DNA from: an uncultured Gammaproteobacteria bacterium
GTDB taxonomy: Bacteria > Pseudomonadota > Gammaproteobacteria > Pseudomonadales > Pseudohongiellaceae
Length of the DNA stretch: 64,000 nucleotides
Reading direction: 5' to 3'
Assembly (NCBI GenBank): GCA_913060975.1
Contig: CAJXVC010000001.1
Location: 372,001-436,000 of the forward strand
The notes below the pieces were generated by a model, which was not told where the DNA came from, did not search any database, and saw nothing but the letters and a program-made list of their open reading frames with translations. Below are positions 1 through 64,000 of this stretch, piece by piece. The stretch's first letter is position 1. Every line of letters begins with the position of its first letter. The position numbers were made by a program, and so were the translations under genes.

Positions 1-18
1 ATGCGTTTGCTAGTCGAC

Positions 19-1812
19 TCATGAGTTAGTCGCGATACGAGGCTCGGAAAACTGCATCTGGTGCAGTCGAGAGTAAGCGCCATTGGCAGAGATCAATTCA
101 GCATGAGTGCCACGCTCAACAATTCTGCCCTGCTCCATCACCAAGATCTGATCGGCGTTTTCGATCGTGGACAATCGGTGGGCTATAACAAATGTTGTAC
201 GGCCTTTTATGAGTTGCTGTAACGCTTCCTGAATATGCTGTTCGGATTCCGAATCGAGTGCTGATGTGGCCTCATCAAGTATCAGGATGGGCGCGTCTTT
301 AAGTAACGCCCTGGCAATTGCGATGCGCTGGCGCTGACCACCGGAAAGCAAACTCGCATCATCGCCGACCTGAGTATGAATGCCCTTGGGCAGGTGTTGA
401 ATAAATTCCATGGCATGAGCGGCTTCGGCGGCAGCGATAATGCGCTCTTCGTCGATCGCTTCTTCCCCATAGGCAATATTCTCGGCCACCGTGCCATTGA
501 AGAGGACAACCTGTTGGGTAACCAGGGAAATCTGGTGGCGTAAATTCTGCAAGGTATAGTCACGCAGCGGCTTGTCATCCAGCGCGATTTCGCCGCTGTC
601 ATAATCGTAAAATCTGGGAATAAGGCTCACGAGACTGGATTTACCGCTACCCGATTTGCCCACCAGTGCAATGGTTTGTCCGGGCTCAACAGTAAAGCTG
701 ACGCCTTGCAGTGCCTTGCTATCCTGATTGTAAGCAAAGCTGACATCGCTAAAGCTCACACGCCCGGCCGCCCGCCCTACCGTGTGGCTGCCAGTGTCCG
801 GTTCCGGCGGCGTATCAAGCACTTCAAAAATACTGTGCGAGGCAGACAAACCGCGCTGGATGACCGCATTGACTTGCGTCAGCTGACGAATAGGTTTGGC
901 TAGCAATCCAGCTGCCCCGAGGAAGGCAACGAAGTCACCGGGCGTCTTGTCAGCGAAAAATTCGGGCGACATAGCCAACCAGACCAGCAATGCCAGCGCC
1001 ATGGCGACAATACATTGCACCAGCGGTGTACTGATGTTGCGGGTTAATTCCATCTTCATGTTTTGGCGTCGATTGCGTTCACTGGCATTGACCAGCTTGG
1101 CACTGACAAAATCTTCGGCATTGAAAATGCGCACAACCCGGTTGCCCTTGATACTTTCGTTGGTGATCTGCGTAACCTCACCCATGGAATCTTGCATCTG
1201 CGAGCTGTAACGACGGAATTTTTTGGAGGCAAAGGAAACGATCAGGCCAACCAGCGGCGCGATCACCAAAAAGGTCAAACTGAGTTGCCAATCGATATAG
1301 AGCAAGTACGCGAGCAAGCCGATAACTGTAAAGCCTTCGCGGAAGACAACCGCGATCGCATCGCTGGCCGCACCGGCAATCTGGGTAACATCATAAGTGA
1401 CCTTGGAAACCAGACGCCCGGTCGAGTTGCGATCAAAATAGGTGGCTGGCAAACAGACGAGCCGGTCAACCAGTTGGCAGCGCAGTTTGTGCATGACCAG
1501 ATTGGCCAGGCTCGCCATGGAGTAGCCGCCGAGGAACGAGCCAATGCCGCGACCAAAAGTGATCGCAATACAAATCAATGGGCTGAGAATGCGCAGGGAC
1601 TCGTAATTATCACTGGATAATGCATCAACGGTCCAACCGAGCCACCAGGTCGCGGCTGGCGTACTGGCAGCGAAAATAACATAGCCAATCAGCGCCAGGA
1701 CAATTGTCATCTTGTGGGCCAAGACATAGGAGAACAGTCGCTTGTAAAGCTCCCAACCCCCTGCGTCAGCGTTTGCTGCTGCTTGACTGTTTGTCGTGTG
1801 CGCCGTATCCAT
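19..1812 (-). CDS. msbA: Lipid A export ABC transporter, MsbA type
   Basis: A 597-residue half-transporter with an N-terminal six-helix membrane domain (about residues 30-330) fused to an ABC ATPase. The ATPase shows Walker A GKSGSGKSS near 385, signature LSGGQRQR near 489, Walker B LILDEATSALD near 512 and the H-loop IAHRLSTI near 543. MsbA homodimers flip lipid A-core from the inner to the outer leaflet of the inner membrane; length and order match that family (E. coli MsbA is about 580 residues). It is last in a minus-strand run after exbB and exbD, 47 bp behind exbD. In related genomes lpxK follows here, so it probably lies beyond position 1. A second in-frame stop follows six nucleotides after the first. 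Another lipid or drug exporter is possible, but the neighbours favour MsbA. Confidence 0.9.
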   Translation of the reverse strand: MDTAHTTNSQAAANADAGGWELYKRLFSYVLAHKMTIVLALIGYVIFAASTPAATWWLGWTVDALSSDNYESLRILSPLICIAITFGRGIGSFLGGYSMASLANLVMHKLRCQLVDRLVCLPATYFDRNSTGRLVSKVTYDVTQIAGAASDAIAVVFREGFTVIGLLAYLLYIDWQLSLTFLVIAPLVGLIVSFASKKFRRYSSQMQDSMGEVTQITNESIKGNRVVRIFNAEDFVSAKLVNASERNRRQNMKMELTRNISTPLVQCIVAMALALLVWLAMSPEFFADKTPGDFVAFLGAAGLLAKPIRQLTQVNAVIQRGLSASHSIFEVLDTPPEPDTGSHTVGRAAGRVSFSDVSFAYNQDSKALQGVSFTVEPGQTIALVGKSGSGKSSLVSLIPRFYDYDSGEIALDDKPLRDYTLQNLRHQISLVTQQVVLFNGTVAENIAYGEEAIDEERIIAAAEAAHAMEFIQHLPKGIHTQVGDDASLLSGGQRQRIAIARALLKDAPILILDEATSALDSESEQHIQEALQQLIKGRTTFVIAHRLSTIENADQILVMEQGRIVERGTHAELISANGAYSRLHQMQFSEPRIATNS

Positions 1813-1859
1813 TACGTTACTTTAATAAGTGCCCTGTCTGCTGATGGTGGGACAATCCG

Positions 1860-2309
1860 TTAATTCGGATTGAGCTGCGTACTGTTCGGGTCGTTTTCTA
1901 CAGGCCGTTGCGTGGCAATATTCAGGCGCTGAAAGCCCGACTGCCCTATGGCATCCATGGCTGTGACGACGGACTGGTGCGTCGCTTCCGCGTCAGCAAT
2001 CAATAGCACGGGCAAATCCAGATCACCACCGGATTCAATTTCCAAACCACTCATCAACGTCGCCATGCGACTGTTAACCAGAGTGCGACCATTAATAGAG
2101 AAATTGCCTTCCCTGGTGACCAGCACTTCAATCTGCTGCGGTTGTGCCGCGGCCAGGTCGGCATTGGCCTCAGGCAGGTTCACCAGCAACCGGGTTTCCC
2201 GACTGAATGTCGTAGTGACCATGAAGAAGATCAGCAACAAAAACACCACGTCAATTAGCGGCGTGATATTGATTGCCAGTTCTTCGCGATTAGTGCGTTT
2301 GAATTTCAC
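1860..2309 (-). CDS. exbD: ExbD/TolR-family proton channel subunit
   Basis: A 149-residue protein with a short basic cytoplasmic N-terminus, one membrane helix (about residues 13-35) and a periplasmic domain. The helix carries the conserved proton-carrying aspartate, D20, in the motif ITPLIDVVF. The family pairs with an ExbB/TolQ pentamer and uses the proton motive force to drive TonB or TolA. It follows exbB by 58 bp and precedes msbA by 47 bp. This exbB-exbD pair beside comEC and lipid A genes is a conserved gammaproteobacterial arrangement that is distinct from the tol-pal cluster. No TonB gene is adjacent, so the energised partner is unknown. The tail after about residue 130 is polar and probably disordered. 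Confidence 0.88.
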   Translation of the reverse strand: MKFKRTNREELAINITPLIDVVFLLLIFFMVTTTFSRETRLLVNLPEANADLAAAQPQQIEVLVTREGNFSINGRTLVNSRMATLMSGLEIESGGDLDLPVLLIADAEATHQSVVTAMDAIGQSGFQRLNIATQRPVENDPNSTQLNPN

Positions 2310-2367
2310 CGTTTACCTGTCGTGCTTTGCATGTCGTTTTTGCTACTGGTTTTACCTGTTTCGCTTC

Positions 2368-2988
2368 CTATTTCACTTCCACCTTGCGATCACTGTGCAG
2401 TGCATCGACCAGCTTGATAGATTCCTGCTCCAGATTGAGAACCAGCGAATCCACCTTGCGCGTGAAGTAACGGTGAAACATGTAAGTCGGAATGGCGACC
2501 GACAAGCCGGCCGCAGTCGTGATTAGCGCCTCGGAAATACCCCCGGCCAAAGCATTGGCATTACCGGTACCTTCCAGCATGATTTCACTAAACACATTGA
2601 TCATGCCCACCACTGTACCTAGCAGACCCAGTAAAGGAGTGATCGCGGCGATCGTGCCCAGCGTATTGAGGTAGCGCTCCATATCGTGAATGACTTGCGC
2701 CGCGGCCTGCTCAATACTGTCGATCATGGCGTGACGACCGTATTTGGAACTCAGCAAGCCGGCCGCCAATATCTGCCCAAGTGGCGATGACAGCCGTAGT
2801 TCCCGCAATTTGCCGGAATCCAGTTCGTTATTCTTCAGCCACGTCCAAACCTGCGCCAACACATATTTGGGGGTGATTCTGGCCGCGCTAAGGGTCCAGA
2901 ACCGCTCGATGATGATGGCAATGGCGACAATTGAACACAGGAGTATTGGCAACATCAGCCAACCACCCGCACTAACGATTTCTACCAC
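2368..2988 (-). CDS. exbB: MotA/TolQ/ExbB-family proton channel protein
   Basis: A 206-residue inner-membrane protein with three predicted helices at about residues 9-30, 110-132 and 152-172. The cytoplasmic loop between the first two is large, and the third helix is rich in Thr and Ala (ISEALITTAAGLSVAIP), as expected of ExbB/TolQ. Family members form a pentamer around an ExbD/TolR dimer and pass protons to do mechanical work on outer-membrane partners. It begins 70 bp after comEC on the same strand and is followed by exbD. TolQ is a possible alternative name, but no tolA, tolB or pal is nearby, so ExbB-like is the safer label. Confidence 0.88.
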   Translation of the reverse strand: MVEIVSAGGWLMLPILLCSIVAIAIIIERFWTLSAARITPKYVLAQVWTWLKNNELDSGKLRELRLSSPLGQILAAGLLSSKYGRHAMIDSIEQAAAQVIHDMERYLNTLGTIAAITPLLGLLGTVVGMINVFSEIMLEGTGNANALAGGISEALITTAAGLSVAIPTYMFHRYFTRKVDSLVLNLEQESIKLVDALHSDRKVEVK

Positions 2989-3058
2989 AAACTTCCTCCG
3001 TCCAGTCAGCGCAGCAGATTAACATAATCACACTACCTCGTATCTGTTTGTATCGGCA

Positions 3059-5572
3059 CTATTGCCCATACCCTGACGCCCGCCAGTAGCGTGGATTGGC
3101 CTGTCTGGCGGTAGTAATGTGCAAACTCCCAGCAACAGGGCTGAGCAGAATACGCACCGCCCCCTGCCTGGCCGTCGACCACTGAGCAATACCCAGCGTC
3201 TGATAGCGTGCCGTGACGTCTTCAGCCGGATGACCAAAGCCATTGCGATAGCCGGCCGAGAATATCACTGCCTCCGGTTGCACTGTTTTGAGAAAAGGAA
3301 AACCCGAGGAAGTATTGCTACCGTGATGCGGGGCAATCAGCACATCGCTTCGCAAATTGTTACCCAGCGTCAGGACCAGTTCGCGCTCGACAGCGGATTC
3401 AATATCCCCCGGTAGCAACAGAGTCTGACCCTGAGTTGCGACCTGCAAAACACAGGACTGATTGTTAGGGCTGGCATTGCGAACATCGCCGGGATGCAGA
3501 ACCGCAAACTTTACTTCATCCCATTGCCAGCGCTGCCCTGTCCGGCAAGGCTCACCGGCAGGCTCAGTAGCGCCAATAGCCTGCCCAGTGAGTAATTGTA
3601 AAACGTCCACATTAGCCAAAATACTGGTCACGCCCCCGGCATGATCATTATCGCCGTGGCTGACCATTAACAAATCCAGCGCTCTAATCTGTTGCTTGTT
3701 AAGCACCGGCACAAGTACGGAGCCAGCCACACTGCTGCCAGCATCGCCTGCCCCGGTATCAAAGAGCATGTTGTGCTGATGCGTTCGCACGAGAACGGCC
3801 AGGCCCTGCCCCACATCAAATACCGTGACTTCCGCATTGCCAACTGCGGGACGCCACACTGCAGGCCAGAACACCGGCAATAACAACACTGGCGCTAAAA
3901 ACTTGCCGGGAAAGCTTCTGGGCAACAGAATCAGCAGCAAGCCAAGCATGGCTAACAGCATCACTGGAATGTTGGCCGGTGTGACAGCCAACTGTAACCA
4001 GGTTGAGGCAGGATCGAGCATCTGTAATCCAGTGAGCAGCCACTGCAAACAGCGGTCTGCCAATACCAGTAACCAGCTGGCTGCTGCTGCAGAGAACAAC
4101 GCGCACAGTGTGCCAAGCAGCACCAGCGGCACAATCAACAAGCCGACAAGCGGAATGGCCAGCGTATTAACCAAAGGTGAGATGACGGTGAAGTAACCGA
4201 TTTGCGCAGTCAGCGGAATCAGCAACAACAAAAAGACTACCCATTGCGGTCGCAGGATCGACTTCAGCATTGACGTCAACATTGACCCGATACCACTATC
4301 GGCCGATCGACTATTTGGCGGTGAACCTGCAAAACACAACAAGCCTCCTACGGCCAGAAAGGACAACCAAAAGCCAATTGCTGTCGCCGCCAGTGGATTG
4401 ACAAGCAACACTACTAACAAGGCAAGCTGAAAACGAAAAGACAATGGCATGGCCCGCGCGAACAAGTGGCTCAACAAGAATGCGGCGGTCATGATGAAAG
4501 CGCGTTGGGTCGGCAACGTTATCCCGGCGAGAATGCTGTAAAGCCCGGCCGCGACCAGCGCTATCAGCACGGCTGACTTTTGTCGCGGCCAGCATCGACC
4601 ACTGCCAGGCACAATCGCAAGCAGGCGATTACCCAGCCACAGCGTCGCCACCGCGACGAGGCCGATGTGCAAACCCGAAATCACAAACAAATGATTAGTG
4701 CCGGTGCGACTGAACAGGTCCCACTGCGCTGGCGATAACTGCCCTCTGTCACCAAGGGCCAGCGCCTGAATAAGCCCGCCCTGGGGCAAGTGTTGAGTGA
4801 TTGGTTGCAAGCGATCGCGCAAGGCTTGTCGCAGAGTGGTTATTGAAAGCGGTATTGAGAACTGTAATGTGTTCGACAATACGTTCGACAAAGAGAGCTC
4901 AGTTGCTGGCACACTAGCGCTGTCAATGTTATCTCGCACATAGCCTGTCGCCACCAGCTTGTTCTGCAGTAACCAGCCAGCGAAATCAAAACCCGCCTCA
5001 TTCACCAGACTACGCGGACGCTTCAGACGTACCACGAGCGAGTGTTGGCTGGCACCTTGCCAATTACGACCGCCACCGTAGTCGGTGAGTAACAGTCGTC
5101 GCCCGGCAAGCCAATCGCTATTGGCGTCACTCCCCGATATCTGTGATTGCCCGACGTTGTCGGCGACACTATCAAGCACTTGAAATTCGAATTGCGTCCC
5201 GTGAGGCAGTTGCCTTGGCAGACTGCCGACAAAGCCCTGCACATAGACATCCCGGCCTTCCAGCGCCAATGGCAGTCGCCCTTGCAGCTGATTGTGCGCC
5301 CACAGTGCGTGATAAAGCACACCCAAACCTACACCTAAGCCCACAGTCACACTCACGCCCACTGTCACACCCACTGACCGAGCCCACTCAAAAGCCGCCG
5401 TGGAACTGCGCCTGAGCGCCAGCCAGTGACTCCCAAAACAAACCGAGCCAACCGTCACCACAAGCAATAGTGCCATGCCAGCCAGCATGCCGTGTATTGG
5501 CGTTGGCATCCAGGTAGCCAGCAAGATACCGGCACTAATGCTCGGCAACAGCAGGTGCAAGGCTTTCTCCAT
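3059..5572 (-). CDS. comEC: ComEC/Rec2 family DNA uptake channel
   Basis: An 837-residue polytopic protein. Several N-terminal hydrophobic helices come first, then a DUF4131 soluble insert (about 60-220), the multi-helix Competence domain (about 265-540) and a C-terminal metallo-beta-lactamase-like domain (about 590-800). That last domain shows the metal motif HGDNDHAGG near residue 640 and a later PHHGSNTSSG. ComEC forms the inner-membrane channel that takes single-stranded DNA into the cytoplasm during transformation; the C-terminal domain is thought to degrade the non-transported strand. It lies between lolE and exbB, as in pseudomonads. The length fits the three-domain form. Its presence suggests, but does not prove, natural competence; no other competence gene is in this window. 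Confidence 0.92.
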   Translation of the reverse strand: MEKALHLLLPSISAGILLATWMPTPIHGMLAGMALLLVVTVGSVCFGSHWLALRRSSTAAFEWARSVGVTVGVSVTVGLGVGLGVLYHALWAHNQLQGRLPLALEGRDVYVQGFVGSLPRQLPHGTQFEFQVLDSVADNVGQSQISGSDANSDWLAGRRLLLTDYGGGRNWQGASQHSLVVRLKRPRSLVNEAGFDFAGWLLQNKLVATGYVRDNIDSASVPATELSLSNVLSNTLQFSIPLSITTLRQALRDRLQPITQHLPQGGLIQALALGDRGQLSPAQWDLFSRTGTNHLFVISGLHIGLVAVATLWLGNRLLAIVPGSGRCWPRQKSAVLIALVAAGLYSILAGITLPTQRAFIMTAAFLLSHLFARAMPLSFRFQLALLVVLLVNPLAATAIGFWLSFLAVGGLLCFAGSPPNSRSADSGIGSMLTSMLKSILRPQWVVFLLLLIPLTAQIGYFTVISPLVNTLAIPLVGLLIVPLVLLGTLCALFSAAAASWLLVLADRCLQWLLTGLQMLDPASTWLQLAVTPANIPVMLLAMLGLLLILLPRSFPGKFLAPVLLLPVFWPAVWRPAVGNAEVTVFDVGQGLAVLVRTHQHNMLFDTGAGDAGSSVAGSVLVPVLNKQQIRALDLLMVSHGDNDHAGGVTSILANVDVLQLLTGQAIGATEPAGEPCRTGQRWQWDEVKFAVLHPGDVRNASPNNQSCVLQVATQGQTLLLPGDIESAVERELVLTLGNNLRSDVLIAPHHGSNTSSGFPFLKTVQPEAVIFSAGYRNGFGHPAEDVTARYQTLGIAQWSTARQGAVRILLSPVAGSLHITTARQANPRYWRASGYGQ

Positions 5573-5625
5573 TTAGCACTGGATTTGGTTTGAGCTTCTG
5601 CCTTTTTAGAAAGCAGTCAAAGGGC

Positions 5626-5695
5626 GTGCCCATCCAAGCGTGCCCGACCAGATTTACCTATCCAGGTGTACCTATCCAGGTGTACCCATCACTGT
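5626..5695. repeat. Degenerate 14-bp tandem array between lolE and comEC
   Basis: Five consecutive 14-bp units start at 5626, 5640, 5654, 5668 and 5682. The consensus is approximately GTRCCYATCCAGGT. Units three and four differ only in the first base; the outer units are more diverged. The array lies between the end of lolE and the start of comEC, both on the minus strand, so it would be transcribed downstream of lolE or within a comEC leader. Confidence 0.8.
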
Positions 5696-5740
5696 AGATG
5701 GCAACAGGATTAATGCCAGCAAGAGCAGAAGTTCAGTAAA

Positions 5741-5780
5741 GAGAATTGAGAAGAGTTAACGAGAGCTAACGAGAGTTTTG
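5741..5780. repeat. 10-bp tandem array immediately after the lolE stop
   Basis: Four 10-bp units start at 5741, 5751, 5761 and 5771, with a consensus near GAGAGYTAAC. The array ends four bases short of the lolE stop codon (5785-5787, minus strand), so in transcript order it starts four nucleotides after translation ends. Its unit is unrelated to the 14-bp array 45 bp further on. Confidence 0.65.
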
Positions 5781-5784
5781 GCAC

Positions 5785-7044
5785 CTAATCGGCACGCAGG
5801 GCTTCAGCTGGCTGGATTGCCGCAGCACGTCGGGCCGGAAAGTAGGTGGCCAACAATGATAACAAGAATACGCCAATCAACACCGAGACGATGTCGCTGA
5901 TGCGGAGCGCAGATGGCAGAAAATCGATTGGATAGACATCGGCACTGAGTAATTGCAGATCAAACACCCGCTCGATAAAGCTGGCGAAATTGGAAATCTG
6001 TAACGCACCGATCACGCCAAGCACCAACCCTATAGCCATGCCCATCGCGGCGATAAAACCGCCCTGCCACATGAAGATGCGACTGATCATGCCGGGGCTC
6101 GCTCCCTGCGTACGCAAAATGGCAATGTCGCCGCGTTTGTCGCGCACAATCATGATGAGACTGACGACCAGATTGAACGCAGCCACACCGACCAGCATCC
6201 ACAGCATCAGGGAAATAATCGAGCGGGAAAAGCGTATGTTTTCGTAAATGCTACCGTACTGCCGCGTCCAGGTGGTAAGTGACACGCTGTCTGGCAAATC
6301 ACCCCTGAGTCCATCGGCAACCGAATCAGCAACCAGCACATCATCCAGCCGTACCCGCAAACTGTTATACGGTGTCCGCAGTCGAAACAATGCACGGGCT
6401 GACTCAATATTAACCAGCACCAGACGCTCATCAATATCCTGATTACCCACCGCAAAAATACCACTCACAGTGAAGGAGCGGTAAGTGGGTAACGGCGTTA
6501 AGGGATTCAGGGAAATCGCTGTTGAAAACAGGTCCACCTGATCGCCCACGGCAACGCCAAGCTGTTCTGCCAAGGTGGCACCGATTGCGATATTCCAGCG
6601 CTGTTCCTGTAAAGCCTGCAAGCTACCACTGCGAAAGAAACGCCCTATCACCGAAAACTGTAATTCATCATCGCCGGCCACGCCATTGACAATGACACCC
6701 TGACTGGCAGCCGGGGTTGCCAGCACACCACCGGTCTCTATCAATGGTGAAGTACTCTCCACTTGCGGCTGACTCTCAGCAATCGTTTGTATCTCCTGCC
6801 ATTGCCCTGCATTGAGATTGGCGCTGCTGCTGAGTGTCAGGTGCGGCACAATGCCCAATATATTCTGGCGCATTTCCTGGTCGAAACCATTCATGACTGA
6901 CAAGACCGTAATCAAAATAGCGGTACCGAAAGCCAGACCACCTATCGCAATGGCCGACATAAACGACACCAGTTGGCTGCGCTTGCCGACACTGACATAA
7001 CGAGCAGCAATATGGCGTGGCAGATTGATACTTTGATTACTCAT
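5785..7044 (-). CDS. lolE: Lipoprotein-releasing ABC transporter permease LolE
   Basis: A 419-residue permease with one N-terminal helix (about 28-50), a periplasmic MacB-like domain and three C-terminal helices (about 275-410) of the FtsX type. In the LolCDE complex it extracts mature outer-membrane lipoproteins from the inner membrane and hands them to LolA. It is third in the operon lolC-lolD-lolE, with a 14-bp gap after lolD. Assignment as LolE rather than LolC rests on its being the last gene, as in Pseudomonas and E. coli. Start ATG at 7044 gives a basic N-terminus typical of the family. Two short tandem arrays follow the stop codon. Confidence 0.88.
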   Translation of the reverse strand: MSNQSINLPRHIAARYVSVGKRSQLVSFMSAIAIGGLAFGTAILITVLSVMNGFDQEMRQNILGIVPHLTLSSSANLNAGQWQEIQTIAESQPQVESTSPLIETGGVLATPAASQGVIVNGVAGDDELQFSVIGRFFRSGSLQALQEQRWNIAIGATLAEQLGVAVGDQVDLFSTAISLNPLTPLPTYRSFTVSGIFAVGNQDIDERLVLVNIESARALFRLRTPYNSLRVRLDDVLVADSVADGLRGDLPDSVSLTTWTRQYGSIYENIRFSRSIISLMLWMLVGVAAFNLVVSLIMIVRDKRGDIAILRTQGASPGMISRIFMWQGGFIAAMGMAIGLVLGVIGALQISNFASFIERVFDLQLLSADVYPIDFLPSALRISDIVSVLIGVFLLSLLATYFPARRAAAIQPAEALRAD

Positions 7045-7058
7045 CTATTTTTTTTGAC

Positions 7059-7760
7059 TTACTCAACCAGGCAACCATCACGTATAGTTAATTGGCGCGA
7101 CATGGCACCTGCTAATTCTTCCGAATGGGTCACTACCACAAAGCTGGTCTGCAGGGTGTTATTCAAGTCTGCCATCAATGCCTGAATTTCCAGCGCCGTC
7201 GAGCGATCCAGATTACCGGTTGGCTCATCGAGCAGGACACAACGCGGCTGGGTCACCAGCGCTCTGGCTATTGCCACACGTTGTCTTTCACCGCCTGACA
7301 GTTCTGACGGCTTGTGTTCAACCCGCTCTTTCAGACCGACCTTTTCCAGCATATGCTGACTGGCCGATTTGGCTGCTGCGATTGATTCACCGCGAATCAG
7401 CAGCGGCATCGATACATTTTCAAGCGCTGAAAATTCACCCAGCAGATGATGAAATTGATAGACAAAACCCAGATAGCGATTGCGCAACTGGCCACGCTCC
7501 ACTTCGCTCACCGTCGCCAGGTCTTTACCTGCTACTTTGACGCTTCCCGAGGTTGGCAAATCCAGACCGCCCAGCAAATTGAGCAAAGTAGTCTTGCCTG
7601 ACCCAGAGCTACCAACAATGGCAATCTGTTCGCCAGCATAAACACGTAAATTCAAATCCCTCAGCACCTGGACTTTTTGCGGCCCCTGCGCATAGGTTTT
7701 TTCGAGTTGCGTGCACTCGAGGACAATGTCGACTTGGGCTTGTTGATCTGAAGTAGTCAT
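7059..7760 (-). CDS. lolD: Lipoprotein-releasing ABC transporter ATPase LolD
   Basis: A 233-residue ABC ATPase with Walker [13 protein letters not shown] near residue 52, signature [15 protein letters not shown] near 155 and Walker [13 protein letters not shown] near 178. It also has the YQFHHLL segment after the Q-loop that is usual in LolD and MacB ATPases. It powers the LolC/LolE permeases in moving lipoproteins to LolA. It sits between the two permease genes with gaps of 13 and 14 bp, so co-translation is likely. Length matches the family (about 230 residues). It would be hard to tell from a MacB-type ATPase alone; the flanking permeases decide the call. Confidence 0.92.
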
Positions 7761-7773
7761 GAGTAGTTGTATT

Positions 7774-9018
7774 CTATTCGTAGCGCAGCACTTCGGCAGG
7801 CTGTATGCGACTGGCGCGATAAGCCGGATAAAGAGTAGCGATAAAACTGATTGTTAAGGCTGCCAGACACACGAGTCCAACTTCGCCCCAGTTAATTTGG
7901 GTTTGCAGATGCGACAACAAATAGATATTGCCATTGCTGATCATGGCGTTGATAGCCCGCTCAATAACGAGACTGACACTCGCGACATTACTGGCCAACA
8001 TTACACCCAGCACTGCACCAATAGCCGTGCCAAACAGGCCGGCAAGCAACCCCTGCACCATGAAGATTGCCATGATGCCGTTCCGGCTCGCCCCCATGGT
8101 TCTTAATATGGCGATGTCGGCACTCTTGTGAGCAACGACCATCACCAGTGTCGAGATGATATTGACGGCGCCGATGATGACAATCATCAAGAGCATGAAA
8201 CCGGTGAGGATTTTTTCCATGTTTAACGCATCGAACAGGCTGGCTTGGGCCACATTCCACGGTACGATCTGATAATCCTGCCCGGGCCTGGCCTGCGCCA
8301 ATGCCGCGTTGGCAATCTCACCGGCCTGGTAGACATCAGCAACCCGCAAGCGCAATTGCGTGCGCGGCGAAGACTGCCCCTCCCAGAGGGTTTCTGCCGA
8401 GGCCAGATTAACCAGCGCCAGATTGGCATTGCCATACATGCCAAAATCGGCAAACCCGACTACTTGCAGTCCTAGTGCATCCTCGACGCGTCTGGCTAAC
8501 AAACTGTGCAATGCCGTCGCACTGACATTGCCACTGCCATACAAGCGCAGATTGCCCGCCAGCCTGGCCCCGAGAATAATGCCATTGTCTGTGGCAGCTA
8601 ATTGCTGCAGCAAGGTGCCAAAGCGCGGATCGGCAGCGTCCATGACTTCAGCTTCTGCCATTGGGTCAATACCGCGCAAGCGAACGAATTCATCCTGCCC
8701 CTGATAACGCAGCAGTGCATCACCTTCCATAAAGGGCGCGCTGGATTGCACACCCGGCGCCGTGTTCAACACAGGCAACAGCGATTGCCAGTCATCTTGC
8801 AGATTGCTGCCAGAGACTGTGACATGAGGAACGGATTTGAGCGCTTCTCCGCGCAAGGTGGCGATAGAGCCGTTGATCACGGCCAACGCCACAATCAGGA
8901 TCAACACCCCGAGACTGATACCCAGCATGGAGATCAAGGAGACGAACGACAACAGCAGGTTGTTTTTACGCGCCAGCGTAAATCGCAATCCGACGAACAG
9001 GGAAAACGGTTTTACCAT
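7774..9018 (-). CDS. lolC: Lipoprotein-releasing ABC transporter permease LolC
   Basis: A 414-residue FtsX-type permease, first gene of lolCDE. One helix lies near residues 20-45, followed by a periplasmic domain of about 220 residues and three C-terminal helices. The conserved cytoplasmic stretch KSADIAILRTMGAS sits near residue 300; the same motif type, RGDIAILRTQGAS, occurs in the paralogous lolE. LolC is the subunit that binds LolA in the characterised system. The gene begins 79 bp downstream of the serine recombinase end and on the same strand, so its promoter should lie in that short gap or within the recombinase. I saw no clear -35/-10 pair there. Confidence 0.88.
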   Translation of the reverse strand: MVKPFSLFVGLRFTLARKNNLLLSFVSLISMLGISLGVLILIVALAVINGSIATLRGEALKSVPHVTVSGSNLQDDWQSLLPVLNTAPGVQSSAPFMEGDALLRYQGQDEFVRLRGIDPMAEAEVMDAADPRFGTLLQQLAATDNGIILGARLAGNLRLYGSGNVSATALHSLLARRVEDALGLQVVGFADFGMYGNANLALVNLASAETLWEGQSSPRTQLRLRVADVYQAGEIANAALAQARPGQDYQIVPWNVAQASLFDALNMEKILTGFMLLMIVIIGAVNIISTLVMVVAHKSADIAILRTMGASRNGIMAIFMVQGLLAGLFGTAIGAVLGVMLASNVASVSLVIERAINAMISNGNIYLLSHLQTQINWGEVGLVCLAALTISFIATLYPAYRASRIQPAEVLRYE

Positions 9019-9097
9019 GATGCCATCACCGCAAGCTCCTGATGCTCACATGCGCCTTGCCGCGCATGTGGACACCTGTTCGCCCGGGACACAAAGC

Positions 9098-9784
9098 CTA
9101 GCTGTGTAACTGATCGGCGTGTCTTTGCAGAAGACGCTGAACTGTTTTAAAGCTGATCGGCATAACCGGGGTTGAGACTTCATTGGAAATGGCACGCAAG
9201 GATTTGCCTTGCTTCTTCAAATCCATAATGCGTCGCAAGACGCGCTGTTCCATCGGATTTTCAATCAGACGGCCGTTTTCATGAATCATGTAGCCAAATG
9301 GCCGGCTGCCGCCGAGATAGCGACCCTGCTTGCGCTGGCGCTGTTTGACACCCTTGATGCGTTCGGCTGATTTACGTTTTTCCAGCGAAGAGAACAGGCG
9401 CGTTACTTTTTCAAATGGCACGTTAAACGCAGATGACGTGATATCGCCACCAAGTTCCACCACATGAAGACCAACTTGTCGTTCACGAAATTTGCCAATC
9501 AGCTTCACAGCTTCCTGACTGGAGCTGACGATGCGCTCCAGTTTGCTGACCAGCACCACATCCCCGGTACGCACCATGCTCAGCAGGCGCTTGCCGTTGG
9601 GCCGTTTGTGAAACTCTTGAGTCCAGTTGCAATCTGAATCCCTGACGGATTCAGTCATGTACCAGTGCTTCTCCAGACAGTACGTCTGCACGGCCAGCAT
9701 CTCAGGTTCGAGAATAGCCTCCAGCGCTTCTGAGTCCATGGTGGCTTCCAATTCAGAAGTCCGGCAATAAGAATAAATTGTCAT
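9098..9784 (-). CDS. Small serine recombinase (resolvase-like) with altered active site
   Basis: A 228-residue protein with the N-terminal resolvase/invertase fold. R8 and S10 sit in the motif YCRTS, matching the catalytic R8 and S10 of gamma-delta resolvase. R61 in the KRPNGKRLL stretch matches R45. The helix KLERIVSSS has E83 where resolvases carry D67, keeps R84 (R68), and has S87 where they carry the catalytic R71. The C-terminus (about 150-228) has the GRYLGGSRPFGY segment seen in other serine recombinases and a helix-turn-helix near 193-220. No partner transposase, terminal inverted repeats or recognisable crossover site was seen. It sits between lolC and the rne leader. It could be a domesticated or non-catalytic DNA-binding relic, or a recombinase tolerant of these changes. 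Confidence 0.8.
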   Translation of the reverse strand: MTIYSYCRTSELEATMDSEALEAILEPEMLAVQTYCLEKHWYMTESVRDSDCNWTQEFHKRPNGKRLLSMVRTGDVVLVSKLERIVSSSQEAVKLIGKFRERQVGLHVVELGGDITSSAFNVPFEKVTRLFSSLEKRKSAERIKGVKQRQRKQGRYLGGSRPFGYMIHENGRLIENPMEQRVLRRIMDLKKQGKSLRAISNEVSTPVMPISFKTVQRLLQRHADQLHS

Positions 9785-10160
9785 CGGTGTCCCCGCCCCT
9801 CACTTGTCTTACCAGTGCGGTGTCGCAAACCTGGCCCGGCCAATCTACTCAAATTCCAGCGGTAGTCAGAGCGCTCCCGTGCGCTGCTCAATTTGAGCTA
9901 CGCCACAGAGAATGCAGCTGCCTGGATCCGTCTGAAGTTTTCCCCGAGTAAACCCTGCCCTCATCGCACCCCCTCTCATGGGTGGTCTGAGTCTTCGGCA
10001 CAAAAGCTTGGCGAACAACTGTCATCACGACAGCCACGCACATAATCACTAAAATGATATCGACCTTGATATCCCCGTTGCGGCTCATGCCCTGTCGGCC
10101 AGCAATACCCATTGCCTGAATTTGTTCTACGCCTGCGATTCCCCATCGTGACGCTAACTT

Positions 10161-10240
10161 CTTATTTTCAATCTTCCGACGTTTCAATTTTGCGATCTTG
10201 CAATTTTCCGATTTTTCAATCGTCCAATCGTCCAATCGCC
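10161..10240. repeat. Degenerate 8-bp tandem array
   Basis: Nine 8-bp units run in strict register from 10169 to 10240, with a weaker tenth at 10161-10168. The consensus is roughly CRATYKTY. Units at 10217, 10225 and 10233 are nearly identical (CAATCGTC, CAATCGTC, CAATCGCC), while those further left share the CRAT start but vary after it. The pattern suggests an old tandem expansion with later point mutation at the left end and younger copies at the right. Confidence 0.8.
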
Positions 10241-10368
10241 AGGTCGGGCCCGGTCACTAGCACCGGTTAACGGGTATTGTGTCTGTGTTTCGGCAAAGCC
10301 ACGTAGCGCCGTATTTTAACCACAGGTATTTTAGCAAGGCAAGGTAACTGCCCGGCTTGTGCATGACT

Positions 10369-10377
10369 TGTGGATAA
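10369..10377 (-). promoter_or_regulatory. DnaA-box match upstream of the rne promoter
   Basis: TGTGGATAA is the exact complement of the strong DnaA box TTATCCACA. It lies about 80 bp upstream of the proposed rne -35 element. A single 9-mer can occur by chance, so function is uncertain. Confidence 0.35.
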
Positions 10378-10455
10378 ATACAGGCACTTTTTCAAGTGCC
10401 CTCCGCAGGCCTTTGTTTTTTGGAGAGTTTTTTAGCTCATTTCCCACACAATTAG

Positions 10456-10484
10456 TTGAGCACCCCAGGGAATACTGCTATATT
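10456..10484 (+). promoter_or_regulatory. Probable sigma-70 promoter of rne
   Basis: TTGAGC (10456-10461) and TATATT (10479-10484) are separated by exactly 17 bp, close to the sigma-70 consensus. The predicted start near 10491 would give a leader of about 660 nt before the rne ATG. A long leader is expected, because RNase E genes studied in enterobacteria have long, structured 5' UTRs that mediate autoregulation. Confidence 0.6.
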
Positions 10485-10490
10485 GCAGCG

Positions 10491-11151
10491 CAAGGCAGCG
10501 TAGGCCCCTTTGTAGCCCCCTGCTCATCGCGTCTGGCAAGACCCCAAAAGGATGTCCAAGCCTGTAATTCCCGCGCGATTACTGCGACACCGGCACCCGC
10601 TTCGGACCTGACCCGCCTTACAACCGACGTCAGCTGTACTAAATAAATCCGGATCGGAACCGACACAGCACTAAAGTGTCAATTTAGATATTAAAGAGAC
10701 AACGGCCACGTGGCCAAAATGGCAGGCAAGCAACATCATAAGACTCGCCTCAATCGCCAGCAGATGAACTGCTGCCCCTGCCATCAAAGATTAACTAACC
10801 GCCATGCCCAATTGGCATGGTCATAGAACCAGATTGAGATTCTAGAAGACAAAATTCGAACAACCCGGCTCGCCAGACCACGTCTGTAGCCATAGCGGGG
10901 TTAAGCAGAACGATACGGCAAGGCAATTTTAAGAGAGAAAACAATAAGTTATATGCAATACAGGAACTGTTCTCCAAACTGAAAACCGCTAGACGACCCA
11001 CTTGTATTGGTTGTCCTGGCGTCCTGTGCGTTGGCTTGCTATCCCTCCCGGCCTGTTGAGATCACTCCGGAACCCTGTCGCAGGGGCCCTCCGTCGCGAA
11101 TCATGTCCCCTCCGAATCCCCTTCTGGTCACACACATAGAAGTGATGACTA
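10491..11151 (+). promoter_or_regulatory. Long structured rne 5' leader with several hairpins
   Basis: Between the proposed start site and the rne ATG there is no credible gene, but there are several inverted repeats. One is a 12-bp palindrome GGCCACGTGGCC (10704-10715). Another is an 8-bp stem pairing 10719-10726 with 10777-10784, enclosing a CAGCAG/CTGCTG hairpin (10758-10774). A third is a 7-bp stem CCATGCC/GGCATGG with a 5-nt loop (10802-10820). RNase E binds and cleaves hairpins in its own leader in E. coli, which adjusts rne mRNA level; a similar role here is inference. The exact fold was not computed. Confidence 0.55.
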
Positions 11152-14100
11152 ATGAAGAGAATGCTGATCAATGCAACCCAGGAAGAGGAACTCCGGGTTG
11201 CCCTCGTAGATGGCCAGAAGCTGTATGACCTGGACATCGAAAATCGCACCAGAATCCAAAAGAAAGCCAATATCTACAAGGGCAAAATCACCCGCGTAGA
11301 ACCCAGTCTGGAAGCCGCATTTGTGGATTTCGGCGCAGAACGCCACGGCTTTTTGCCACTGAAAGAAATTTCCCGCCAGTTTTACGCCAAGACCCCGAAA
11401 GGCAATGACAAGAGCTCCATGAAGGAGTTGTTACCGGAAGGCACCGAGGTCATCGTTCAGGTTGAGAAGGAAGAGCGCGGCAACAAAGGCGCTGCACTGA
11501 CAACCTACGTCAGCCTCGCCGGCCGTTATCTGGTATTGATGCCAAACAACCCCAAGGCTGGTGGTATTTCCCGCCGAATTGAGGGTGATGAGCGCACCGA
11601 TATCCGTGAAGCCCTGCGCAGCCTGACTATTCCGGATGGCATGGGCCTGATTGTCCGCACCGCCGGTGTTGGCAAGGAACATGAAGAACTGCAATGGGAT
11701 CTGGATTACTTGCTGTCCCTTTGGGACGCCATCATGGAAGCCGGCCAGCAAAAAACGGCCCCGTTCCTGATTTATCAGGAATCCAATGTCGTAATCCGCA
11801 TGATCCGCGATTACCTGCGCAAAGACATTGGCGAAGTCCTGTTTGATACCAAGGACTCCTTCGAAGAAGCAATTACCTTCATCCGTCAGGTGATGCCGCA
11901 ATATGAAAGCCGCATCAAGCTCTATGACGAGAAGCTGCCGCTATTTAATCGCTTCCAGATTGAAAGCCAGATCGAAAGTGCCTTCGAGCGCGAAGTGAAA
12001 TTGCCTTCTGGCGGTTCCATTGTTATCGACCCTACCGAAGCGCTGATTTCCATCGACATTAACTCCTCACGCGCAACCCGTGGTGCGGACATCGAAGAGA
12101 CAGCCCTGAATACCAATCTTGAAGCCGCCGATGAGATTGCCCGTCAATTGCGCCTGCGCGATATGGGCGGCCTGGTCGTCATCGATTTCATCGACATGAG
12201 CGCCAACCGTAACCAGCGCGAAGTGGAAAACCGCATGCGCGATGCCCTGGAAAAAGACCGGGCACGTGTTCAGGTAGGTCGCATCTCGCGCTTTGGCTTA
12301 CTGGAGATGTCACGCCAGCGCCTGCGCCCATCACTGGGTGAGACCAGCGCCATCGTCTGCCCCCGCTGTAGCGGTCAGGGCACGATCCGTGACGTGGAAT
12401 CTCTATCCTTGTCCATCCTGCGAATCTTGCAGGAAGAAGCCAACAAACAGAAAAGCCAGGAAGTGCGCGCCACTGTACCGTTGATCGTGTCTTCCTACTT
12501 GCTCAATGAAAAGCGCAGTGACCTTGCCGAGATTGAGCAGCAAAGCCAAACACGCATCGTGATTCAGCCTGATCCGGAGTTGGAAACACCCCACTACGAC
12601 ATCACTGGCGTGAATCGCAATAAAGAAACCTACGAAGTTGAGTCGCATTCCGAACCGGAACCAGCGCCAAATATTCGCAAGCCTCAGGCCGAAGCGGCAG
12701 CCGTACAAAGCCCTTCTGTAGCAGCTCCGCCACCACGCGCGGAAATGCCGAAAGCGCGCAGCAAACCGGCGCCCAAGAAGAAAGGCCTGCTGGCACGCAT
12801 TGCCGCGGCATTGTTCGGCAGCTCCGATGCTGACGACTCCGGCAGCGACAAAGACAAGAAGTCACAAGGCGGTCAAAACCGCAGTGGTGGCCAGGGTAAT
12901 CGCAACCGTCGTGGCCAACAGTCACGCAGTGGTCAGACAAGTGTTCGCGACGATCGTCGCAAGCGCGATGACAGTGATCGTCCATCTGGTCAGAAGCGTC
13001 GCAAGCAAGGCGCCAGCAATAGAGATGACGACCAGGCGTCCGGCAATAAGCCGCGTAAATCTGGCGGTCGCAAATCTGGCGGTCGTGGCAATGCCAATAA
13101 AGACCGTCCGGCCGATCAGAATGCCAAGTCTGATGCACCACAAGGTGACAACGACAACCAGGAACAGTCTTCCGACAAGCCGCGTCGCCGTTCTGGCAAC
13201 AAACGGCCGCGCAATACCGCACAGCGCCGCCGTGGGCCACGTCCTGATCAAAACGAGCAACAGGCAGATGGCAATACAGCTAACGCTGATAATCAGCAAT
13301 CTAAAGACAACAAGCAGCCGAATCAGGCAAGCGCACCAGCCACCGCTGATACGCAACCGGCGAGCAACCAGCCGAACGAGCGCGGCAATCGTCAGGAGCA
13401 AGCCAGCGAGCAAACCCAGTCTCGCTCTGGCAATGAGCAAGTAGTAAAAAGCGAAACTAGCGAAAATACAGAGCAGCAGTCTGCCGGCGACACGCAATCA
13501 GACAACAACGAGAGCAACACACGTAGCAAGCGTCCACCCCGCAAGCGTCAACCAAGACAACGTGGTGGCCGTGGTTCCGGTGGTTCGCAGACTAATCAGG
13601 ATACGGCAGCGCCAGCTGACAACGCGGCTGATTCCAGCAGCAATGCCAGCAACGACAATGCTCCGGCAGCTGCGGCAGTGAGTAACGAGCGGCCAACTCG
13701 TGCACCGCGAGCGGGAAAATCCCCAGAGCAAGTGCAAGACACTGCTCAGGAAAAGCCGCCAGTGGCAGCAAAAGCCCCGGATACCAAGCCTGAAAGCAAG
13801 GTTGCCAGCGCTGACGACAATGCCCAACCGCAAGCACGTCCTGCTGCGCCGGCACAGAAGCCTCAAGCCGAACCAGCAGTGGCCAGCGAAAGCAGCAAAC
13901 CTGCCAGTGCGGCCAAACCGGCTCCGGAAGCAAGCCCTGATAGCAAGCCCGTAGCGCAACAGGCCGAACGCAAGCAAGAACAAGCCAAGCCAGCGGAAGT
14001 AAAACCTGCTGCAAGCGCCAAACCAGAAAAACCGGCAAAACCTGACAACGGTAATGTTAAGCCGGTGCCTGCTAGTGGCCGGGCCCCAAATGACCCTCGC

Positions 14101-14178
14101 GAGATTCGCAAGCGTCAGCAAGTGGCAAGTTCTGCCGGTCAGGACGCAGGTGCAAACCAGCAGTCACAAACTGACTAA
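11152..14178 (+). CDS. rne: Ribonuclease E
   Basis: A 1008-residue endoribonuclease that starts mRNA decay and processes rRNA and tRNA precursors. The start [10 protein letters not shown] is the family N-terminus. The catalytic half contains the S1 domain (about 38-120), the metal-binding aspartates D302 and D345 (E. coli D303 and D346) and the zinc-link motif CPRCSGQG with C403 and C406. An amphipathic helix [16 protein letters not shown] near 543-558 corresponds to the membrane-targeting segment. The rest, about 560-1008, is low-complexity, rich in Arg, Gln, Asn, Ser, Ala and Pro, with many RRG/KPRK patches. Such tails scaffold degradosome partners, but their sequences diverge too much to name binding sites. 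Only a weak ribosome-binding site (GAAGTGA) precedes the ATG. A terminator follows within 30 bp. Confidence 0.97.
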
Positions 14179-14203
14179 CGCACACGGTAAAACAGTGACG
14201 CAT

Positions 14204-14234
14204 AAAAAAGCCCGGTTAGACCGGGCTTTTTTTT
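14204..14234. terminator. Bidirectional intrinsic terminator between rne and etfA
   Basis: A 7-bp GC-rich stem AGCCCGG/CCGGGCT (14209-14215 with 14221-14227) and a 5-nt loop are flanked by an A-run on the left and a T-run of eight on the right. It therefore ends with a U-tract when read from either side. It lies between the convergent genes rne and etfA and should serve both. Confidence 0.92.
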
Positions 14235-14291
14235 AACTTCGCATTAATGAAGTCTTGCAGATAACTATCACATTCTCTTATACGTGCAAGA

Positions 14292-15218
14292 TTACAATGC
14301 CTGTTCGAGTTCAGGCAGCACCTTGAACAAGTCTGCAACCAGACCATAATCTGCCACCTGGAAAATCGGCGCTTCTTCATCTTTGTTAATAGCAACAATG
14401 ACTTTACTGTCCTTCATGCCAGCCAGATGCTGAATAGCGCCGGATATGCCGACAGCAATATACAATTCAGGCGCGACAATCTTGCCGGTTTGACCCACTT
14501 GATAATCGTTAGGCACAAAGCCTGCATCTACAGCTGCGCGTGATGCGCCAATGGCAGCGCCGAGTTTGTCAGCCACTTTTTCCAGCAAGACAAAGTTCTC
14601 GCCATTTTGCATACCGCGACCACCAGAGATAATCACTTTGGCAGCAGTCAATTCAGGACGCTCTGATTCAGACAACTGTTCTTCAATGAAAGTTGCCATA
14701 GTTTGTTCGGCGACAAAGTCAGATGCTTCAACTGAGGCACTTCCACCCTGCTCGGCTTCAGCAAAAGCAGTGGTTCGTACTGTGATGACCTTGATGGCAT
14801 CTTCGGTCTGCACTGTCGCCAGCGCGTTACCCGCATAAATGGGGCGCACGAAGGTGTCAGCACTTTTCACTTCGATAATGTCGGATATCTGATCCACATC
14901 CAGCAGTGCCGCCGCTCTGGGCAGGAAATTCTTACCCCCGGTCGTGGCCGCAGCAAGAATATGCGAATAACTCTTACCTAACTCAGCAATGAGTGGCGCC
15001 ATGCTTTCGGCTATTTGATGCTCATAACAGGTGTGGTCGGCAAGAATAACTTTCTGCACACCGGCGATTTGCGCGGCAGCATCGGCGACTGCCTGGCATC
15101 CGGAGCCAGCAACTAGAATATCGATGTCACCATCGATTTCGCTTGCTGCAGTTACGGTATTCAGAGTAGCTGGTTTCAGTGAACTGTTATCGTGTTCAGC
15201 GATTACGAGAATTGTCAT
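14292..15218 (-). CDS. etfA: Electron transfer flavoprotein alpha subunit
   Basis: A 308-residue FAD-binding subunit. The C-terminal domain (about 185-308) carries the alpha-ETF signature [13 protein letters not shown], followed by AGMKDS and VAIN, plus [11 protein letters not shown] earlier. With EtfB it takes electrons from acyl-CoA and other dehydrogenases and passes them to ETF-quinone oxidoreductase, linking fatty and amino acid oxidation to respiration. It follows etfB by 8 bp in the same operon, with the common etfB-etfA order. The dehydrogenases it serves are not in this window. A strong terminator lies beyond its stop. Confidence 0.95.
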
Positions 15219-15226
15219 GCTAATCC

Positions 15227-15976
15227 CTATATAACCTTGGCTTCGGTTTTCAGTTTATTCACCAGCTCTTCCACTGATTCGACTTTAACGCCTGCAGTGC
15301 GCTCAGGTGGTGGTGCCACGCTGAGTGTTTTTACTTTCGAAGTGATATCGACACCGAGTTCAGCAGGTGTGGTGCTGTCGATTGGCTTCTTCTTCGCCTT
15401 CATTATATTCGGCAAGGAAGCGTAGCGAGGTTCGTTCAAGCGCAGGTCAGTAGTCACAATGGCAGGCAGATCCAGTTGCACTGTTTGCTCACCGCCATCG
15501 ATCTCACGAGTGACAGCGATCTTGCCATCCTGAAGTTCTGCCTTACAGGCGAATGTGCCTTGCGGGTAGTTACACAGCGCAGCCAGCATCTGGCCTACTT
15601 GATTGTTGTCGGAATCGATCGACAACTTGCCAAGAATGACCAGGTCGATGCCTTCTTTTTCGATAATGGTTTTGAGAATTTTGGCGACTGCCAGCGGCTT
15701 AACCTCTTCCTCGGTCTCAACCAGAATGCCGCGATCAGAACCCAGCGCCAGAGCGGTACGCAGTTGCTCCTGAGCAGCTTGCGGGCCAATGGAGACGGCA
15801 ATGACTTCATCGGCTGCACCGGCTTCTTTCAAGCGAATGGCTTCTTCAACGGCGATTTCACAAAAAGGATTAATCGCCATCTTGGCATTGGTCAAATCAA
15901 CACCGGTTCCGTCAGAATTGACCCTGACTCGCACATACGCATCTACGACGCGCTTAACTCCCACAAGAATCTTCAT
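15227..15976 (-). CDS. etfB: Electron transfer flavoprotein beta subunit
   Basis: A 249-residue subunit starting [19 protein letters not shown], the usual EtfB N-terminus. It has the beta-ETF signature region [20 protein letters not shown] near residues 183-202 and the DSDNNQVGQ segment near 124, which in group I ETFs helps bind AMP. It heads the two-gene etfBA operon. A candidate promoter lies about 100 bp upstream. Length fits the family (about 250). Confidence 0.95.
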
Positions 15977-16079
15977 GGATTCCCCACTTTGAATAGCATT
16001 ACTTAGGATGGATGCTGACAGTTAAAGGCTCAGAATCCATTCCCGACCATTGCTGTAAGCACCTGAAAAAAGGGGGCTT

Positions 16080-16108
16080 ATAATGCCGTTTTTGCTTGTT
16101 TAGGTCAA
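16080..16108 (-). promoter_or_regulatory. Candidate sigma-70 promoter of etfBA
   Basis: On the minus strand TTGACC (16108-16103) and CATTAT (16085-16080) are spaced by 17 bp. The predicted start near 16073 would give a leader of about 97 nt before etfB. The -10 element matches the consensus at only four of six positions. Confidence 0.42.
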
Positions 16109-16261
16109 TTCCCACCGGCATCACTGGACTGCCAACTCAGCGGCAATCTGCACAATCGAATCCAGGAGCGAACTTGTACAGAGCGCCGACGGCAGCGCCA
16201 GGCTGCACAAGCCATCAGGCAGCGTACTAAAAGACAGATTTTCATAGCGCTTTATTCAGGC

Positions 16262-16380
16262 CCTCTGTCCAGACTCTCTATCCAGTCTCTCAATCCAGAC
16301 TCTCTATCCAGTCTCTCATCCAGGTCCTCATCCAGACTCTCAATCCAATCTCTCAATCAGGTCCCGCTTTCAATCCAGTC
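16262..16380. repeat. 13-bp degenerate tandem array after the DUF1285 gene
   Basis: Units start at 16262, 16275, 16288, 16301 and 16314, an 11-bp variant is at 16327, and further 13-bp units are at 16338 and 16351, with a longer 17-bp unit ending at 16380. The plus-strand consensus is about TCTCWATCCAGWC. Units 2 and 4 are identical (TCTCTATCCAGTC). The array ends five bases from the stop codon of the adjacent minus-strand gene, so it starts just after translation ends. Between it and the etfB promoter (about 16109-16261) I see nothing recognisable. Confidence 0.82.
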
Positions 16381-16385
16381 TCGCC

Positions 16386-17078
16386 TTAAGCTTTCCCGGG
16401 AGCTGCTGACAAGGGGAAGAAGAGCCCGCAACTCCATACCCCCATCTCCTCTTGGTCACCCTCTTGTTCGCCTTCCCCACGGCTTACAGCAAGTTCAACA
16501 AGACGGTAGAACACCGCGCGAGTGATAAGCGCATGCAATCCTGAGCGGACTTTGATGACTGGATGGGGTGCGTCACTTTGACCGGCGTTGTCATCTGGCC
16601 CGGCGCCGATAGTCAGTGGATGATTGCTATCCAGTCGTATCTCTTCGCCCACGTTGCTAGTAAAGATAATCTCCTGGGTCGCTGCAGCAGATTCTGGCTC
16701 TGGTGTCTTAGCCAGGCTGCCGGAGGCACCAGCACCCACCCCTTCAGGTGCACTACTGTTCCTGCTACCGGGAGTATGCACATCCATCGCCACTGCCAGA
16801 AAGGGAGTGTCCTCAACCTGAATGCGTACTTTCTCAACCGGGGTCACCAGAAAATACTCATCACCCTCACGCTTGAGAATACTGGCAAACAATTTCACCA
16901 TCGCCATGCGACGAATGGGTCGCCCTTCATGTACCCAGCTGCCGTCGCGGCAGATGCGCATGTCAATATCGCCGCAGAATGGCGGGTCCCATAAGTGCAC
17001 CGGCGCCGGGCCCTGGGTTTTGATCGCATTGACCATGGCAAAAGGATCAGGCGAAAGATGGTTGCTTGAGTCTGTCAT
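16386..17078 (-). CDS. DUF1285 family protein
   Basis: A 230-residue cytoplasmic protein. Recognisable DUF1285 segments are LWDPPFCGDIDMRICRDGSW (about 29-48), RRMAMVKLFASILKREGDEYFLVTPVEKVRI (about 56-86) and, near the C-terminus, IKVRSGLHALITRAVFYRLVELA. Between them, about residues 100-135, is a Gly/Ala/Ser/Pro-rich low-complexity insert, and the C-terminal tail is also low-complexity. Both make the protein longer than the roughly 180 residues I recall for the family. Its biochemical function is not established. It is transcribed away from mnmH; the 240-bp gap between the two starts should contain both promoters. A 13-bp tandem array begins five bases after its stop. Confidence 0.75.
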   Translation of the reverse strand: MTDSSNHLSPDPFAMVNAIKTQGPAPVHLWDPPFCGDIDMRICRDGSWVHEGRPIRRMAMVKLFASILKREGDEYFLVTPVEKVRIQVEDTPFLAVAMDVHTPGSRNSSAPEGVGAGASGSLAKTPEPESAAATQEIIFTSNVGEEIRLDSNHPLTIGAGPDDNAGQSDAPHPVIKVRSGLHALITRAVFYRLVELAVSRGEGEQEGDQEEMGVWSCGLFFPLSAAPGKA

Positions 17079-17320
17079 ATTGCTAAAGCGCTGCTATCGG
17101 TTGGTTGTCTGTTTGCTATCTATTGACTACCGAGTTGGTTGAAGAGTCGCTTGGTGACGACGCGGATATTGTCTTCCACACTATCACAAAGCCGGCACGG
17201 GATAGAATGACGTGCCCGCCCATCTTTGCCGTAATTTCAGTCAGAGATACCTCTCACTTTCCCTCATGACACTGATACACTTGAGTATTGTTTCAGCGTC
17301 CGGATTTTCCCACTTGCTCA

Positions 17321-18427
17321 ATGTCTGACCTCATTCCTGCCGCACGATTTGCCCAGCTGTTTTTACAGGGTACTCCCCTGCTCGATGTGCGTGCGCCAAT
17401 CGAATACCAGCGCGGCGCCTTCCCGAACGCAGTCAATATTGCATTGCTGGATGACGAGCAGCGTGAAGCAATTGGTATTCGCTACAAACAAGCCGGACAG
17501 GCTGCTGCCGTTGAACTGGGACACGAGCTGATCAATGGTGCGACTAAAGATCAGCGGCTGACTGACTGGCGTGAGTTCATTGGCATGCACGACAATCCGG
17601 CGCTTTATTGTTTTCGCGGCGGCATGCGATCACAAATCGTACAGCAGTGGCTAGCCGACGCCGGCATTGCAATACCCAGAATTGCAGGCGGCTATAAAGC
17701 CCTGCGGCGTTTTCTGATCGATACTCTTGAAACCGCTATCGACCGCTATGATTTTATAATTGTTGCCGGCCAGACAGGCAGCGGGAAAACCCATATGCTA
17801 GCCCAGCTTCCCCATCATATCGATCTTGAAGGGCAAGCCAATCATCGCGGCTCAGCATTTGGACCAAGACTCGGTGGCCAACCCTCGCAGATCGATTTTG
17901 AGAATCGCCTTGCCATTGATTTTCTGTACATTAACCAGGCAAATCCGCGCCATGTTTTCCTCGAAGATGAAAGCAGCGCAATTGGTTCGCTGTCCCTGCC
18001 CCGTCCACTCATTAGCAGAATGCGTGAATCGCCGTTAGCGGTACTGGAAGTATCATTCGCAGAGCGTACTGAGACTATTCTCAATGATTACATCCTTGCC
18101 AACTTGAGCGATTGGCAGACGCATTCACCCGATGATGCGCTGGAACAGTTTGCACACTACTTGCGCACAAGCATGGGGAAGATTCGCCGGCGCCTCGGCG
18201 CTGATGGTTTTGCAAGAATAAGCAGCTTGCTCGAATCGGCTCTGACTACGCAGATCAATACCGGCTCGGTTGATGAACACCGCCATTGGATCGACGAGCT
18301 CTTACGACACTATTACGATCCCATGTATAACTATCAGCTTGGCAAAAAGCTTTCACGAATCATTTTTCGCGGTGATGCAAATGAGTTTATCGCCTGGGCG
18401 AGTCACTTGTCGGAACCAAACAAATGA
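17321..18427 (+). CDS. mnmH: tRNA 2-selenouridine/geranyl-2-thiouridine synthase
   Basis: A rhodanese domain (about 5-130) is joined to a P-loop domain. The start was placed at ATG 17321 rather than the upstream TTG at 17288. From the ATG the catalytic cysteine of YCFRGGMRSQ is C97, the same number as in E. coli SelU, and the protein is 368 residues, the usual length. The P-loop GQTGSGKT is at about 150-157. The enzyme geranylates 2-thiouridine and exchanges sulfur for selenium at the wobble position of tRNAs for Lys, Glu and Gln. The gene overlaps the next one by ATGA, so they are probably translationally coupled. No selD is in the window, so selenium use cannot be judged. Confidence 0.92.
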   Translation: MSDLIPAARFAQLFLQGTPLLDVRAPIEYQRGAFPNAVNIALLDDEQREAIGIRYKQAGQAAAVELGHELINGATKDQRLTDWREFIGMHDNPALYCFRGGMRSQIVQQWLADAGIAIPRIAGGYKALRRFLIDTLETAIDRYDFIIVAGQTGSGKTHMLAQLPHHIDLEGQANHRGSAFGPRLGGQPSQIDFENRLAIDFLYINQANPRHVFLEDESSAIGSLSLPRPLISRMRESPLAVLEVSFAERTETILNDYILANLSDWQTHSPDDALEQFAHYLRTSMGKIRRRLGADGFARISSLLESALTTQINTGSVDEHRHWIDELLRHYYDPMYNYQLGKKLSRIIFRGDANEFIAWASHLSEPNK

Positions 18428-21186
18428 GTGGCGCTCGCTTCAACATTGCCTTGCTGGATGAAGCATTGTCGCAAGGCGCAACCATTCTTGTTCCGAATAA
18501 CCGGCTGCGCGATGCCATGCTCATGGAAATTGGCAAACAGCACGCAGGCGTCTTTCGCGCCCCTGATATCTTTGCGGTGGATATCTGGACACAATATGCC
18601 TGGACTCAATTAGCCGGTCGCGGCATTGCCCCGTGTTGCACAAAGAGAATTTTAACCGGTCATGAAGAGTTATTCTTGTGGACGCGCATCGTTGAAGACT
18701 CCATCACCCAACTACCGCTAATCAATCCTGAAGAAACCGCTGCGTCACTGAGTCGTGCCTATCAGTTCATGAAGCAATGGCAGCTCGACCAACCTGACGA
18801 TAGCGCGCTACAACAATTTACTGGCATTCCCGATATCGCCGCGTTTCTTGCCTGGAGCGAGCAATTTGAAACTCACTGTCTGGCAATCAATGCACTGCCG
18901 CTGGTCAATGCGACTGCCGAGCTGGCGCGCTTATTCAGGCAAAACCCGGAGATGGTAATCAGCGACGCTTTCACGCTGGTCAACTTCTTCCAGCCACCAC
19001 CGTTATATCGTGATTTTTTTGCCCAGCTCGGCCAAGTGAACACTATATTCACGGCAGACCCTGACAAAACCATCACGGCAGACAACAGCTCACGAGTTGC
19101 ACTTTCTGATCCTGCCAGTGAAATTCGTAGTTGCGCACAATGGGCTGCAGGTCATTTGGCCAGCGACCCGAATGCCCACATCGGTGTGATCTGCAATACA
19201 AGGGAATCCCGGCACGGTGAATTCACCCGCGCCATGGCAGACGAGCTCAACGCCGCATCGTTGTTTAATTTTAGCGGCGGCGAAGTCTTGTTTAACAGCG
19301 CAGGCTCCGCCAACAGCCTCATGTCCTGCGGCATTATTCATGATGCTTTTCTGATAATGGGCTTGAGCCAGACACAACAATCCAGTGACGAACTCTGCAG
19401 ACTCTTGCAATCGCCCTACCTGCTTGCAAGCTCACGCAACGATGCCAGCGATTCCGGTGACGAAAGCGAAGCGCGCCAACAAATGGAATTACTCATGCGG
19501 CGGCGCTTTACCAAACGTTGCGACCTGCATGAATTCAGCAATTACCTGAGCCAGGCGGATCGGGACTATAGCTGTCCGCAACTGGCCAGCACCTTGGTCC
19601 AGTTCAATACACAACTACGTGCCTGCCCCGGCAATCAATCCGCCATTGCCTGGTCAGAAACTTTTAGCGAGCTACTTGCGCTTTGCGGCTGGCCCGGCTC
19701 GAAATTGACCAGTTTCGAAACGCGTTTGTTGGAGCAATGGGATGCCACTCTGGCGAATTTTGCCCAAGCCAATGCTGCACTGGGCCCAATGACAGTACAT
19801 ACCGCAATCAATCGGTTGCGCGTACTCTGCCAGCGTACACCGCAGTGGCAGGAAACGGGATTGCACAAAGCGCTCTCATTCTATTCCGTTAACGAAGCGC
19901 TAGGTTTGCAGTTCGATCATTTGTGGTTGCTCGGTTTTGATGATCAGAGTTGGCCACAACCCACCGCACCAACGCCTTTTCTACCCCATCCATTGCAACA
20001 GCAATTCCAGCTGCCGGCGGCGACCAGTGCACAGCAATATGAAAAAGCTCGTTTGGATACAGCAGTACTGCGCCAGTCAGTATCGGGCGAGTTAATCGCC
20101 AGCTATTACGAGCGTGATGGTGATCAGGAATTTCGCCCCAGCAGTTTCATTCAGGCGTTACCAGCCCGGGACATTGAGTCCATCACGGCGCCCGGCATTA
20201 ATGCATTTGCGTTGGCCGCGCGCGGCACAACCGGACTAAGAGAGTGTGCCGATCCTGCGCATTTGCCAGTCAGTGACAATGAGCAGATCCGCGGCGGTCA
20301 TGGCGTGCTTAGTCACCAATCATCCTGCCCATTCCGCGCCTTTGCTGAACACCGCCTCATGGTGAAACCGCTCGAAGAGTTCGCCACTGGCCTGACCGCC
20401 ATGGCGCGCGGCTCAGCAATCCATCTTGCTCTTGATGAGTTGTTTGTCAGCATTCAGGACTTGCAGACCCTGACCGACCTGTCGCAGAGCGCTCGCCAAC
20501 AGCACTGCGACGACGCCGCAGAAAAAGCCATTGAGTATCTCGGTAGACACCATAAGTATTTGATGACACCCCGGTTTCGAGACATCGAGAAACGCCGTGT
20601 CGCACAGTTACTCGAGCAGTTTCTGGAACTCGAAGCGCAACGCAAACAATTCACAGTCTTGTCCAAGGAGGCCGAGCTGCAGTTTTCACGACACGGCCTG
20701 TCGCTCACTTTGAAGATTGATCGCATTGACAGACTTGCAGATGACACGCTGGCGGTGCTTGACTACAAAACCGGCAAGTCTGCTGCACGCCCGTCCACCT
20801 GGCTCGAAGAGCGACCGGAAGACATGCAGTTGCCTGTATATAGCGTAGCCGCGCTGCAACTGCAGGAAGGTTCTGTCAGCGCCGTCACCCTCGCCCATTT
20901 ACACAGTGAAAAAAGTGACTATTCAGGCTTGCTGGCCAGCGACAATTTTCACCCGCGCAAGAAGCCGGTCAGCGAAGACAAACAATTACAGATGCAATGG
21001 GATGAGTTACAGCAGCGCTTCAATACTTTAGTAGATCGCCTGGCCATGGATTTCATGCAAGGCATCACTCGCGTTGATCCTGCTCACGGCGATAGCAGCT
21101 GTCAGTTCTGCGGCCGGCAATCCTTGTGTCGCATACGCGCCACCACCGCATCGGTCGAAGCAGCTGATGAGGGGGACGCCCTATGA
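18424..21186 (+). CDS. AddB-like PD-(D/E)XK nuclease, probable DNA repair protein
   Basis: A 920-residue protein with an N-terminal helicase-like region that lacks a Walker A motif (ILVPNNRLRDAML at about 20-32) and a C-terminal RecB-type nuclease. The nuclease shows KIDRIDRL near 764-770 and LDYKTGK near 778. Cysteines near 634 (SSCPFRAFAEHR) and 893, 896 and 902 (CQFCGRQSLC) fit the AddB arrangement that holds a 4Fe-4S cluster around the nuclease. It overlaps mnmH and the following helicase gene by 4 bp each. By analogy with AddAB it should process double-strand ends for recombination. The family is usually annotated only as a probable DNA repair protein, so the AddB comparison is inference from domains and context. 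Confidence 0.85.
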   Translation: MSGARFNIALLDEALSQGATILVPNNRLRDAMLMEIGKQHAGVFRAPDIFAVDIWTQYAWTQLAGRGIAPCCTKRILTGHEELFLWTRIVEDSITQLPLINPEETAASLSRAYQFMKQWQLDQPDDSALQQFTGIPDIAAFLAWSEQFETHCLAINALPLVNATAELARLFRQNPEMVISDAFTLVNFFQPPPLYRDFFAQLGQVNTIFTADPDKTITADNSSRVALSDPASEIRSCAQWAAGHLASDPNAHIGVICNTRESRHGEFTRAMADELNAASLFNFSGGEVLFNSAGSANSLMSCGIIHDAFLIMGLSQTQQSSDELCRLLQSPYLLASSRNDASDSGDESEARQQMELLMRRRFTKRCDLHEFSNYLSQADRDYSCPQLASTLVQFNTQLRACPGNQSAIAWSETFSELLALCGWPGSKLTSFETRLLEQWDATLANFAQANAALGPMTVHTAINRLRVLCQRTPQWQETGLHKALSFYSVNEALGLQFDHLWLLGFDDQSWPQPTAPTPFLPHPLQQQFQLPAATSAQQYEKARLDTAVLRQSVSGELIASYYERDGDQEFRPSSFIQALPARDIESITAPGINAFALAARGTTGLRECADPAHLPVSDNEQIRGGHGVLSHQSSCPFRAFAEHRLMVKPLEEFATGLTAMARGSAIHLALDELFVSIQDLQTLTDLSQSARQQHCDDAAEKAIEYLGRHHKYLMTPRFRDIEKRRVAQLLEQFLELEAQRKQFTVLSKEAELQFSRHGLSLTLKIDRIDRLADDTLAVLDYKTGKSAARPSTWLEERPEDMQLPVYSVAALQLQEGSVSAVTLAHLHSEKSDYSGLLASDNFHPRKKPVSEDKQLQMQWDELQQRFNTLVDRLAMDFMQGITRVDPAHGDSSCQFCGRQSLCRIRATTASVEAADEGDAL

Positions 21187-24100
21187 CGCTAACGCTTCCT
21201 GATCAGGCGCATCGCGCGGCAGCACTCGACACGCAGGGCTCGTTTATTGTGCAGGCCCCGGCTGGCTCGGGTAAAACCGAACTGCTGACGCTACGCTATC
21301 TGTCACTGCTGGCCCAAGTCGACCAGCCGGAAGAGATTCTCGCCATTACTTTCACCAAGAAAGCGGCCAGTGAAATGCGCGACCGTATAGTCCGTACGCT
21401 GGTCTGGGCACAAAAGCATTGCGAGGAACAAAGCGAACCGGAACCGGCGTTTGAAAAAGAACGGCTCAACATCGCTCGCGCCGTATTGCAGCACAACAAC
21501 GAACTGAACTGGCATCTGCTGGAAAATCCGTCCCGATTGCGCGTACAAACCATCGACAGCTTTTGTTTTTATCTGGCCAGTCAGTTACCCGTGCTTTCCC
21601 GCATCGGTGGCGACATCAATATCAGCGAAGACGTCAGCCTGTGTTTTAACGATGCCATTAACAGCACTCTCGATCTACTCGAAACTGAAGATCCGCTTGG
21701 CGACGACATTGCTGCACTGCTGACCCATCTGGATAACAATCAAGACAAAGTCGTCAACCTGCTGACCAACCTGCTTGTCAAACGTGATCAATGGCTGACT
21801 TACGCACTTGAATTTGGCTCTGCAGGAGAAAACGCCAAGCGTTATTTACATGAATCATTGGATGGATTGATTAGCGAAAAGCTGACCGAGCTGCACGCGC
21901 AGTTGACGCCCTATTCTGCTGCACTCACCCAGTTGTTGAATTTTTCGACCAGCAATTTGATCGAGACTGAGAAACTGCATTGGCCCGAATTCGAGGCACT
22001 GAACACGCTCCCTGAACCTGACTGGGAATCAATCAAGTACTGGCAGCGTATTCCCGAGTTGTTGTTGACCAATGCTGGTACCTGGCGCAAAGCGGGTGGC
22101 ATTAGTGTGCGTAATGGCTTCCCACCAGCTGACAGCAATGGCGACAACAAGAGCCTCCACAAACAGCGCAAGACAGAGCTAGCCGAACTGATTGGCCAAT
22201 TACAAGAAACACCGCACCTGGCGGAAGCATTGCAGGAATTGCGCATGCTGCCTGCCCACAGTTTTGCTGATCAGCAGTGGCAAATACTGGAGGCCATTCT
22301 GCGCATTCTCGCGCGCTTGAGTATGCAACTATTGCTATCGTTTCGTAAATTTCGCCTGGTTGATTACTCACAGACCAGTGCCGCGGCACTGCAAGCGTTG
22401 GGCGATAGTGATGCACCAACCGATATCGCTCTGGCGCTGGACAATAAGCTGCAACACATTCTGGTTGACGAATTCCAGGACACCTCGCGCGCCCAGCTAC
22501 AATTGCTGGAACGACTTATCGATGGCTGGCTGCCGGATGATGGCCGCACCTTGTTTCTGGTCGGCGATGCCATGCAATCCTGCTACAGCTTCCGTAATGC
22601 CAACGTGGGTATCTACCTGGATGTGCGGCAACGCGGCATCGGACAATTTCCACTGCAAACGCTGGATTTATCTGCCAACTTTCGCTCCCAGTCGAAAATT
22701 GTCTCGTGGGTCAATACGCTGTTCAGCCAGGCATTTCCTGAAAACGCCGACAGCAGTCGCGGCGCTGTGCCCTACTCCTTGGCCAACCCGGTGCACGATG
22801 CCGACCCACAGTTCGGCATTGGCATTAATCTGATCCGTCACGGCAATGAACATAAAGAGGCTGCCAAAGACTATGAAGCCCAGCGCGTCATTGAGCATGT
22901 GCAAACGCTACAACAAAGCGACGCTGACGCCAGCATTGCCATTCTGGCGCGCAGTCGCTCGCACTTTACGCGAATTATTGCCGCACTCGAACAAGCCAAC
23001 ATTGCCTGGCAAGCAACAGATATTGATCGCATGGCCTCACTCGGCGTCATTGAAGATGCGCTAAGCCTGACCCGCGCCGTGCTTAACAAAGCCGATCGTC
23101 TGGCTTGGCTTGGCATTTTGCGCGCGCCTTGGGTTGGACTCAAGGTGAATGAATTGCTCATCGTTACCGGTCAGGCAGAAAAGGGCTCGATCTGGCAGGC
23201 GCTATTACATTTGCATGATGGCGGTTTTACCGATTTCACTGCTGACACTCGACAACGACTGCAGGATTTCGTCAAGGTAATGCGCTTCGCTATTGCCCTG
23301 CGCTACCGTAAGTCCCTGCGGCAACTGATTGAAGCCAGCTGGACGTTATTGCGCGGCATCGATTGTTGTGAATCTGACAAAGAGCTGGACAGCATTGCTC
23401 ACTATTTTTCATTGTTGGAACACCATGAAAAAGCCGGCGGCCTAGCCAATTTTCATGAGTTTGAAGAAACTGTGCGGCAATCTTTTGTACCCGCCCGGCA
23501 CCGCGAAAGTGACACCAGCGCCGTGCAGTTGCTGACCATGCATAAAGCCAAAGGACTGGAATATGACCATGTTATTCTGCCTTGTCTGGCCGCTGGCACA
23601 GCCCGGGATAGCAGCGAACTGTTACGCTGGCACGAACGACTTGATAGTCATGGCGAATCGCGCCTGTTTCTTGCCGCGCTAACCGCTACCGGGGCTGACG
23701 ATGACCCGCTGTACCAACTTCTCAAACACGAGGCCAGGTTAAAAGCCGAATTCGAAAGCACACGATTGCTGTACATCGCCGTCACTCGCGCCTGCAAATC
23801 AGCCTTGTTATTGGCGACGGTTCAGGAAGACGACAAATCCGATAATCAGTTTGGTGTCAGGGACCCAATTAACAATAGTCTCTTGGCCAGAATCTGGCCC
23901 CACTTTGACAAAGTTGCGAGCGATATAGCGGTCAGCGATCTGCCTGCTGAAGCCAGTCACACCCAGGCTGTTGCGACAACTCAGGAGACGACTGCTTTAG
24001 CCACCCAATTCAATCAGCTTGACCGCGGCATAGCCTTGCCTACAGAACTTGCCGAAACACTGGCCAGGCAATTACAGGCCTTGGCTGATGAAACTGCCAG

Positions 24101-24719
24101 CGACGATGCTCTGCTGACTGACAATGAAAACACAGCTGCGCAGTCGAATGCCGATAGACCAGCATCTGAAGAGCCCGAACGCGATCCAGTGGCTGCCATG
24201 CGCGGCATCCTGATCCACAGTGCGTTCGAAGCGTTTGTGGCAGACCCACAAGCCTTTCGCGAACGCCTGCCTGGCTTACGGGATTATTGGGAGGGCCAGC
24301 TCTGCGCGGTAGTCGGCGCTGCGAACGAGCGTCAGGCCCTGATAGCGGATATCGAGCAGGTTATTAACAAGTGCCTGAGCGATGGGGCCACGAACTGGAT
24401 ATTTGACAACCAACTAACAGACCACGCCTGCGAACTGCGGCTTTGCTATGGCAAACCTGAGGGACTCAAGGAATACGTTGTGGATCGCACCTTTGTCGAT
24501 GCCGACGGTGTGCGCTGGATCATCGATTACAAATCGTCAACGCCGCGCGCAGACCAAACATCTGCGCAATTCGTCAGCGAACAGATTGAGAAATACCGCG
24601 GCCAGCTGCGCAACTATCAATTCCTGTTCTCGCGCATGGAAGACAAACCGGTTAAAACCGCTCTTTACCTGACCGCACTGCAGCAACTGGAAGTCGTCAC
24701 CGCGGACCTTTCTATTTAG
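21183..24719 (+). CDS. AddA-like UvrD-family helicase-nuclease
   Basis: A 1178-residue superfamily 1 helicase with Walker A APAGSGKTELL at about 25-35, AITFTKKAA near 55, motif II ILVDEFQDTS near 425, motif V LLTMHKAKGLEYDHV near 782 and motif VI RLLYIAVTRA near 860. The C-terminus contains a second RecB-type nuclease (RWIIDYKSS near 1110). This is the AddA layout: an ATP-driven translocase with its own nuclease. Its start overlaps the AddB-like gene (ATGA). Together they form a candidate double-strand-end resection enzyme. Whether recBCD also exists in this genome cannot be told from the window. In-frame stop codons recur every 9 nt just after its end. Confidence 0.87.
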   Translation: MTLTLPDQAHRAAALDTQGSFIVQAPAGSGKTELLTLRYLSLLAQVDQPEEILAITFTKKAASEMRDRIVRTLVWAQKHCEEQSEPEPAFEKERLNIARAVLQHNNELNWHLLENPSRLRVQTIDSFCFYLASQLPVLSRIGGDINISEDVSLCFNDAINSTLDLLETEDPLGDDIAALLTHLDNNQDKVVNLLTNLLVKRDQWLTYALEFGSAGENAKRYLHESLDGLISEKLTELHAQLTPYSAALTQLLNFSTSNLIETEKLHWPEFEALNTLPEPDWESIKYWQRIPELLLTNAGTWRKAGGISVRNGFPPADSNGDNKSLHKQRKTELAELIGQLQETPHLAEALQELRMLPAHSFADQQWQILEAILRILARLSMQLLLSFRKFRLVDYSQTSAAALQALGDSDAPTDIALALDNKLQHILVDEFQDTSRAQLQLLERLIDGWLPDDGRTLFLVGDAMQSCYSFRNANVGIYLDVRQRGIGQFPLQTLDLSANFRSQSKIVSWVNTLFSQAFPENADSSRGAVPYSLANPVHDADPQFGIGINLIRHGNEHKEAAKDYEAQRVIEHVQTLQQSDADASIAILARSRSHFTRIIAALEQANIAWQATDIDRMASLGVIEDALSLTRAVLNKADRLAWLGILRAPWVGLKVNELLIVTGQAEKGSIWQALLHLHDGGFTDFTADTRQRLQDFVKVMRFAIALRYRKSLRQLIEASWTLLRGIDCCESDKELDSIAHYFSLLEHHEKAGGLANFHEFEETVRQSFVPARHRESDTSAVQLLTMHKAKGLEYDHVILPCLAAGTARDSSELLRWHERLDSHGESRLFLAALTATGADDDPLYQLLKHEARLKAEFESTRLLYIAVTRACKSALLLATVQEDDKSDNQFGVRDPINNSLLARIWPHFDKVASDIAVSDLPAEASHTQAVATTQETTALATQFNQLDRGIALPTELAETLARQLQALADETASDDALLTDNENTAAQSNADRPASEEPERDPVAAMRGILIHSAFEAFVADPQAFRERLPGLRDYWEGQLCAVVGAANERQALIADIEQVINKCLSDGATNWIFDNQLTDHACELRLCYGKPEGLKEYVVDRTFVDADGVRWIIDYKSSTPRADQTSAQFVSEQIEKYRGQLRNYQFLFSRMEDKPVKTALYLTALQQLEVVTADLSI

Positions 24720-24746
24720 CCTACCTAGCCAACTTAGTCAGCTTGA
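24717..24746 (+). repeat. 9-nt ladder of in-frame stop codons after the AddA-like gene
   Basis: The stop TAG at 24717 is followed in the same frame by TAG at 24726, TAG at 24735 and TGA at 24744. The sequence between reads as a degenerate 9-bp repeat, TAG then six bases. It is short, so it could be chance. Confidence 0.45.
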
Positions 24747-24754
24747 CTACAGCT

Positions 24755-25312
24755 TCAGGATGCGTCACTGGCATCTACCGCGTAGATACCGTCCACGTTA
24801 CGCAGGTAACCTTTGTAATCCATACCGTAGCCATATAGATAAAAATCTTCTGCTTGCAGCCCGACATAATCGGCATTGATAGCATTCAGTTTGCGATCAT
24901 GAAGCTTGGCGATCAGCACCGCTGAGTACACCGCACTTGCGCCCTGCTGCCGACAGTATTCCACGATACTGGCCAGTGTCGCGCCCTGATCGAGAATATC
25001 ATCGACGATTAATACATTTCGGCCTTGCAAGTCGGTATCAGGCTCACGCAACCAGGTAAGTTCGGCACCAGAGGTGGAATTGCCGTAGCGTGTCGCATGC
25101 AAGTAATCCAGTTGCATCGGAAAATCGAGTCGCAAAGCCAATTGCGCGACAGTTATTACTGCGCCATTCATCACGCTAAGCACAACCGGATTACTGTTGC
25201 GCAGATCTGCAGTAATAGCCTGCGCCATGTGATCAAGTGCAACAGCAATCTGTTCACTGGTAAAAAGACAACTGGCCCGCTTATGAACAGCGAGGACGTT
25301 TTCGGGAGTCAT
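24755..25312 (-). CDS. hpt: Hypoxanthine-guanine phosphoribosyltransferase
   Basis: A 185-residue purine salvage enzyme that converts hypoxanthine or guanine plus PRPP to IMP or GMP. The PRPP-binding loop is VLIVDDILDQGATL at residues 100-113. Other conserved segments are VLSVMNGAV (44-52), LHATRYGNSTSG (71-82) and the C-terminal YGYGMDYKGYLRN. The sequence resembles the Pseudomonas enzyme of the same length more than E. coli Hpt. It is convergent with the AddA-like gene, with 35 bp between stops. The MscS-type channel gene lies just upstream on the same strand with 30 bp between, so they may be co-transcribed. Confidence 0.9.
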   Translation of the reverse strand: MTPENVLAVHKRASCLFTSEQIAVALDHMAQAITADLRNSNPVVLSVMNGAVITVAQLALRLDFPMQLDYLHATRYGNSTSGAELTWLREPDTDLQGRNVLIVDDILDQGATLASIVEYCRQQGASAVYSAVLIAKLHDRKLNAINADYVGLQAEDFYLYGYGMDYKGYLRNVDGIYAVDASDAS

Positions 25313-25342
25313 AAACAGTCCGTTAATAGTGAGTGCAAGATA

Positions 25343-26488
25343 TCAAGACGAGGCAGGACCCGATTCGGGCTCTCGCTCTTGCCCAGGTTCTGGTTCAGGC
25401 CGCAAGGCATCCAGACCGTCGAGCGTCATGGTTGGGAAGGCAAAATCCGCATCATGCTGATGCACTATTTCGACAATTTTCAGCAACACATCTTCTTTAA
25501 CGCCATGAAATTCAATCCAGTTGACTGTCTTGGTAAAACAGTAAATGAAGAAATTGAGCGAGCTGGCGCCATACTCATTGAAATTCACAATCATGGTCTG
25601 AGTCGTGTCTATGTCGTCATGGGCGGTGAGCATGTGTTTCACATCATCAACAATACTCTGCATCTTGGCAGAGTCCTGATAACGAATCCCGATAGTTTCA
25701 CGAATGCGGCGATTGTGCATGCGCGAGGGGTTTTCCAGTGCCAGCTTGGTAAATACGCTATTCGGGATATACAAAGGCCGTTTGTCGAATGTGCGCACCA
25801 CAGTCAAGCGCCAGCCGATATGCTCAACAGTGCCTTCTATCTCACGATCAGGAGAGCGTATCCAGTCGCCTATGGCGAAAGGTCGATCGAGATAGATCAT
25901 CAGGCTGCCAAAAAAATTGGCTAACAAATCCTGCGCCGCAAAACCAACAGCAATTCCGCCGACACCGCCGAAAGCCAGCAAGGCGGTAATTTCTATGCCC
26001 AGCGTGGGCAGGATAATCATGACTGCGGAGATAATGACTGACAGTCGCAGTAACTTGGTCAGCGCATTCAGCGTTGTCGCATCAAGCTTTGTGCCCTCGG
26101 ATTGCGCCTCATCGCGCATCTTCTCCAGCAGCTGCTTCTCAGCTTCGTTGATGAAGCGCCACAGAAACAACATGACCAGAATGATCAGGGTCAGTTGTCT
26201 CACAACCGCCAGATTCGGATCGGACACTAATTCCAGATCAACATAACCCTCGCTGATCTCGATGCTCCAGATCAGCCCCATGATGAGGATGAACCAACTC
26301 AGTGGTCCGCGCGCCGCCGCAAACAAGGCATCGTCCCAGGTGTTTTTGGTTTTAGTCAGTTGCCGACCCAGCACGCGCAGCAAACGCAATGCTACCGCGC
26401 GCACCAGCAAGGTTGCTGTGACAACCAGAAAGAGTTCAAGCCCCCACCCCAGTTCACTCAAGCTTTCCAAACCCAATATTTCTTCCAT
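25343..26488 (-). CDS. MscS-family mechanosensitive ion channel
   Basis: A 381-residue membrane protein with predicted helices near 14-40, 65-82, 95-113 and 145-165, then the pore-lining helix with GGVGGIAVGFAAQDLLANFFGS (about 174-195). That glycine/alanine-rich segment and the following IYLDRPFAIGDWI mark the MscS domain. A cytoplasmic beta/alpha domain follows. Such channels open under membrane tension to release solutes on hypo-osmotic shock. The five-helix layout and length are closer to YbdG/YnaI-type channels than to minimal MscS. The last 25 residues are Glu/Pro-rich. Conductance and ion preference cannot be predicted. Confidence 0.88.
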   Translation of the reverse strand: MEEILGLESLSELGWGLELFLVVTATLLVRAVALRLLRVLGRQLTKTKNTWDDALFAAARGPLSWFILIMGLIWSIEISEGYVDLELVSDPNLAVVRQLTLIILVMLFLWRFINEAEKQLLEKMRDEAQSEGTKLDATTLNALTKLLRLSVIISAVMIILPTLGIEITALLAFGGVGGIAVGFAAQDLLANFFGSLMIYLDRPFAIGDWIRSPDREIEGTVEHIGWRLTVVRTFDKRPLYIPNSVFTKLALENPSRMHNRRIRETIGIRYQDSAKMQSIVDDVKHMLTAHDDIDTTQTMIVNFNEYGASSLNFFIYCFTKTVNWIEFHGVKEDVLLKIVEIVHQHDADFAFPTMTLDGLDALRPEPEPGQEREPESGPASS

Positions 26489-26551
26489 CTATTCTCTTCT
26501 ATCAGTTATCAGTCGATTTGATTTTCAAAGTAGCGCTATGCACGGGTACCG

Positions 26552-27583
26552 CTAGTGATTCATTAATTCAGCGATAGCTTGCTCAGCCGCTTGCCAGCGT
26601 GACTGCGAAAACAACTCCTGAATACCCTCAGCCGGATTGGCGCGCAGCCGGTGCAAACGTGTGCTTTGCTCGCAGCCTTGCGCAACCAGCCAGTCTCGCG
26701 CCTCGAGCGCCGCAGTACGATCATTGCAGACCAGCATCATGTCACAGCCCGCGGCCACCGCTTTGGCCATTCTGGCGCTGACACTGCCAACGCTATGCGC
26801 GGCGGTCATGGTCAGGTCATCGCTAAAGATAATCCCATCAAAGGTCAATTCCTGCCGCAATTTCTCTTGTAGCCAGTAAGTGGAAAAACCGGCACATTGG
26901 GAATCAAGATTACTGTACACCACATGCGCGGGCATAACTGCGTCCAGCACGTCTGTGCAGCGCTCGAAGACATTGAAATCTTTACTCAGAATCTCCTCGC
27001 CAGCCCGGGTATCTTCAGGCAACTCCAGGTGTGAATCGGCAACTACATTGCCGTGCCCGGGATAGTGTTTGCCAGTCGCTATCATGCCGGCTTCATGCAT
27101 GCCGTCGATATAGGCATGGGCCAGCGTTACTACGGAGTCAACGTCAGCGGCAAACGCGCGATCGGCAATGATTTGGCTCGCGGCCGAATACAGGTCCAGC
27201 ACTGGCGCGAAACTGAAATCCAGCCCCACACGCAATAGCTCCGCTGCCATGAGCCAGCCGCACTCGCGCGCCAGATCGATTGCGCCGTCGGGATCACTGC
27301 TATAGCGCTGACCGATTAAACTGAGCGGCGGCAGCAAGGTAAACTGCTCCTTGAATCGCTGCACGCGGCCGCCTTCCTGATCGACGGCGATCAGCATGTT
27401 GGAATTGATCGCCCGCACTGACTGTACCAGCGCCTGCACTTGCTCTGGCGAACCGTAATTACGGCTGAACAGTATCAAACCGCCGACCGCTGGGTGAGCC
27501 AACAGTTCCTTGTCATCCTCGGTCAGCATCTGCCCGTCAATATCGAGCATCAATCGGCCAAGTAACGGTGTTTCACTAGCCAT
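26552..27583 (-). CDS. nagZ: Beta-N-acetylhexosaminidase NagZ
   Basis: A 343-residue glycoside hydrolase family 3 enzyme of the cytoplasm that removes N-acetylglucosamine from 1,6-anhydromuropeptides during peptidoglycan recycling. The family motif KHYPGHG is at 172-178, followed by the flexible loop VVADSHLELP. The nucleophile region FSDDLTM is at 253-259. Length and sequence are typical of proteobacterial NagZ. It is a single gene, divergent from the DUF6763-lexA side. In bacteria with inducible ampC its product feeds the AmpR signal, but no ampC or ampR is seen here. Confidence 0.94.
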   Translation of the reverse strand: MASETPLLGRLMLDIDGQMLTEDDKELLAHPAVGGLILFSRNYGSPEQVQALVQSVRAINSNMLIAVDQEGGRVQRFKEQFTLLPPLSLIGQRYSSDPDGAIDLARECGWLMAAELLRVGLDFSFAPVLDLYSAASQIIADRAFAADVDSVVTLAHAYIDGMHEAGMIATGKHYPGHGNVVADSHLELPEDTRAGEEILSKDFNVFERCTDVLDAVMPAHVVYSNLDSQCAGFSTYWLQEKLRQELTFDGIIFSDDLTMTAAHSVGSVSARMAKAVAAGCDMMLVCNDRTAALEARDWLVAQGCEQSTRLHRLRANPAEGIQELFSQSRWQAAEQAIAELMNH

Positions 27584-27903
27584 GGTCGGTTCCCTGTGCT
27601 GAAAGTCGGCGAATTATTACAGAAAGGCCCCAAGTGGGCAAAAATGACAATTCGCTGAAACTCAAATGCTTAGACGCCAGTGTTAGATTCAACACTTACC
27701 TTGTTACAATTTTCCTGACGAAAGGGCTTTTCTTTTGCGATCCATTATATCTATAGTGACTCTTACTAACTCCCGTGCGTGATTCAAAACGCCGGGAAAT
27801 ATCGTTTATAGTCAGCTCAAGAGAGATTTGCAGCCGGAGAAAACCAAGACCAAAGTAATCAAAATTTATAGACATCACTAACTAGTGATCAGGAGACGCA
27901 GCC
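27584..27903. other. Divergent intergenic region nagZ / DUF6763
   Basis: This gap of about 320 bp must hold the promoters of two diverging genes. The only structure I could find is a small inverted repeat AGTGTT/AACACT with a 6-nt spacer (27679-27696). No convincing -35/-10 pair was seen on either strand. Confidence 0.45.
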
Positions 27904-28230
27904 ATGAACACCCTCATGCCTGAAGTATCCGCCTGGTACCAGGACGTAGTCAGCGGAAGCTTGTTCGAAGTTGTAGCGATCGACGAAGCCAGCGGGACCA
28001 TCGAATTCCAGATGATCGATGGTGAAGTTGGTGAATATGACAACAGCACCTGGCGCCACCTGTACCTCACCCCCGCCGAAGCCCCCGAGGATTGGCGCAG
28101 CCCCTACGAAATCGGCCATGAAGACGGCGCCTACAATGATCAAACCATGGTGCCAGAGAACTTCTCCGGGGCCCTGTCAGAATACGAACCCGATTTGCTC
28201 GACTACGGCGACGATTTCCAGGTTCTCTAA
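27904..28230 (+). CDS. DUF6763 family small protein
   Basis: A 108-residue acidic protein with no signal peptide or membrane helix. Conserved-looking features are WYQDVVSGSLFEVVAID, FQMIDGEVGEYDNSTWRHL, then EAPEDWRSPYEI and YNDQTMVPENFSGALSEYEPD. I recognise this pattern from small uncharacterised gammaproteobacterial proteins annotated as DUF6763, often found next to lexA. The first half could form a compact beta-barrel like Tudor/SH3 folds; that is a guess. A good ribosome-binding site (AGGAG) precedes the ATG. It lies 246 bp upstream of lexA on the same strand, but lexA has its own SOS promoter. No function is known. Confidence 0.72.
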   Translation: MNTLMPEVSAWYQDVVSGSLFEVVAIDEASGTIEFQMIDGEVGEYDNSTWRHLYLTPAEAPEDWRSPYEIGHEDGAYNDQTMVPENFSGALSEYEPDLLDYGDDFQVL

Positions 28231-28417
28231 GCCAGCAACTGCACCCCCCGCACTCCGTCCTGGTTCTCCTGCGTCACCACTGCGCGCATCGACGGACCAA
28301 CTCCCGGCTACCGCAGTCCGGGTATGATCTGAGATCCCCCGCTACACCTCCAGTACTTACGATCTGGCGCCAACATTTTGGCCAATCAGCCACTTTATAT
28401 TGCCCGCTAAAGAAATC

Positions 28418-28450
28418 TTGAGATCATCAGATAACTGTATATAATTACAG
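28418..28450 (+). promoter_or_regulatory. lexA promoter with overlapping LexA (SOS) box
   Basis: The 16-bp sequence CTGTATATAATTACAG (28435-28450) is a near-perfect LexA box of the CTG-N10-CAG type. The -35 TTGAGA (28418-28423) and a consensus -10 TATAAT (28440-28445) are 16 bp apart, and the -10 lies wholly inside the box. LexA binding should therefore block its own promoter directly. The expected start site is near 28452, with a 25-nt leader. Confidence 0.93.
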
Positions 28451-28476
28451 TTATTCGCTCCTCAGAGGTTCAGGAC

Positions 28477-29085
28477 ATGCTCAAACTCACATCTCGACAG
28501 GAACAGATTCTCGACTACGTGCGGGATTATCTGCAGGAAACCGGTTTCCCACCCACCCGCTCGGAAATAGCCAAGGAAATGGGCTTTAAATCCCCGAATG
28601 CGGCCGAGGAGCACTTGCGCGCGCTAGCCCGCAAAGGCGCAATCGAGATGTTACCCGGTACTTCACGGGGTATCCGCCTGCCTATCAATGAACAACTCGG
28701 CTTGCCCATCATTGGTCAGGTGGCCGCAGGCAGCCCAATTCTTGCCGAGGAGTCCATTGCCGACTACTGCGATATTCCGGCCGATATGTTCTCGCCGTCT
28801 GCTGACTATCTGCTTACCGTCAAAGGTACCAGTATGATTGATGTTGGCATCTATGAAGACGACCTGTTGGCAGTCCACAAAACCGACCGCGCCAATAATG
28901 GGGATATCGTGGTCGCCAGAGTCGATGACGAAGTCACCGTGAAACGTCTGGAAACTTGTCGCAGCAAGTTCCGCGTTAATTTGATTGCCGAGAATCCCGA
29001 TTTTGCCCCTATTGAAGTTGATATGCGCGAGAGAGCATTCGCCATCGAAGGCATTAGCGTGGGTGTCATCCGACGAAATTTGTAA
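28477..29085 (+). CDS. lexA: SOS repressor LexA
   Basis: A 202-residue repressor and self-cleaving protease of the same length as E. coli LexA. The winged helix-turn-helix is at about 1-65 ([21 protein letters not shown] recognition region). The cleavage site is A84-G85, and the catalytic serine and lysine are S119 (in KGTSM) and K156, all with E. coli numbering. RecA filaments on single-stranded DNA trigger its cleavage and release the SOS regulon. The gene is autoregulated by the LexA box upstream. AGAGG about 8 nt before ATG 28477 is a suitable ribosome-binding site. In Pseudomonas a sulA-like gene follows lexA; none is found here. An 18-bp tandem array starts four bases after the stop. 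Confidence 0.97.
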
Positions 29086-29089
29086 TTTA

Positions 29090-29179
29090 GAAACAGATAG
29101 TTCTTTCGAAATAGATAGTTCTTTCGAAATAGATAGTTCTTTAGAAATAGACAGTCCTTTCGAAATAGACAGTCCTTTC
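29090..29179. repeat. Five-copy 18-bp tandem array after lexA
   Basis: Five head-to-tail 18-bp units begin at 29090, 29108, 29126, 29144 and 29162. Units differ at only one to three positions; the last two are identical (GAAATAGACAGTCCTTTC). Because 18 is a multiple of three, the first three units each place a TAG in frame with lexA. The array starts four bases after the lexA stop codon and is the best-preserved array in the window. Confidence 0.93.
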
Positions 29180-29338
29180 GAGGGCTACAAATTTTTTCTG
29201 ATTAAGTGCCATATGACACTGTAAAGAGAGTTTTATGGCCTCCTTATCACCGATTTACCGGTTTTTCGCCTCACAACTTCCTAACACCTGTCTTGTGTCT
29301 CCATTCACGCTGCTACACAGCACGTCTGACACAACAAT

Positions 29339-29361
29339 CTATCCACAGATATTTATCCACA
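29339..29361 (+). promoter_or_regulatory. Pair of DnaA-box sequences
   Basis: TTATCCACA at 29353-29361 is a perfect DnaA box; CTATCCACA at 29339-29347 matches at eight of nine positions. They are in the same orientation with starts 14 bp apart. No dnaA, dnaN or AT-rich unwinding region is nearby, so this is not an origin. DnaA titration or transcriptional control are possibilities. Confidence 0.45.
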
Positions 29362-29528
29362 GCACGCTTGTTTAGCGAACTGTGTACTCGATCAGCTGTA
29401 TCGTATTGGTAAAGTAAGTGCGGCAATGGGTGCTATAAGTGGCATGCAAAAGCATGGAAAGGAATCCACTAATTTGTGCTGACAGTGACTCACACAACGC
29501 TGGGTTGAGAAGTTATGGAAGCAGACTA

Positions 29529-29564
29529 GCCGGCTCTCACTAATTATTAACAATGAGAACCGGC
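29529..29564. terminator. Stem-loop between convergent lexA and topA
   Basis: GCCGG-C-TCTCA (29529-29539) pairs with TGAGA-A-CCGGC (29554-29564), giving an 11-position stem with one C/A mismatch and a 14-nt loop. It lies between convergent genes, but neither flank has a T-run, so a rho-independent terminator is doubtful. It may instead protect 3' ends. Confidence 0.4.
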
Positions 29565-29632
29565 CTAAGTCGTCAGGTGGGCTGGCTTGTAACTATTACT
29601 ATCTGACCGGGTCAGATTGAGCAGCCAGGTAA

Positions 29633-32344
29633 TTATTCTGCAGCTTTTTTACTGGCGGCTTTCTTGGCTACTTTCTTTTTCGCGGCTTTTTTCTTGACCG
29701 TTTTCTTCTTGGCTTTTTTCTCTGGCAAAGTGATTTCCCACTTGCCGTCACGGTAGAACGCTTTCCAGCCGGTGGCCTTCTTGTCTATCTCGGTTTGAAC
29801 GTACTGCTCTTTGGTCTTGCGACTAAAGCGCACCAGAGTCTTGTTTCCCTGGTGATCTTCTGTAGGAGCGGTTAACAGGTAATCGTACTTGGGGTCGATC
29901 TCATCTTTATGCGGTAGCAATTCAACCAGATATGGCGCACGGGTTTCACGATTTTTTGGAAACTGACTTGCCGCGAGGAACATGCCAGAGGCACCATCAC
30001 GAAGCACGTAATGATCTTCAACCGTTTCACACTCCAGTTCTGGCATATCCACCGGGTCCATCTTCGGTGGCGCAGCTTCGCCGTTACGCAGCAGCTTTCT
30101 GGTGTTTTTGCAATCTTCACTGCTACAGCCAAAGTATTTGCCAAAGCGACCAGTCTTGAGCTGCATATCGGCGCCACATTTATCACATTCGATAACGGGG
30201 CCATCGTAGCCGCGAATCTTGAATTCGCCATGTTCGACATCGTAGCCTGCACAATCCGGATTTCTGCCGCAGACATGCAATTTACGCTTCTCATCAATGA
30301 GGTAGGCATCCATGGCCGTGTTGCAGATAGCACAACGATGCTTTTTGCGTAGCAGGATATTCTCCTGCTCTTCGGCTTCTTCAGCAGTATCAGTACGAAT
30401 TGCTTCTTCGCCAGGCGTCAGGTTGATCGTACTCTTGCAGCGTTCTTTGGGCGGCAAGGAGTAGCCTGAACAGCCCAGGAAAACCCCTGTGGATGCCGTG
30501 CGAATCTGCATGTGGCGGCCGCACTTCGGGCACGGAATATCGGTATCAGTTGGATCGTTCGTGCGCATGCCACCATCTTCGGCTTCCGCCTTGGCAAGCT
30601 CGGAAGTAAAGCTGGCATAAAAATCATTGAGCAATTTCTTCCAGTCGGTATCACCGGCTGCCACTTCGTCCAGTGAATCCTCCATGCGCGCAGTGAAATC
30701 ATAGTCCATCAGCTCGCCGAAACTCTCCTGGAGTCGTTCTGCAACAATATCGCCCATTTTCAATGCATAAAAGCGCTTGCTCTCGACTTTGACGTAGCCG
30801 CGATCCTGAATCGTGGAAATAATAGAGGCGTAAGTTGAGGGCCGCCCTATTTCACGCTTTTCGAGTTCCTTGACGAGGCTGGCCTCGGTATAGCGTGCCG
30901 GAGGCTTGGTAAAGTTCTGAAAAGGTTCCAGCTTGGCAAGATTGAGAGCTTCACCGACTTCAACATCGGGCAGCACAACATCTTCTTCTTTACTTGGCAT
31001 GACTTTCAGATAGCCATCGAACTGCATGATGCGGCCTTTGATACGCAGCTCATATTTGTCCGCAGCAACGGTAATGGTACTGCTCAGATACTTCGATGGC
31101 GGCATCTGGCACGCCACGAAGAATTGCCAGATGAGTTGATACAGACGCACGGCATCGTTTTCCATGCCTTGCAGCTGATCAGCCCGAACCCGGACATTCG
31201 AAGGACGAATCGCTTCGTGAGCTTCTTGCGCGCCTTCTTTTGAACTGTAGTAAGCCGGTTTTTCTGGCAGATACTTATCGCCGAAATTCTTTTCGATAAA
31301 CTCGCGACACTGGGCAATTGAGTCATTGCTCAAGTGCGTGGAGTCGGTACGCATGTAGGTGATGTAACCTGCTTCATACAGGCGCTGCGCCATGAGCATG
31401 GTCTTCTTCACCCCGTAACCCAGCCGCGTACTGGCCGCTTGCTGCAGAGTCGACGTGATCAGCGGAGGACGGGCTTTTGACGAGGTCGGCCGGTCTTCGC
31501 GTTTGAGAACCTTGTACTCCGCCTTTTCAAGAATCACCAGGGCGGCATCAGTTTCGTCTTTGCTATTGGGACGAAAATTATTGCCGTCGTCTTTTAATAC
31601 CTGGCACCGCAGCTTGTTGTCCTGAGCGGTTTCGAGATTGGCATAGACTTCCCAATACTCTTCCGGAATGAACGCGCGAATCTCCTGCTCACGTTCTACG
31701 ACAAGCCGCACGGCAACAGACTGTACACGCCCCGCTGACAGGCCGCGAGCCACTTTGGCCCAGAGCAAGGGGGAAACCATAAAGCCAACGACACGGTCGA
31801 GGAAACGGCGCGCCTGCTGAGCTTCAACGTAGCGCATGTCCAACTTGCCTGGCTCGGAGAAAGCCTCGGTGATGGCACGCTTGGTGATTTCATTAAAAAC
31901 AACTCGCTTGTAACGCTCGGGATCGCCACCAATAGATTCCTTGAGATGCCAGGCGATGGCTTCTCCTTCTCTATCCAAGTCAGTCGCGAGATAGATGTTG
32001 TCAGCGTTCTCGGCGAGTTTTTGCAGTTCGGAGACTACTTTCTCCTTGCCGGGCAGTATCTGATAGTTCGCTTTCCAGTCGTGTTCCGGGTCAATGCCCA
32101 TCCGAGCCACCAACTGTTGCTTCGCCTTCTTCTTTTTATAGGCTACTTTTTTCTCTGGATCCATTTTGCGGGTTTCGGCGGCGGCCTTGGCCCGTGCTTT
32201 CGGATCTACTTTCTTGCCACTACCACTGGTAGGCAAGTCGCGAATATGACCGACACTGGACTTAACGATGAACTCGGGTCCGAGGTATTTGTTAATAGTC
32301 TTGGCTTTGGCTGGGGACTCGACTATTACTAAAGATTTCGACAT
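29633..32344 (-). CDS. topA: DNA topoisomerase I
   Basis: A 903-residue type IA topoisomerase that relaxes negative supercoils. The N-terminal TOPRIM domain starts [16 protein letters not shown], with catalytic E9 and the later [14 protein letters not shown]. The active-site tyrosine is in [12 protein letters not shown] near residue 329. Three C-terminal zinc ribbons follow, beginning [22 protein letters not shown] and [11 protein letters not shown]. The tail is a Lys/Ala-rich stretch of about 30 residues ([16 protein letters not shown]), which resembles the nonspecific DNA-binding tails seen in other bacterial topoisomerases. Length is a little above E. coli TopA (865). It has its own strong promoter 50 bp upstream and is convergent with lexA. 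Confidence 0.96.
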
Positions 32345-32400
32345 AGATAAGGCTGACTACGTTGTTTGAATGACAGTTGCTGAGCTTTAAAGTGGCGACA

Positions 32401-32429
32401 TATATAAGGGCAAGATAAGCGGGGGTCAA
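32401..32429 (-). promoter_or_regulatory. Sigma-70 promoter of topA
   Basis: On the minus strand TTGACC (32429-32424) and TATATA (32406-32401) are separated by 17 bp. The predicted start near 32394 gives a leader of about 50 nt before the topA ATG at 32344. E. coli topA promoters respond to supercoiling; whether this one does cannot be seen. Confidence 0.7.
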
Positions 32430-32812
32430 GTTTTCTCGCCATAAAATGTTAACCAGACACCCCTGAACAGCCCAACAAGGAGTGCAAAAACATGAGCAAT
32501 AACAACATCTAAGCTGCGAAATAAAATATTTTTTCATGACCAGGCTAAAATTTCCGCAATCACCCCCTTCGAGCCGACCCTGAAGATGCAGCGCAGTCAC
32601 GCACCCCAAAGTGTGTGATAGGGAAAGAATTCGGAAGGCTCTTGGCAAGAGGACTGTCTACAATGAATGTCGTTGCAATAGCAGACGCTTGGACAATCCT
32701 GCACACAGGTGCCAGCTATCACACATTTCAAGGTGGATAAAAGATTCTGGAATCGCCAATAATTCCAAGTATTGCAGCTACAAAGTGAGAAAATAGACGA
32801 AGTGTTAGAGCA

Positions 32813-32850
32813 GGTTGTCAGTTACGCAACCCGGTGCGTATCTGACAACC
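32813..32850. repeat. Long interrupted stem-loop downstream of ilvE
   Basis: GGTTGTCAG (32813-32821) pairs with CTGACAACC (32842-32850), then after a T/T mismatch TACGCA (32823-32828) pairs with TGCGTA (32835-32840) around a 6-nt loop ACCCGG. That is 15 base pairs in 38 nt. It lies 53 bp after the ilvE stop codon. There is no T-run on either side, so it is not a standard intrinsic terminator. It could stabilise the ilvE mRNA 3' end or be a dyad protein-binding site. Confidence 0.75.
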
Positions 32851-32902
32851 CGCGTCGAACGAAAATCAGGTAGGGCTCTGTGTGCTCTACTGTATAGAGT
32901 GC

Positions 32903-33949
32903 TTACAGCTCAACTTCATGCAACCAGGAGAGCGGATCAGGTTTTTCTCCACGCTGGATGCCGATAAGCTCATCGTAGAGCTTCTGCATCACCGGTCCGG
33001 ATGAGTCACCATTGCCATTCACATCGTGCCAGGCATTATCAAACCAAACCCGGCCCACTGGCGAGAGTACCGCTGCAGTACCACAAGCAGCCATCTCCCG
33101 AAAGCTGGCAAATTCATCACGCAGGTCAATTGGGCGCTCTTCGGTTTTCATCTTCAGGGTCGTTGCGGCGATCTCCATCAGTGAGCGGCGGGTAATACTG
33201 GGCAAGATCGCGCTGGATTTTGGTGTAATCAGCGTGTTGTCGTCTTGCGCAATGATGATATTGGCGGAACCGGCTTCATCAATGAACCGCCCTTCTCTCG
33301 CGTCCAGATACAATGCTTCGGTGGCACCCAATTCCTGCGCCTTTAGTGTGGCCAACAATCCGCCCGCATAATTGGCACCCACTTTATAGCTACCAGTACC
33401 GCGTGGCGCGGCCCGGTCCAGTTCAGAAACGGCCAGACTGATCACGGCCAGCCCGGCTTGCTTGTAGTAAGGCCCAACCGGTGAAACAAACACCCGAAAT
33501 TCGAAGCGCTTGGCCGGCTTCAGCCCCAGATTTTCACCAACACCAATCAGCATTGGACGAATATAAAGAGACGCACCTGAGCCATAGGGAGGAATCCAGG
33601 CGTAGTTGGCCCGTACCGCTTCTTCAACGCCGCGCATGAACAACTCTCGCGGCACTTCCGGCATGAGCAAGCGACTCGCCGCTTCATTCATGCGCACACT
33701 GTTCAGGTCAGGGCGAAACAACAGGATTCGGCCATCTTCGGCGGTCTGCGCTTTCATCCCCTCAAAACATTGCTGCGCGTAATGCAGCGTCGGAGCACCT
33801 TCATGAACTTCCAGAGTCGGCGAGCTAATCAACTCACCCTCATTCCAGACGCCGTCGACGTTCACCGCTGAAAAGCGATAGTCGGTTTTATGATACTGAA
33901 ATCCCAGGTCGGCCCAGTTCAGGCTCTTTTTTTCAACTTTGGCGTCCAC
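32903..33949 (-). CDS. ilvE: Branched-chain amino acid aminotransferase
   Basis: A 348-residue PLP enzyme of fold class IV that performs the last step of valine, leucine and isoleucine synthesis, and the first of their breakdown. The PLP lysine is K189 in GTGSYKVGANYAGG. Other family segments are LHYAQQCFEGMKA (55-67), LFRPDLNSVRMNEAASRL (77-94) and the downstream FIDEAGSANI. The length and GSYKVGANYAGG form place it with the longer, eukaryote-like IlvE II group rather than the E. coli 309-residue type. It is a single gene, divergent from tatD. A 15-bp stem-loop follows its stop. Confidence 0.93.
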   Translation of the reverse strand: MDAKVEKKSLNWADLGFQYHKTDYRFSAVNVDGVWNEGELISSPTLEVHEGAPTLHYAQQCFEGMKAQTAEDGRILLFRPDLNSVRMNEAASRLLMPEVPRELFMRGVEEAVRANYAWIPPYGSGASLYIRPMLIGVGENLGLKPAKRFEFRVFVSPVGPYYKQAGLAVISLAVSELDRAAPRGTGSYKVGANYAGGLLATLKAQELGATEALYLDAREGRFIDEAGSANIIIAQDDNTLITPKSSAILPSITRRSLMEIAATTLKMKTEERPIDLRDEFASFREMAACGTAAVLSPVGRVWFDNAWHDVNGNGDSSGPVMQKLYDELIGIQRGEKPDPLSWLHEVEL

Positions 33950-34119
33950 GTCGTTAGTCCTGCATTGTGTGGTAAATGAATGACAATATTATCAAGAATT
34001 GCGCAATTAATAACCAGATTTCGCTGCCTTGGCTGGAGTGGCCGGATGCTTTTGGCTAGACTCTGCGCCTTTGTTTAACCCTGTTGCCAGGCGCAGCTCA
34101 TTCTGGAATCCATCAGCAC

Positions 34120-34923
34120 ATGCAATTAGTCGACATCGGCGCCAATCTCACACATGAATCCTTCGCCCCGGACCTGGCTGAAGTCATTGCCCAAGCCCGG
34201 CAAGCGAGCGTGGCGCATATCATGCTCACCGGCACTGATCTGGCTTCCAGCCGAGCAGCTCTGGATTTGGCGGCCAGACACCCTGACTATTTCCGCACCA
34301 CTGTGGGTTTCCACCCACATATCGCCGGTGAGGTCAGTGCTGAGGATTTACTGGCAGCCGCCAAGTTGGCACGCGAGCAGTACGTGGTTGCCGTTGGCGA
34401 AACCGGACTGGACTATAACCGGAATTTTTCGCCGAAAGCTGAGCAAATTCGCGTCTTTGAGCGCCATTTGGAACTTGCTGCAGAGCTTAATAAACCGGTT
34501 TTCCTGCATCAGCGCGATGCGCATGCCGACTTTCTGCCCATTCTCAAAGCTCATAGAGCCGGTTTGCCTGGTGGTGTCGTGCATTGTTTTACCGATACGC
34601 GTGCTGCCTTGGACGATTATCTGGCGCTGGATATGCATATCGGCATTACGGGCTGGATATGCGATGAACGTCGTGGGCTGGATTTACAGGAGACCGTGCA
34701 AGCAATCCCGCTCGACCGCCTCTTGATTGAGACCGATGCGCCCTATTTACTGCCCCGCACTATCCGCCCAAAGCCCAAAACACGCCGTAATGAGCCCAGA
34801 TATTTACCCGCTGTACTGGACAAAATCGCCGAGTGCCGGCAACAGTCGGTCACGGAATTGGCAGCAGCCACAACTGCCAATGCCAGTAAACTTTTCAATC
34901 TCACCCTAAACTCTTCGCCATGA
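34120..34923 (+). CDS. tatD: TatD family metal-dependent deoxyribonuclease
   Basis: A TIM-barrel metallohydrolase. The start was set at ATG 34120 (267 residues, MQLVDIGANLTHESF), which aligns with the E. coli TatD start (260 residues). The frame continues upstream to a TTG at 34084, but that adds 12 residues of no similarity. Metal and active-site segments include GFHPH, GETGLDYNR, FLHQRDAH, VHCFTDTR and ETDAPYLLPR. Family members act as 3'-5' exonucleases on DNA and RNA and are linked to repair of oxidative damage; despite the name they are not needed for Tat export. The GWICDERRG and PKPKTRRNEP segments make it a true TatD rather than YcfH or YjjV. Confidence 0.92.
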   Translation: MQLVDIGANLTHESFAPDLAEVIAQARQASVAHIMLTGTDLASSRAALDLAARHPDYFRTTVGFHPHIAGEVSAEDLLAAAKLAREQYVVAVGETGLDYNRNFSPKAEQIRVFERHLELAAELNKPVFLHQRDAHADFLPILKAHRAGLPGGVVHCFTDTRAALDDYLALDMHIGITGWICDERRGLDLQETVQAIPLDRLLIETDAPYLLPRTIRPKPKTRRNEPRYLPAVLDKIAECRQQSVTELAAATTANASKLFNLTLNSSP

Positions 34924-35021
34924 GTACCGATTCTCTTAAGAGAACAGCAAACTTGGGGTATATTCTCGACACCCATCAATTTGCTATATTTCTTACTCAG
35001 GGCTTGAGGTAGAAAAAAACA

Positions 35022-36065
35022 TTGCACAAACGGGCATTTCTGGAAGGTTTTCTGACCGCCAGTGCGGTAGCGTTCGGCGGCCAATATATGTGGCGCCGGA
35101 TTAACCGTGCGCCACTCGCGCTCGCGCCCATTATTAACCCAAACCCCAGCATGGCCTCCTCAACACCTCTGGCCCGAGCCGATGCCGTTGCTGACCCTGC
35201 CCAGCCAACGCCGCCGCGCGCCGAAACCGGCTTCGAATTCGCCCCGATCGAAGTGGAAAAGACCATTCCGCAACAGGGTATTCCCAAGCCAGCACCGAGC
35301 GCCGACATCAAGCATGGGTTCAACATCACTGGCCTGAATGACACCGAGGTCGCCAGCTACCTGCGCAAAATCCGCAACTTCGATGCAATATTTGCCAGTG
35401 ATATATATCTCGACCGCAGTTATGAGTCTCTGCTTTTACAAACCACTCAACACCTGACTCGGGTCGAAGCCTACATGGGGCATGGCAATTTCAATCTGAT
35501 GAGTTTCGATGAGATGTTGCAGGCTGGGCGTAACTTTCCGGCTATCGGACGCTTCACTCCTGAAGAGCTGAATTTCCTTGAGGAAGTGTTTTTCGCCAAC
35601 CCGCATCGCTACGGTTTCTTTGGCGAGAAAATAAGCGCCGATATTACCGACCGCATTCCCCGCAAAGATGTCGCCAAGATCCCCCGCTCGGGCCACTTCC
35701 TGTTACGTGGCGAATCGTTGAATCTTTACAATCAGATTCGCAAGGATGTCGGCGATGAAGTCATCCTTACTTCAGGTGTGCGCAGCAATGTAAAACAAAT
35801 GCACTTGTTTCTCGCCAAGACCATTGAGGCAAAAGGCAATTTGTCACGCGCTTCACGTTCCCTCGCCCCGCCTGGCCATTCCTATCATGGCATTGGCGAT
35901 TTCGATATTGGCAAGGTGGGCTTTGGTGAACGTAACTTCACCGTGGATTTCTCTACAACGAGTGAATATCGCAAGATTGCCGGTCTTGGCTATGTCGATA
36001 TTCGCTATCCAACAGATAATTTGTTCGGCGTGCGCTTCGAGCCCTGGCACATCAAATTAGGCTAG
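35022..36065 (+). CDS. VanY-type M15 D,D-carboxypeptidase-like protein, exported
   Basis: A 347-residue protein. The C-terminal half carries the M15B zinc peptidase motifs SYHGIGDFDI (SxHxxGxxxD, H288 and D294) and EPWH (E340, H343). Such enzymes trim D-Ala-D-Ala from peptidoglycan. The N-terminus MHKRAFLEGFLTASAVAFGG is a hydrophobic export or anchor sequence, and KRAFLEG resembles a twin-arginine motif with the first Arg replaced by Lys. A Pro/Ala-rich linker (about 30-90) follows. The start is a TTG at 35022, supported by GAGGT about 11 nt upstream; no ATG occurs before the hydrophobic segment. The 3' end overlaps the convergent glutaredoxin-like gene by 14 bp. Substrate preference is not predictable. 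Confidence 0.8.
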   Translation: MHKRAFLEGFLTASAVAFGGQYMWRRINRAPLALAPIINPNPSMASSTPLARADAVADPAQPTPPRAETGFEFAPIEVEKTIPQQGIPKPAPSADIKHGFNITGLNDTEVASYLRKIRNFDAIFASDIYLDRSYESLLLQTTQHLTRVEAYMGHGNFNLMSFDEMLQAGRNFPAIGRFTPEELNFLEEVFFANPHRYGFFGEKISADITDRIPRKDVAKIPRSGHFLLRGESLNLYNQIRKDVGDEVILTSGVRSNVKQMHLFLAKTIEAKGNLSRASRSLAPPGHSYHGIGDFDIGKVGFGERNFTVDFSTTSEYRKIAGLGYVDIRYPTDNLFGVRFEPWHIKLG

Positions 36066-36303
36066 CCAGATCTTCCAGAGAAAATGGCCAGCCTAATTCC
36101 TGCTCGGTCTTTGCCGCCTTCACAACAGGTATGCGCAAACCGTACTGATCGACCAACGTTTCACTCTCGGCGATATCAATGGCCTCGATACTCACTTGTC
36201 GCTGATCAATTAACTGAATCAACAGCGCTTCTGCCTGTTCACACAAGTGGCAGCCTGCGGTTGTGTAGAAAAACAAATCGGCTTTACGGGTCATAGCATT
36301 CAA
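36052..36303 (-). CDS. Glutaredoxin-like (DUF836) protein
   Basis: An 83-residue thioredoxin-fold protein with the redox motif CHLC in DLFFYTTAGCHLCEQAEAL near residues 10-28 and the cis-proline region LRIPVVK near 56-62. This matches the small glutaredoxin-like DUF836 group. A role in thiol-disulfide exchange is expected, but the partner is unknown. It is convergent with the M15 peptidase gene and their ends overlap by 14 bp. It starts about 80 bp downstream of the gdhB end on the opposite side and could be transcribed from the gdhB side (both minus). Confidence 0.8.
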   Translation of the reverse strand: MNAMTRKADLFFYTTAGCHLCEQAEALLIQLIDQRQVSIEAIDIAESETLVDQYGLRIPVVKAAKTEQELGWPFSLEDLASLI

Positions 36304-36385
36304 TCAATCAGTGGATTTGAGGGTTGGCTATTCTACTACCAAGCTCTTTACGTCCAACCTCCATTTGGCAATCTCCGCAGCCTGA

Positions 36386-39300
36386 TTAACGTGTTAGTGA
36401 TGCGGTGATTTGCGCCAGTGTCAGCAATTCGCGCAACGCCACTGAAAACATCGCATAGTCAGGCTGGGCTTCGGACTGCAGCTGGCCCAGTATCTGCCCG
36501 GTGCGCGACAATGCCTGCTCATTCAATGCGATCCACTGTTCAACTTGCTGATGCGCAGATCCTGAACAACCAGTATCAGTAATCACATTGCTACTCAAGG
36601 CGCGCTGCTGCCAGGCGAGATCATCCAGATAGGTTTCCCGGGCCAGCGCTTGCCAGTAGTTGTTAACCGGCAATTGATTGATAATTTTGCCAAGCCAGTT
36701 CAACTGCAACTCTTCGCCAACGGTGTAATAGATGTCCACCACTTTGGCCAGGCTCTCACCAGTGCTCTGCTGGATTTCAACGAAACTGCTGGCAGAGAAA
36801 ATAAAGTCGCATTGGCAAATCCGGTTGGCGATATCCTCAGGGACTTTTTGTTCACACAAGGCAGTGAATCGCTCGTTAAACATTTGCTGATAATCCGGCG
36901 GCAGTTTCGCCGGCAGCATCCTGGCAACCTGTTTGATGCCGCGACCCAGAGTTTGCACTTCATCACTGAAATCGCAATTGCCGCGCCGGTTGCGCAGCAA
37001 CCAGCGGGTTGCGCGGCGCATCAAGCGAATGACGCGCGTCATCATCTCAATTTGCAAGTCGGTCGATACACGCAATTCCAAGGCTTCAAGGTCGGACCAT
37101 AAATCATCCACGGCAAAGGCATCACGCGTGATCAGCGCCGCACGCACGACCTCGTCAATACTCGATGCTGTAGATTCGACCATGCGGTAGATAAAACTCG
37201 GCCCCAACAGATTGACCAATGTATTGGCTATCTGTGTAGCGATGATTTGCCGACGTAGCGGATGGGCACGAATCGCTTTCTTGTCTTTGTCGACCAATTC
37301 CTGTGGAAAAGCACTAAACAGGAATGACTCCAGATACTCATCATTGATAAAGCTCGCCTCGGTGAGCTTCGACTTGAGCAGCATCTTCATATAAGAAGTA
37401 ATGACAGCCAACTCTGGCCGCGTCAGATACTCATCCTTGGCTGCCCGTTCTTCCAGCGATTCAGCAGTGGGCAAGAATTCCAGCGCCCTGTCCAGCCCGG
37501 CTCTTGCCTCCAAAAAGGCGATCAAATCTGCATATTCTTTGTGGCGGACACGCGCATCAGTACTGGCCAGACTAATGGCCTGGACCTGTGAATAATTATT
37601 ATCAAGGACCAGGTCGGCCACCGATTTGGTCATGGATTTCAGTAAGCTTTTGCGCTTACTCAAGGTTAGCGAGGATTCAGCCATCTGACGATTGAGTAAA
37701 ATTTTGATATTGACCTCGTGGTCAGAGCAATCCACTCCCGCTGAATTATCAACAAAATCAGTAACGGAAATACCACCCTCCAGTGCGTATTCAATACGCG
37801 CCCGCTGGGTAAGGCCGAGATTGCCGCCTTCACCGATGACGCGTGCACGCACATCCTGGCCATCAACACGCAAGGCATCGTTGGCTTTGTCGCCCACGTC
37901 CGAGTGCGCCTCGTCAGAGGCTTTGATGTAGGTGCCAATGCCGCCGTTCCAAATCAGGTCCACTGGTGCTTTCAGAAGCTCATGAATGAGCTGATTCGGC
38001 GTAAGCTTGTCTTTGTCGATAGCGAAGCATTCCTGCATCTCTTTACTTAGCGCGATCGATTTGGCGCTCCTATCGAATACACCCCCACCTTTGGAGATCA
38101 ATTTGCTGTCGTAGTCTGACCAGCCAGAGCCCTGCAGCTTGAATAAACGCTGGCGTTCTTTGAAGCTGGCAGCCGCATCCGGGTCAGGGTCGATAAATAT
38201 ATGACGGTGATTGAATGCAGCAACCAGTCGAATGTGCCGGGATAACAGCATACCGTTGCCGAATACATCACCGCTCATGTCACCAATGCCAAGTACTGTG
38301 AAATCTTCTTTCTGGACATTGACGCCAAGCTCGCGGAAATGCCGCTGCACGGAGACCCACGCGCCTTTGGCGGTGATACCCATGGCTTTGTGGTCGTAAC
38401 CATAGCTGCCGCCCGAAGCAAAGCCATCGCCCATCCAGAAGTTGTAGTCGTCGGCGACACCGTTGGCGATATCGGAAAAACTTGCCGTACCCTTATCGGC
38501 AGCAACCACCAGGTAGGTATCTTCCTCATCCTGATGTTTTAGATTCGGCGGCCCTACTACCTCCCCTTCGACAATATTGTCTGTCAGGTCCAACAGACCA
38601 CTGATAAAAGTTTTGTAGCAGCTAATGCCCTGTTCCATCTGCTGTTTGCGGTCTGCATTCTGGATGGGTTGTCTAACGATAAAGCCGCCTTTGGCACCTA
38701 CAGGAACAATAACGGCGTTCTTAACTTGCTGTGCTTTCACCAGCCCAAGCACTTCGGTCCGATAATCTTCGCTGCGATCCGACCAACGCAAACCACCGCG
38801 TGCTACTTTACCACCACGCAAATGCACACCTTCAACCTGACGCGAGTAGACAAAAATCTCAAAGCGCGGCTTGGGTCTTGGCATGGCCTCAATGGCCTGC
38901 GGATTAAACTTGAATGAAAAATAGTTTTTCGGCTCATTATTTTTATCAAGCTGAAAGAAATTGCTGCGCAAGGTCGCCTCAAGTAATTCAAGAATTGCTC
39001 TGAGCACGCTGTCTTCAGCCAGATTCACGACCTCGTCAACACTACTGAGAATCTTTTGCCGCAAGCGCTTGCTTGCTCGTTCGTTCATATCGGTCTGTTG
39101 TGGATCGAATAGGACATAGAACAATTGCAATAAGTCCTGCGCAATATTTTGGTGCTGGGCCAGCGTTTCGGCAATGAAGTTGGTTACATAGCCAAATTGA
39201 ATCTGTTTCAGATAGGCGGCGTAGGCGCGTAATAGCGCCACATCACGCCAATGCATGCCAGCAGTCGTGACCAGCGCATTGAAGGCATCGTCGTCACACT

Positions 39301-41242
39301 GGCCTTCCCAGATTGCCCTGAAGGCGTCCTCGAATTTATCGGTTATGGCCACATCAAACTTGCCATTGCGATGCTTTCGGAACAATGAAAAATCATGCAG
39401 CCAGATTTGCTGCTCATCTTCTACTTGCAGTTTGAATGTTTTCTCGCTAATGATATTGAGACCAAGATTTTCCAGAATCGGATCCACGTCAGACAATAGT
39501 AATTGTTTGCCCAGACTGAAGATCTTAAAGCGCAACTCAGCACCACTATCGCCACGACAAGGCGACAACTTCAGAGCAAGACCACCGGTGCTCAATACTG
39601 ATTCGATACGGCCAATATCCGCGACTGCTTCGCGGCCACTATAACTTTCCTTATAGCTGCCGGAGAAAGTCTCACCATAAGTGCCTTGTAAATCATGGGC
39701 AGCGGCTTCGCCATGCTTACTGCGTAACGCCTCCAGAAAATAGTCTTCCCAAGGTTTAACAAGAGTGACTATGGATTGCTCCAATTCCGCCGAGTCATAC
39801 TTAACTCGATGAATTTCTGGAACGCGCAAAATAAAATGCACGCGCGCCAGCATGGACTCCGAAAGAAAGACGTTGTAATCCAGTTCACTGGCTTGCAGAC
39901 GCTCTTGCAAGAAATCCTGGATACGTTGCCTGACGCGAGTGGTATAAATGTCACGCGGCACATAAACCAGACAGGAAAAAAACTTGCCGTAGGTATCTTT
40001 ACGAATAAACACCTTGCTAGTGCGAGTATCCTGAATCCGCGTAATTTCCATAGCCGTATCGAACAACTGATCAGATGACATCTGAAACAATTCTTCCCGC
40101 GGGAAAGCATTGATCACTTGCATCAAATCCTTGCTATTGTGTCCGTTAGGCGAAAACCCGGAGCGCTCCATGACGTTACGCACCTTGGCACGAACCAGCG
40201 GGATATCCATCGCTGGACGATAGTAAACCGACGACGTGTACAAACCCGTAAAGCGGTGTTCGACGACGACATTGCCGTGGCTGTCGAATTCTTTTAATAG
40301 CAAATAGTCGTAGTAAGCCGGACGATGTACCCGGGAGCGAATAGAGGATTTGGCGAAACTGCAGATTTGCCGCCGCAGGATAACTTCAGCGGTGCCTTTG
40401 GGAAGCTTGTTGAGCTTGGCGCGATCCTTGATTTCTCTTTTGTAGCGCGACACACCGAGTAGTGACTCGCGTTGTAGCTCCATGGTTTTCGACTTGCCAC
40501 GATGCGTGAGCCGGTATTGCTCATAGCCTAAAAAGGTAAAGTGATTATTGATCACCCAGGCAATGAACTCGCTAGCCTCGGTTAACTCTTCCTGACTCAC
40601 TGGCAAGCTATCACTGTTCGCCAGTAGCGATTGCCGCACTTCTTCCGCGCGCTCGACCATCGGCGCAAAGTCTTTCACTGCGGCAGTAACAAATTTCAGC
40701 GTAGTTTTAATTTCTTTGGCAATAGCCGCGCACTGCTCATCGCTCAAATAGGCACAGCGGATGCTGCTAATTGCTTCACCGCGATAACCGGTTTCGGCAT
40801 TGGCAGCAATGGCCTGCAGCTTGCCACCCTTGCCCTGCTTTCTTGGCGTACGCTTGCAATGAACAACCGTATTGTTGACTTGATGAACAACAGCGCCCAT
40901 TCGATTCAGGCATTGCCGAATAGAGTCGATGACAAACGGCATGTCGTTCAGCAATAAAAAGATCTGCGTCTCACTCGAGAACTCACCGGATTGCTCCGTA
41001 TGATGCACAAGCTCCAACTTGGGCGTTGTCGACTGACGGGTTTGCAAGAATCGCCAGACTGCTTGCACATCGGCAAACAATTCTTCTTCATGAGTATTCG
41101 CCAATAGTGAATTGGCCGCACTGGCAAAATACTTGCGCGCGAACAGTTTTAATTGCTCTGCACGTTTGGCACTGTATTCCGAATCGATTTTCTGCAGCAC
41201 AGGTGCTAGCAAGACGTTGTTGGATGCCGATCTTTCAATCAT
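36386..41242 (-). CDS. gdhB: NAD-specific glutamate dehydrogenase, large type
   Basis: A 1618-residue enzyme of the roughly 180 kDa GDH class that catalyses NAD-dependent deamination of glutamate to 2-oxoglutarate. The N-terminal half (about 1-700) has the ACT-like regulatory region typical of the class (LLNDMPFVIDSIRQCLNRMG near 90). The catalytic core spans about 700-1230, with the glutamate-binding lysine segment PVGAKGGF near 850 and the GIGDMSGDVFGNGM stretch near 985. A helical C-terminal domain follows. The length matches P. aeruginosa GdhB. Such enzymes support growth on glutamate and arginine. It is divergent from the moxR operon, with 212 bp between the two starts. Confidence 0.96.
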   Translation of the reverse strand: MIERSASNNVLLAPVLQKIDSEYSAKRAEQLKLFARKYFASAANSLLANTHEEELFADVQAVWRFLQTRQSTTPKLELVHHTEQSGEFSSETQIFLLLNDMPFVIDSIRQCLNRMGAVVHQVNNTVVHCKRTPRKQGKGGKLQAIAANAETGYRGEAISSIRCAYLSDEQCAAIAKEIKTTLKFVTAAVKDFAPMVERAEEVRQSLLANSDSLPVSQEELTEASEFIAWVINNHFTFLGYEQYRLTHRGKSKTMELQRESLLGVSRYKREIKDRAKLNKLPKGTAEVILRRQICSFAKSSIRSRVHRPAYYDYLLLKEFDSHGNVVVEHRFTGLYTSSVYYRPAMDIPLVRAKVRNVMERSGFSPNGHNSKDLMQVINAFPREELFQMSSDQLFDTAMEITRIQDTRTSKVFIRKDTYGKFFSCLVYVPRDIYTTRVRQRIQDFLQERLQASELDYNVFLSESMLARVHFILRVPEIHRVKYDSAELEQSIVTLVKPWEDYFLEALRSKHGEAAAHDLQGTYGETFSGSYKESYSGREAVADIGRIESVLSTGGLALKLSPCRGDSGAELRFKIFSLGKQLLLSDVDPILENLGLNIISEKTFKLQVEDEQQIWLHDFSLFRKHRNGKFDVAITDKFEDAFRAIWEGQCDDDAFNALVTTAGMHWRDVALLRAYAAYLKQIQFGYVTNFIAETLAQHQNIAQDLLQLFYVLFDPQQTDMNERASKRLRQKILSSVDEVVNLAEDSVLRAILELLEATLRSNFFQLDKNNEPKNYFSFKFNPQAIEAMPRPKPRFEIFVYSRQVEGVHLRGGKVARGGLRWSDRSEDYRTEVLGLVKAQQVKNAVIVPVGAKGGFIVRQPIQNADRKQQMEQGISCYKTFISGLLDLTDNIVEGEVVGPPNLKHQDEEDTYLVVAADKGTASFSDIANGVADDYNFWMGDGFASGGSYGYDHKAMGITAKGAWVSVQRHFRELGVNVQKEDFTVLGIGDMSGDVFGNGMLLSRHIRLVAAFNHRHIFIDPDPDAAASFKERQRLFKLQGSGWSDYDSKLISKGGGVFDRSAKSIALSKEMQECFAIDKDKLTPNQLIHELLKAPVDLIWNGGIGTYIKASDEAHSDVGDKANDALRVDGQDVRARVIGEGGNLGLTQRARIEYALEGGISVTDFVDNSAGVDCSDHEVNIKILLNRQMAESSLTLSKRKSLLKSMTKSVADLVLDNNYSQVQAISLASTDARVRHKEYADLIAFLEARAGLDRALEFLPTAESLEERAAKDEYLTRPELAVITSYMKMLLKSKLTEASFINDEYLESFLFSAFPQELVDKDKKAIRAHPLRRQIIATQIANTLVNLLGPSFIYRMVESTASSIDEVVRAALITRDAFAVDDLWSDLEALELRVSTDLQIEMMTRVIRLMRRATRWLLRNRRGNCDFSDEVQTLGRGIKQVARMLPAKLPPDYQQMFNERFTALCEQKVPEDIANRICQCDFIFSASSFVEIQQSTGESLAKVVDIYYTVGEELQLNWLGKIINQLPVNNYWQALARETYLDDLAWQQRALSSNVITDTGCSGSAHQQVEQWIALNEQALSRTGQILGQLQSEAQPDYAMFSVALRELLTLAQITASLTR

Positions 41243-41378
41243 TGGAAGTGAGTCTCCATAGAATCATTGCTCTGATTATTGTCATCGTCGTAAGACATTA
41301 CGACCAATCATCAGTACCACTGGATTTGGCCCTACTCAGCGTCAGGATTTACGCTGCAATCGGAGATTGAGGTTCGCC

Positions 41379-41406
41379 TAGACATTAAAGGGAAAACCTT
41401 TAAAAT
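41379..41406 (+). promoter_or_regulatory. MoxR/Bat operon promoter with palindrome in the spacer
   Basis: TAGACA (41379-41384) and TAAAAT (41401-41406) each match five of six sigma-70 consensus bases and are 16 bp apart. A perfect inverted repeat TTAAAGG-GAAAA-CCTTTAA (41385-41403) fills the spacer and enters the -10. The predicted start is near 41413, about 42 nt before the moxR ATG. A dyad in this position is typical of repressor or MerR-type activator sites, but no regulator gene is adjacent. Confidence 0.55.
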
Positions 41407-41454
41407 CCCTGTCTTCTTCTAAAAGCGCCCCTCAGAGTATAGAGATATCTTGAT

Positions 41455-42414
41455 ATGAGCCATCACGGAATAATAACAGAACTCAAAAATTGGTTATCGC
41501 ACCAGATCATTGGTCAGGAGCGTCTGTTAGATCGCCTTTTGATAGCCCTGCTGGCAGATGGCCACCTACTTGTTGAAGGTGCGCCCGGTCTGGCAAAAAC
41601 CAAAGCCATCAAGGATTTATCTCGCGCCATCGAGGGTGATTTCCACCGTATCCAGTTTACGCCCGATTTATTACCCAGTGATATCACGGGTACTGAAGTC
41701 TTTCGACCCGAAGATGGGTCGTTCCGCTTCCAGCAGGGTCCTATCTTCCATAATCTGGTTCTGGCTGACGAAATCAACCGGGCCCCGGCCAAGGTACAGT
41801 CGGCATTGCTCGAAGCCATGGCAGAACATCAGGTCAGTGTCGGCCGTGAATCTTTCACCCTGCCACCCTTGTTTCTCGTGATGGCCACGCAAAACCCCAT
41901 CGAGCAGGAAGGTACCTACCCACTGCCGGAAGCACAGTTAGACCGCTTTCTTATGCACGTTACCATCGGCTACCCCAGTTCGGATGCCGAGCGCGAAATC
42001 CTGCATTTGGTCCGCGATGAAGCCGCTAACAAAATTCCCGAGCCCCCCAAGCAAGTCGCCCAGGACGACTTGTTCGCCGCCCGTCAGGAAATCCTGCAAA
42101 TGCATATGGCGCCGGAAGTCGAGGAATACATTATTCAAATCATCATGGCGACGCGAAATCCCGAGGTCTATGGCGAAGATCTGGCCTCCTGGCTCGAATT
42201 TGGCGCCAGCCCCCGTGGCACAATCTCTCTGGACCGTTGCGCCAGAGCTCATGCCTGGATTCAGGGGCGCGATTTTGTCAGCCCTGACGACGTTCAGGAA
42301 ATCATGTTTGACGTCCTCCGTCACCGAATCTTGCTCAGCTTCGAGGCTGAAGCCAGTGGTGTGACACCGGACAAAGTGCTGGAGACCATTCGCGAGCGCG
42401 TCCCGTCAGCCTAA
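41455..42414 (+). CDS. MoxR-family AAA+ ATPase (first module)
   Basis: A 319-residue AAA+ ATPase of the AAA_3 type. Walker A is GAPGLAKT (42-49), with the Ala before Lys that is common in MoxR proteins. Walker B is LVLADEIN near 100-107, followed by RAPAKVQSALLEAMAEHQV. The sensor region MATQNPIEQEGTYPLPEAQLDRFL is near 142-165. MoxR proteins are thought to act as chaperones that help assemble or activate VWA-domain partners. Here it heads moxR-DUF58-DUF4381-VWA-VWA/TPR-BatD, all on the plus strand with small gaps or overlaps. The substrate is unknown; VWA proteins in the same operon are the likeliest clients. Confidence 0.92.
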   Translation: MSHHGIITELKNWLSHQIIGQERLLDRLLIALLADGHLLVEGAPGLAKTKAIKDLSRAIEGDFHRIQFTPDLLPSDITGTEVFRPEDGSFRFQQGPIFHNLVLADEINRAPAKVQSALLEAMAEHQVSVGRESFTLPPLFLVMATQNPIEQEGTYPLPEAQLDRFLMHVTIGYPSSDAEREILHLVRDEAANKIPEPPKQVAQDDLFAARQEILQMHMAPEVEEYIIQIIMATRNPEVYGEDLASWLEFGASPRGTISLDRCARAHAWIQGRDFVSPDDVQEIMFDVLRHRILLSFEAEASGVTPDKVLETIRERVPSA

Positions 42415-42433
42415 CGGCAAAAGGACCCTCGAG

Positions 42434-43414
42434 ATGTCTACAAGACTGCAAATCGACCCCCAACACGCCCGCTACCAAGCTCGTGGCGCGGCCATTTCTC
42501 TGCAACAGCTAATCGTGCAGCGCTATGCGGCCAGGACCCTTGAGTATCTGGCCCAGCACCGTTCAATTGCAGGTATTTCCGGGCTGCACTTGTCCAAGAT
42601 GCGTGGCCGCGGTATCGACTTCGAAGAGTTCCGCCCCTATCAAGCCGGCGACGATATTCGCTTGATTGACTGGCGCGTCACTGCTCGGACAAACAGGCCA
42701 TTTACCAAGGTATTCCGCGAAGAGCGCGAAAGACCCGTCATTATCGCGGTAGATCAGACTCACAACATGTATTTTGGCAGCCAGGTGGCCTTCAAGTCGG
42801 TCATCGCCGCTCAAGCTGCCGCAGTTTTTTGTTGGCTGGCTATTGATAATGGTGATCGCGTGGGCGGGCTGGTATTTTCAGACGTAGATTCCGCGCTAGT
42901 GCGCCCCAAGCGTAGCCGCCGATCTGCCCTGCATCTGCTGAATCAGGTTTATCAATACAACCAGCACTTGCAGGACATCAAAAACCCCGAAGCGCAGGTG
43001 CCGACGGACCCGGATTTCAAGCCGGGCCTGGCCAGTGCTCTCGGGCAGATTCGTCGTATCACGAAGCCAGGCAGTACGCTGTATGTGATTTCTGATTTTG
43101 TAACACTCGATGACAAAGCTATTCAGTACCTGAACCAACTTTCACGTCATAATAATGTCGTGTGTTGTATGGTTTACGATGCACTGGAAGAGTCCCTGCC
43201 AGTGCCGGGAATGTACTCTATTACTGATGGCAGCAAGAAAGGCGCGATTAACACACATAACAGTAAGACCCGTGCTCGCTACCGCGAACAATTTCACGAA
43301 CGCATGGCACGTCTGGAATCACAACTGGACAAACTACAGGTTCGTCTTATCAAAATGCGCACCAATGAACTGGTGGTAGAACAGATTAGAGAATGGATAG
43401 CGAAGAACTCCTAG
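42434..43414 (+). CDS. DUF58 domain protein (first module)
   Basis: A 326-residue protein with the DUF58 signature GRGIDFEEFRPYQAGDDIR followed by DWRVTARTNRPFTKVF (about residues 53-90). Then comes a degenerate VWA-like fold beginning PVIIAVDQTHNMYFGS, where the MIDAS serines are replaced, so metal binding may be lost. No membrane helix is evident, unlike the DUF58 protein of the second module. It starts 20 bp after moxR and overlaps the next gene by 22 bp. DUF58 proteins nearly always accompany MoxR ATPases, but their biochemical role is not established. Confidence 0.9.
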   Translation: MSTRLQIDPQHARYQARGAAISLQQLIVQRYAARTLEYLAQHRSIAGISGLHLSKMRGRGIDFEEFRPYQAGDDIRLIDWRVTARTNRPFTKVFREERERPVIIAVDQTHNMYFGSQVAFKSVIAAQAAAVFCWLAIDNGDRVGGLVFSDVDSALVRPKRSRRSALHLLNQVYQYNQHLQDIKNPEAQVPTDPDFKPGLASALGQIRRITKPGSTLYVISDFVTLDDKAIQYLNQLSRHNNVVCCMVYDALEESLPVPGMYSITDGSKKGAINTHNSKTRARYREQFHERMARLESQLDKLQVRLIKMRTNELVVEQIREWIAKNS

Positions 43415-43923
43415 CCCAATTGGCAGACATTCATCTGCCAGCACCCGTGAGCTGGTGGCCTCTAGCCCCCGGCTGGTGGGTGCTTGCCGTTTTGTTGGTG
43501 GTTCTCGCCGGGTATCTGGGCCACCTGTACTGGCGCAGCGTGCAACAACGCCGCGTGCGCGACTATGCGTTAGGAGAATTGCAGGCCTGCCATCAACGCT
43601 TTGCCGACAGCCCGGAACCTGGCACTGAGCGCACAATTCGCTTTGTCAATGAAAGCAATTCCGTACTGCGCCGCGTGGCAATGGTGCATTTCCCCAGTGA
43701 AAATGTCGCCAGCCTTGCCGGTACTGACTGGGTCGACTTCCTGCGCCAGCATAATCGTAGCGGCACCCTGGACGAATCACTCGCCCATGCGCTGGCCTAT
43801 GGGCGATTTCAAACCTCATTGAAAGTCGACTGCGACGCCTTGTACAACTTTGCCAAGCTGTGGATTCGTGACCTGTATGAGCAACACAAGACCCTGCCAC
43901 AACCACAGGGAGCTAGTCGCTAA
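43393..43923 (+). CDS. DUF4381 domain membrane protein
   Basis: A 176-residue protein with a short N-terminus (QLADIHLPAPVSWWPLAPGWW), one membrane helix at about 25-50 and a cytoplasmic helical domain to about residue 165. The LADIHLPxPxxWWPLAPGWW start is typical of DUF4381 proteins, which are found almost only between DUF58 and VWA genes in these operons. The start overlaps the DUF58 gene by 22 bp and the stop overlaps the following VWA start. It is probably an inner-membrane scaffold for the complex; that is inference from gene order. Confidence 0.87.
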   Translation: MDSEELLAQLADIHLPAPVSWWPLAPGWWVLAVLLVVLAGYLGHLYWRSVQQRRVRDYALGELQACHQRFADSPEPGTERTIRFVNESNSVLRRVAMVHFPSENVASLAGTDWVDFLRQHNRSGTLDESLAHALAYGRFQTSLKVDCDALYNFAKLWIRDLYEQHKTLPQPQGASR

Positions 43924-44981
43924 TGCTTGAATTCACCTGGCCCTGGGTATTTGTCTTACTACCTCTGCCCTATCTGATTTACAAATTCATGCCGGCGGCA
44001 CCGCGTCAGGATGCGGCGTTGTATGTGCCATTTTTCGGCGTGCTGTCGAGCCTGCAAGCCGACAATGACGACATCAGCAGCGGCCGGCGCCTGAATCTGA
44101 TTTGCTGCAGCCTTATCTGGCTGCTCGTCATACTGGCTGCCTCGCGCCCGCAGTGGCTGGGCGAACCCGTACAATTGCCGTCAACAGGCCGCGATCTGAT
44201 GCTATCTGTAGATATCTCCGGAAGTATGGAAGCGCAGGATATGGTCGTTGGCAACCGTCAGGCCTCCCGCATCGACGTTGTTAAAGCCGTTGTCGGCGAT
44301 TTTGTTGAGCGCCGCGAAGGTGATCGACTGGGCCTGATCCTGTTCGCCGCCCATGCCTATGTGCAAGCCCCACTGACTTTCGACAGAGAAACTGTTGGCA
44401 CCTTATTGGAAGAAGCGGAAATCGGCATTATCGAAGAATCAGCCACCGCTATCGGCGATGCGATTGGTCTGGCTGTCATTCACCTGCGCAACCGGCCAGA
44501 AAACAGCCGCGTGCTGGTCTTACTCACCGACGGCGTGAACAATGCCGGCTCGGTGTCGCCTGAACAGGCGGGCATGTTGGCGCAACAGGAAAACATCCGC
44601 GTCTATACCATAGGCATCGGCGCTGATCAGGTTGTGCAGCGCTCATTCTTTGGCGCGCGGGCTATTAATCCCTCAGCCGAGCTGGATGAGGCGGTATTGA
44701 CGCAAATCGCCGAATCTACTGGCGGCCGTTATTTCCGGGCTCGCGACGTCAATGATCTGGTCGGCATCTACGAAGAGCTGGACCGTTTGGAAACCATAGA
44801 ACAGGATGACCAGACTTACCGCCCAACTCGAGTACTCTTTTACTATCCTTTAGGCACCGCATTGGCCATCAGCTTTTTGCTGGCATTGGCCTCGATTCCT
44901 TGGCTCGCCCTGTTTGGGCGCGCCCGTGTCGAAGATTTTGACGACGCCGACAACAGCAACGCGAGCGGGAGTCAGGCCTGA
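43923..44981 (+). CDS. batA: VWA domain membrane protein, BatA-like
   Basis: A 352-residue inner-membrane protein. Helices lie at about 4-22 and 58-75, then a von Willebrand A domain (about 90-280) with an intact metal-ion site DISGS (D97, S99, S101) and TDGVNNAG near 203, and a last helix near 307-330. BatA proteins were first described in aerotolerance operons of Bacteroides; in proteobacteria related operons affect stress tolerance and envelope integrity. Expected to expose the VWA domain between its membrane anchors and to meet the second VWA protein. The start and stop each overlap the neighbouring genes, suggesting coupled translation. Confidence 0.9.
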   Translation: MLEFTWPWVFVLLPLPYLIYKFMPAAPRQDAALYVPFFGVLSSLQADNDDISSGRRLNLICCSLIWLLVILAASRPQWLGEPVQLPSTGRDLMLSVDISGSMEAQDMVVGNRQASRIDVVKAVVGDFVERREGDRLGLILFAAHAYVQAPLTFDRETVGTLLEEAEIGIIEESATAIGDAIGLAVIHLRNRPENSRVLVLLTDGVNNAGSVSPEQAGMLAQQENIRVYTIGIGADQVVQRSFFGARAINPSAELDEAVLTQIAESTGGRYFRARDVNDLVGIYEELDRLETIEQDDQTYRPTRVLFYYPLGTALAISFLLALASIPWLALFGRARVEDFDDADNSNASGSQA

Positions 44982-46771
44982 TGGATATTTCGATTCCAGC
45001 CTCGCTCTTGCAAGACTTTCATTTCCTGCGCCCCTGGTGGTTGCTCGGCCTGATACCGGCCATTATTTTTTGTTTTGCCCTGTGGCGCAGCAACTCGATG
45101 CTTACCGCCTGGGACAAAGCAATCGACCAATCACTGCTGCCCTTCCTGCTCGATCGCAGCAAGAGTAACGCGCAGCGTACACCGCTGATCGTGCTGTTAA
45201 TTGTCTGGTTGCTCAGCACGATCTCCATGGCCGGGCCAGTCTGGGAAGAACTCCCACAGCCGGTACAGCAACGCGAAGACGCCCTCGTCATTGTCATGGA
45301 CTTGTCACTGTCCATGTTTGCCAGCGACCATGACCCAAGCCGACTCGACCTGGCCAAGCGCAAACTACGCGATATCCTCGCCTTGCGGGAAGAGGGTCAG
45401 ACTGCCCTGATTGTTTATGCGGGCGATTCGCACACTGTGACGCCACTGACAGACGACGTCGTGACCATCGCGTCACTCGTGCCGTCACTGAGCCCGAACA
45501 TTATGCCGTTGTTCGGCAGCAATCCGGTTCCGGCAATACAAAGAGCGGTGGCTCTGTTGGATGAAGTGGAATCCAACCGCGGCAAGATATTGCTTATGAC
45601 TGACGGCATAGCCGGGTTTCAGGAAGAACAACGCCTGACAGAAGTCATGGAAGGGACTGATTACGAATTGCTCATCATGGGTATTGGTACTGAACAAGGC
45701 GCTCCGATTCGTACCAGTGACGGTGGCTTCCTGATGGATGATGCCGGCGTCATGGTTACCCCGACCCTCAATCGCAATGTTTTACAGTCCCTCGCCAACC
45801 GCGTCGGGGGCCGCTATCACGACATTCAGCTAGCCGACTCAGACCTGGCCTATTTACTACCGGATAACGACTTGCTCGATGATTCCCAGTTGTCCGATGT
45901 CGATCAGCAGTTTGACGTGTGGTATGAAGCCGGCCCCTGGATACTGTTACTCGTACTGCCCTTTATCGCACTGATTTTCCGCCGCGGCTGGCTATTCGGC
46001 ATGGCCTTTATGATCGCCGGTGGCACTCTCCTGCCCACCGAACCTGTACACGCACAGGGCGGCTGGTGGGATAGTCTGTGGCAAACTCCGGATCAACGCG
46101 GCGCCGAGGCCATGGCCAATGAACAAATGGATTCCGCCGCAGCCTTGTTTGAATCCCCGGACTGGGCCGGCGTCGCCAGCTATCGCTCCGAGAACTATGA
46201 ATCAGCCATCGCCGCATTCAGCGCATTGGATACCCCTGATGGCCATTATAATCGCGGCAATTCACTGGCCCTGATGGGCAACTATGCCGAGGCTATCGCC
46301 GCCTACGACCGTACCTTGATGATGGACCCTCAACACGCTGATGCTATTCAAAACAAAGAGATCGTCGAGCGCCTTCTAGAAGAGCAAGAAGCCGAACAGA
46401 GCGAGCAAGAACAAGGCGAAAGTGAAGAAAACCAATCACAGCAGAATTCTGATCAGCAGCAGGAGCAGCAAGAAGAGAATAACGATCAGCAAGATCAGGA
46501 AAGCCAGGAAGGTAATCAGGATCAGCAGCAACAGGAACAACAGCAGAATCAGCCCCCTGAAGAACAGGAAAGCTCTGAGTCCAACAGCGAACAAAACACG
46601 CCCAGTGAATCCGAGAACGAAGAATTCGAAGAGCAACAGGCGTTAGAGCAATGGCTGCGTCGCATTGAAGATGATCCGGGTGAATTGCTGCGCCGCAAAT
46701 TCCGCTATCAATACCGTCAGCGACAGCTGGATGGTACCGCCAATGCGCGCGATGGAGGTCAGATATGGTGA
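44981..46771 (+). CDS. VWA plus TPR protein, BatB/BatC fusion
   Basis: A 596-residue protein combining parts that are separate BatB and BatC genes in Bacteroides. Helices lie near 19-35 and 67-84. A VWA domain (about 100-300) has the MIDAS motif DLSLS (D107, S109, S111) and TDGIAGF near 207. Two more helices follow near 313-347, then TPR repeats (about 390-460, YNRGNSLALMGNYAEAIAAYD). A Gln/Glu-rich low-complexity stretch of about 80 residues follows (about 465-545), and a short basic C-terminus (RRKFRYQYRQRQ). The Q/E run is encoded by mixed CAG/CAA and GAA/GAG codons. It overlaps batD by 7 bp. Confidence 0.9.
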   Translation: MDISIPASLLQDFHFLRPWWLLGLIPAIIFCFALWRSNSMLTAWDKAIDQSLLPFLLDRSKSNAQRTPLIVLLIVWLLSTISMAGPVWEELPQPVQQREDALVIVMDLSLSMFASDHDPSRLDLAKRKLRDILALREEGQTALIVYAGDSHTVTPLTDDVVTIASLVPSLSPNIMPLFGSNPVPAIQRAVALLDEVESNRGKILLMTDGIAGFQEEQRLTEVMEGTDYELLIMGIGTEQGAPIRTSDGGFLMDDAGVMVTPTLNRNVLQSLANRVGGRYHDIQLADSDLAYLLPDNDLLDDSQLSDVDQQFDVWYEAGPWILLLVLPFIALIFRRGWLFGMAFMIAGGTLLPTEPVHAQGGWWDSLWQTPDQRGAEAMANEQMDSAAALFESPDWAGVASYRSENYESAIAAFSALDTPDGHYNRGNSLALMGNYAEAIAAYDRTLMMDPQHADAIQNKEIVERLLEEQEAEQSEQEQGESEENQSQQNSDQQQEQQEENNDQQDQESQEGNQDQQQQEQQQNQPPEEQESSESNSEQNTPSESENEEFEEQQALEQWLRRIEDDPGELLRRKFRYQYRQRQLDGTANARDGGQIW

Positions 46772-48543
46772 GCAAACTGATGCGAGTCTCAATACTCCTA
46801 CTGGCTTTACTTGGCATGTCTTCATTGATTGCCCAGGAACAGGAACTGGAAGTCACTGTTGACCGAACTGAATTGGCTCGTGGCGAAACATTGACTCTCA
46901 CCGTGCGTGTCTTTGATCAACGCAATGGCATGCAATTAGACCTGACGCCTTTGACTGAAGATTTCGACGTGCTTGGCACTCGTACGTCCAGTCAGATTCG
47001 TTCAATCAACGGCAGGACAGAATCCTGGACTGACTACACCATCACCCTGTTCCCCTTAAATGAGGGCGAACTGACGATACCAGCCTTGAGCGTTAACAAT
47101 CAGGAAACTGACCCCATCGAAATTTCAGTCGTCAATCAAGGGCCTCGTTCAAATCAGTCCAGCGATGATCTCTTCCTTGAAATCGAGATTAACAAAGAGT
47201 CTGTGTACGTACAGGAACAGCTTTTGTTCAGTGTCCGGCTGTTCTACACAATCAACGGCATCCGCAACCCGAATTTCACAGAACTGGACATGCCGGACAC
47301 CGTGATTCAGGCGATCGGCTCCCCTAACCAATATGAGCGTCTTATCGATGGCCAGCGTTACGGCGTGTATGAAAAACGCTACGTGATTTTCCCGCAGCGC
47401 AGCGGCGATCTCGTTATTCCGGATATTCTGTTCCGCGGTGAAGTTACCGACGGTACTAGCAACTTTGTCTTCCGCAATCTCAACACCCGACGCGTTACGG
47501 CATTTATTGATGGTGTCACCATTGAAGTCAAAGAGCGCCCCGCTGCTGCCGCCGGCCTGCCTACCTGGTTACCGGTGTCGAGCCTGACTCTGGAAGAACA
47601 ATGGAGCGATGATATCAGCTCTCTGGAAGTGGGCGACTCCATAGAACGTACTATCACTATGGTTGCTGAAGGTGTTGATGGAGCGGTACTGCCGCCCTTT
47701 AGCGAGACGTCAATTGCCGGACTCAATCTGTACCCTAACCCACCCGAAATAGATCGCACGTTTATCGATGGCCGCATCGTGGGCACACGGGTCGAATCGA
47801 CCACAATGGTGGCAACCAGCGACGGCCAATTGGAAATTCCGGAAACATCGATTTCCTGGTGGAACGTAGACACCGACCAACTAGAAAGCACTGTAATCCC
47901 GGCAACGCGCATCCAAATCGCCTCAGTCGAGGGCGACGTCCCTTCGGAACAAGCTGTTGCCAGTTCGCAGAATCTTGCCGACTTGCTCGACTCCAGTCCG
48001 ATCGTTGATCAATCCATGATCGATGCACAAGCCGAAGCCGAAGTAATTGAAATTCGTGCCATCTGGTTGAACTTGTTAATTGCAGCAGCGATCACTATTG
48101 GCCTGCTTAGTTTTTACAAGCTGGCAATCGCGCCACAGCACTCAGCCATGGGACGCACTGCCCGGCGTTGGAAACACAATTTCCAGAGCCACTATGATCC
48201 AGACAACAACGAGCGCATAGCCTATCGTGAGTTACAAACCGCCTGCCGCGCTCGTGACATAAAACGTGTGCGTAGCGCTCTTATTACCTGGAGCGCTCAT
48301 TACATCAACGAACGCCCTGTTCAAAGCATGGAAGACATCCTGCAGCAACAGCAGGTACCTGAGCTGCATCGCTTCGCCCAAGGCATTCAGTCTTACCTGT
48401 TCAATACAAGCTCAGCCGAAGCGGGCTTTCAACCGGATGAATTACTCAAGGCTGCCAAGGAACTACGCGCGCGTCAGGCGAGCTCTCGCAAACAACAGGC
48501 ACAGCAAAACAAATTCGCCTTGCCTCCGCTATATAAAATCTGA
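46765..48543 (+). CDS. batD: BatD family protein
   Basis: A 592-residue protein with an N-terminal signal peptide (MRVSILLLALLGMSSLIAQ, starting at about residue 6), a long periplasmic region of immunoglobulin-like beta domains (about 25-420), one membrane helix near 432-452 (LNLLIAAAITIGLLSFYKL) and a cytoplasmic C-terminal domain. VDRTELARGETLTLTVRVFD near residues 31-50 is the typical BatD opening. It ends the operon and could be the periplasmic sensing or binding arm of the MoxR/VWA complex. Function is not known from biochemistry. The next gene (SUI1-like) starts only 27 bp later. Confidence 0.9.
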   Translation: MVSKLMRVSILLLALLGMSSLIAQEQELEVTVDRTELARGETLTLTVRVFDQRNGMQLDLTPLTEDFDVLGTRTSSQIRSINGRTESWTDYTITLFPLNEGELTIPALSVNNQETDPIEISVVNQGPRSNQSSDDLFLEIEINKESVYVQEQLLFSVRLFYTINGIRNPNFTELDMPDTVIQAIGSPNQYERLIDGQRYGVYEKRYVIFPQRSGDLVIPDILFRGEVTDGTSNFVFRNLNTRRVTAFIDGVTIEVKERPAAAAGLPTWLPVSSLTLEEQWSDDISSLEVGDSIERTITMVAEGVDGAVLPPFSETSIAGLNLYPNPPEIDRTFIDGRIVGTRVESTTMVATSDGQLEIPETSISWWNVDTDQLESTVIPATRIQIASVEGDVPSEQAVASSQNLADLLDSSPIVDQSMIDAQAEAEVIEIRAIWLNLLIAAAITIGLLSFYKLAIAPQHSAMGRTARRWKHNFQSHYDPDNNERIAYRELQTACRARDIKRVRSALITWSAHYINERPVQSMEDILQQQQVPELHRFAQGIQSYLFNTSSAEAGFQPDELLKAAKELRARQASSRKQQAQQNKFALPPLYKI

Positions 48544-48570
48544 ACGCCCTGACATACACCGACTTTCCAC

Positions 48571-48924
48571 ATGGCTAATAGCAAACTGGTCTACTCCACT
48601 TCCGGCGATAATCTGTGTCGACGCTGTGGCAAAGCACTGCAAAAATGTCGATGCGATATTGGCAAACAGCGCCAGCAGTCCGGCGACGGCACTTTAAAAA
48701 TACAGCGTGAGACCAAAGGCCGCGGCGGCAAAGAAGTCACGGTCATCAGTGGTTTTATCCTGGATGCTGACGAGCTAAAAGTGTTGGCCAAGCGTTTAAA
48801 GGCATCGTGCGGGACAGGTGGTAGCGTCAAGGATGGCACGATTGAAATTCAGGGTGATCACCGCAACAAACTCCAACAGTTGCTCGAGCAATCCGGTTAC
48901 AAAACAAAACTCAGTGGCGGTTAA
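48571..48924 (+). CDS. yciH: SUI1/eIF1-family translation factor, YciH-like
   Basis: A 117-residue protein with a C-terminal SUI1 domain (about 40-115), including KGRGGKEVTVISGF, CGTGGSVKDGTIEIQGDHR and a final KTKLSGG, very close to E. coli YciH. The N-terminal part adds a cysteine cluster C16, C19, C26, C28 (LCRRCGKALQKCRC) that could bind zinc; E. coli YciH lacks it. In E. coli YciH has been linked to start-site fidelity and to a general inhibition of translation under stress. It follows batD by 27 bp and its stop overlaps the stop of tgpA on the other strand (shared TTAA). Confidence 0.9.
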   Translation: MANSKLVYSTSGDNLCRRCGKALQKCRCDIGKQRQQSGDGTLKIQRETKGRGGKEVTVISGFILDADELKVLAKRLKASCGTGGSVKDGTIEIQGDHRNKLQQLLEQSGYKTKLSGG

Positions 48925-50960
48925 CGAGTGAGCGGCGACAATCTCAGCCGCAACTGCAGCAACTGCTTTTTGAACTGGCGCAGCTTGTCGGCCGGCTCAT
49001 CATATTGCCGATAACTAAGCTCCACATACAATTCAGTCAGCGTCCCCATTGGTTCCTTTAACTCAGGCCGAGCGGCCACCACACGATCGCGGTAAGAGTA
49101 CGGCCCTTCGCCTGATTGGCGCGGCAAACCGATCTTGTCCAATTCCCGACTCAATCGGGCATACACTCTGTTCACCGGATCAGATGATTTTGTCGGCGTG
49201 CCACGAATGACAATAAAGGCCAACACAGCAACCACAGCACTGGCCAGACCGCCCAGTAGTAACAGAATCTTCTGATCGGTTACTTGGCCGAACAAGCGCG
49301 CGAACAAATCATACTGCTCGGTCTCATCGTAACTTACCACGCGACGATTCCATTCGTACTCAAGCGCATCAAGACGTAAACGCAAGGTATTCATCCACCC
49401 TACTCCGCCAAACCGATTGGCACCGAAGAAAGATTCTTCCATGAACGATGGATCTTCGGACAACGCCGCTTCGACACCAATCTCAACTCGCTCCGGCGAT
49501 ACCGCCGCCGTCGGATCAAAACGAACCCAGCCCTCACCCTCGAGCCATACCTCGGTCCATGCGTGCGCGTTGTACTGATAGACCATCATATAGTCTTCAA
49601 AGCGATTGTATTCACCACCGTGATAGCCAACCACAACCCGCGCCGGGATACCGACCGCGCGCATGAGAAAAGCAAACGTACTGGCGTAGTGTTCACAAAA
49701 ACCATTGCGGGTATTGAATAAAAAATCATCAATACGCTGATCGCCCAATAACGGCGGATTGAGAGTATAGAAAAAAGGGTTTTGCTGGAAATGGCCTAAT
49801 ACAGTAAATGCATAGTCACGGTCACTGTTTACGCTCTGGCGCAATTGCGCTGCAAAGGCCCGGCTTGCTTCATTACCTTCTTCAGGCAGTTGCGTTGCGC
49901 GGCGTCGTGCGCTGTCGAGCAGAATCAGATCCGTCTGGTTATTGGTGTAACTTTGCAGATCATAGCTTAAGCGCTTGTTCACCAGACCGTTATTGAAGAT
50001 CTCAAAGTTTCGCGACTGTAGGAGACTACTCGTTTGACGTTGCGCCAGATGCAAACCGAATAGCCAGGGCTGTTGTGTCGGCTCAAGAATAATATTGTAA
50101 TTCAACGGCCCACCCTGCGTACGCACCCTGTCTTCCCAGTCAAGATTAAAATCCGCACGTTGTGCGGCTTCGGCGTAGGCAGACCCGGGTCTGGTACGAC
50201 GCCAGGTCTCACCATCAAAATGTTCCAACACAAGCCCGCGCCAATATAGCGCCGCATGCATTGGCGATGGCCCGCCTTCAAATTGCACGCGGAAGGCCAG
50301 CTCACTGGACCGGCCCAGCAAGGCCAGATCACCAGGGGTCATCTCGTTGCTAACACCTGTTTCACCGCTGTTGCTCTGAAACGGCACCGACCACAGCGGC
50401 GCGATACGGGGGAACACCAGAAACAAGACAACTGTTAGCGGGAGCGCTTGTAGTCCAAGCTTGCAGGCCAGCCAGAAATTACTCCGGGTGCTGGTTTCCG
50501 CCTGACTGCGATGTAAAGCGATCATGCTGGTGAGAATAGCGATGACACAGCTGGTGATATACAGGGTAATTACAGCGCTCTGGGTATAGAGGAATGACAC
50601 CATGCACATCACAAAACAGAGACTGACCACAACATAGACATCGCGTTTGCTGCGCATTTCAATTAGCTTGAACACAAAGCCCAGCATCAATAGAGCTGCC
50701 GCACTATCCAGCCCCAGACCGATATTACGCATCTGGGTCAGCGTGATAATCAAAGTGCAGATAACCACCGCGGTGCGCAGCCAACGGCCCGGATAATCGA
50801 ATTTGCCCAGAAAGATCAGTACTCGCCAGACCACGCAGGTAATACCGATTATGGCGATCCATAACGGCATTCGCGCGGCCTGTGGAATGCTTACCAGCAC
50901 CACGGCAGCCAGCACCCAGATCAGTGCCGCACGCGGAATTTGATAACTGATATCCATCAA
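48921..50960 (-). CDS. tgpA: TgpA-type membrane transglutaminase-like protein
   Basis: A 679-residue membrane protein. The N-terminal part (about 1-190) has several helices with DUF3488 character. A periplasmic transglutaminase-like core follows, with cysteine in NGFCEHYAS near 424, histidine in NAHAWTEVW near 465 and aspartate in RFDPTAA near 480. One more helix lies near 562-583 and a cytoplasmic DUF4129-type tail ends the protein. P. aeruginosa TgpA is essential in that species and has the same layout. It is the last gene of moxR-DUF58-tgpA on the minus strand. The substrate is unknown; acyl transfer on envelope proteins is the expected chemistry. Confidence 0.92.
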   Translation of the reverse strand: MMDISYQIPRAALIWVLAAVVLVSIPQAARMPLWIAIIGITCVVWRVLIFLGKFDYPGRWLRTAVVICTLIITLTQMRNIGLGLDSAAALLMLGFVFKLIEMRSKRDVYVVVSLCFVMCMVSFLYTQSAVITLYITSCVIAILTSMIALHRSQAETSTRSNFWLACKLGLQALPLTVVLFLVFPRIAPLWSVPFQSNSGETGVSNEMTPGDLALLGRSSELAFRVQFEGGPSPMHAALYWRGLVLEHFDGETWRRTRPGSAYAEAAQRADFNLDWEDRVRTQGGPLNYNIILEPTQQPWLFGLHLAQRQTSSLLQSRNFEIFNNGLVNKRLSYDLQSYTNNQTDLILLDSARRRATQLPEEGNEASRAFAAQLRQSVNSDRDYAFTVLGHFQQNPFFYTLNPPLLGDQRIDDFLFNTRNGFCEHYASTFAFLMRAVGIPARVVVGYHGGEYNRFEDYMMVYQYNAHAWTEVWLEGEGWVRFDPTAAVSPERVEIGVEAALSEDPSFMEESFFGANRFGGVGWMNTLRLRLDALEYEWNRRVVSYDETEQYDLFARLFGQVTDQKILLLLGGLASAVVAVLAFIVIRGTPTKSSDPVNRVYARLSRELDKIGLPRQSGEGPYSYRDRVVAARPELKEPMGTLTELYVELSYRQYDEPADKLRQFKKQLLQLRLRLSPLTR

Positions 50961-50963
50961 GGG

Positions 50964-51932
50964 TTACTCTTGCTGACCGTACAAAGCCAGCATTTTAAGA
51001 ACCTTGTTACGATGACTGGTGCCGCTTGCCGGCGCAATTTCAGTGCCGGGTATTTTAAGCCCATAGGGTTTGCCGCTACGTGCTAATTGTTGCGCGCAAT
51101 AGCACAAGCGAGAGAGTCGCTCTTCCACACCGAATCCGTAAAACATATCCCAGTCCAACCACACCTTGTCATCGACATAGTCAACAAACTGTTTCACATG
51201 CATGCCCTGCCCGCGCGCCACACTTTTCCAGGCAACCTGACGCAGTGAATCACCAGGCACATAGTCGCGTAAACCGTAGAAGTCTTCACTACCCGCCACA
51301 GCCATTGCCGAGTCGTCTTCACCACCACTACCACCGGCAAAAGCATCCATCACAAAAGGTATCGGTTTTGGGTAGACCAGACAGTATTGATCCAGGTTCA
51401 CTACCGACCAGGTCCGACACAAGCCCAATGGAAAATAAGTAGTAACTCGAAGCAGCGGCGCTTTGAAGTAGCCGCGTTGCCTGGCTGTTGTGAACACCTT
51501 AACCTGCTCCCGGTCCAGCAATGCCAGGTCAGCGTGTGCGAGTGGGCCATCGGGAAAGCACAATTCGAGACTCTCGTGCTTACGATCAAGCGCACGGCTC
51601 AGCACAATATTGAACGCCACATCTTCGCCGCAGTACACGGGCATACAGGGTTGTGAACTAAGCTGCAGTTGATTGAGGTTGTTAAAGCAATGCAGGATCG
51701 ACAGGATGAACAGGCTAACCATCATAAAGGCCAAGCCAAAAGCCAGACTGACCGCGTAATTGATTGCCCCGATGAATATCAGGCCAGAGGCCAGAATAAA
51801 CATCAAACCGTTACGCGTTGGCAGCACATAGATAATGCGGCGATTCAGCGTCACGGCATCCCGGGCGGGTACACGGCGCGCGACCCACAGGTCAAACCGT
51901 TTTCGAACCCGCGCTCTGATGTTGTCGGCCAT
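50964..51932 (-). CDS. DUF58 domain protein (second module), membrane-anchored
   Basis: A 322-residue protein with two closely spaced membrane helices at about 38-80, absent from the first-module DUF58. The signature YGLRDYVPGDSLRQVAWKSV is near 217-236, followed by MHVKQF. The remaining fold has no intact VWA metal site. It is 3 bp upstream of tgpA and 20 bp downstream of the second moxR, so the three are almost certainly one operon. This DUF58 subtype with two N-terminal helices is typical of TgpA-linked operons. Confidence 0.9.
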   Translation of the reverse strand: MADNIRARVRKRFDLWVARRVPARDAVTLNRRIIYVLPTRNGLMFILASGLIFIGAINYAVSLAFGLAFMMVSLFILSILHCFNNLNQLQLSSQPCMPVYCGEDVAFNIVLSRALDRKHESLELCFPDGPLAHADLALLDREQVKVFTTARQRGYFKAPLLRVTTYFPLGLCRTWSVVNLDQYCLVYPKPIPFVMDAFAGGSGGEDDSAMAVAGSEDFYGLRDYVPGDSLRQVAWKSVARGQGMHVKQFVDYVDDKVWLDWDMFYGFGVEERLSRLCYCAQQLARSGKPYGLKIPGTEIAPASGTSHRNKVLKMLALYGQQE

Positions 51933-51952
51933 AGCCTCGCTCGCCGGTTGGT

Positions 51953-52933
51953 CTAGTCGATGATGTCCACTTCACTCAGTAGACGTTGAACCAGTGCCGC
52001 GCCGGTGTGGCCATCCTCATCAGACATGGCTCTGAGACGATGTTCCACTACAGCAGGAAGCACAGTTTGCACATCTTCAGGAACGACATGATCGCGACCA
52101 CACATCAGGGCCCATGTCTTCGCCGCACGCATCAGAGCAAGACTGCCCCGAGGTGACAGACCAAAATGAAATTCTTCATGACTGCGAGTAAAAGCGATCA
52201 AGCGCTGCACATAGTCCAATAGCGCAGAGCTGGCTTTGACTTGCGCGGAACGCTTGCGAAAGTCGGTGACCTGTTGCAACTGCAGACATTGCTGAACTGA
52301 TTCGACTTTGTCGCGCTCCGTATCCATCTCCAGCAATTCCCGCTCAGCCCGTTGATCAGGATAGCCGAGCCGCAAACGCATCAGGAATCGATCCAATTGC
52401 GACTCGGGTAAAGGATAGGTGCCAGCTAGATTGACTGGATTCTGGGTCGCGATGACGAAAAAGGGATCTGGCAAGCGCCGGGTTTCACCTTCAACTGTGA
52501 CCTGATGCTCTTCCATCGCCTCCAGAAGTGCACTCTGCGTTTTCGGTGTCGTTCGGTTAATTTCATCAGCCAATACCAGCTGATTGAAAATGGGCCCTGG
52601 ATGAAAAGAGAATTGCCCGGAGCTCTGATCGTAGATGGAAATCCCCAGAATGTCTGCAGGTAACAAATCACTGGTGAACTGGATACGGTTGTATTGCATT
52701 CCCAGCGCTTTCGCCAACGCATAGGACAAAGTGGTCTTGCCCATACCAGGCAAATCTTCCAGCAACAGGTGGCCACCGGAGAACAGGCAGCACAGTGACA
52801 AGCGAATCTGATGCTCTTTGCCCAATAGCGCTTTACTGACTTCCGCGACAGTCACTTGCACCATCTCGGAATACTGATTCTCGACCAATTGCGTTCGAGT
52901 GTCCTGCTGTTTATCCAGATTCAGAGAAAACAT
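51953..52933 (-). CDS. MoxR-family AAA+ ATPase (second module)
   Basis: A 326-residue AAA+ ATPase with Walker A DLPGMGKT (60-67), Walker B LVLADEIN near 122-129 and IATQNPVNLAGTYPLPESQLDRFL near 164-187. Unlike the first MoxR it has the standard Gly before Lys in Walker A and a longer N-terminus, so the two are diverged paralogues rather than a recent duplication. It heads moxR-DUF58-tgpA. It follows purF by 17 bp on the same strand, so purF transcription may run into this operon. Its client is unknown; DUF58 or TgpA are candidates. Confidence 0.92.
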   Translation of the reverse strand: MFSLNLDKQQDTRTQLVENQYSEMVQVTVAEVSKALLGKEHQIRLSLCCLFSGGHLLLEDLPGMGKTTLSYALAKALGMQYNRIQFTSDLLPADILGISIYDQSSGQFSFHPGPIFNQLVLADEINRTTPKTQSALLEAMEEHQVTVEGETRRLPDPFFVIATQNPVNLAGTYPLPESQLDRFLMRLRLGYPDQRAERELLEMDTERDKVESVQQCLQLQQVTDFRKRSAQVKASSALLDYVQRLIAFTRSHEEFHFGLSPRGSLALMRAAKTWALMCGRDHVVPEDVQTVLPAVVEHRLRAMSDEDGHTGAALVQRLLSEVDIID

Positions 52934-52950
52934 GGTAATGGCAAATCACC

Positions 52951-54480
52951 TCAAGCATCGCTGGACAGGTCAGCAACCAGATTTTGCTGCTTGCTGCTGG
53001 TTTCCTCCCCGTTCTTGGCCTTCTTGGCGGCGTCATTGCGGCGGGTTTCAAGGCGGCGCAAATACATTTCGTCAACATCGCCGGTAACGTACTCGCCATT
53101 GAAAACTGAGCACTCAAACTGGGATATGTTCGGGTTACCTTCGGCGCAAGTGGCAATCAGGTCTTCCAGATCCTGATAGATCAACCAATCGGCCCCAATA
53201 GCCTCTTGCACTTCATCGTTGGTCTTACCAGCGGCAATTAGTTCAGCAGCGGCTGGCATATCGATACCGTAGACATTGGGATAACGCACCGGTGGCGCTG
53301 CGGATGCGAAGTAGACTTTTTTGGCACCCGCGTCGCGGGCCATCTGAATAATCTGCTGGCAAGTCGTACCACGCACGATCGAATCGTCGACCAGCAAAAC
53401 ATTCTTGCCTCTGAACTCCAACTCAATCGCATTGAGTTTCTGACGCACTGACTTACGGCGCTGGCTTTGCCCTGGCATGATAAAGGTTCGACCGATATAG
53501 CGGTTTTTCACGAAACCCTCGCGAAACTTCAGGCCAAGGCTATTGGCCAGTTCGAGCGCCGAAGTGCGACTGGTGTCTGGGATAGGGATAACCACATCGA
53601 TATCGTGATCTGGGCGCAGGCGGCAAATCTTCGCTCCCAGTCGCTCGCCCATTCGCATGCGGGATTTATACACTGAAATGCTGTCCATCAATGAATCAGG
53701 ACGGGCGAAATAGACATGTTCGAAAATACAGGGAGTATGCACGCCAGGCTCAGCACAGACCTTTGTGTGCAGCTTGCCATCAACATCGATATAAACAGCT
53801 TCACCGGGTGCCACGTCTCTTTCAATAGAAAAGCCTTGTGCATCCAACCCAACGCTTTCCGAGACAATCATGTACTCCTTGCCATGTTCTGTCTCTCGAC
53901 TACCGTAAACCAATGGCCGTATGCCATTGCGGTCGCGAAAGCCAACCACGCCATAACCGGTAATCATGACCACTGCCGCATAGCCGCCCCGGCAGCGCCT
54001 GTGTACACCAGCCACCGCAGCAAACACGTCTTCTGCAGAGGGTTTGATTTTGCCGCGCTGCTGAAGCTCATGAGCAAATACATTCAGCAAGACTTCGGAG
54101 TCTGAATCAGTATTGATGTGCCGTAGGTCTTCGTTGTAGAGGTCGCGACTCAATTCGGCCGCATTCGTGAGGTTGCCATTGTGGGCCAGAGCCAGACCGT
54201 AAGGCGAATTCACATAAAATGGCTGTGCCAGCGCCGGGCTGGAACTCCCCGCCGTTGGATAGCGGACATGACCGATACCCATTTGTCCGGTCAGGCGACG
54301 CATGTGCCGGGTTCGGAACACATCCCGAATAAGGCCATTGTCCTTGCGTAGATTCAGCTTGCCGTTGTCGCTGGTCATAATGCCAGCGGCGTCCTGTCCG
54401 CGATGCTGTAAAACGGTGAGCGTATCGTAAAGGCATACGCCTACATCGTTACTCGTTACTACACCGACCAATCCACACAT
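52951..54480 (-). CDS. purF: Amidophosphoribosyltransferase
   Basis: A 509-residue enzyme of the first committed step of purine synthesis: PRPP plus glutamine to phosphoribosylamine. The glutaminase nucleophile is C2 after removal of Met (MCGLVGVV). The PRPP loop is [14 protein letters not shown] near residues 358-372. Length and N-terminus are those of the enterobacterial type without a propeptide. It follows cvpA by 19 bp, the widely conserved cvpA-purF pair. The last 25 residues are charged and low-complexity. I saw no clear PurR box in the short gap before it. Confidence 0.96.
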
Positions 54481-54499
54481 AGTTTGCTCCGCAGTTAAA

Positions 54500-55015
54500 T
54501 TAATTCTGGGGGGTTAGCCCCGTCGCCAGACCGCCTGTATCCCCAATAAACAGTCGCGACCATTCGATAATGGCCTGACCATGAGGAATTAACACCGACT
54601 GTTGCCAATATTCGCTTTCCGAAACAAAAGCACCAGTTATAAAAATAATAACGAGACAGATCACAACGCCTCGCGCTATACCAAAAATACCGCCCAACAA
54701 GCGATCCGTCATCTTGAGCCCGGACAGGCTCATCAACTTGGCCATAAGATGATTTAGCAATGTTCCAGCCATCATGATGACGACAAAAATGACTGCAAAG
54801 GCCGTGACATAACGTGCACCGCTATTGCTGATCAGGCCGGTCATGGTATCCGCCAGCGGTTCGCTGTATATGCGCGCCACCAACAAAGCCGCAATCCAGG
54901 TCAATAGCGACAAAACCTCTTTGATCAACCCCCGCCACAGCCCAAACAGACAGGAAATCACGGTAGCAGCAATGATTACGGCGTCAACTACATTCATATT
55001 CAGTGTGGCGTTCAA
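54500..55015 (-). CDS. cvpA: CvpA family inner-membrane protein
   Basis: A 171-residue protein with four predicted membrane helices (about 8-27, 32-50, 68-93 and 108-130). The segment [20 protein letters not shown] near residues 10-29 and [12 protein letters not shown] near 105 are typical of CvpA. First known for colicin V production, the family is linked to envelope stability and bile or acid tolerance, but its molecular role is unsettled. It lies 3 bp after the SPOR gene and 19 bp before purF, as in many gammaproteobacteria. Confidence 0.92.
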
Positions 55016-55018
55016 AGG

Positions 55019-55654
55019 CTAGAGCTGCTGTAGTTCGTAACGCACGACCATCCCTGATAGCTGGAATTGTGCGCGCAGCTCATCAAGATAGTCATCTGCC
55101 ATGGCACGTTCCAGCCAGGGCCCCACATAGATTACCGTTAACTCGCCCTGATCATTGCTCGCGTTGCGGCTATAGGCCTTATAGCCAGAATCCTGCAGTC
55201 GCTGCAGCAAGGCACTGGCATTACTGGCGTCGGAAAATGCCCCCAGCCTGACACTCCACCCTTCAGGCAGACCATCGGCGTTCAATGTTGGTGTTTCGCG
55301 TGTAAAGGCTGGCTGAGACTCCACAACCGCCACTTCATCTGGCGTTTGATCTTCTGGCGCCGCGGCCTCCGGGGCAGCCTCAGCCAAGGTGTCATCAGCT
55401 ACAGTCTCGGCGGGCAGATCCTCTGCCACGAGCGTGTCGTCTTGAGTGACTGTCGTGTTTACTGGTTCATTGATGATGACGGGCCGCGTTGGCATCGGGT
55501 CCGGCATAGGTTGCACGACAGGTGGTTCGGGAATGCGACTGCTTATTGGCACCTGATAGCTGCCATCACCGTCAAAAATAATCGGTAAGAAAATCAATGC
55601 CAGACAAAGCAGGACAATGGCACCGACGATGCGTTGTTTGGTTCCCTGTTTCAA
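55019..55654 (-). CDS. SPOR domain cell-division protein, DedD-like
   Basis: A 211-residue protein with a short cytoplasmic start, one membrane helix (IVGAIVLLCLALIFLPIIF at about 9-27), an acidic Pro/Ala-rich periplasmic linker (about 35-130) and a C-terminal SPOR domain (about 132-208, WSVRLGAFSDASNASALLQR). SPOR domains bind denuded peptidoglycan glycan strands at the septum. Position between folC and cvpA is that of dedD in E. coli, so a non-essential role in cell constriction is likely. It lies 3 bp before cvpA and 66 bp after folC. Confidence 0.9.
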   Translation of the reverse strand: MKQGTKQRIVGAIVLLCLALIFLPIIFDGDGSYQVPISSRIPEPPVVQPMPDPMPTRPVIINEPVNTTVTQDDTLVAEDLPAETVADDTLAEAAPEAAAPEDQTPDEVAVVESQPAFTRETPTLNADGLPEGWSVRLGAFSDASNASALLQRLQDSGYKAYSRNASNDQGELTVIYVGPWLERAMADDYLDELRAQFQLSGMVVRYELQQL

Positions 55655-55720
55655 TCTACCGAATTCCGGGTTGCTTGCATGCAGCAGTGAGTCGAGTTGA
55701 TTGTATGGCTTGGCACTAGG

Positions 55721-57079
55721 CTATTCTGGGTTCGCTTGCGGGGCACTGGCGTGACGAATCTCGGCTACGGTATAGAACGAACCGGTGACCAAAATCAGGT
55801 CATTTTGGTGCGCTCGATGCAATGCCATGTCGTAGGCCTCAGTGACCGTTGGAAAATGCTGTATTTCGGCGTTTGTGACGAGTGCTTCCACTCGTTGTGC
55901 CGCTTCTCGAGCAGGCATACAACGCGCTTCTTCGACCTGCGCAATATACCAGATGTCGACCTCGGATTGTAACGCGATAGTCATGCTTTCCAGATCTTTA
56001 TCTGCCATCACGGCCAGGACCGCAATTATCCTTCCTGTATGCGGCTCCAGCGCCCGTAATTGCTGCAATCGTGACGCCAAACGTGTGGCCCCGCCCGGGT
56101 TGTGGGCCACATCCAAAAGCACCTGTTTGCCTTGCTGCGCATCCAGACGCCGCTCAAAACGCGCCGGAACCGGCACATCGGTGATCTGGTTCAGCACTGC
56201 CGGGCCAGGTAAGCGACCCAGCAGAGCCAACGTTTGCAGGGCGGCGGCCAGATTGTCCGGATGAAAATTGCCAGATGGTAGCTGCGCCTCGAGCCGCTGC
56301 GCAGTATCTCCTCCGGCTTGGCCATACCACGACCAATTTGCGATGCTACTCTGGGCGGATATTGCTTCATTGCCCTGCGTAGAAGATGCCGCCGGGGTTA
56401 AATCAAACTCGCTGCCGATATGATAGAGGTGACTGCCAATGGCCTTGGCGTGCTCTGTGATAGTGGCAGGCAAATCGCGCTCAGAACACACCAGGGGTTT
56501 GCCACCTCTGGCGATGCCCGCTTTTTCAAAGCCAATTACATCACGGTCGTCGCCCAACCAATCCACATGATCGATACTGATACTGGTGATCACCGCGATA
56601 TCGGCATCGACCAGATTGACAGCATCCAGACGCCCGCCAAGCCCGACTTCCAGCACCACCACATCAAGTCCCGATTTGGCGAATAAATAGAAAGCTGCCA
56701 GCGTGGCAAATTCGAAGTAGCTTAGCGAGATGTCACCACGAGCCTGCTCGATGACCGCAAAAGCTTCACACAATTGTGCATCGCCAACGCAGCCACCATC
56801 GATACGAACTCGCTCATTAAAGTGATCAAGATGGGGAGAGGTATAAGCGCCTGTTCTCAGTCCTTGTCGCCGCAGACCAAATTCAATCGCCGCGACAGTG
56901 GAGCCTTTACCGTTGGTACCGCCGACAGTAACGATCTGCGATGCCAGCTTGCCCAGTGCCATTCGGGTAAGGACCGCTTGGCCGCGCTCAAGACCCAGCT
57001 CAATGCTACGCGGATGGACTGACCCGATATAACGCAGCCAATCATCGAGAGAAGCCGCGCTGTCGGGAGTGTCAGTCAT
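55721..57079 (-). CDS. folC: Bifunctional dihydrofolate/folylpolyglutamate synthase
   Basis: A 452-residue Mur-ligase-like enzyme that makes dihydrofolate from dihydropteroate and glutamate, then adds further glutamates to folates. The ATP loop is GGTNGKGST at 53-61. Other conserved segments are [42 protein letters not shown] and DVAHNPGGA in the C-terminal domain. Its start overlaps the accD end by 8 bp. The order accD-folC-SPOR-cvpA-purF is conserved across gammaproteobacteria. Length is slightly above E. coli FolC (422). Confidence 0.94.
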
Positions 57080-57947
57080 CGGTGCCAGTTTGCTTGTAAT
57101 ACATCAGTTTGGTGAGGATTGCCGCTATACGGTCACGCATTTCCCGGCGATGCACAATCATGTCAATGGCACCGTGCTCCAGCAGGAACTCACTGCGCTG
57201 AAAGCCTTCTGGCAATTTCACGCGTACAGTCTGACGGATGACATCAGGGCCGGTAAAACCAACCAGCGCATTGGGCTCGGCGATATTAATATCGCCCAGC
57301 ATGGCCAAGCTGGCTGAAACCCCGCCATAGACAGGATCGACCAGGACAGATAGATAAGGTAGTGAGTGTTGCTTGAGACGCTCAAGCGCGGCTGAAGTTT
57401 TGGCCATCTGCATCAGAGACACCAGCGCTTCCTGCATACGCGCGCCGCCACTGGTAGAAAAACAGATTAACGGCAGGTTCTCACGAATGCAGGTATTCAC
57501 CGCGCGAATGAATTTTTCACCGACAACGGCGCCCATGGAGCCGCCAATAAAAGCAAACTCGAAAGCGGCCACAACGACAGGGACGTCATTGACGCGACCT
57601 TTCATGACGATCAGTGCGTCTTTCTCACCGGTGCCCTTCTGCGCTGCGCTCAGTCGGTCTTTATAGCGCTTCAGATCCTTGAACTTGAGAATATCAACAG
57701 GTTCAAGATCGGCGCTAAGTTCTGAGCGATGTTCGGCATCAAGAAACAGGTCGAGACGTCGCCGGGCTGTTATGCGCAAATGATGATCGCACTTGGGGCA
57801 AACATCATGATTCTCGGCCAGCGATTTTTGATACAGCATGGCGTCACAGCGTGGGCATTTCTTCCAGACGCCTTCGGGCACCGCGCTGCGCTTGCTCTCG
57901 CTGCCGGGGGTGCTGATGGAGGGTAAAATCTTGTCAATCCAGCTCAA
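57072..57947 (-). CDS. accD: Acetyl-CoA carboxylase carboxyltransferase subunit beta
   Basis: A 291-residue subunit that, with AccA, transfers carboxyl from biotin to acetyl-CoA to form malonyl-CoA. The N-terminal four-cysteine zinc ribbon is C31, C34, C50, C53 ([20 protein letters not shown]). The crotonase-fold core includes [34 protein letters not shown] and [15 protein letters not shown]. In E. coli the zinc ribbon also binds accDA mRNA for autoregulation. It lies 35 bp after trpA and overlaps folC by 8 bp. Confidence 0.95.
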
Positions 57948-57982
57948 ATCTAATCCCTTTTAAATTCAATGAGATATGGGGG

Positions 57983-58801
57983 CTATTCTAGTGTATCGAT
58001 AGCCTGTCTTGCTACCGCTATCACATCAGTAATTTCGCGTAATTGCGCCGTTGTCGGTAATTCACCACGAGTCAGAGTCGCGATACGCTCGACCAGGGCA
58101 CTACCGATGATGACACCATCGGCCAATTTGGCCATTGCCGCAGCACTCGGTCCATCCTTGATACCAAAACCGATCATTACCGGTAACGCCGACAGCGCGC
58201 GTAACTCGGCGATCTTGGTGGCCACCGACTCATGATCAATCAATGCAGCGCCTGTGACGCCCTTGAGCGATACATAATAGAGATAGCCACTGGAGTGCTC
58301 TACGATCGACTTGGCCCGAGCGGGCGTTGTGGTAGGAGCTACCAGATAGATGGTGTCGATATCGGCGGCTCGCAACATGGTATGCAGGGTACTCGACTCT
58401 GCCGGCGGCATATCGACGGTCAGAACCCCATCAATACCGACTTCCAGCGCCGCTTTGACAAATGCCTCATAACCCATGATTTCTATGGGGTTGAGATAGC
58501 CCATCAGCACAATTGGCGTGCTGTCATCCTGCTCTCGAAATCGGGCAACTAACTGCAAGGTATCAGCCAGAGTTGTACCGCCGGCCAATGCCCTTTCCAC
58601 GCCACGCTGTATTACCGGTCCGTCGGATGAAGGGTCGCTGAAAGGAATACCCAGTTCAATGATATCTGCGCCACTGACCACCAGCTCATGCATCAGCGCC
58701 AGCGAGGCATCCGTGTCCGGGTCTCCGGCAACTATATATGGTACGAGTAGTTTGCGAGACTGGCTGGCGGCCTGCTCGCAGACTTTTTGAATTCTGCTCA
58801 T
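57983..58801 (-). CDS. trpA: Tryptophan synthase alpha subunit
   Basis: A 272-residue TIM-barrel subunit that cleaves indole-3-glycerol phosphate to indole and glyceraldehyde-3-phosphate. The catalytic residues E49 (IIELG) and D60 (SDPSSDGP) fall at the E. coli numbers. The loop after E49 reads SDPSSDGP where E. coli has SDPLADGP, which should not affect D60. It follows trpB by 48 bp and precedes accD by 35 bp. In this genome trpF, trpB and trpA form a unit apart from other trp genes, as in pseudomonads, although Pseudomonas itself separates trpF from trpBA. Confidence 0.95.
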   Translation of the reverse strand: MSRIQKVCEQAASQSRKLLVPYIVAGDPDTDASLALMHELVVSGADIIELGIPFSDPSSDGPVIQRGVERALAGGTTLADTLQLVARFREQDDSTPIVLMGYLNPIEIMGYEAFVKAALEVGIDGVLTVDMPPAESSTLHTMLRAADIDTIYLVAPTTTPARAKSIVEHSSGYLYYVSLKGVTGAALIDHESVATKIAELRALSALPVMIGFGIKDGPSAAAMAKLADGVIIGSALVERIATLTRGELPTTAQLREITDVIAVARQAIDTLE

Positions 58802-58849
58802 TTAGTGTTCCTTTTCGAACATCCCTGCCAATGGGCGCAAAAGCGCCAG

Positions 58850-60070
58850 TTACAACTTGATCCCTTCAATGCGGGCAACTGTTTCTATATCCTTGTCCCC
58901 ACGCCCTGACAGATTAATCACCACATGCTGATCTGCGCTCATGCCCGCAGCCAGTTGCAGCGCATAAGCGACTGCATGACTGGATTCCAGCGCTGGAATA
59001 ATTCCCTCCAGGCTAGTGAGCTTGTGAAAAGCATCCATTGCTTCTTTGTCAGTAGCCGAGACATAGTTAACTCGCTTCGAGTCTTTCAACCAGGAATGTT
59101 CCGGACCGACGCCAGGATAGTCGAGGCCTGCAGACACCGAATGTGTCTCCATTATTTGTCCAGCTGGGTCACTCATTAAATAGGTGCGGTTACCATGCAA
59201 TACACCCGGTTTGCCGGCACACAATGGTGCCGCATGTTCATTGGTTTCAATCCCGTGACCACCGGCTTCAACGCCATACATCGCCACGTCAGAGTCTTTC
59301 AAAAACGGATGGAACATGCCTATAGCATTGGAACCACCGCCCACACAAGCCACTAACGCGTCAGGCAAGCGACCAATCTGCTCCAGCGATTGTTCTTTGG
59401 TCTCGCGGCCGATGATGCATTGGAAATCGCGCACCAATTGTGGATAGGGATGGGGGCCTGCAACCGTACCAATAATGTAATAGGTATCATCGACATTGGT
59501 TGCCCAATCTCGAAGCGCTTCGTTCATTGCATCTTTTAATGTTCGCGAGCCTGACTCTACCGCAATCACATTGGCGCCAAGCAACTTCATGCGATACACA
59601 TTTGGCGCCTGACGAACTACGTCTTCTGCGCCCATGTAAACATGGCACTCCAATCCCAATCTTGCTGCAACGGTCGCACTGGCAACGCCATGCTGCCCTG
59701 CTCCGGTTTCTGCAATAAGTCGAGTCTTACCCATACGTTTAGCCAACAATGCCTGACCAATCGTATTGTTAACCTTGTGAGCACCGGTGTGATTAAGATC
59801 TTCGCGCTTCAGATAAATCTGCGCGCCACCGGCATGCTCGGTTAGCCGTTGCGCATGATAAAGCGGTGATGGCCTACCCACATAGTGCTTGAGTTCATAG
59901 TTGTATTCTTCCCAAAACGCAGGATCTTTGGACAGCTCAGCATAAACCTCTGCCAACTCTTCCACAGCAGCGATCAGCGTTTCACCAACGAATATTCCAC
60001 CGTACGGTCCAAAATGACCTTTGCTATCAGGACCATCAAAACCGATATCTTCAAACTCAATCTTGGCCAC
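58850..60070 (-). CDS. trpB: Tryptophan synthase beta subunit
   Basis: A PLP enzyme that condenses indole with serine. The PLP lysine lies in [12 protein letters not shown]99 from the chosen start. Other motifs are [20 protein letters not shown] and [10 protein letters not shown]. The reading frame is open to an ATG at 60127, but I place the start at GTG 60070: a strong AAGGAG (60082-60077) lies six nucleotides before it, and the product is then 406 residues, the usual length. With the upstream ATG the gene would overlap trpF by 71 bp; with the GTG the overlap is only 14 bp. Confidence 0.93.
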
Positions 60071-60692
60071 TACGGGCTCCTTCAATAAATTGCCTGATTC
60101 TTTCATGATCCTTGATTCCCGGACCACTCTCTACTCCAGTACTTACATCAACACCGTCTGGCCTGACAATTCTGACTGCCTCGGCAACATTGTCAGGAGT
60201 CAAGCCACCGGCCAGTACCAAGCGACCGCTAAATGCCTCACGCATTTCTGCTAGCGGCTGCCAGTCGAATGTTTTTCCAGTTCCGCCTGGCGCCTGTTTG
60301 TCGTATTTATCGAGCAAGACAAATTCGGCTGATTGATACAGGTTCGCCAATTCGGCTGCATTCGTATCCGGATCCATATGAATCGCCTTCACATAGGGCC
60401 TGCCGAATGACTCACAGTAGGCAACCGATTCACTGCCATGAAATTGCAGCCAATCAATCATGCCGGTCGCACAGACTTGATCCACCAGCTCACGTTGCGG
60501 ATTGACGAACAGCGCAATGCGCCTGACGGACTCCGGCACTGACGCGAATACTGACGCCAGCTTGTCGCTGGTCATCGCCCTTTTGCTGCCCGGATAGAAC
60601 ACAGCCCCCAATGCATCAGCGCCCAGCTTGACGGCCGCAGCAGCGTCTTCAGCACGAGTAATTCCGCAGATTTTTATCCAGAGTTTTGCCAA
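60057..60692 (-). CDS. trpF: Phosphoribosylanthranilate isomerase
   Basis: A 211-residue TIM-barrel enzyme that isomerises phosphoribosylanthranilate in tryptophan synthesis. The N-terminus [16 protein letters not shown] contains the catalytic cysteine C9; the general acid aspartate lies in a segment near 128 (VLLDKYD), and [10 protein letters not shown] near 158 holds phosphate. It is monofunctional, not fused to trpC as in E. coli. It overlaps the trpB start by 14 bp and follows truA by 49 bp, the order seen in Pseudomonas (truA-trpF-accD) but with trpBA inserted before accD. Confidence 0.94.
60077..60082 (-). promoter_or_regulatory. Ribosome-binding site that fixes the trpB start
   Basis: On the minus strand AAGGAG is followed by six bases and then GTG at 60070. 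The site lies inside the 3' end of trpF, so trpB is probably coupled to trpF translation. Confidence 0.85.
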
Positions 60693-60741
60693 GGTGGGTA
60701 TGGTCTCGCTACGTCGTTATTCTAACAAAAATCAGGTGTGT

Positions 60742-61587
60742 TCAGCTAATTCTCTCATAGCCGGAGCTGCCGAGCAGTAGCGGCGGCAGATTAAGCTGAA
60801 TCGGAAGTGCAAAGCTGTCTGGATAGGTGACAGACGATAAATACAGACCGTCACCCGGTGCCGTCATACTCGCCTGGGTGCGGTCAGCTTTACCAAGCAA
60901 CTCTCGCATCCAGCCGGCCGGATATTTACCCTGGCCGATGTCCAGCAAAGTGCCCGCGATATTGCGGACCATATGCTGCAAAAACGCGTTGGCAGCGATA
61001 TCCAATACGATATAAGCCCCATACTGGACCACCCGCGCGTGATGCACATTGCGATTTGGCGTTTTTGACTGGCAACCAGCAGCGCGAAACGAACTGAAGT
61101 CACGTTCGCCGAGCAGCATCTGTGCGGCCTCATGCATAGCAGCCACATTCAACTTGCCACGCCAATGCGTCACTTTACCTGCCAGCAATGCTGACGCTGT
61201 GTCGCGCTGCAGTATTACGTAGTGATAACGTCTGGCCGTGGCCGAAAACCGTGCATGAAATTCATCGCTGACTGCGTGCGCCCATAATACCCGAACGCTA
61301 TCGGGTAGCAGGCTGTTAACGCCTTCGGTCCAGGCTTTAATGCCGCGGTCAACAGGTGTATCAAAGTGGACGATTTGACAGGTCGCGTGCACACCAGCAT
61401 CGGTGCGCCCTGCACAGGTCGTAGTAATGGAGGTATCAGCAACCCGTGAGATCGCAGTTTCCAGACTCCCCTGCACGGTTGGCAAGGCCGGTGATGACTG
61501 TTTCTGAAACCCGCTAAAAGCGCTGCCGTCATATTCCAACCCTAACGCTATACGCCGAGCTGGTGTTTGATTAGCTGCTGTGTTCAA
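60742..61587 (-). CDS. truA: tRNA pseudouridine synthase A
   Basis: A 281-residue enzyme that makes pseudouridine at tRNA positions 38-40 in the anticodon arm. The catalytic aspartate is D63 in CAGRTDAGVHA. Further segments are LEYDGSAFSGFQKQ (17-30), FHARFSATARRYHY and FLQHMVRNIAGTLLDIG. It lies between fimV (18-bp gap) and trpF (49-bp gap), a conserved pseudomonad-like neighbourhood. Length is near E. coli TruA (270). Confidence 0.95.
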   Translation of the reverse strand: MNTAANQTPARRIALGLEYDGSAFSGFQKQSSPALPTVQGSLETAISRVADTSITTTCAGRTDAGVHATCQIVHFDTPVDRGIKAWTEGVNSLLPDSVRVLWAHAVSDEFHARFSATARRYHYVILQRDTASALLAGKVTHWRGKLNVAAMHEAAQMLLGERDFSSFRAAGCQSKTPNRNVHHARVVQYGAYIVLDIAANAFLQHMVRNIAGTLLDIGQGKYPAGWMRELLGKADRTQASMTAPGDGLYLSSVTYPDSFALPIQLNLPPLLLGSSGYERIS

Positions 61588-61605
61588 GGTCGGTCAGGAA
61601 CCGAA

Positions 61606-64000
61606 TCAGGATTCGAGATCGATTGAAGTCAGCAGTTTCTCCGCTTCCTTAACCTGATCAGCATTACCTTCTTTGAGGACTTCCTTGAGAATTTCCCTGG
61701 CACCCTCCGCATCACCCATCTTTTGATAGGCATAGGCCAATTCTAACTTGGTCGCCGCTTCATCGTCGTCTGACAATAATTCAACGTCACTGATATCCAG
61801 ATCATCGTCATCAGCCAAAAAGTCCAGATCTTCCAATTCGTCGCTGCTGTCTGTTGCTTTTGACGATTCCGGTTTAGACTCTCCAACCTCACTGACATCT
61901 TCCACTGCATCGAGATCGAAAAATTCATCGGGCTCGTCAGAATTCTTTGTTGCGCTAGCAACTGGCTTATCAGCATCGGAAGCGTCCTCGGCTTCGCTTT
62001 CGTCAATCTCGAATTCACCCAGATCGAAATCAAAGTCATCACTCTCATCCGGCTTGGCAGATGCTTCAGGTGCAGGGGAATCGTCTGCATCGAGCTCAAA
62101 GCTGACTTCATTCTCATTTGACTCAGTGGTAGCACTATCGTCATTGCTTTGGGGCTTATCGATGAAGGTGTCTTCAAGATCGAAATCAAAGGTTTCGAGA
62201 TCGTCAGTTGCGACCTCACTTTCGTCCTTTGGCTTTGCTGCGTCGCTGTCGTCCGAATCCAGATCAAATGCAAATTCGACGCTGTTTTCATCACCAGCTA
62301 CCGGCTCATCCCGACCGGACTCTTGCGCTGGTGTGGACTGAGTAGCGTCCGCGTCATCAGCATTGAATTCGAATGTTTCAATCTCAAGCTCATCAGAGTC
62401 TGACGCACTGTCGTCTTTGACAGACTCATCGTCAGCTGTATCCAGCTCAAAATCGAAGGTTTCGATTTCCAATTCGTCTATATCTTTGCTGTCACCGCTG
62501 GCGAGCTCTGCGGCTTCACTATTGTCAGCATTGGAATCGAGATTATCGCCATCGTCCAAATCAATATCGAGATCATCATCGCTGTCATTATTGGCAGGCA
62601 CCGCACTGCTTTGCTCATCGTCGCCAGAAAGATCAAAGCTCAATTCAAATTCATCGTCATCTTCTGAGCCGGAGTCATCAGCCTCGGCAGACTCATCTGT
62701 CTCTGCTGATGGCTGCGCTTGATCAGCTATTGGTTCTTTGTCGGTATCCTTGTCGGTATCCGCTTTCGGTGCTTCGTTTGTGGCGGCAAGATCCAGGTCG
62801 TCATCGTCGAATGCATCCAGATCAATACCCAGATCATCCAGAAAAGAATCGGTTTCCACGTTTTCCGAAGCAAAGTCAGCACCCGCTTCGGTAGCGTCGC
62901 TAGCGAATTGCTCACGCAGACTGGCAACAACGATATCCAGATCAGGGCGCTCAGCGGCGGCGATCAGCGCGGCCTGTTCTTCAAAACCCGCTTTGTCATT
63001 CTGCTTAACCAGCACTTCGGCCAATTTCAATCGCGTTTCTGCATTGTCCGGATCATCATCCAGCGCGCCACGCAACATTGCATTCGCCTCACCAAACTTG
63101 GCCGCTGCAATCAGTTCGTCTGCTTCGCCGGTGACATCTTCATCATCATCGTTATCGAAATCCAGATCGAAATCGTTGTCACCGTTGCTGGCTGAAATAA
63201 TGTCATCCAGCTCGGAATCCAATTCGTCTTTAGTCAGCTCCTCATCGACAAGTGGATCGCTCTTGGTCACAACTCGCGCATCGGAAACTTCTTCACTAGC
63301 CGCGTCGAATTCCTGCTCGGCTAACTCATCAAGCTCATCATTGGATGTCACTTTGTCAGCACGGTTGCGACGCAGAAGTAATACCACCAGCAGCAAAATA
63401 ACCAGCACGACGGCAAACACCATCATCATGGTGTTACCTGACATGATTCGCATGATGTCATTAACAATGCCACCCGATCGGGCTGCTTGCTGAGCTTCAG
63501 CTTCTGCGGCAGCAATGGCTGCTTGTTGAGCCGCCTCCGCCGCTGCTTGCGCTTCAGCTTCTGCGGCAGCTTCGGCCAATGATTCCTGTAACTGCGCGAG
63601 CTGCAAATCCTGCAGGCGGATAATTTCCTGTGCCGCGGCAATCTGCTCATCCAGTTCGGACATGCGAGATTCGAGTTCTTCGCGCTGCAGACGAGCCCGA
63701 TCAGCTTCTTCTTGCTGCAATGCCAACGTGTTTTCCAGGTCAGCGATGCGTTGATCAAGTTCTTCAAGTTCAGCGTCATCGGCGACACTGCCATTGCCAT
63801 CACTGTCACCAGTGTCCGTGACAACGCTTAACTCGCCCTGCGGTTCGGTGCTATCTGCTTGCTGCGCATCCGCGATTGCAGTCAATGGCTGCAAATCAGC
63901 GAATTGCTGGTTCTGACGATTGATTTCAGAAATGGCCTCTGCGGCAGTAATTTCCTGCACGTCAGTGAGCTGTGGTACCCGCAAAACTTCACCGCTGCGC
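61606..64000 (-). CDS. fimV: FimV-like polar hub protein, 5' end outside the window
   Basis: The gene runs off the right edge; the visible part is about 797 residues. The frame remains open across the last 16 bases (SGEVLRVPQ), so the N-terminal signal and LysM region lie beyond. Visible in order are a coiled-coil region (about 70-150, QQEEADRARLQREELESRMSE), an Ala/Glu-rich stretch, a membrane helix (MMMVFAVVLVILLLVVLLLRR), TPR-like repeats (ANAMLRGALDDDPDNAETRLK), a very acidic Asp/Glu/Ser region of about 330 residues with recurring ELEIETFDFELD-type modules, and the FimV C-terminal domain (AYAYQKMGDAEGAREILKEVL). In Pseudomonas FimV binds peptidoglycan and organises type IV pilus and cAMP signalling at the pole. 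Confidence 0.92.
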   Translation of the reverse strand, partial: RSGEVLRVPQLTDVQEITAAEAISEINRQNQQFADLQPLTAIADAQQADSTEPQGELSVVTDTGDSDGNGSVADDAELEELDQRIADLENTLALQQEEADRARLQREELESRMSELDEQIAAAQEIIRLQDLQLAQLQESLAEAAAEAEAQAAAEAAQQAAIAAAEAEAQQAARSGGIVNDIMRIMSGNTMMMVFAVVLVILLLVVLLLRRNRADKVTSNDELDELAEQEFDAASEEVSDARVVTKSDPLVDEELTKDELDSELDDIISASNGDNDFDLDFDNDDDEDVTGEADELIAAAKFGEANAMLRGALDDDPDNAETRLKLAEVLVKQNDKAGFEEQAALIAAAERPDLDIVVASLREQFASDATEAGADFASENVETDSFLDDLGIDLDAFDDDDLDLAATNEAPKADTDKDTDKEPIADQAQPSAETDESAEADDSGSEDDDEFELSFDLSGDDEQSSAVPANNDSDDDLDIDLDDGDNLDSNADNSEAAELASGDSKDIDELEIETFDFELDTADDESVKDDSASDSDELEIETFEFNADDADATQSTPAQESGRDEPVAGDENSVEFAFDLDSDDSDAAKPKDESEVATDDLETFDFDLEDTFIDKPQSNDDSATTESNENEVSFELDADDSPAPEASAKPDESDDFDFDLGEFEIDESEAEDASDADKPVASATKNSDEPDEFFDLDAVEDVSEVGESKPESSKATDSSDELEDLDFLADDDDLDISDVELLSDDDEAATKLELAYAYQKMGDAEGAREILKEVLKEGNADQVKEAEKLLTSIDLES

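Follow-up and report, generated by a model that had tools for sequence, protein, structure and literature searches.

Immediately behind the lexA gene of an uncultured gammaproteobacterium of the family Pseudohongiellaceae, an 18-bp word is repeated five times, and several of its copies place a TAG codon in the reading frame of the gene. What is such an array doing at this site? A preliminary description of the locus proposed that it might insulate against readthrough, shape the end of the lexA mRNA or be a product of neutral slippage. All positions given here refer to the window, i.e. the whole stretch of 64,000 nucleotides that was analysed, and the features of the locus are collected in Table 1.

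Table 1 Features of the lexA–topA region, with positions in the window
Feature	Position	Strand	Remarks
LexA-box-like palindrome CTGTATATAATTACAG	28435..28450	+	Upstream of lexA; pattern CTGT-N8-ACAG
lexA (202 aa)	28477..29085	+	ORF; stop codon TAA at 29083-29085
Left outer arm GAAATTTGTA	29075..29084	+	Final codons of lexA plus two stop-codon bases; complementary to 29186-29195
Five full 18-bp units	29086..29175	+	Starts at 29086, 29104, 29122, 29140 and 29158
Local hairpin AGTCCT-TTCG-AGGGCT	29171..29186	+	Last unit and following sequence; terminator-like hit, T-run 5 nt off; −6.3 kcal/mol
Partial sixth unit TTTCGA	29176..29181	+	Part of the proposed hairpin loop
Right outer arm TACAAATTTT	29186..29198	+	Complementary to the tail of lexA; continues into the T-run TTTTTTC
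topA	29633..32344	-	ORF, TIGR01051; convergent with lexA

The array and its occurrence

Tandem Repeats Finder described the array as a repeat of period 18 with 5.3 copies, 92% matches and no indels, and its score of 143 was the highest of the 34 rows obtained for the window. The array lies behind lexA, as the preliminary description stated, but its bounds are 29086–29181 rather than 29090–29179, so that it begins at the base directly following the lexA stop codon. The five units are real, although the term near-identical applies to them only in part: units 2 and 3 are the same (CGA AAT AGA TAG TTC TTT), while the deviation from this sequence amounts to 2 bases in units 1 and 5 and to 3 bases in unit 4, unit 5 reading CGA AAT AGA CAG TCC TTT. 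With up to 3 mismatches allowed, the unit was found at only 5 places in the window. Shuffled sequences gave 0.02 matches on average and none of 100 reached five, which excludes chance. The array thus consists of head-to-tail copies beyond chance expectation, with a unit in the range of roughly 10–100 bp that defines bacterial minisatellites. An ORF of 79 aa which overlaps lexA runs through the array with the repeated motif FEIDSS/LEIDSP; the differences between the units alter the protein sequence that it would encode, and relatives were not found to carry the array.

The gene preceding the array was identified as lexA by the TIGR00498 equivalog model (228.8 bits, cut-off 110.95). The palindrome upstream of it follows a pattern which we take to be the LexA-box consensus, and a sigma-70-like promoter match (28418–28445, 11 of 12 in the promoter scan) overlaps this palindrome. 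The arrangement suggests ordinary autoregulation of lexA through CTGTATATAATTACAG. The CTGT-N8-ACAG pattern occurs four times in the window and nowhere within the array, and LexA binding inside the array was rejected on this ground. The array is contained in the 547-bp gap between lexA and topA. The two genes were convergent in 68 of the 72 distinct loci compared, and the remaining four loci yielded no topA within their bounds.

The array is single in its own genome. A dispersed repeat family was rejected since the genome matched the unit without mismatches only in the five units themselves, and with up to 3 mismatches it gave 21 matches in forward and reverse orientation against 35 for a reversed control pattern. 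A two-unit pattern (up to 3 mismatches) was detected in one of 84 genomes of the same genus, which was the own genome, and in none of the 83 others; the comparison comprised one genome per species, and 48 of the 84 (own included) were at least 90% complete and at most 5% contaminated. The array is therefore private to this genome and probably recent; like bacterial minisatellites in general, it is non-coding, lying between lexA and topA, and unconserved between species.

Arrays of this kind are ordinary in the intergenic DNA of the own genome, since a 456-kb sample contained 16 arrays with a score of at least 80, of which 11 were intergenic; the non-coding DNA of the sample, delimited with a crude map of ORFs, amounted to 49.4 kb. 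No array with this score was present in one shuffled copy of the sample. Samples of 200 kb from two relatives yielded two arrays in 22.8 kb and one in 11.8 kb. Another intergenic minisatellite of the window is located at 16263–16364, with 13-, 26- and 37-bp registers and a score of up to 130.

LexA-like matches were obtained in 52 of 58 genomes (own included) and in 42 of 47 further genomes of the same genus, and the best 30 matches from each of these two sets became loci; there were also 51 named loci. The closest named loci were assigned to Pseudomonadales, Gammaproteobacteria, Proteobacteria, OM182 or uncultured Pseudohongiella, and nearly all were MAGs. lexA was re-found in 121 loci, which were reduced to 72 distinct lexA ends (own included) by merging identical ends and discarding those with less than 60% identity, fewer than 100 bases downstream or an incomplete match. 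A tandem row was present in the first 100 bases from the lexA stop in 15 of the 72 ends, the own array scoring 143 and the next best 56. A literature search, which covered mostly papers outside subscription, returned no report of this array, nor of any minisatellite within the terminator of lexA.

Weak repeats were seen in some sister loci. L034 and L035 carry a weak tandem row (score 47) within the first approximately 100 bases after lexA, L036 has a weak 16–17-bp repeat in the lexA–topA gap, recognized by eye only, and L037 contains an extra 16-bp stretch in an alignment with L034, L035, L036 and L097. These 16–17-bp repeats could be an older shared array. The similarity of the lexA tail and array to the repeats of L034, L036 and L037 was not significant (reached by 61, 45 and 215 of 500 shuffles, respectively), and homology was rejected for the three loci tested.

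In-frame stop codons behind lexA

The observation that units 1–3 each carry TAG in the lexA frame, where units 4 and 5 have CAG, was confirmed from the sequence (TAG at 29098, 29116 and 29134). This row of in-frame codons behind the true stop resembles fail-safe stops. Unlike what is expected of them, however, the stops are not enriched in the frame of the gene: within 29086–29175, the lexA frame contains three, the next frame none and the third frame six (all TAG), so that the lexA frame is not the richest in stops. The proposed insulation against readthrough also fits poorly with the facts that lexA already ends with TAA and that TAG is missing in two of the five units. In 71 relatives, the mean numbers of stops per frame over 30 codons following the lexA stop were nearly equal (1.18, 1.15 and 1.25), and 50 of them possess an in-frame stop within this distance; in-frame stops after lexA are thus neither unusual nor frame-selected in this group. 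A published survey of eubacteria likewise reports no compelling evidence of selection for additional 3' stops (PMC6764699).

Duplications which include the stop codon were found behind lexA in other loci as well. In L068, the 14-bp sequence TAAAAGCTATCTGC, which includes the lexA stop, is present twice from the stop on, and the same sequence occurs once at this position in L070 and L065, which represents the unduplicated state. A 10-bp unit is repeated three times in L077, starting at its lexA stop. Since the periods of 14 and 10 are not multiples of three and the repeats leave no in-frame stop within 20 codons, duplications of this type at lexA need no frame advantage. The repeated in-frame stops of the array are probably copies of lexA's own stop codon rather than a safety device, and such copying would explain both the absence of a frame preference and the units without TAG. 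A row of in-frame stops can hence result simply from duplication, provided that the period is a multiple of three, and need not be a sign of selection.

Complementary flanks and a possible origin of the array

The array sits between complementary arms, overlooked in the preliminary description, which form 10 pairs including one G-T. Among 5000 shuffles, nine Watson–Crick pairs were obtained in 8 and 10 pairs including G-T in 50. When 87 bp (29085–29171) are removed, the lexA tail is joined to the last unit and an uninterrupted stem of 15 bp results, capped by a TTCG loop and followed by a T-run; the joined sequence of 55 nt has an energy of −21.3 kcal/mol. With the flanks joined in this way, the stable hairpin directly followed by a T-run that characterizes intrinsic (Rho-independent) terminators is present, and it overlaps the lexA stop. 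In contrast to such terminators, the real arms are separated by approximately 100 nt, and the local hairpin which remains is weak and lies 5 nt from the T-run.

A stem of at least 15 bp was produced by 2 of 3997 random placements in the window, by 9 of 5000 shuffles of both flanks and by 7 of 5000 shuffles of the left flank alone. When the own right flank was combined with the lexA ends of the relatives, 2 of 71 gave stems (11 and 12) and the rest none. The energy of the joined hairpin was matched by 509 of 3000 random placements and, when GC content was matched, by 2 of 365, one of which was the site itself. The lexA array was the only one of the 11 intergenic arrays of the own genome to show the feature; among the three arrays in relatives, one gave an 11-bp stem upon joining of the flanks. 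A loose hairpin scan of the 72 lexA ends revealed very varied hairpins and no common terminator. Its best hairpin overlapped the lexA stop in 15 of 72 ends, which means that a hairpin over this stop is not odd. In the real own sequence, the top hit of the scan was a 58-nt hairpin at 29183–29240 (−13.3 kcal/mol) with a poor T-run.

The array is most likely an ordinary private slippage minisatellite, which was probably born in the lexA terminator. According to the reconstruction, lexA would have ended with ..CGA AAT TTG TAG TCC TTT CGA GGG CTA CAA ATT TTT TC, and its last codons together with the stop would have formed the left arm of an intrinsic terminator with the 15-bp stem, the TTCG loop and the T-run. 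An 18-bp block comprising the last codons, the stop codon and the left arm, and lying between two CGA microhomologies, would have been duplicated, then duplicated again and finally altered by mutation. The TAGs of the array would be copies of the original stop codon which stand in the lexA frame only because 18 bp correspond to six codons. TAG is the most common lexA stop in the relatives (31 of 71; TAA 21, TGA 19), which would speak for a unit copied from the lexA tail and stop, as would the stop-including duplications of L068 and L077, which are independent examples. The ancestral terminator was reconstructed from one genome, as no array-free relative with the same flanks was found.

The joined 18-nt tail matches the five units at 12–14 of 18 positions, seven of its 18 bases coming from the array itself; of the 11 others, 8 match units 2 and 3 as read from the letters. 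A plain local alignment of unit and tail did not reach significance, since equally good results were obtained with 619 and 591 of 5000 random windows. Two features argue against an origin in the tail, namely the TTG of the lexA tail, for which each of the five units has AGA, and a first spacing of 15 instead of 18 bp; the reading thus requires three neighbouring substitutions and the loss of 3 bp.

Bacterial intergenic minisatellites are known as VNTR loci used in MLVA typing. The lexA array is similar to them in its short units arranged head-to-tail in few copies, its intergenic position, its restriction to one lineage and its explanation by slipped-strand mispairing. It differs from them in its start at a stop codon and in its apparent expansion within the hairpin of a terminator. 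The locus may be a small case of minisatellite birth at a gene end, from a block in which a stop codon was combined with one of the two arms of such a hairpin.

Present fold and rival explanations

In its present form, the array folds like shuffled sequences (z-score 0.03), and no Rfam match was obtained within 28200–29700 at E values up to 1; a structured RNA was rejected on the basis of these two results. The only terminator-like hit within 28300–29700 was the local hairpin with 6 pairs, compared to a mean of 1.4 hits in shuffles. In the model fold, pairing of the outer arms was at least 0.95 for eight of nine pairs and 0.8 for the outermost one if the flanks were joined. It was approximately 0.06 with five units (approximately 0.17 with other flank lengths), 0.24–0.38 with four, at most 0.08 with three, at most 0.16 with two and at most 0.32 with one, i.e. 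the modelled response to copy number was irregular. As arm pairing is low with five units and the weak local hairpin stands apart from the T-run, termination behind lexA may now be weakened, although 547 bp still separate the gene from the convergent topA. The suggestion that the array shapes the end of the lexA mRNA thus describes a possible effect, to which the apparent splitting of a terminator-like hairpin by the array gives a more concrete form.

That we are dealing with a neutral slippage array of some kind is very probable. It was found in none of the other genomes searched within the genus, such arrays are frequent in the intergenic DNA sampled from its own genome, and L068 and L077 possess other repeats which begin at the lexA stop and whose periods are not multiples of three. 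The neutral origin put forward in the preliminary description was thereby supported. We consider it likely that the minisatellite arose by slipped-strand duplication at the lexA end, the terminator origin included. A plain minisatellite, in which an intergenic 18-bp word slipped and the flanks are complementary by chance in an AT-rich region, is an unlikely alternative. The ten other sampled intergenic arrays without such a hairpin are in agreement with it, just like the similarity of unit and tail, weak by itself, the low energies, which are frequent throughout the window as long as placements are not matched for base composition, and the shuffles that reached 10 arm pairs with G-T included. 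The rarity of the 15-bp stem among the double shuffles and random placements argues against it, and the joined stem ends in a T-run right behind a gene.

A functional 3'-end element, whose array would spread the terminator arms and tune lexA readthrough towards topA by its copy number, appears improbable. The strong arm pairing in the joined fold and its change between five and four units are compatible with this idea, and so is the convergent arrangement of lexA and topA; the irregular copy-number response, which depends on the length of flank folded, the unremarkable fold and the lack of the array in the relatives examined speak against it. The stricter version, according to which gain or loss of units would switch lexA 3'-end formation and readthrough towards topA by separating the arms, is very improbable; if it were true, a part of the SOS circuit would be phase-variable. 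Fail-safe stops selected against lexA readthrough are hardly credible in view of the frame counts given above, in spite of the three in-frame TAGs after TAA.

Two further observations concern the lexA–topA gap and its border. The stretch 29339–29361 contains CTATCCACA as well as a perfect TTATCCACA 14 bases further on, which we take to be DnaA-box-like; the DnaA-box pattern was found in none of 71 relatives within the first 450 bases, at most, after lexA, and TTWTCCACA has three matches in the window, which is near chance. The end of topA (29633–29726), which encodes a lysine- and alanine-rich tail, consists of 12–15-bp repeats, and several relatives carry similar repeats behind lexA at the likely position of their topA end.
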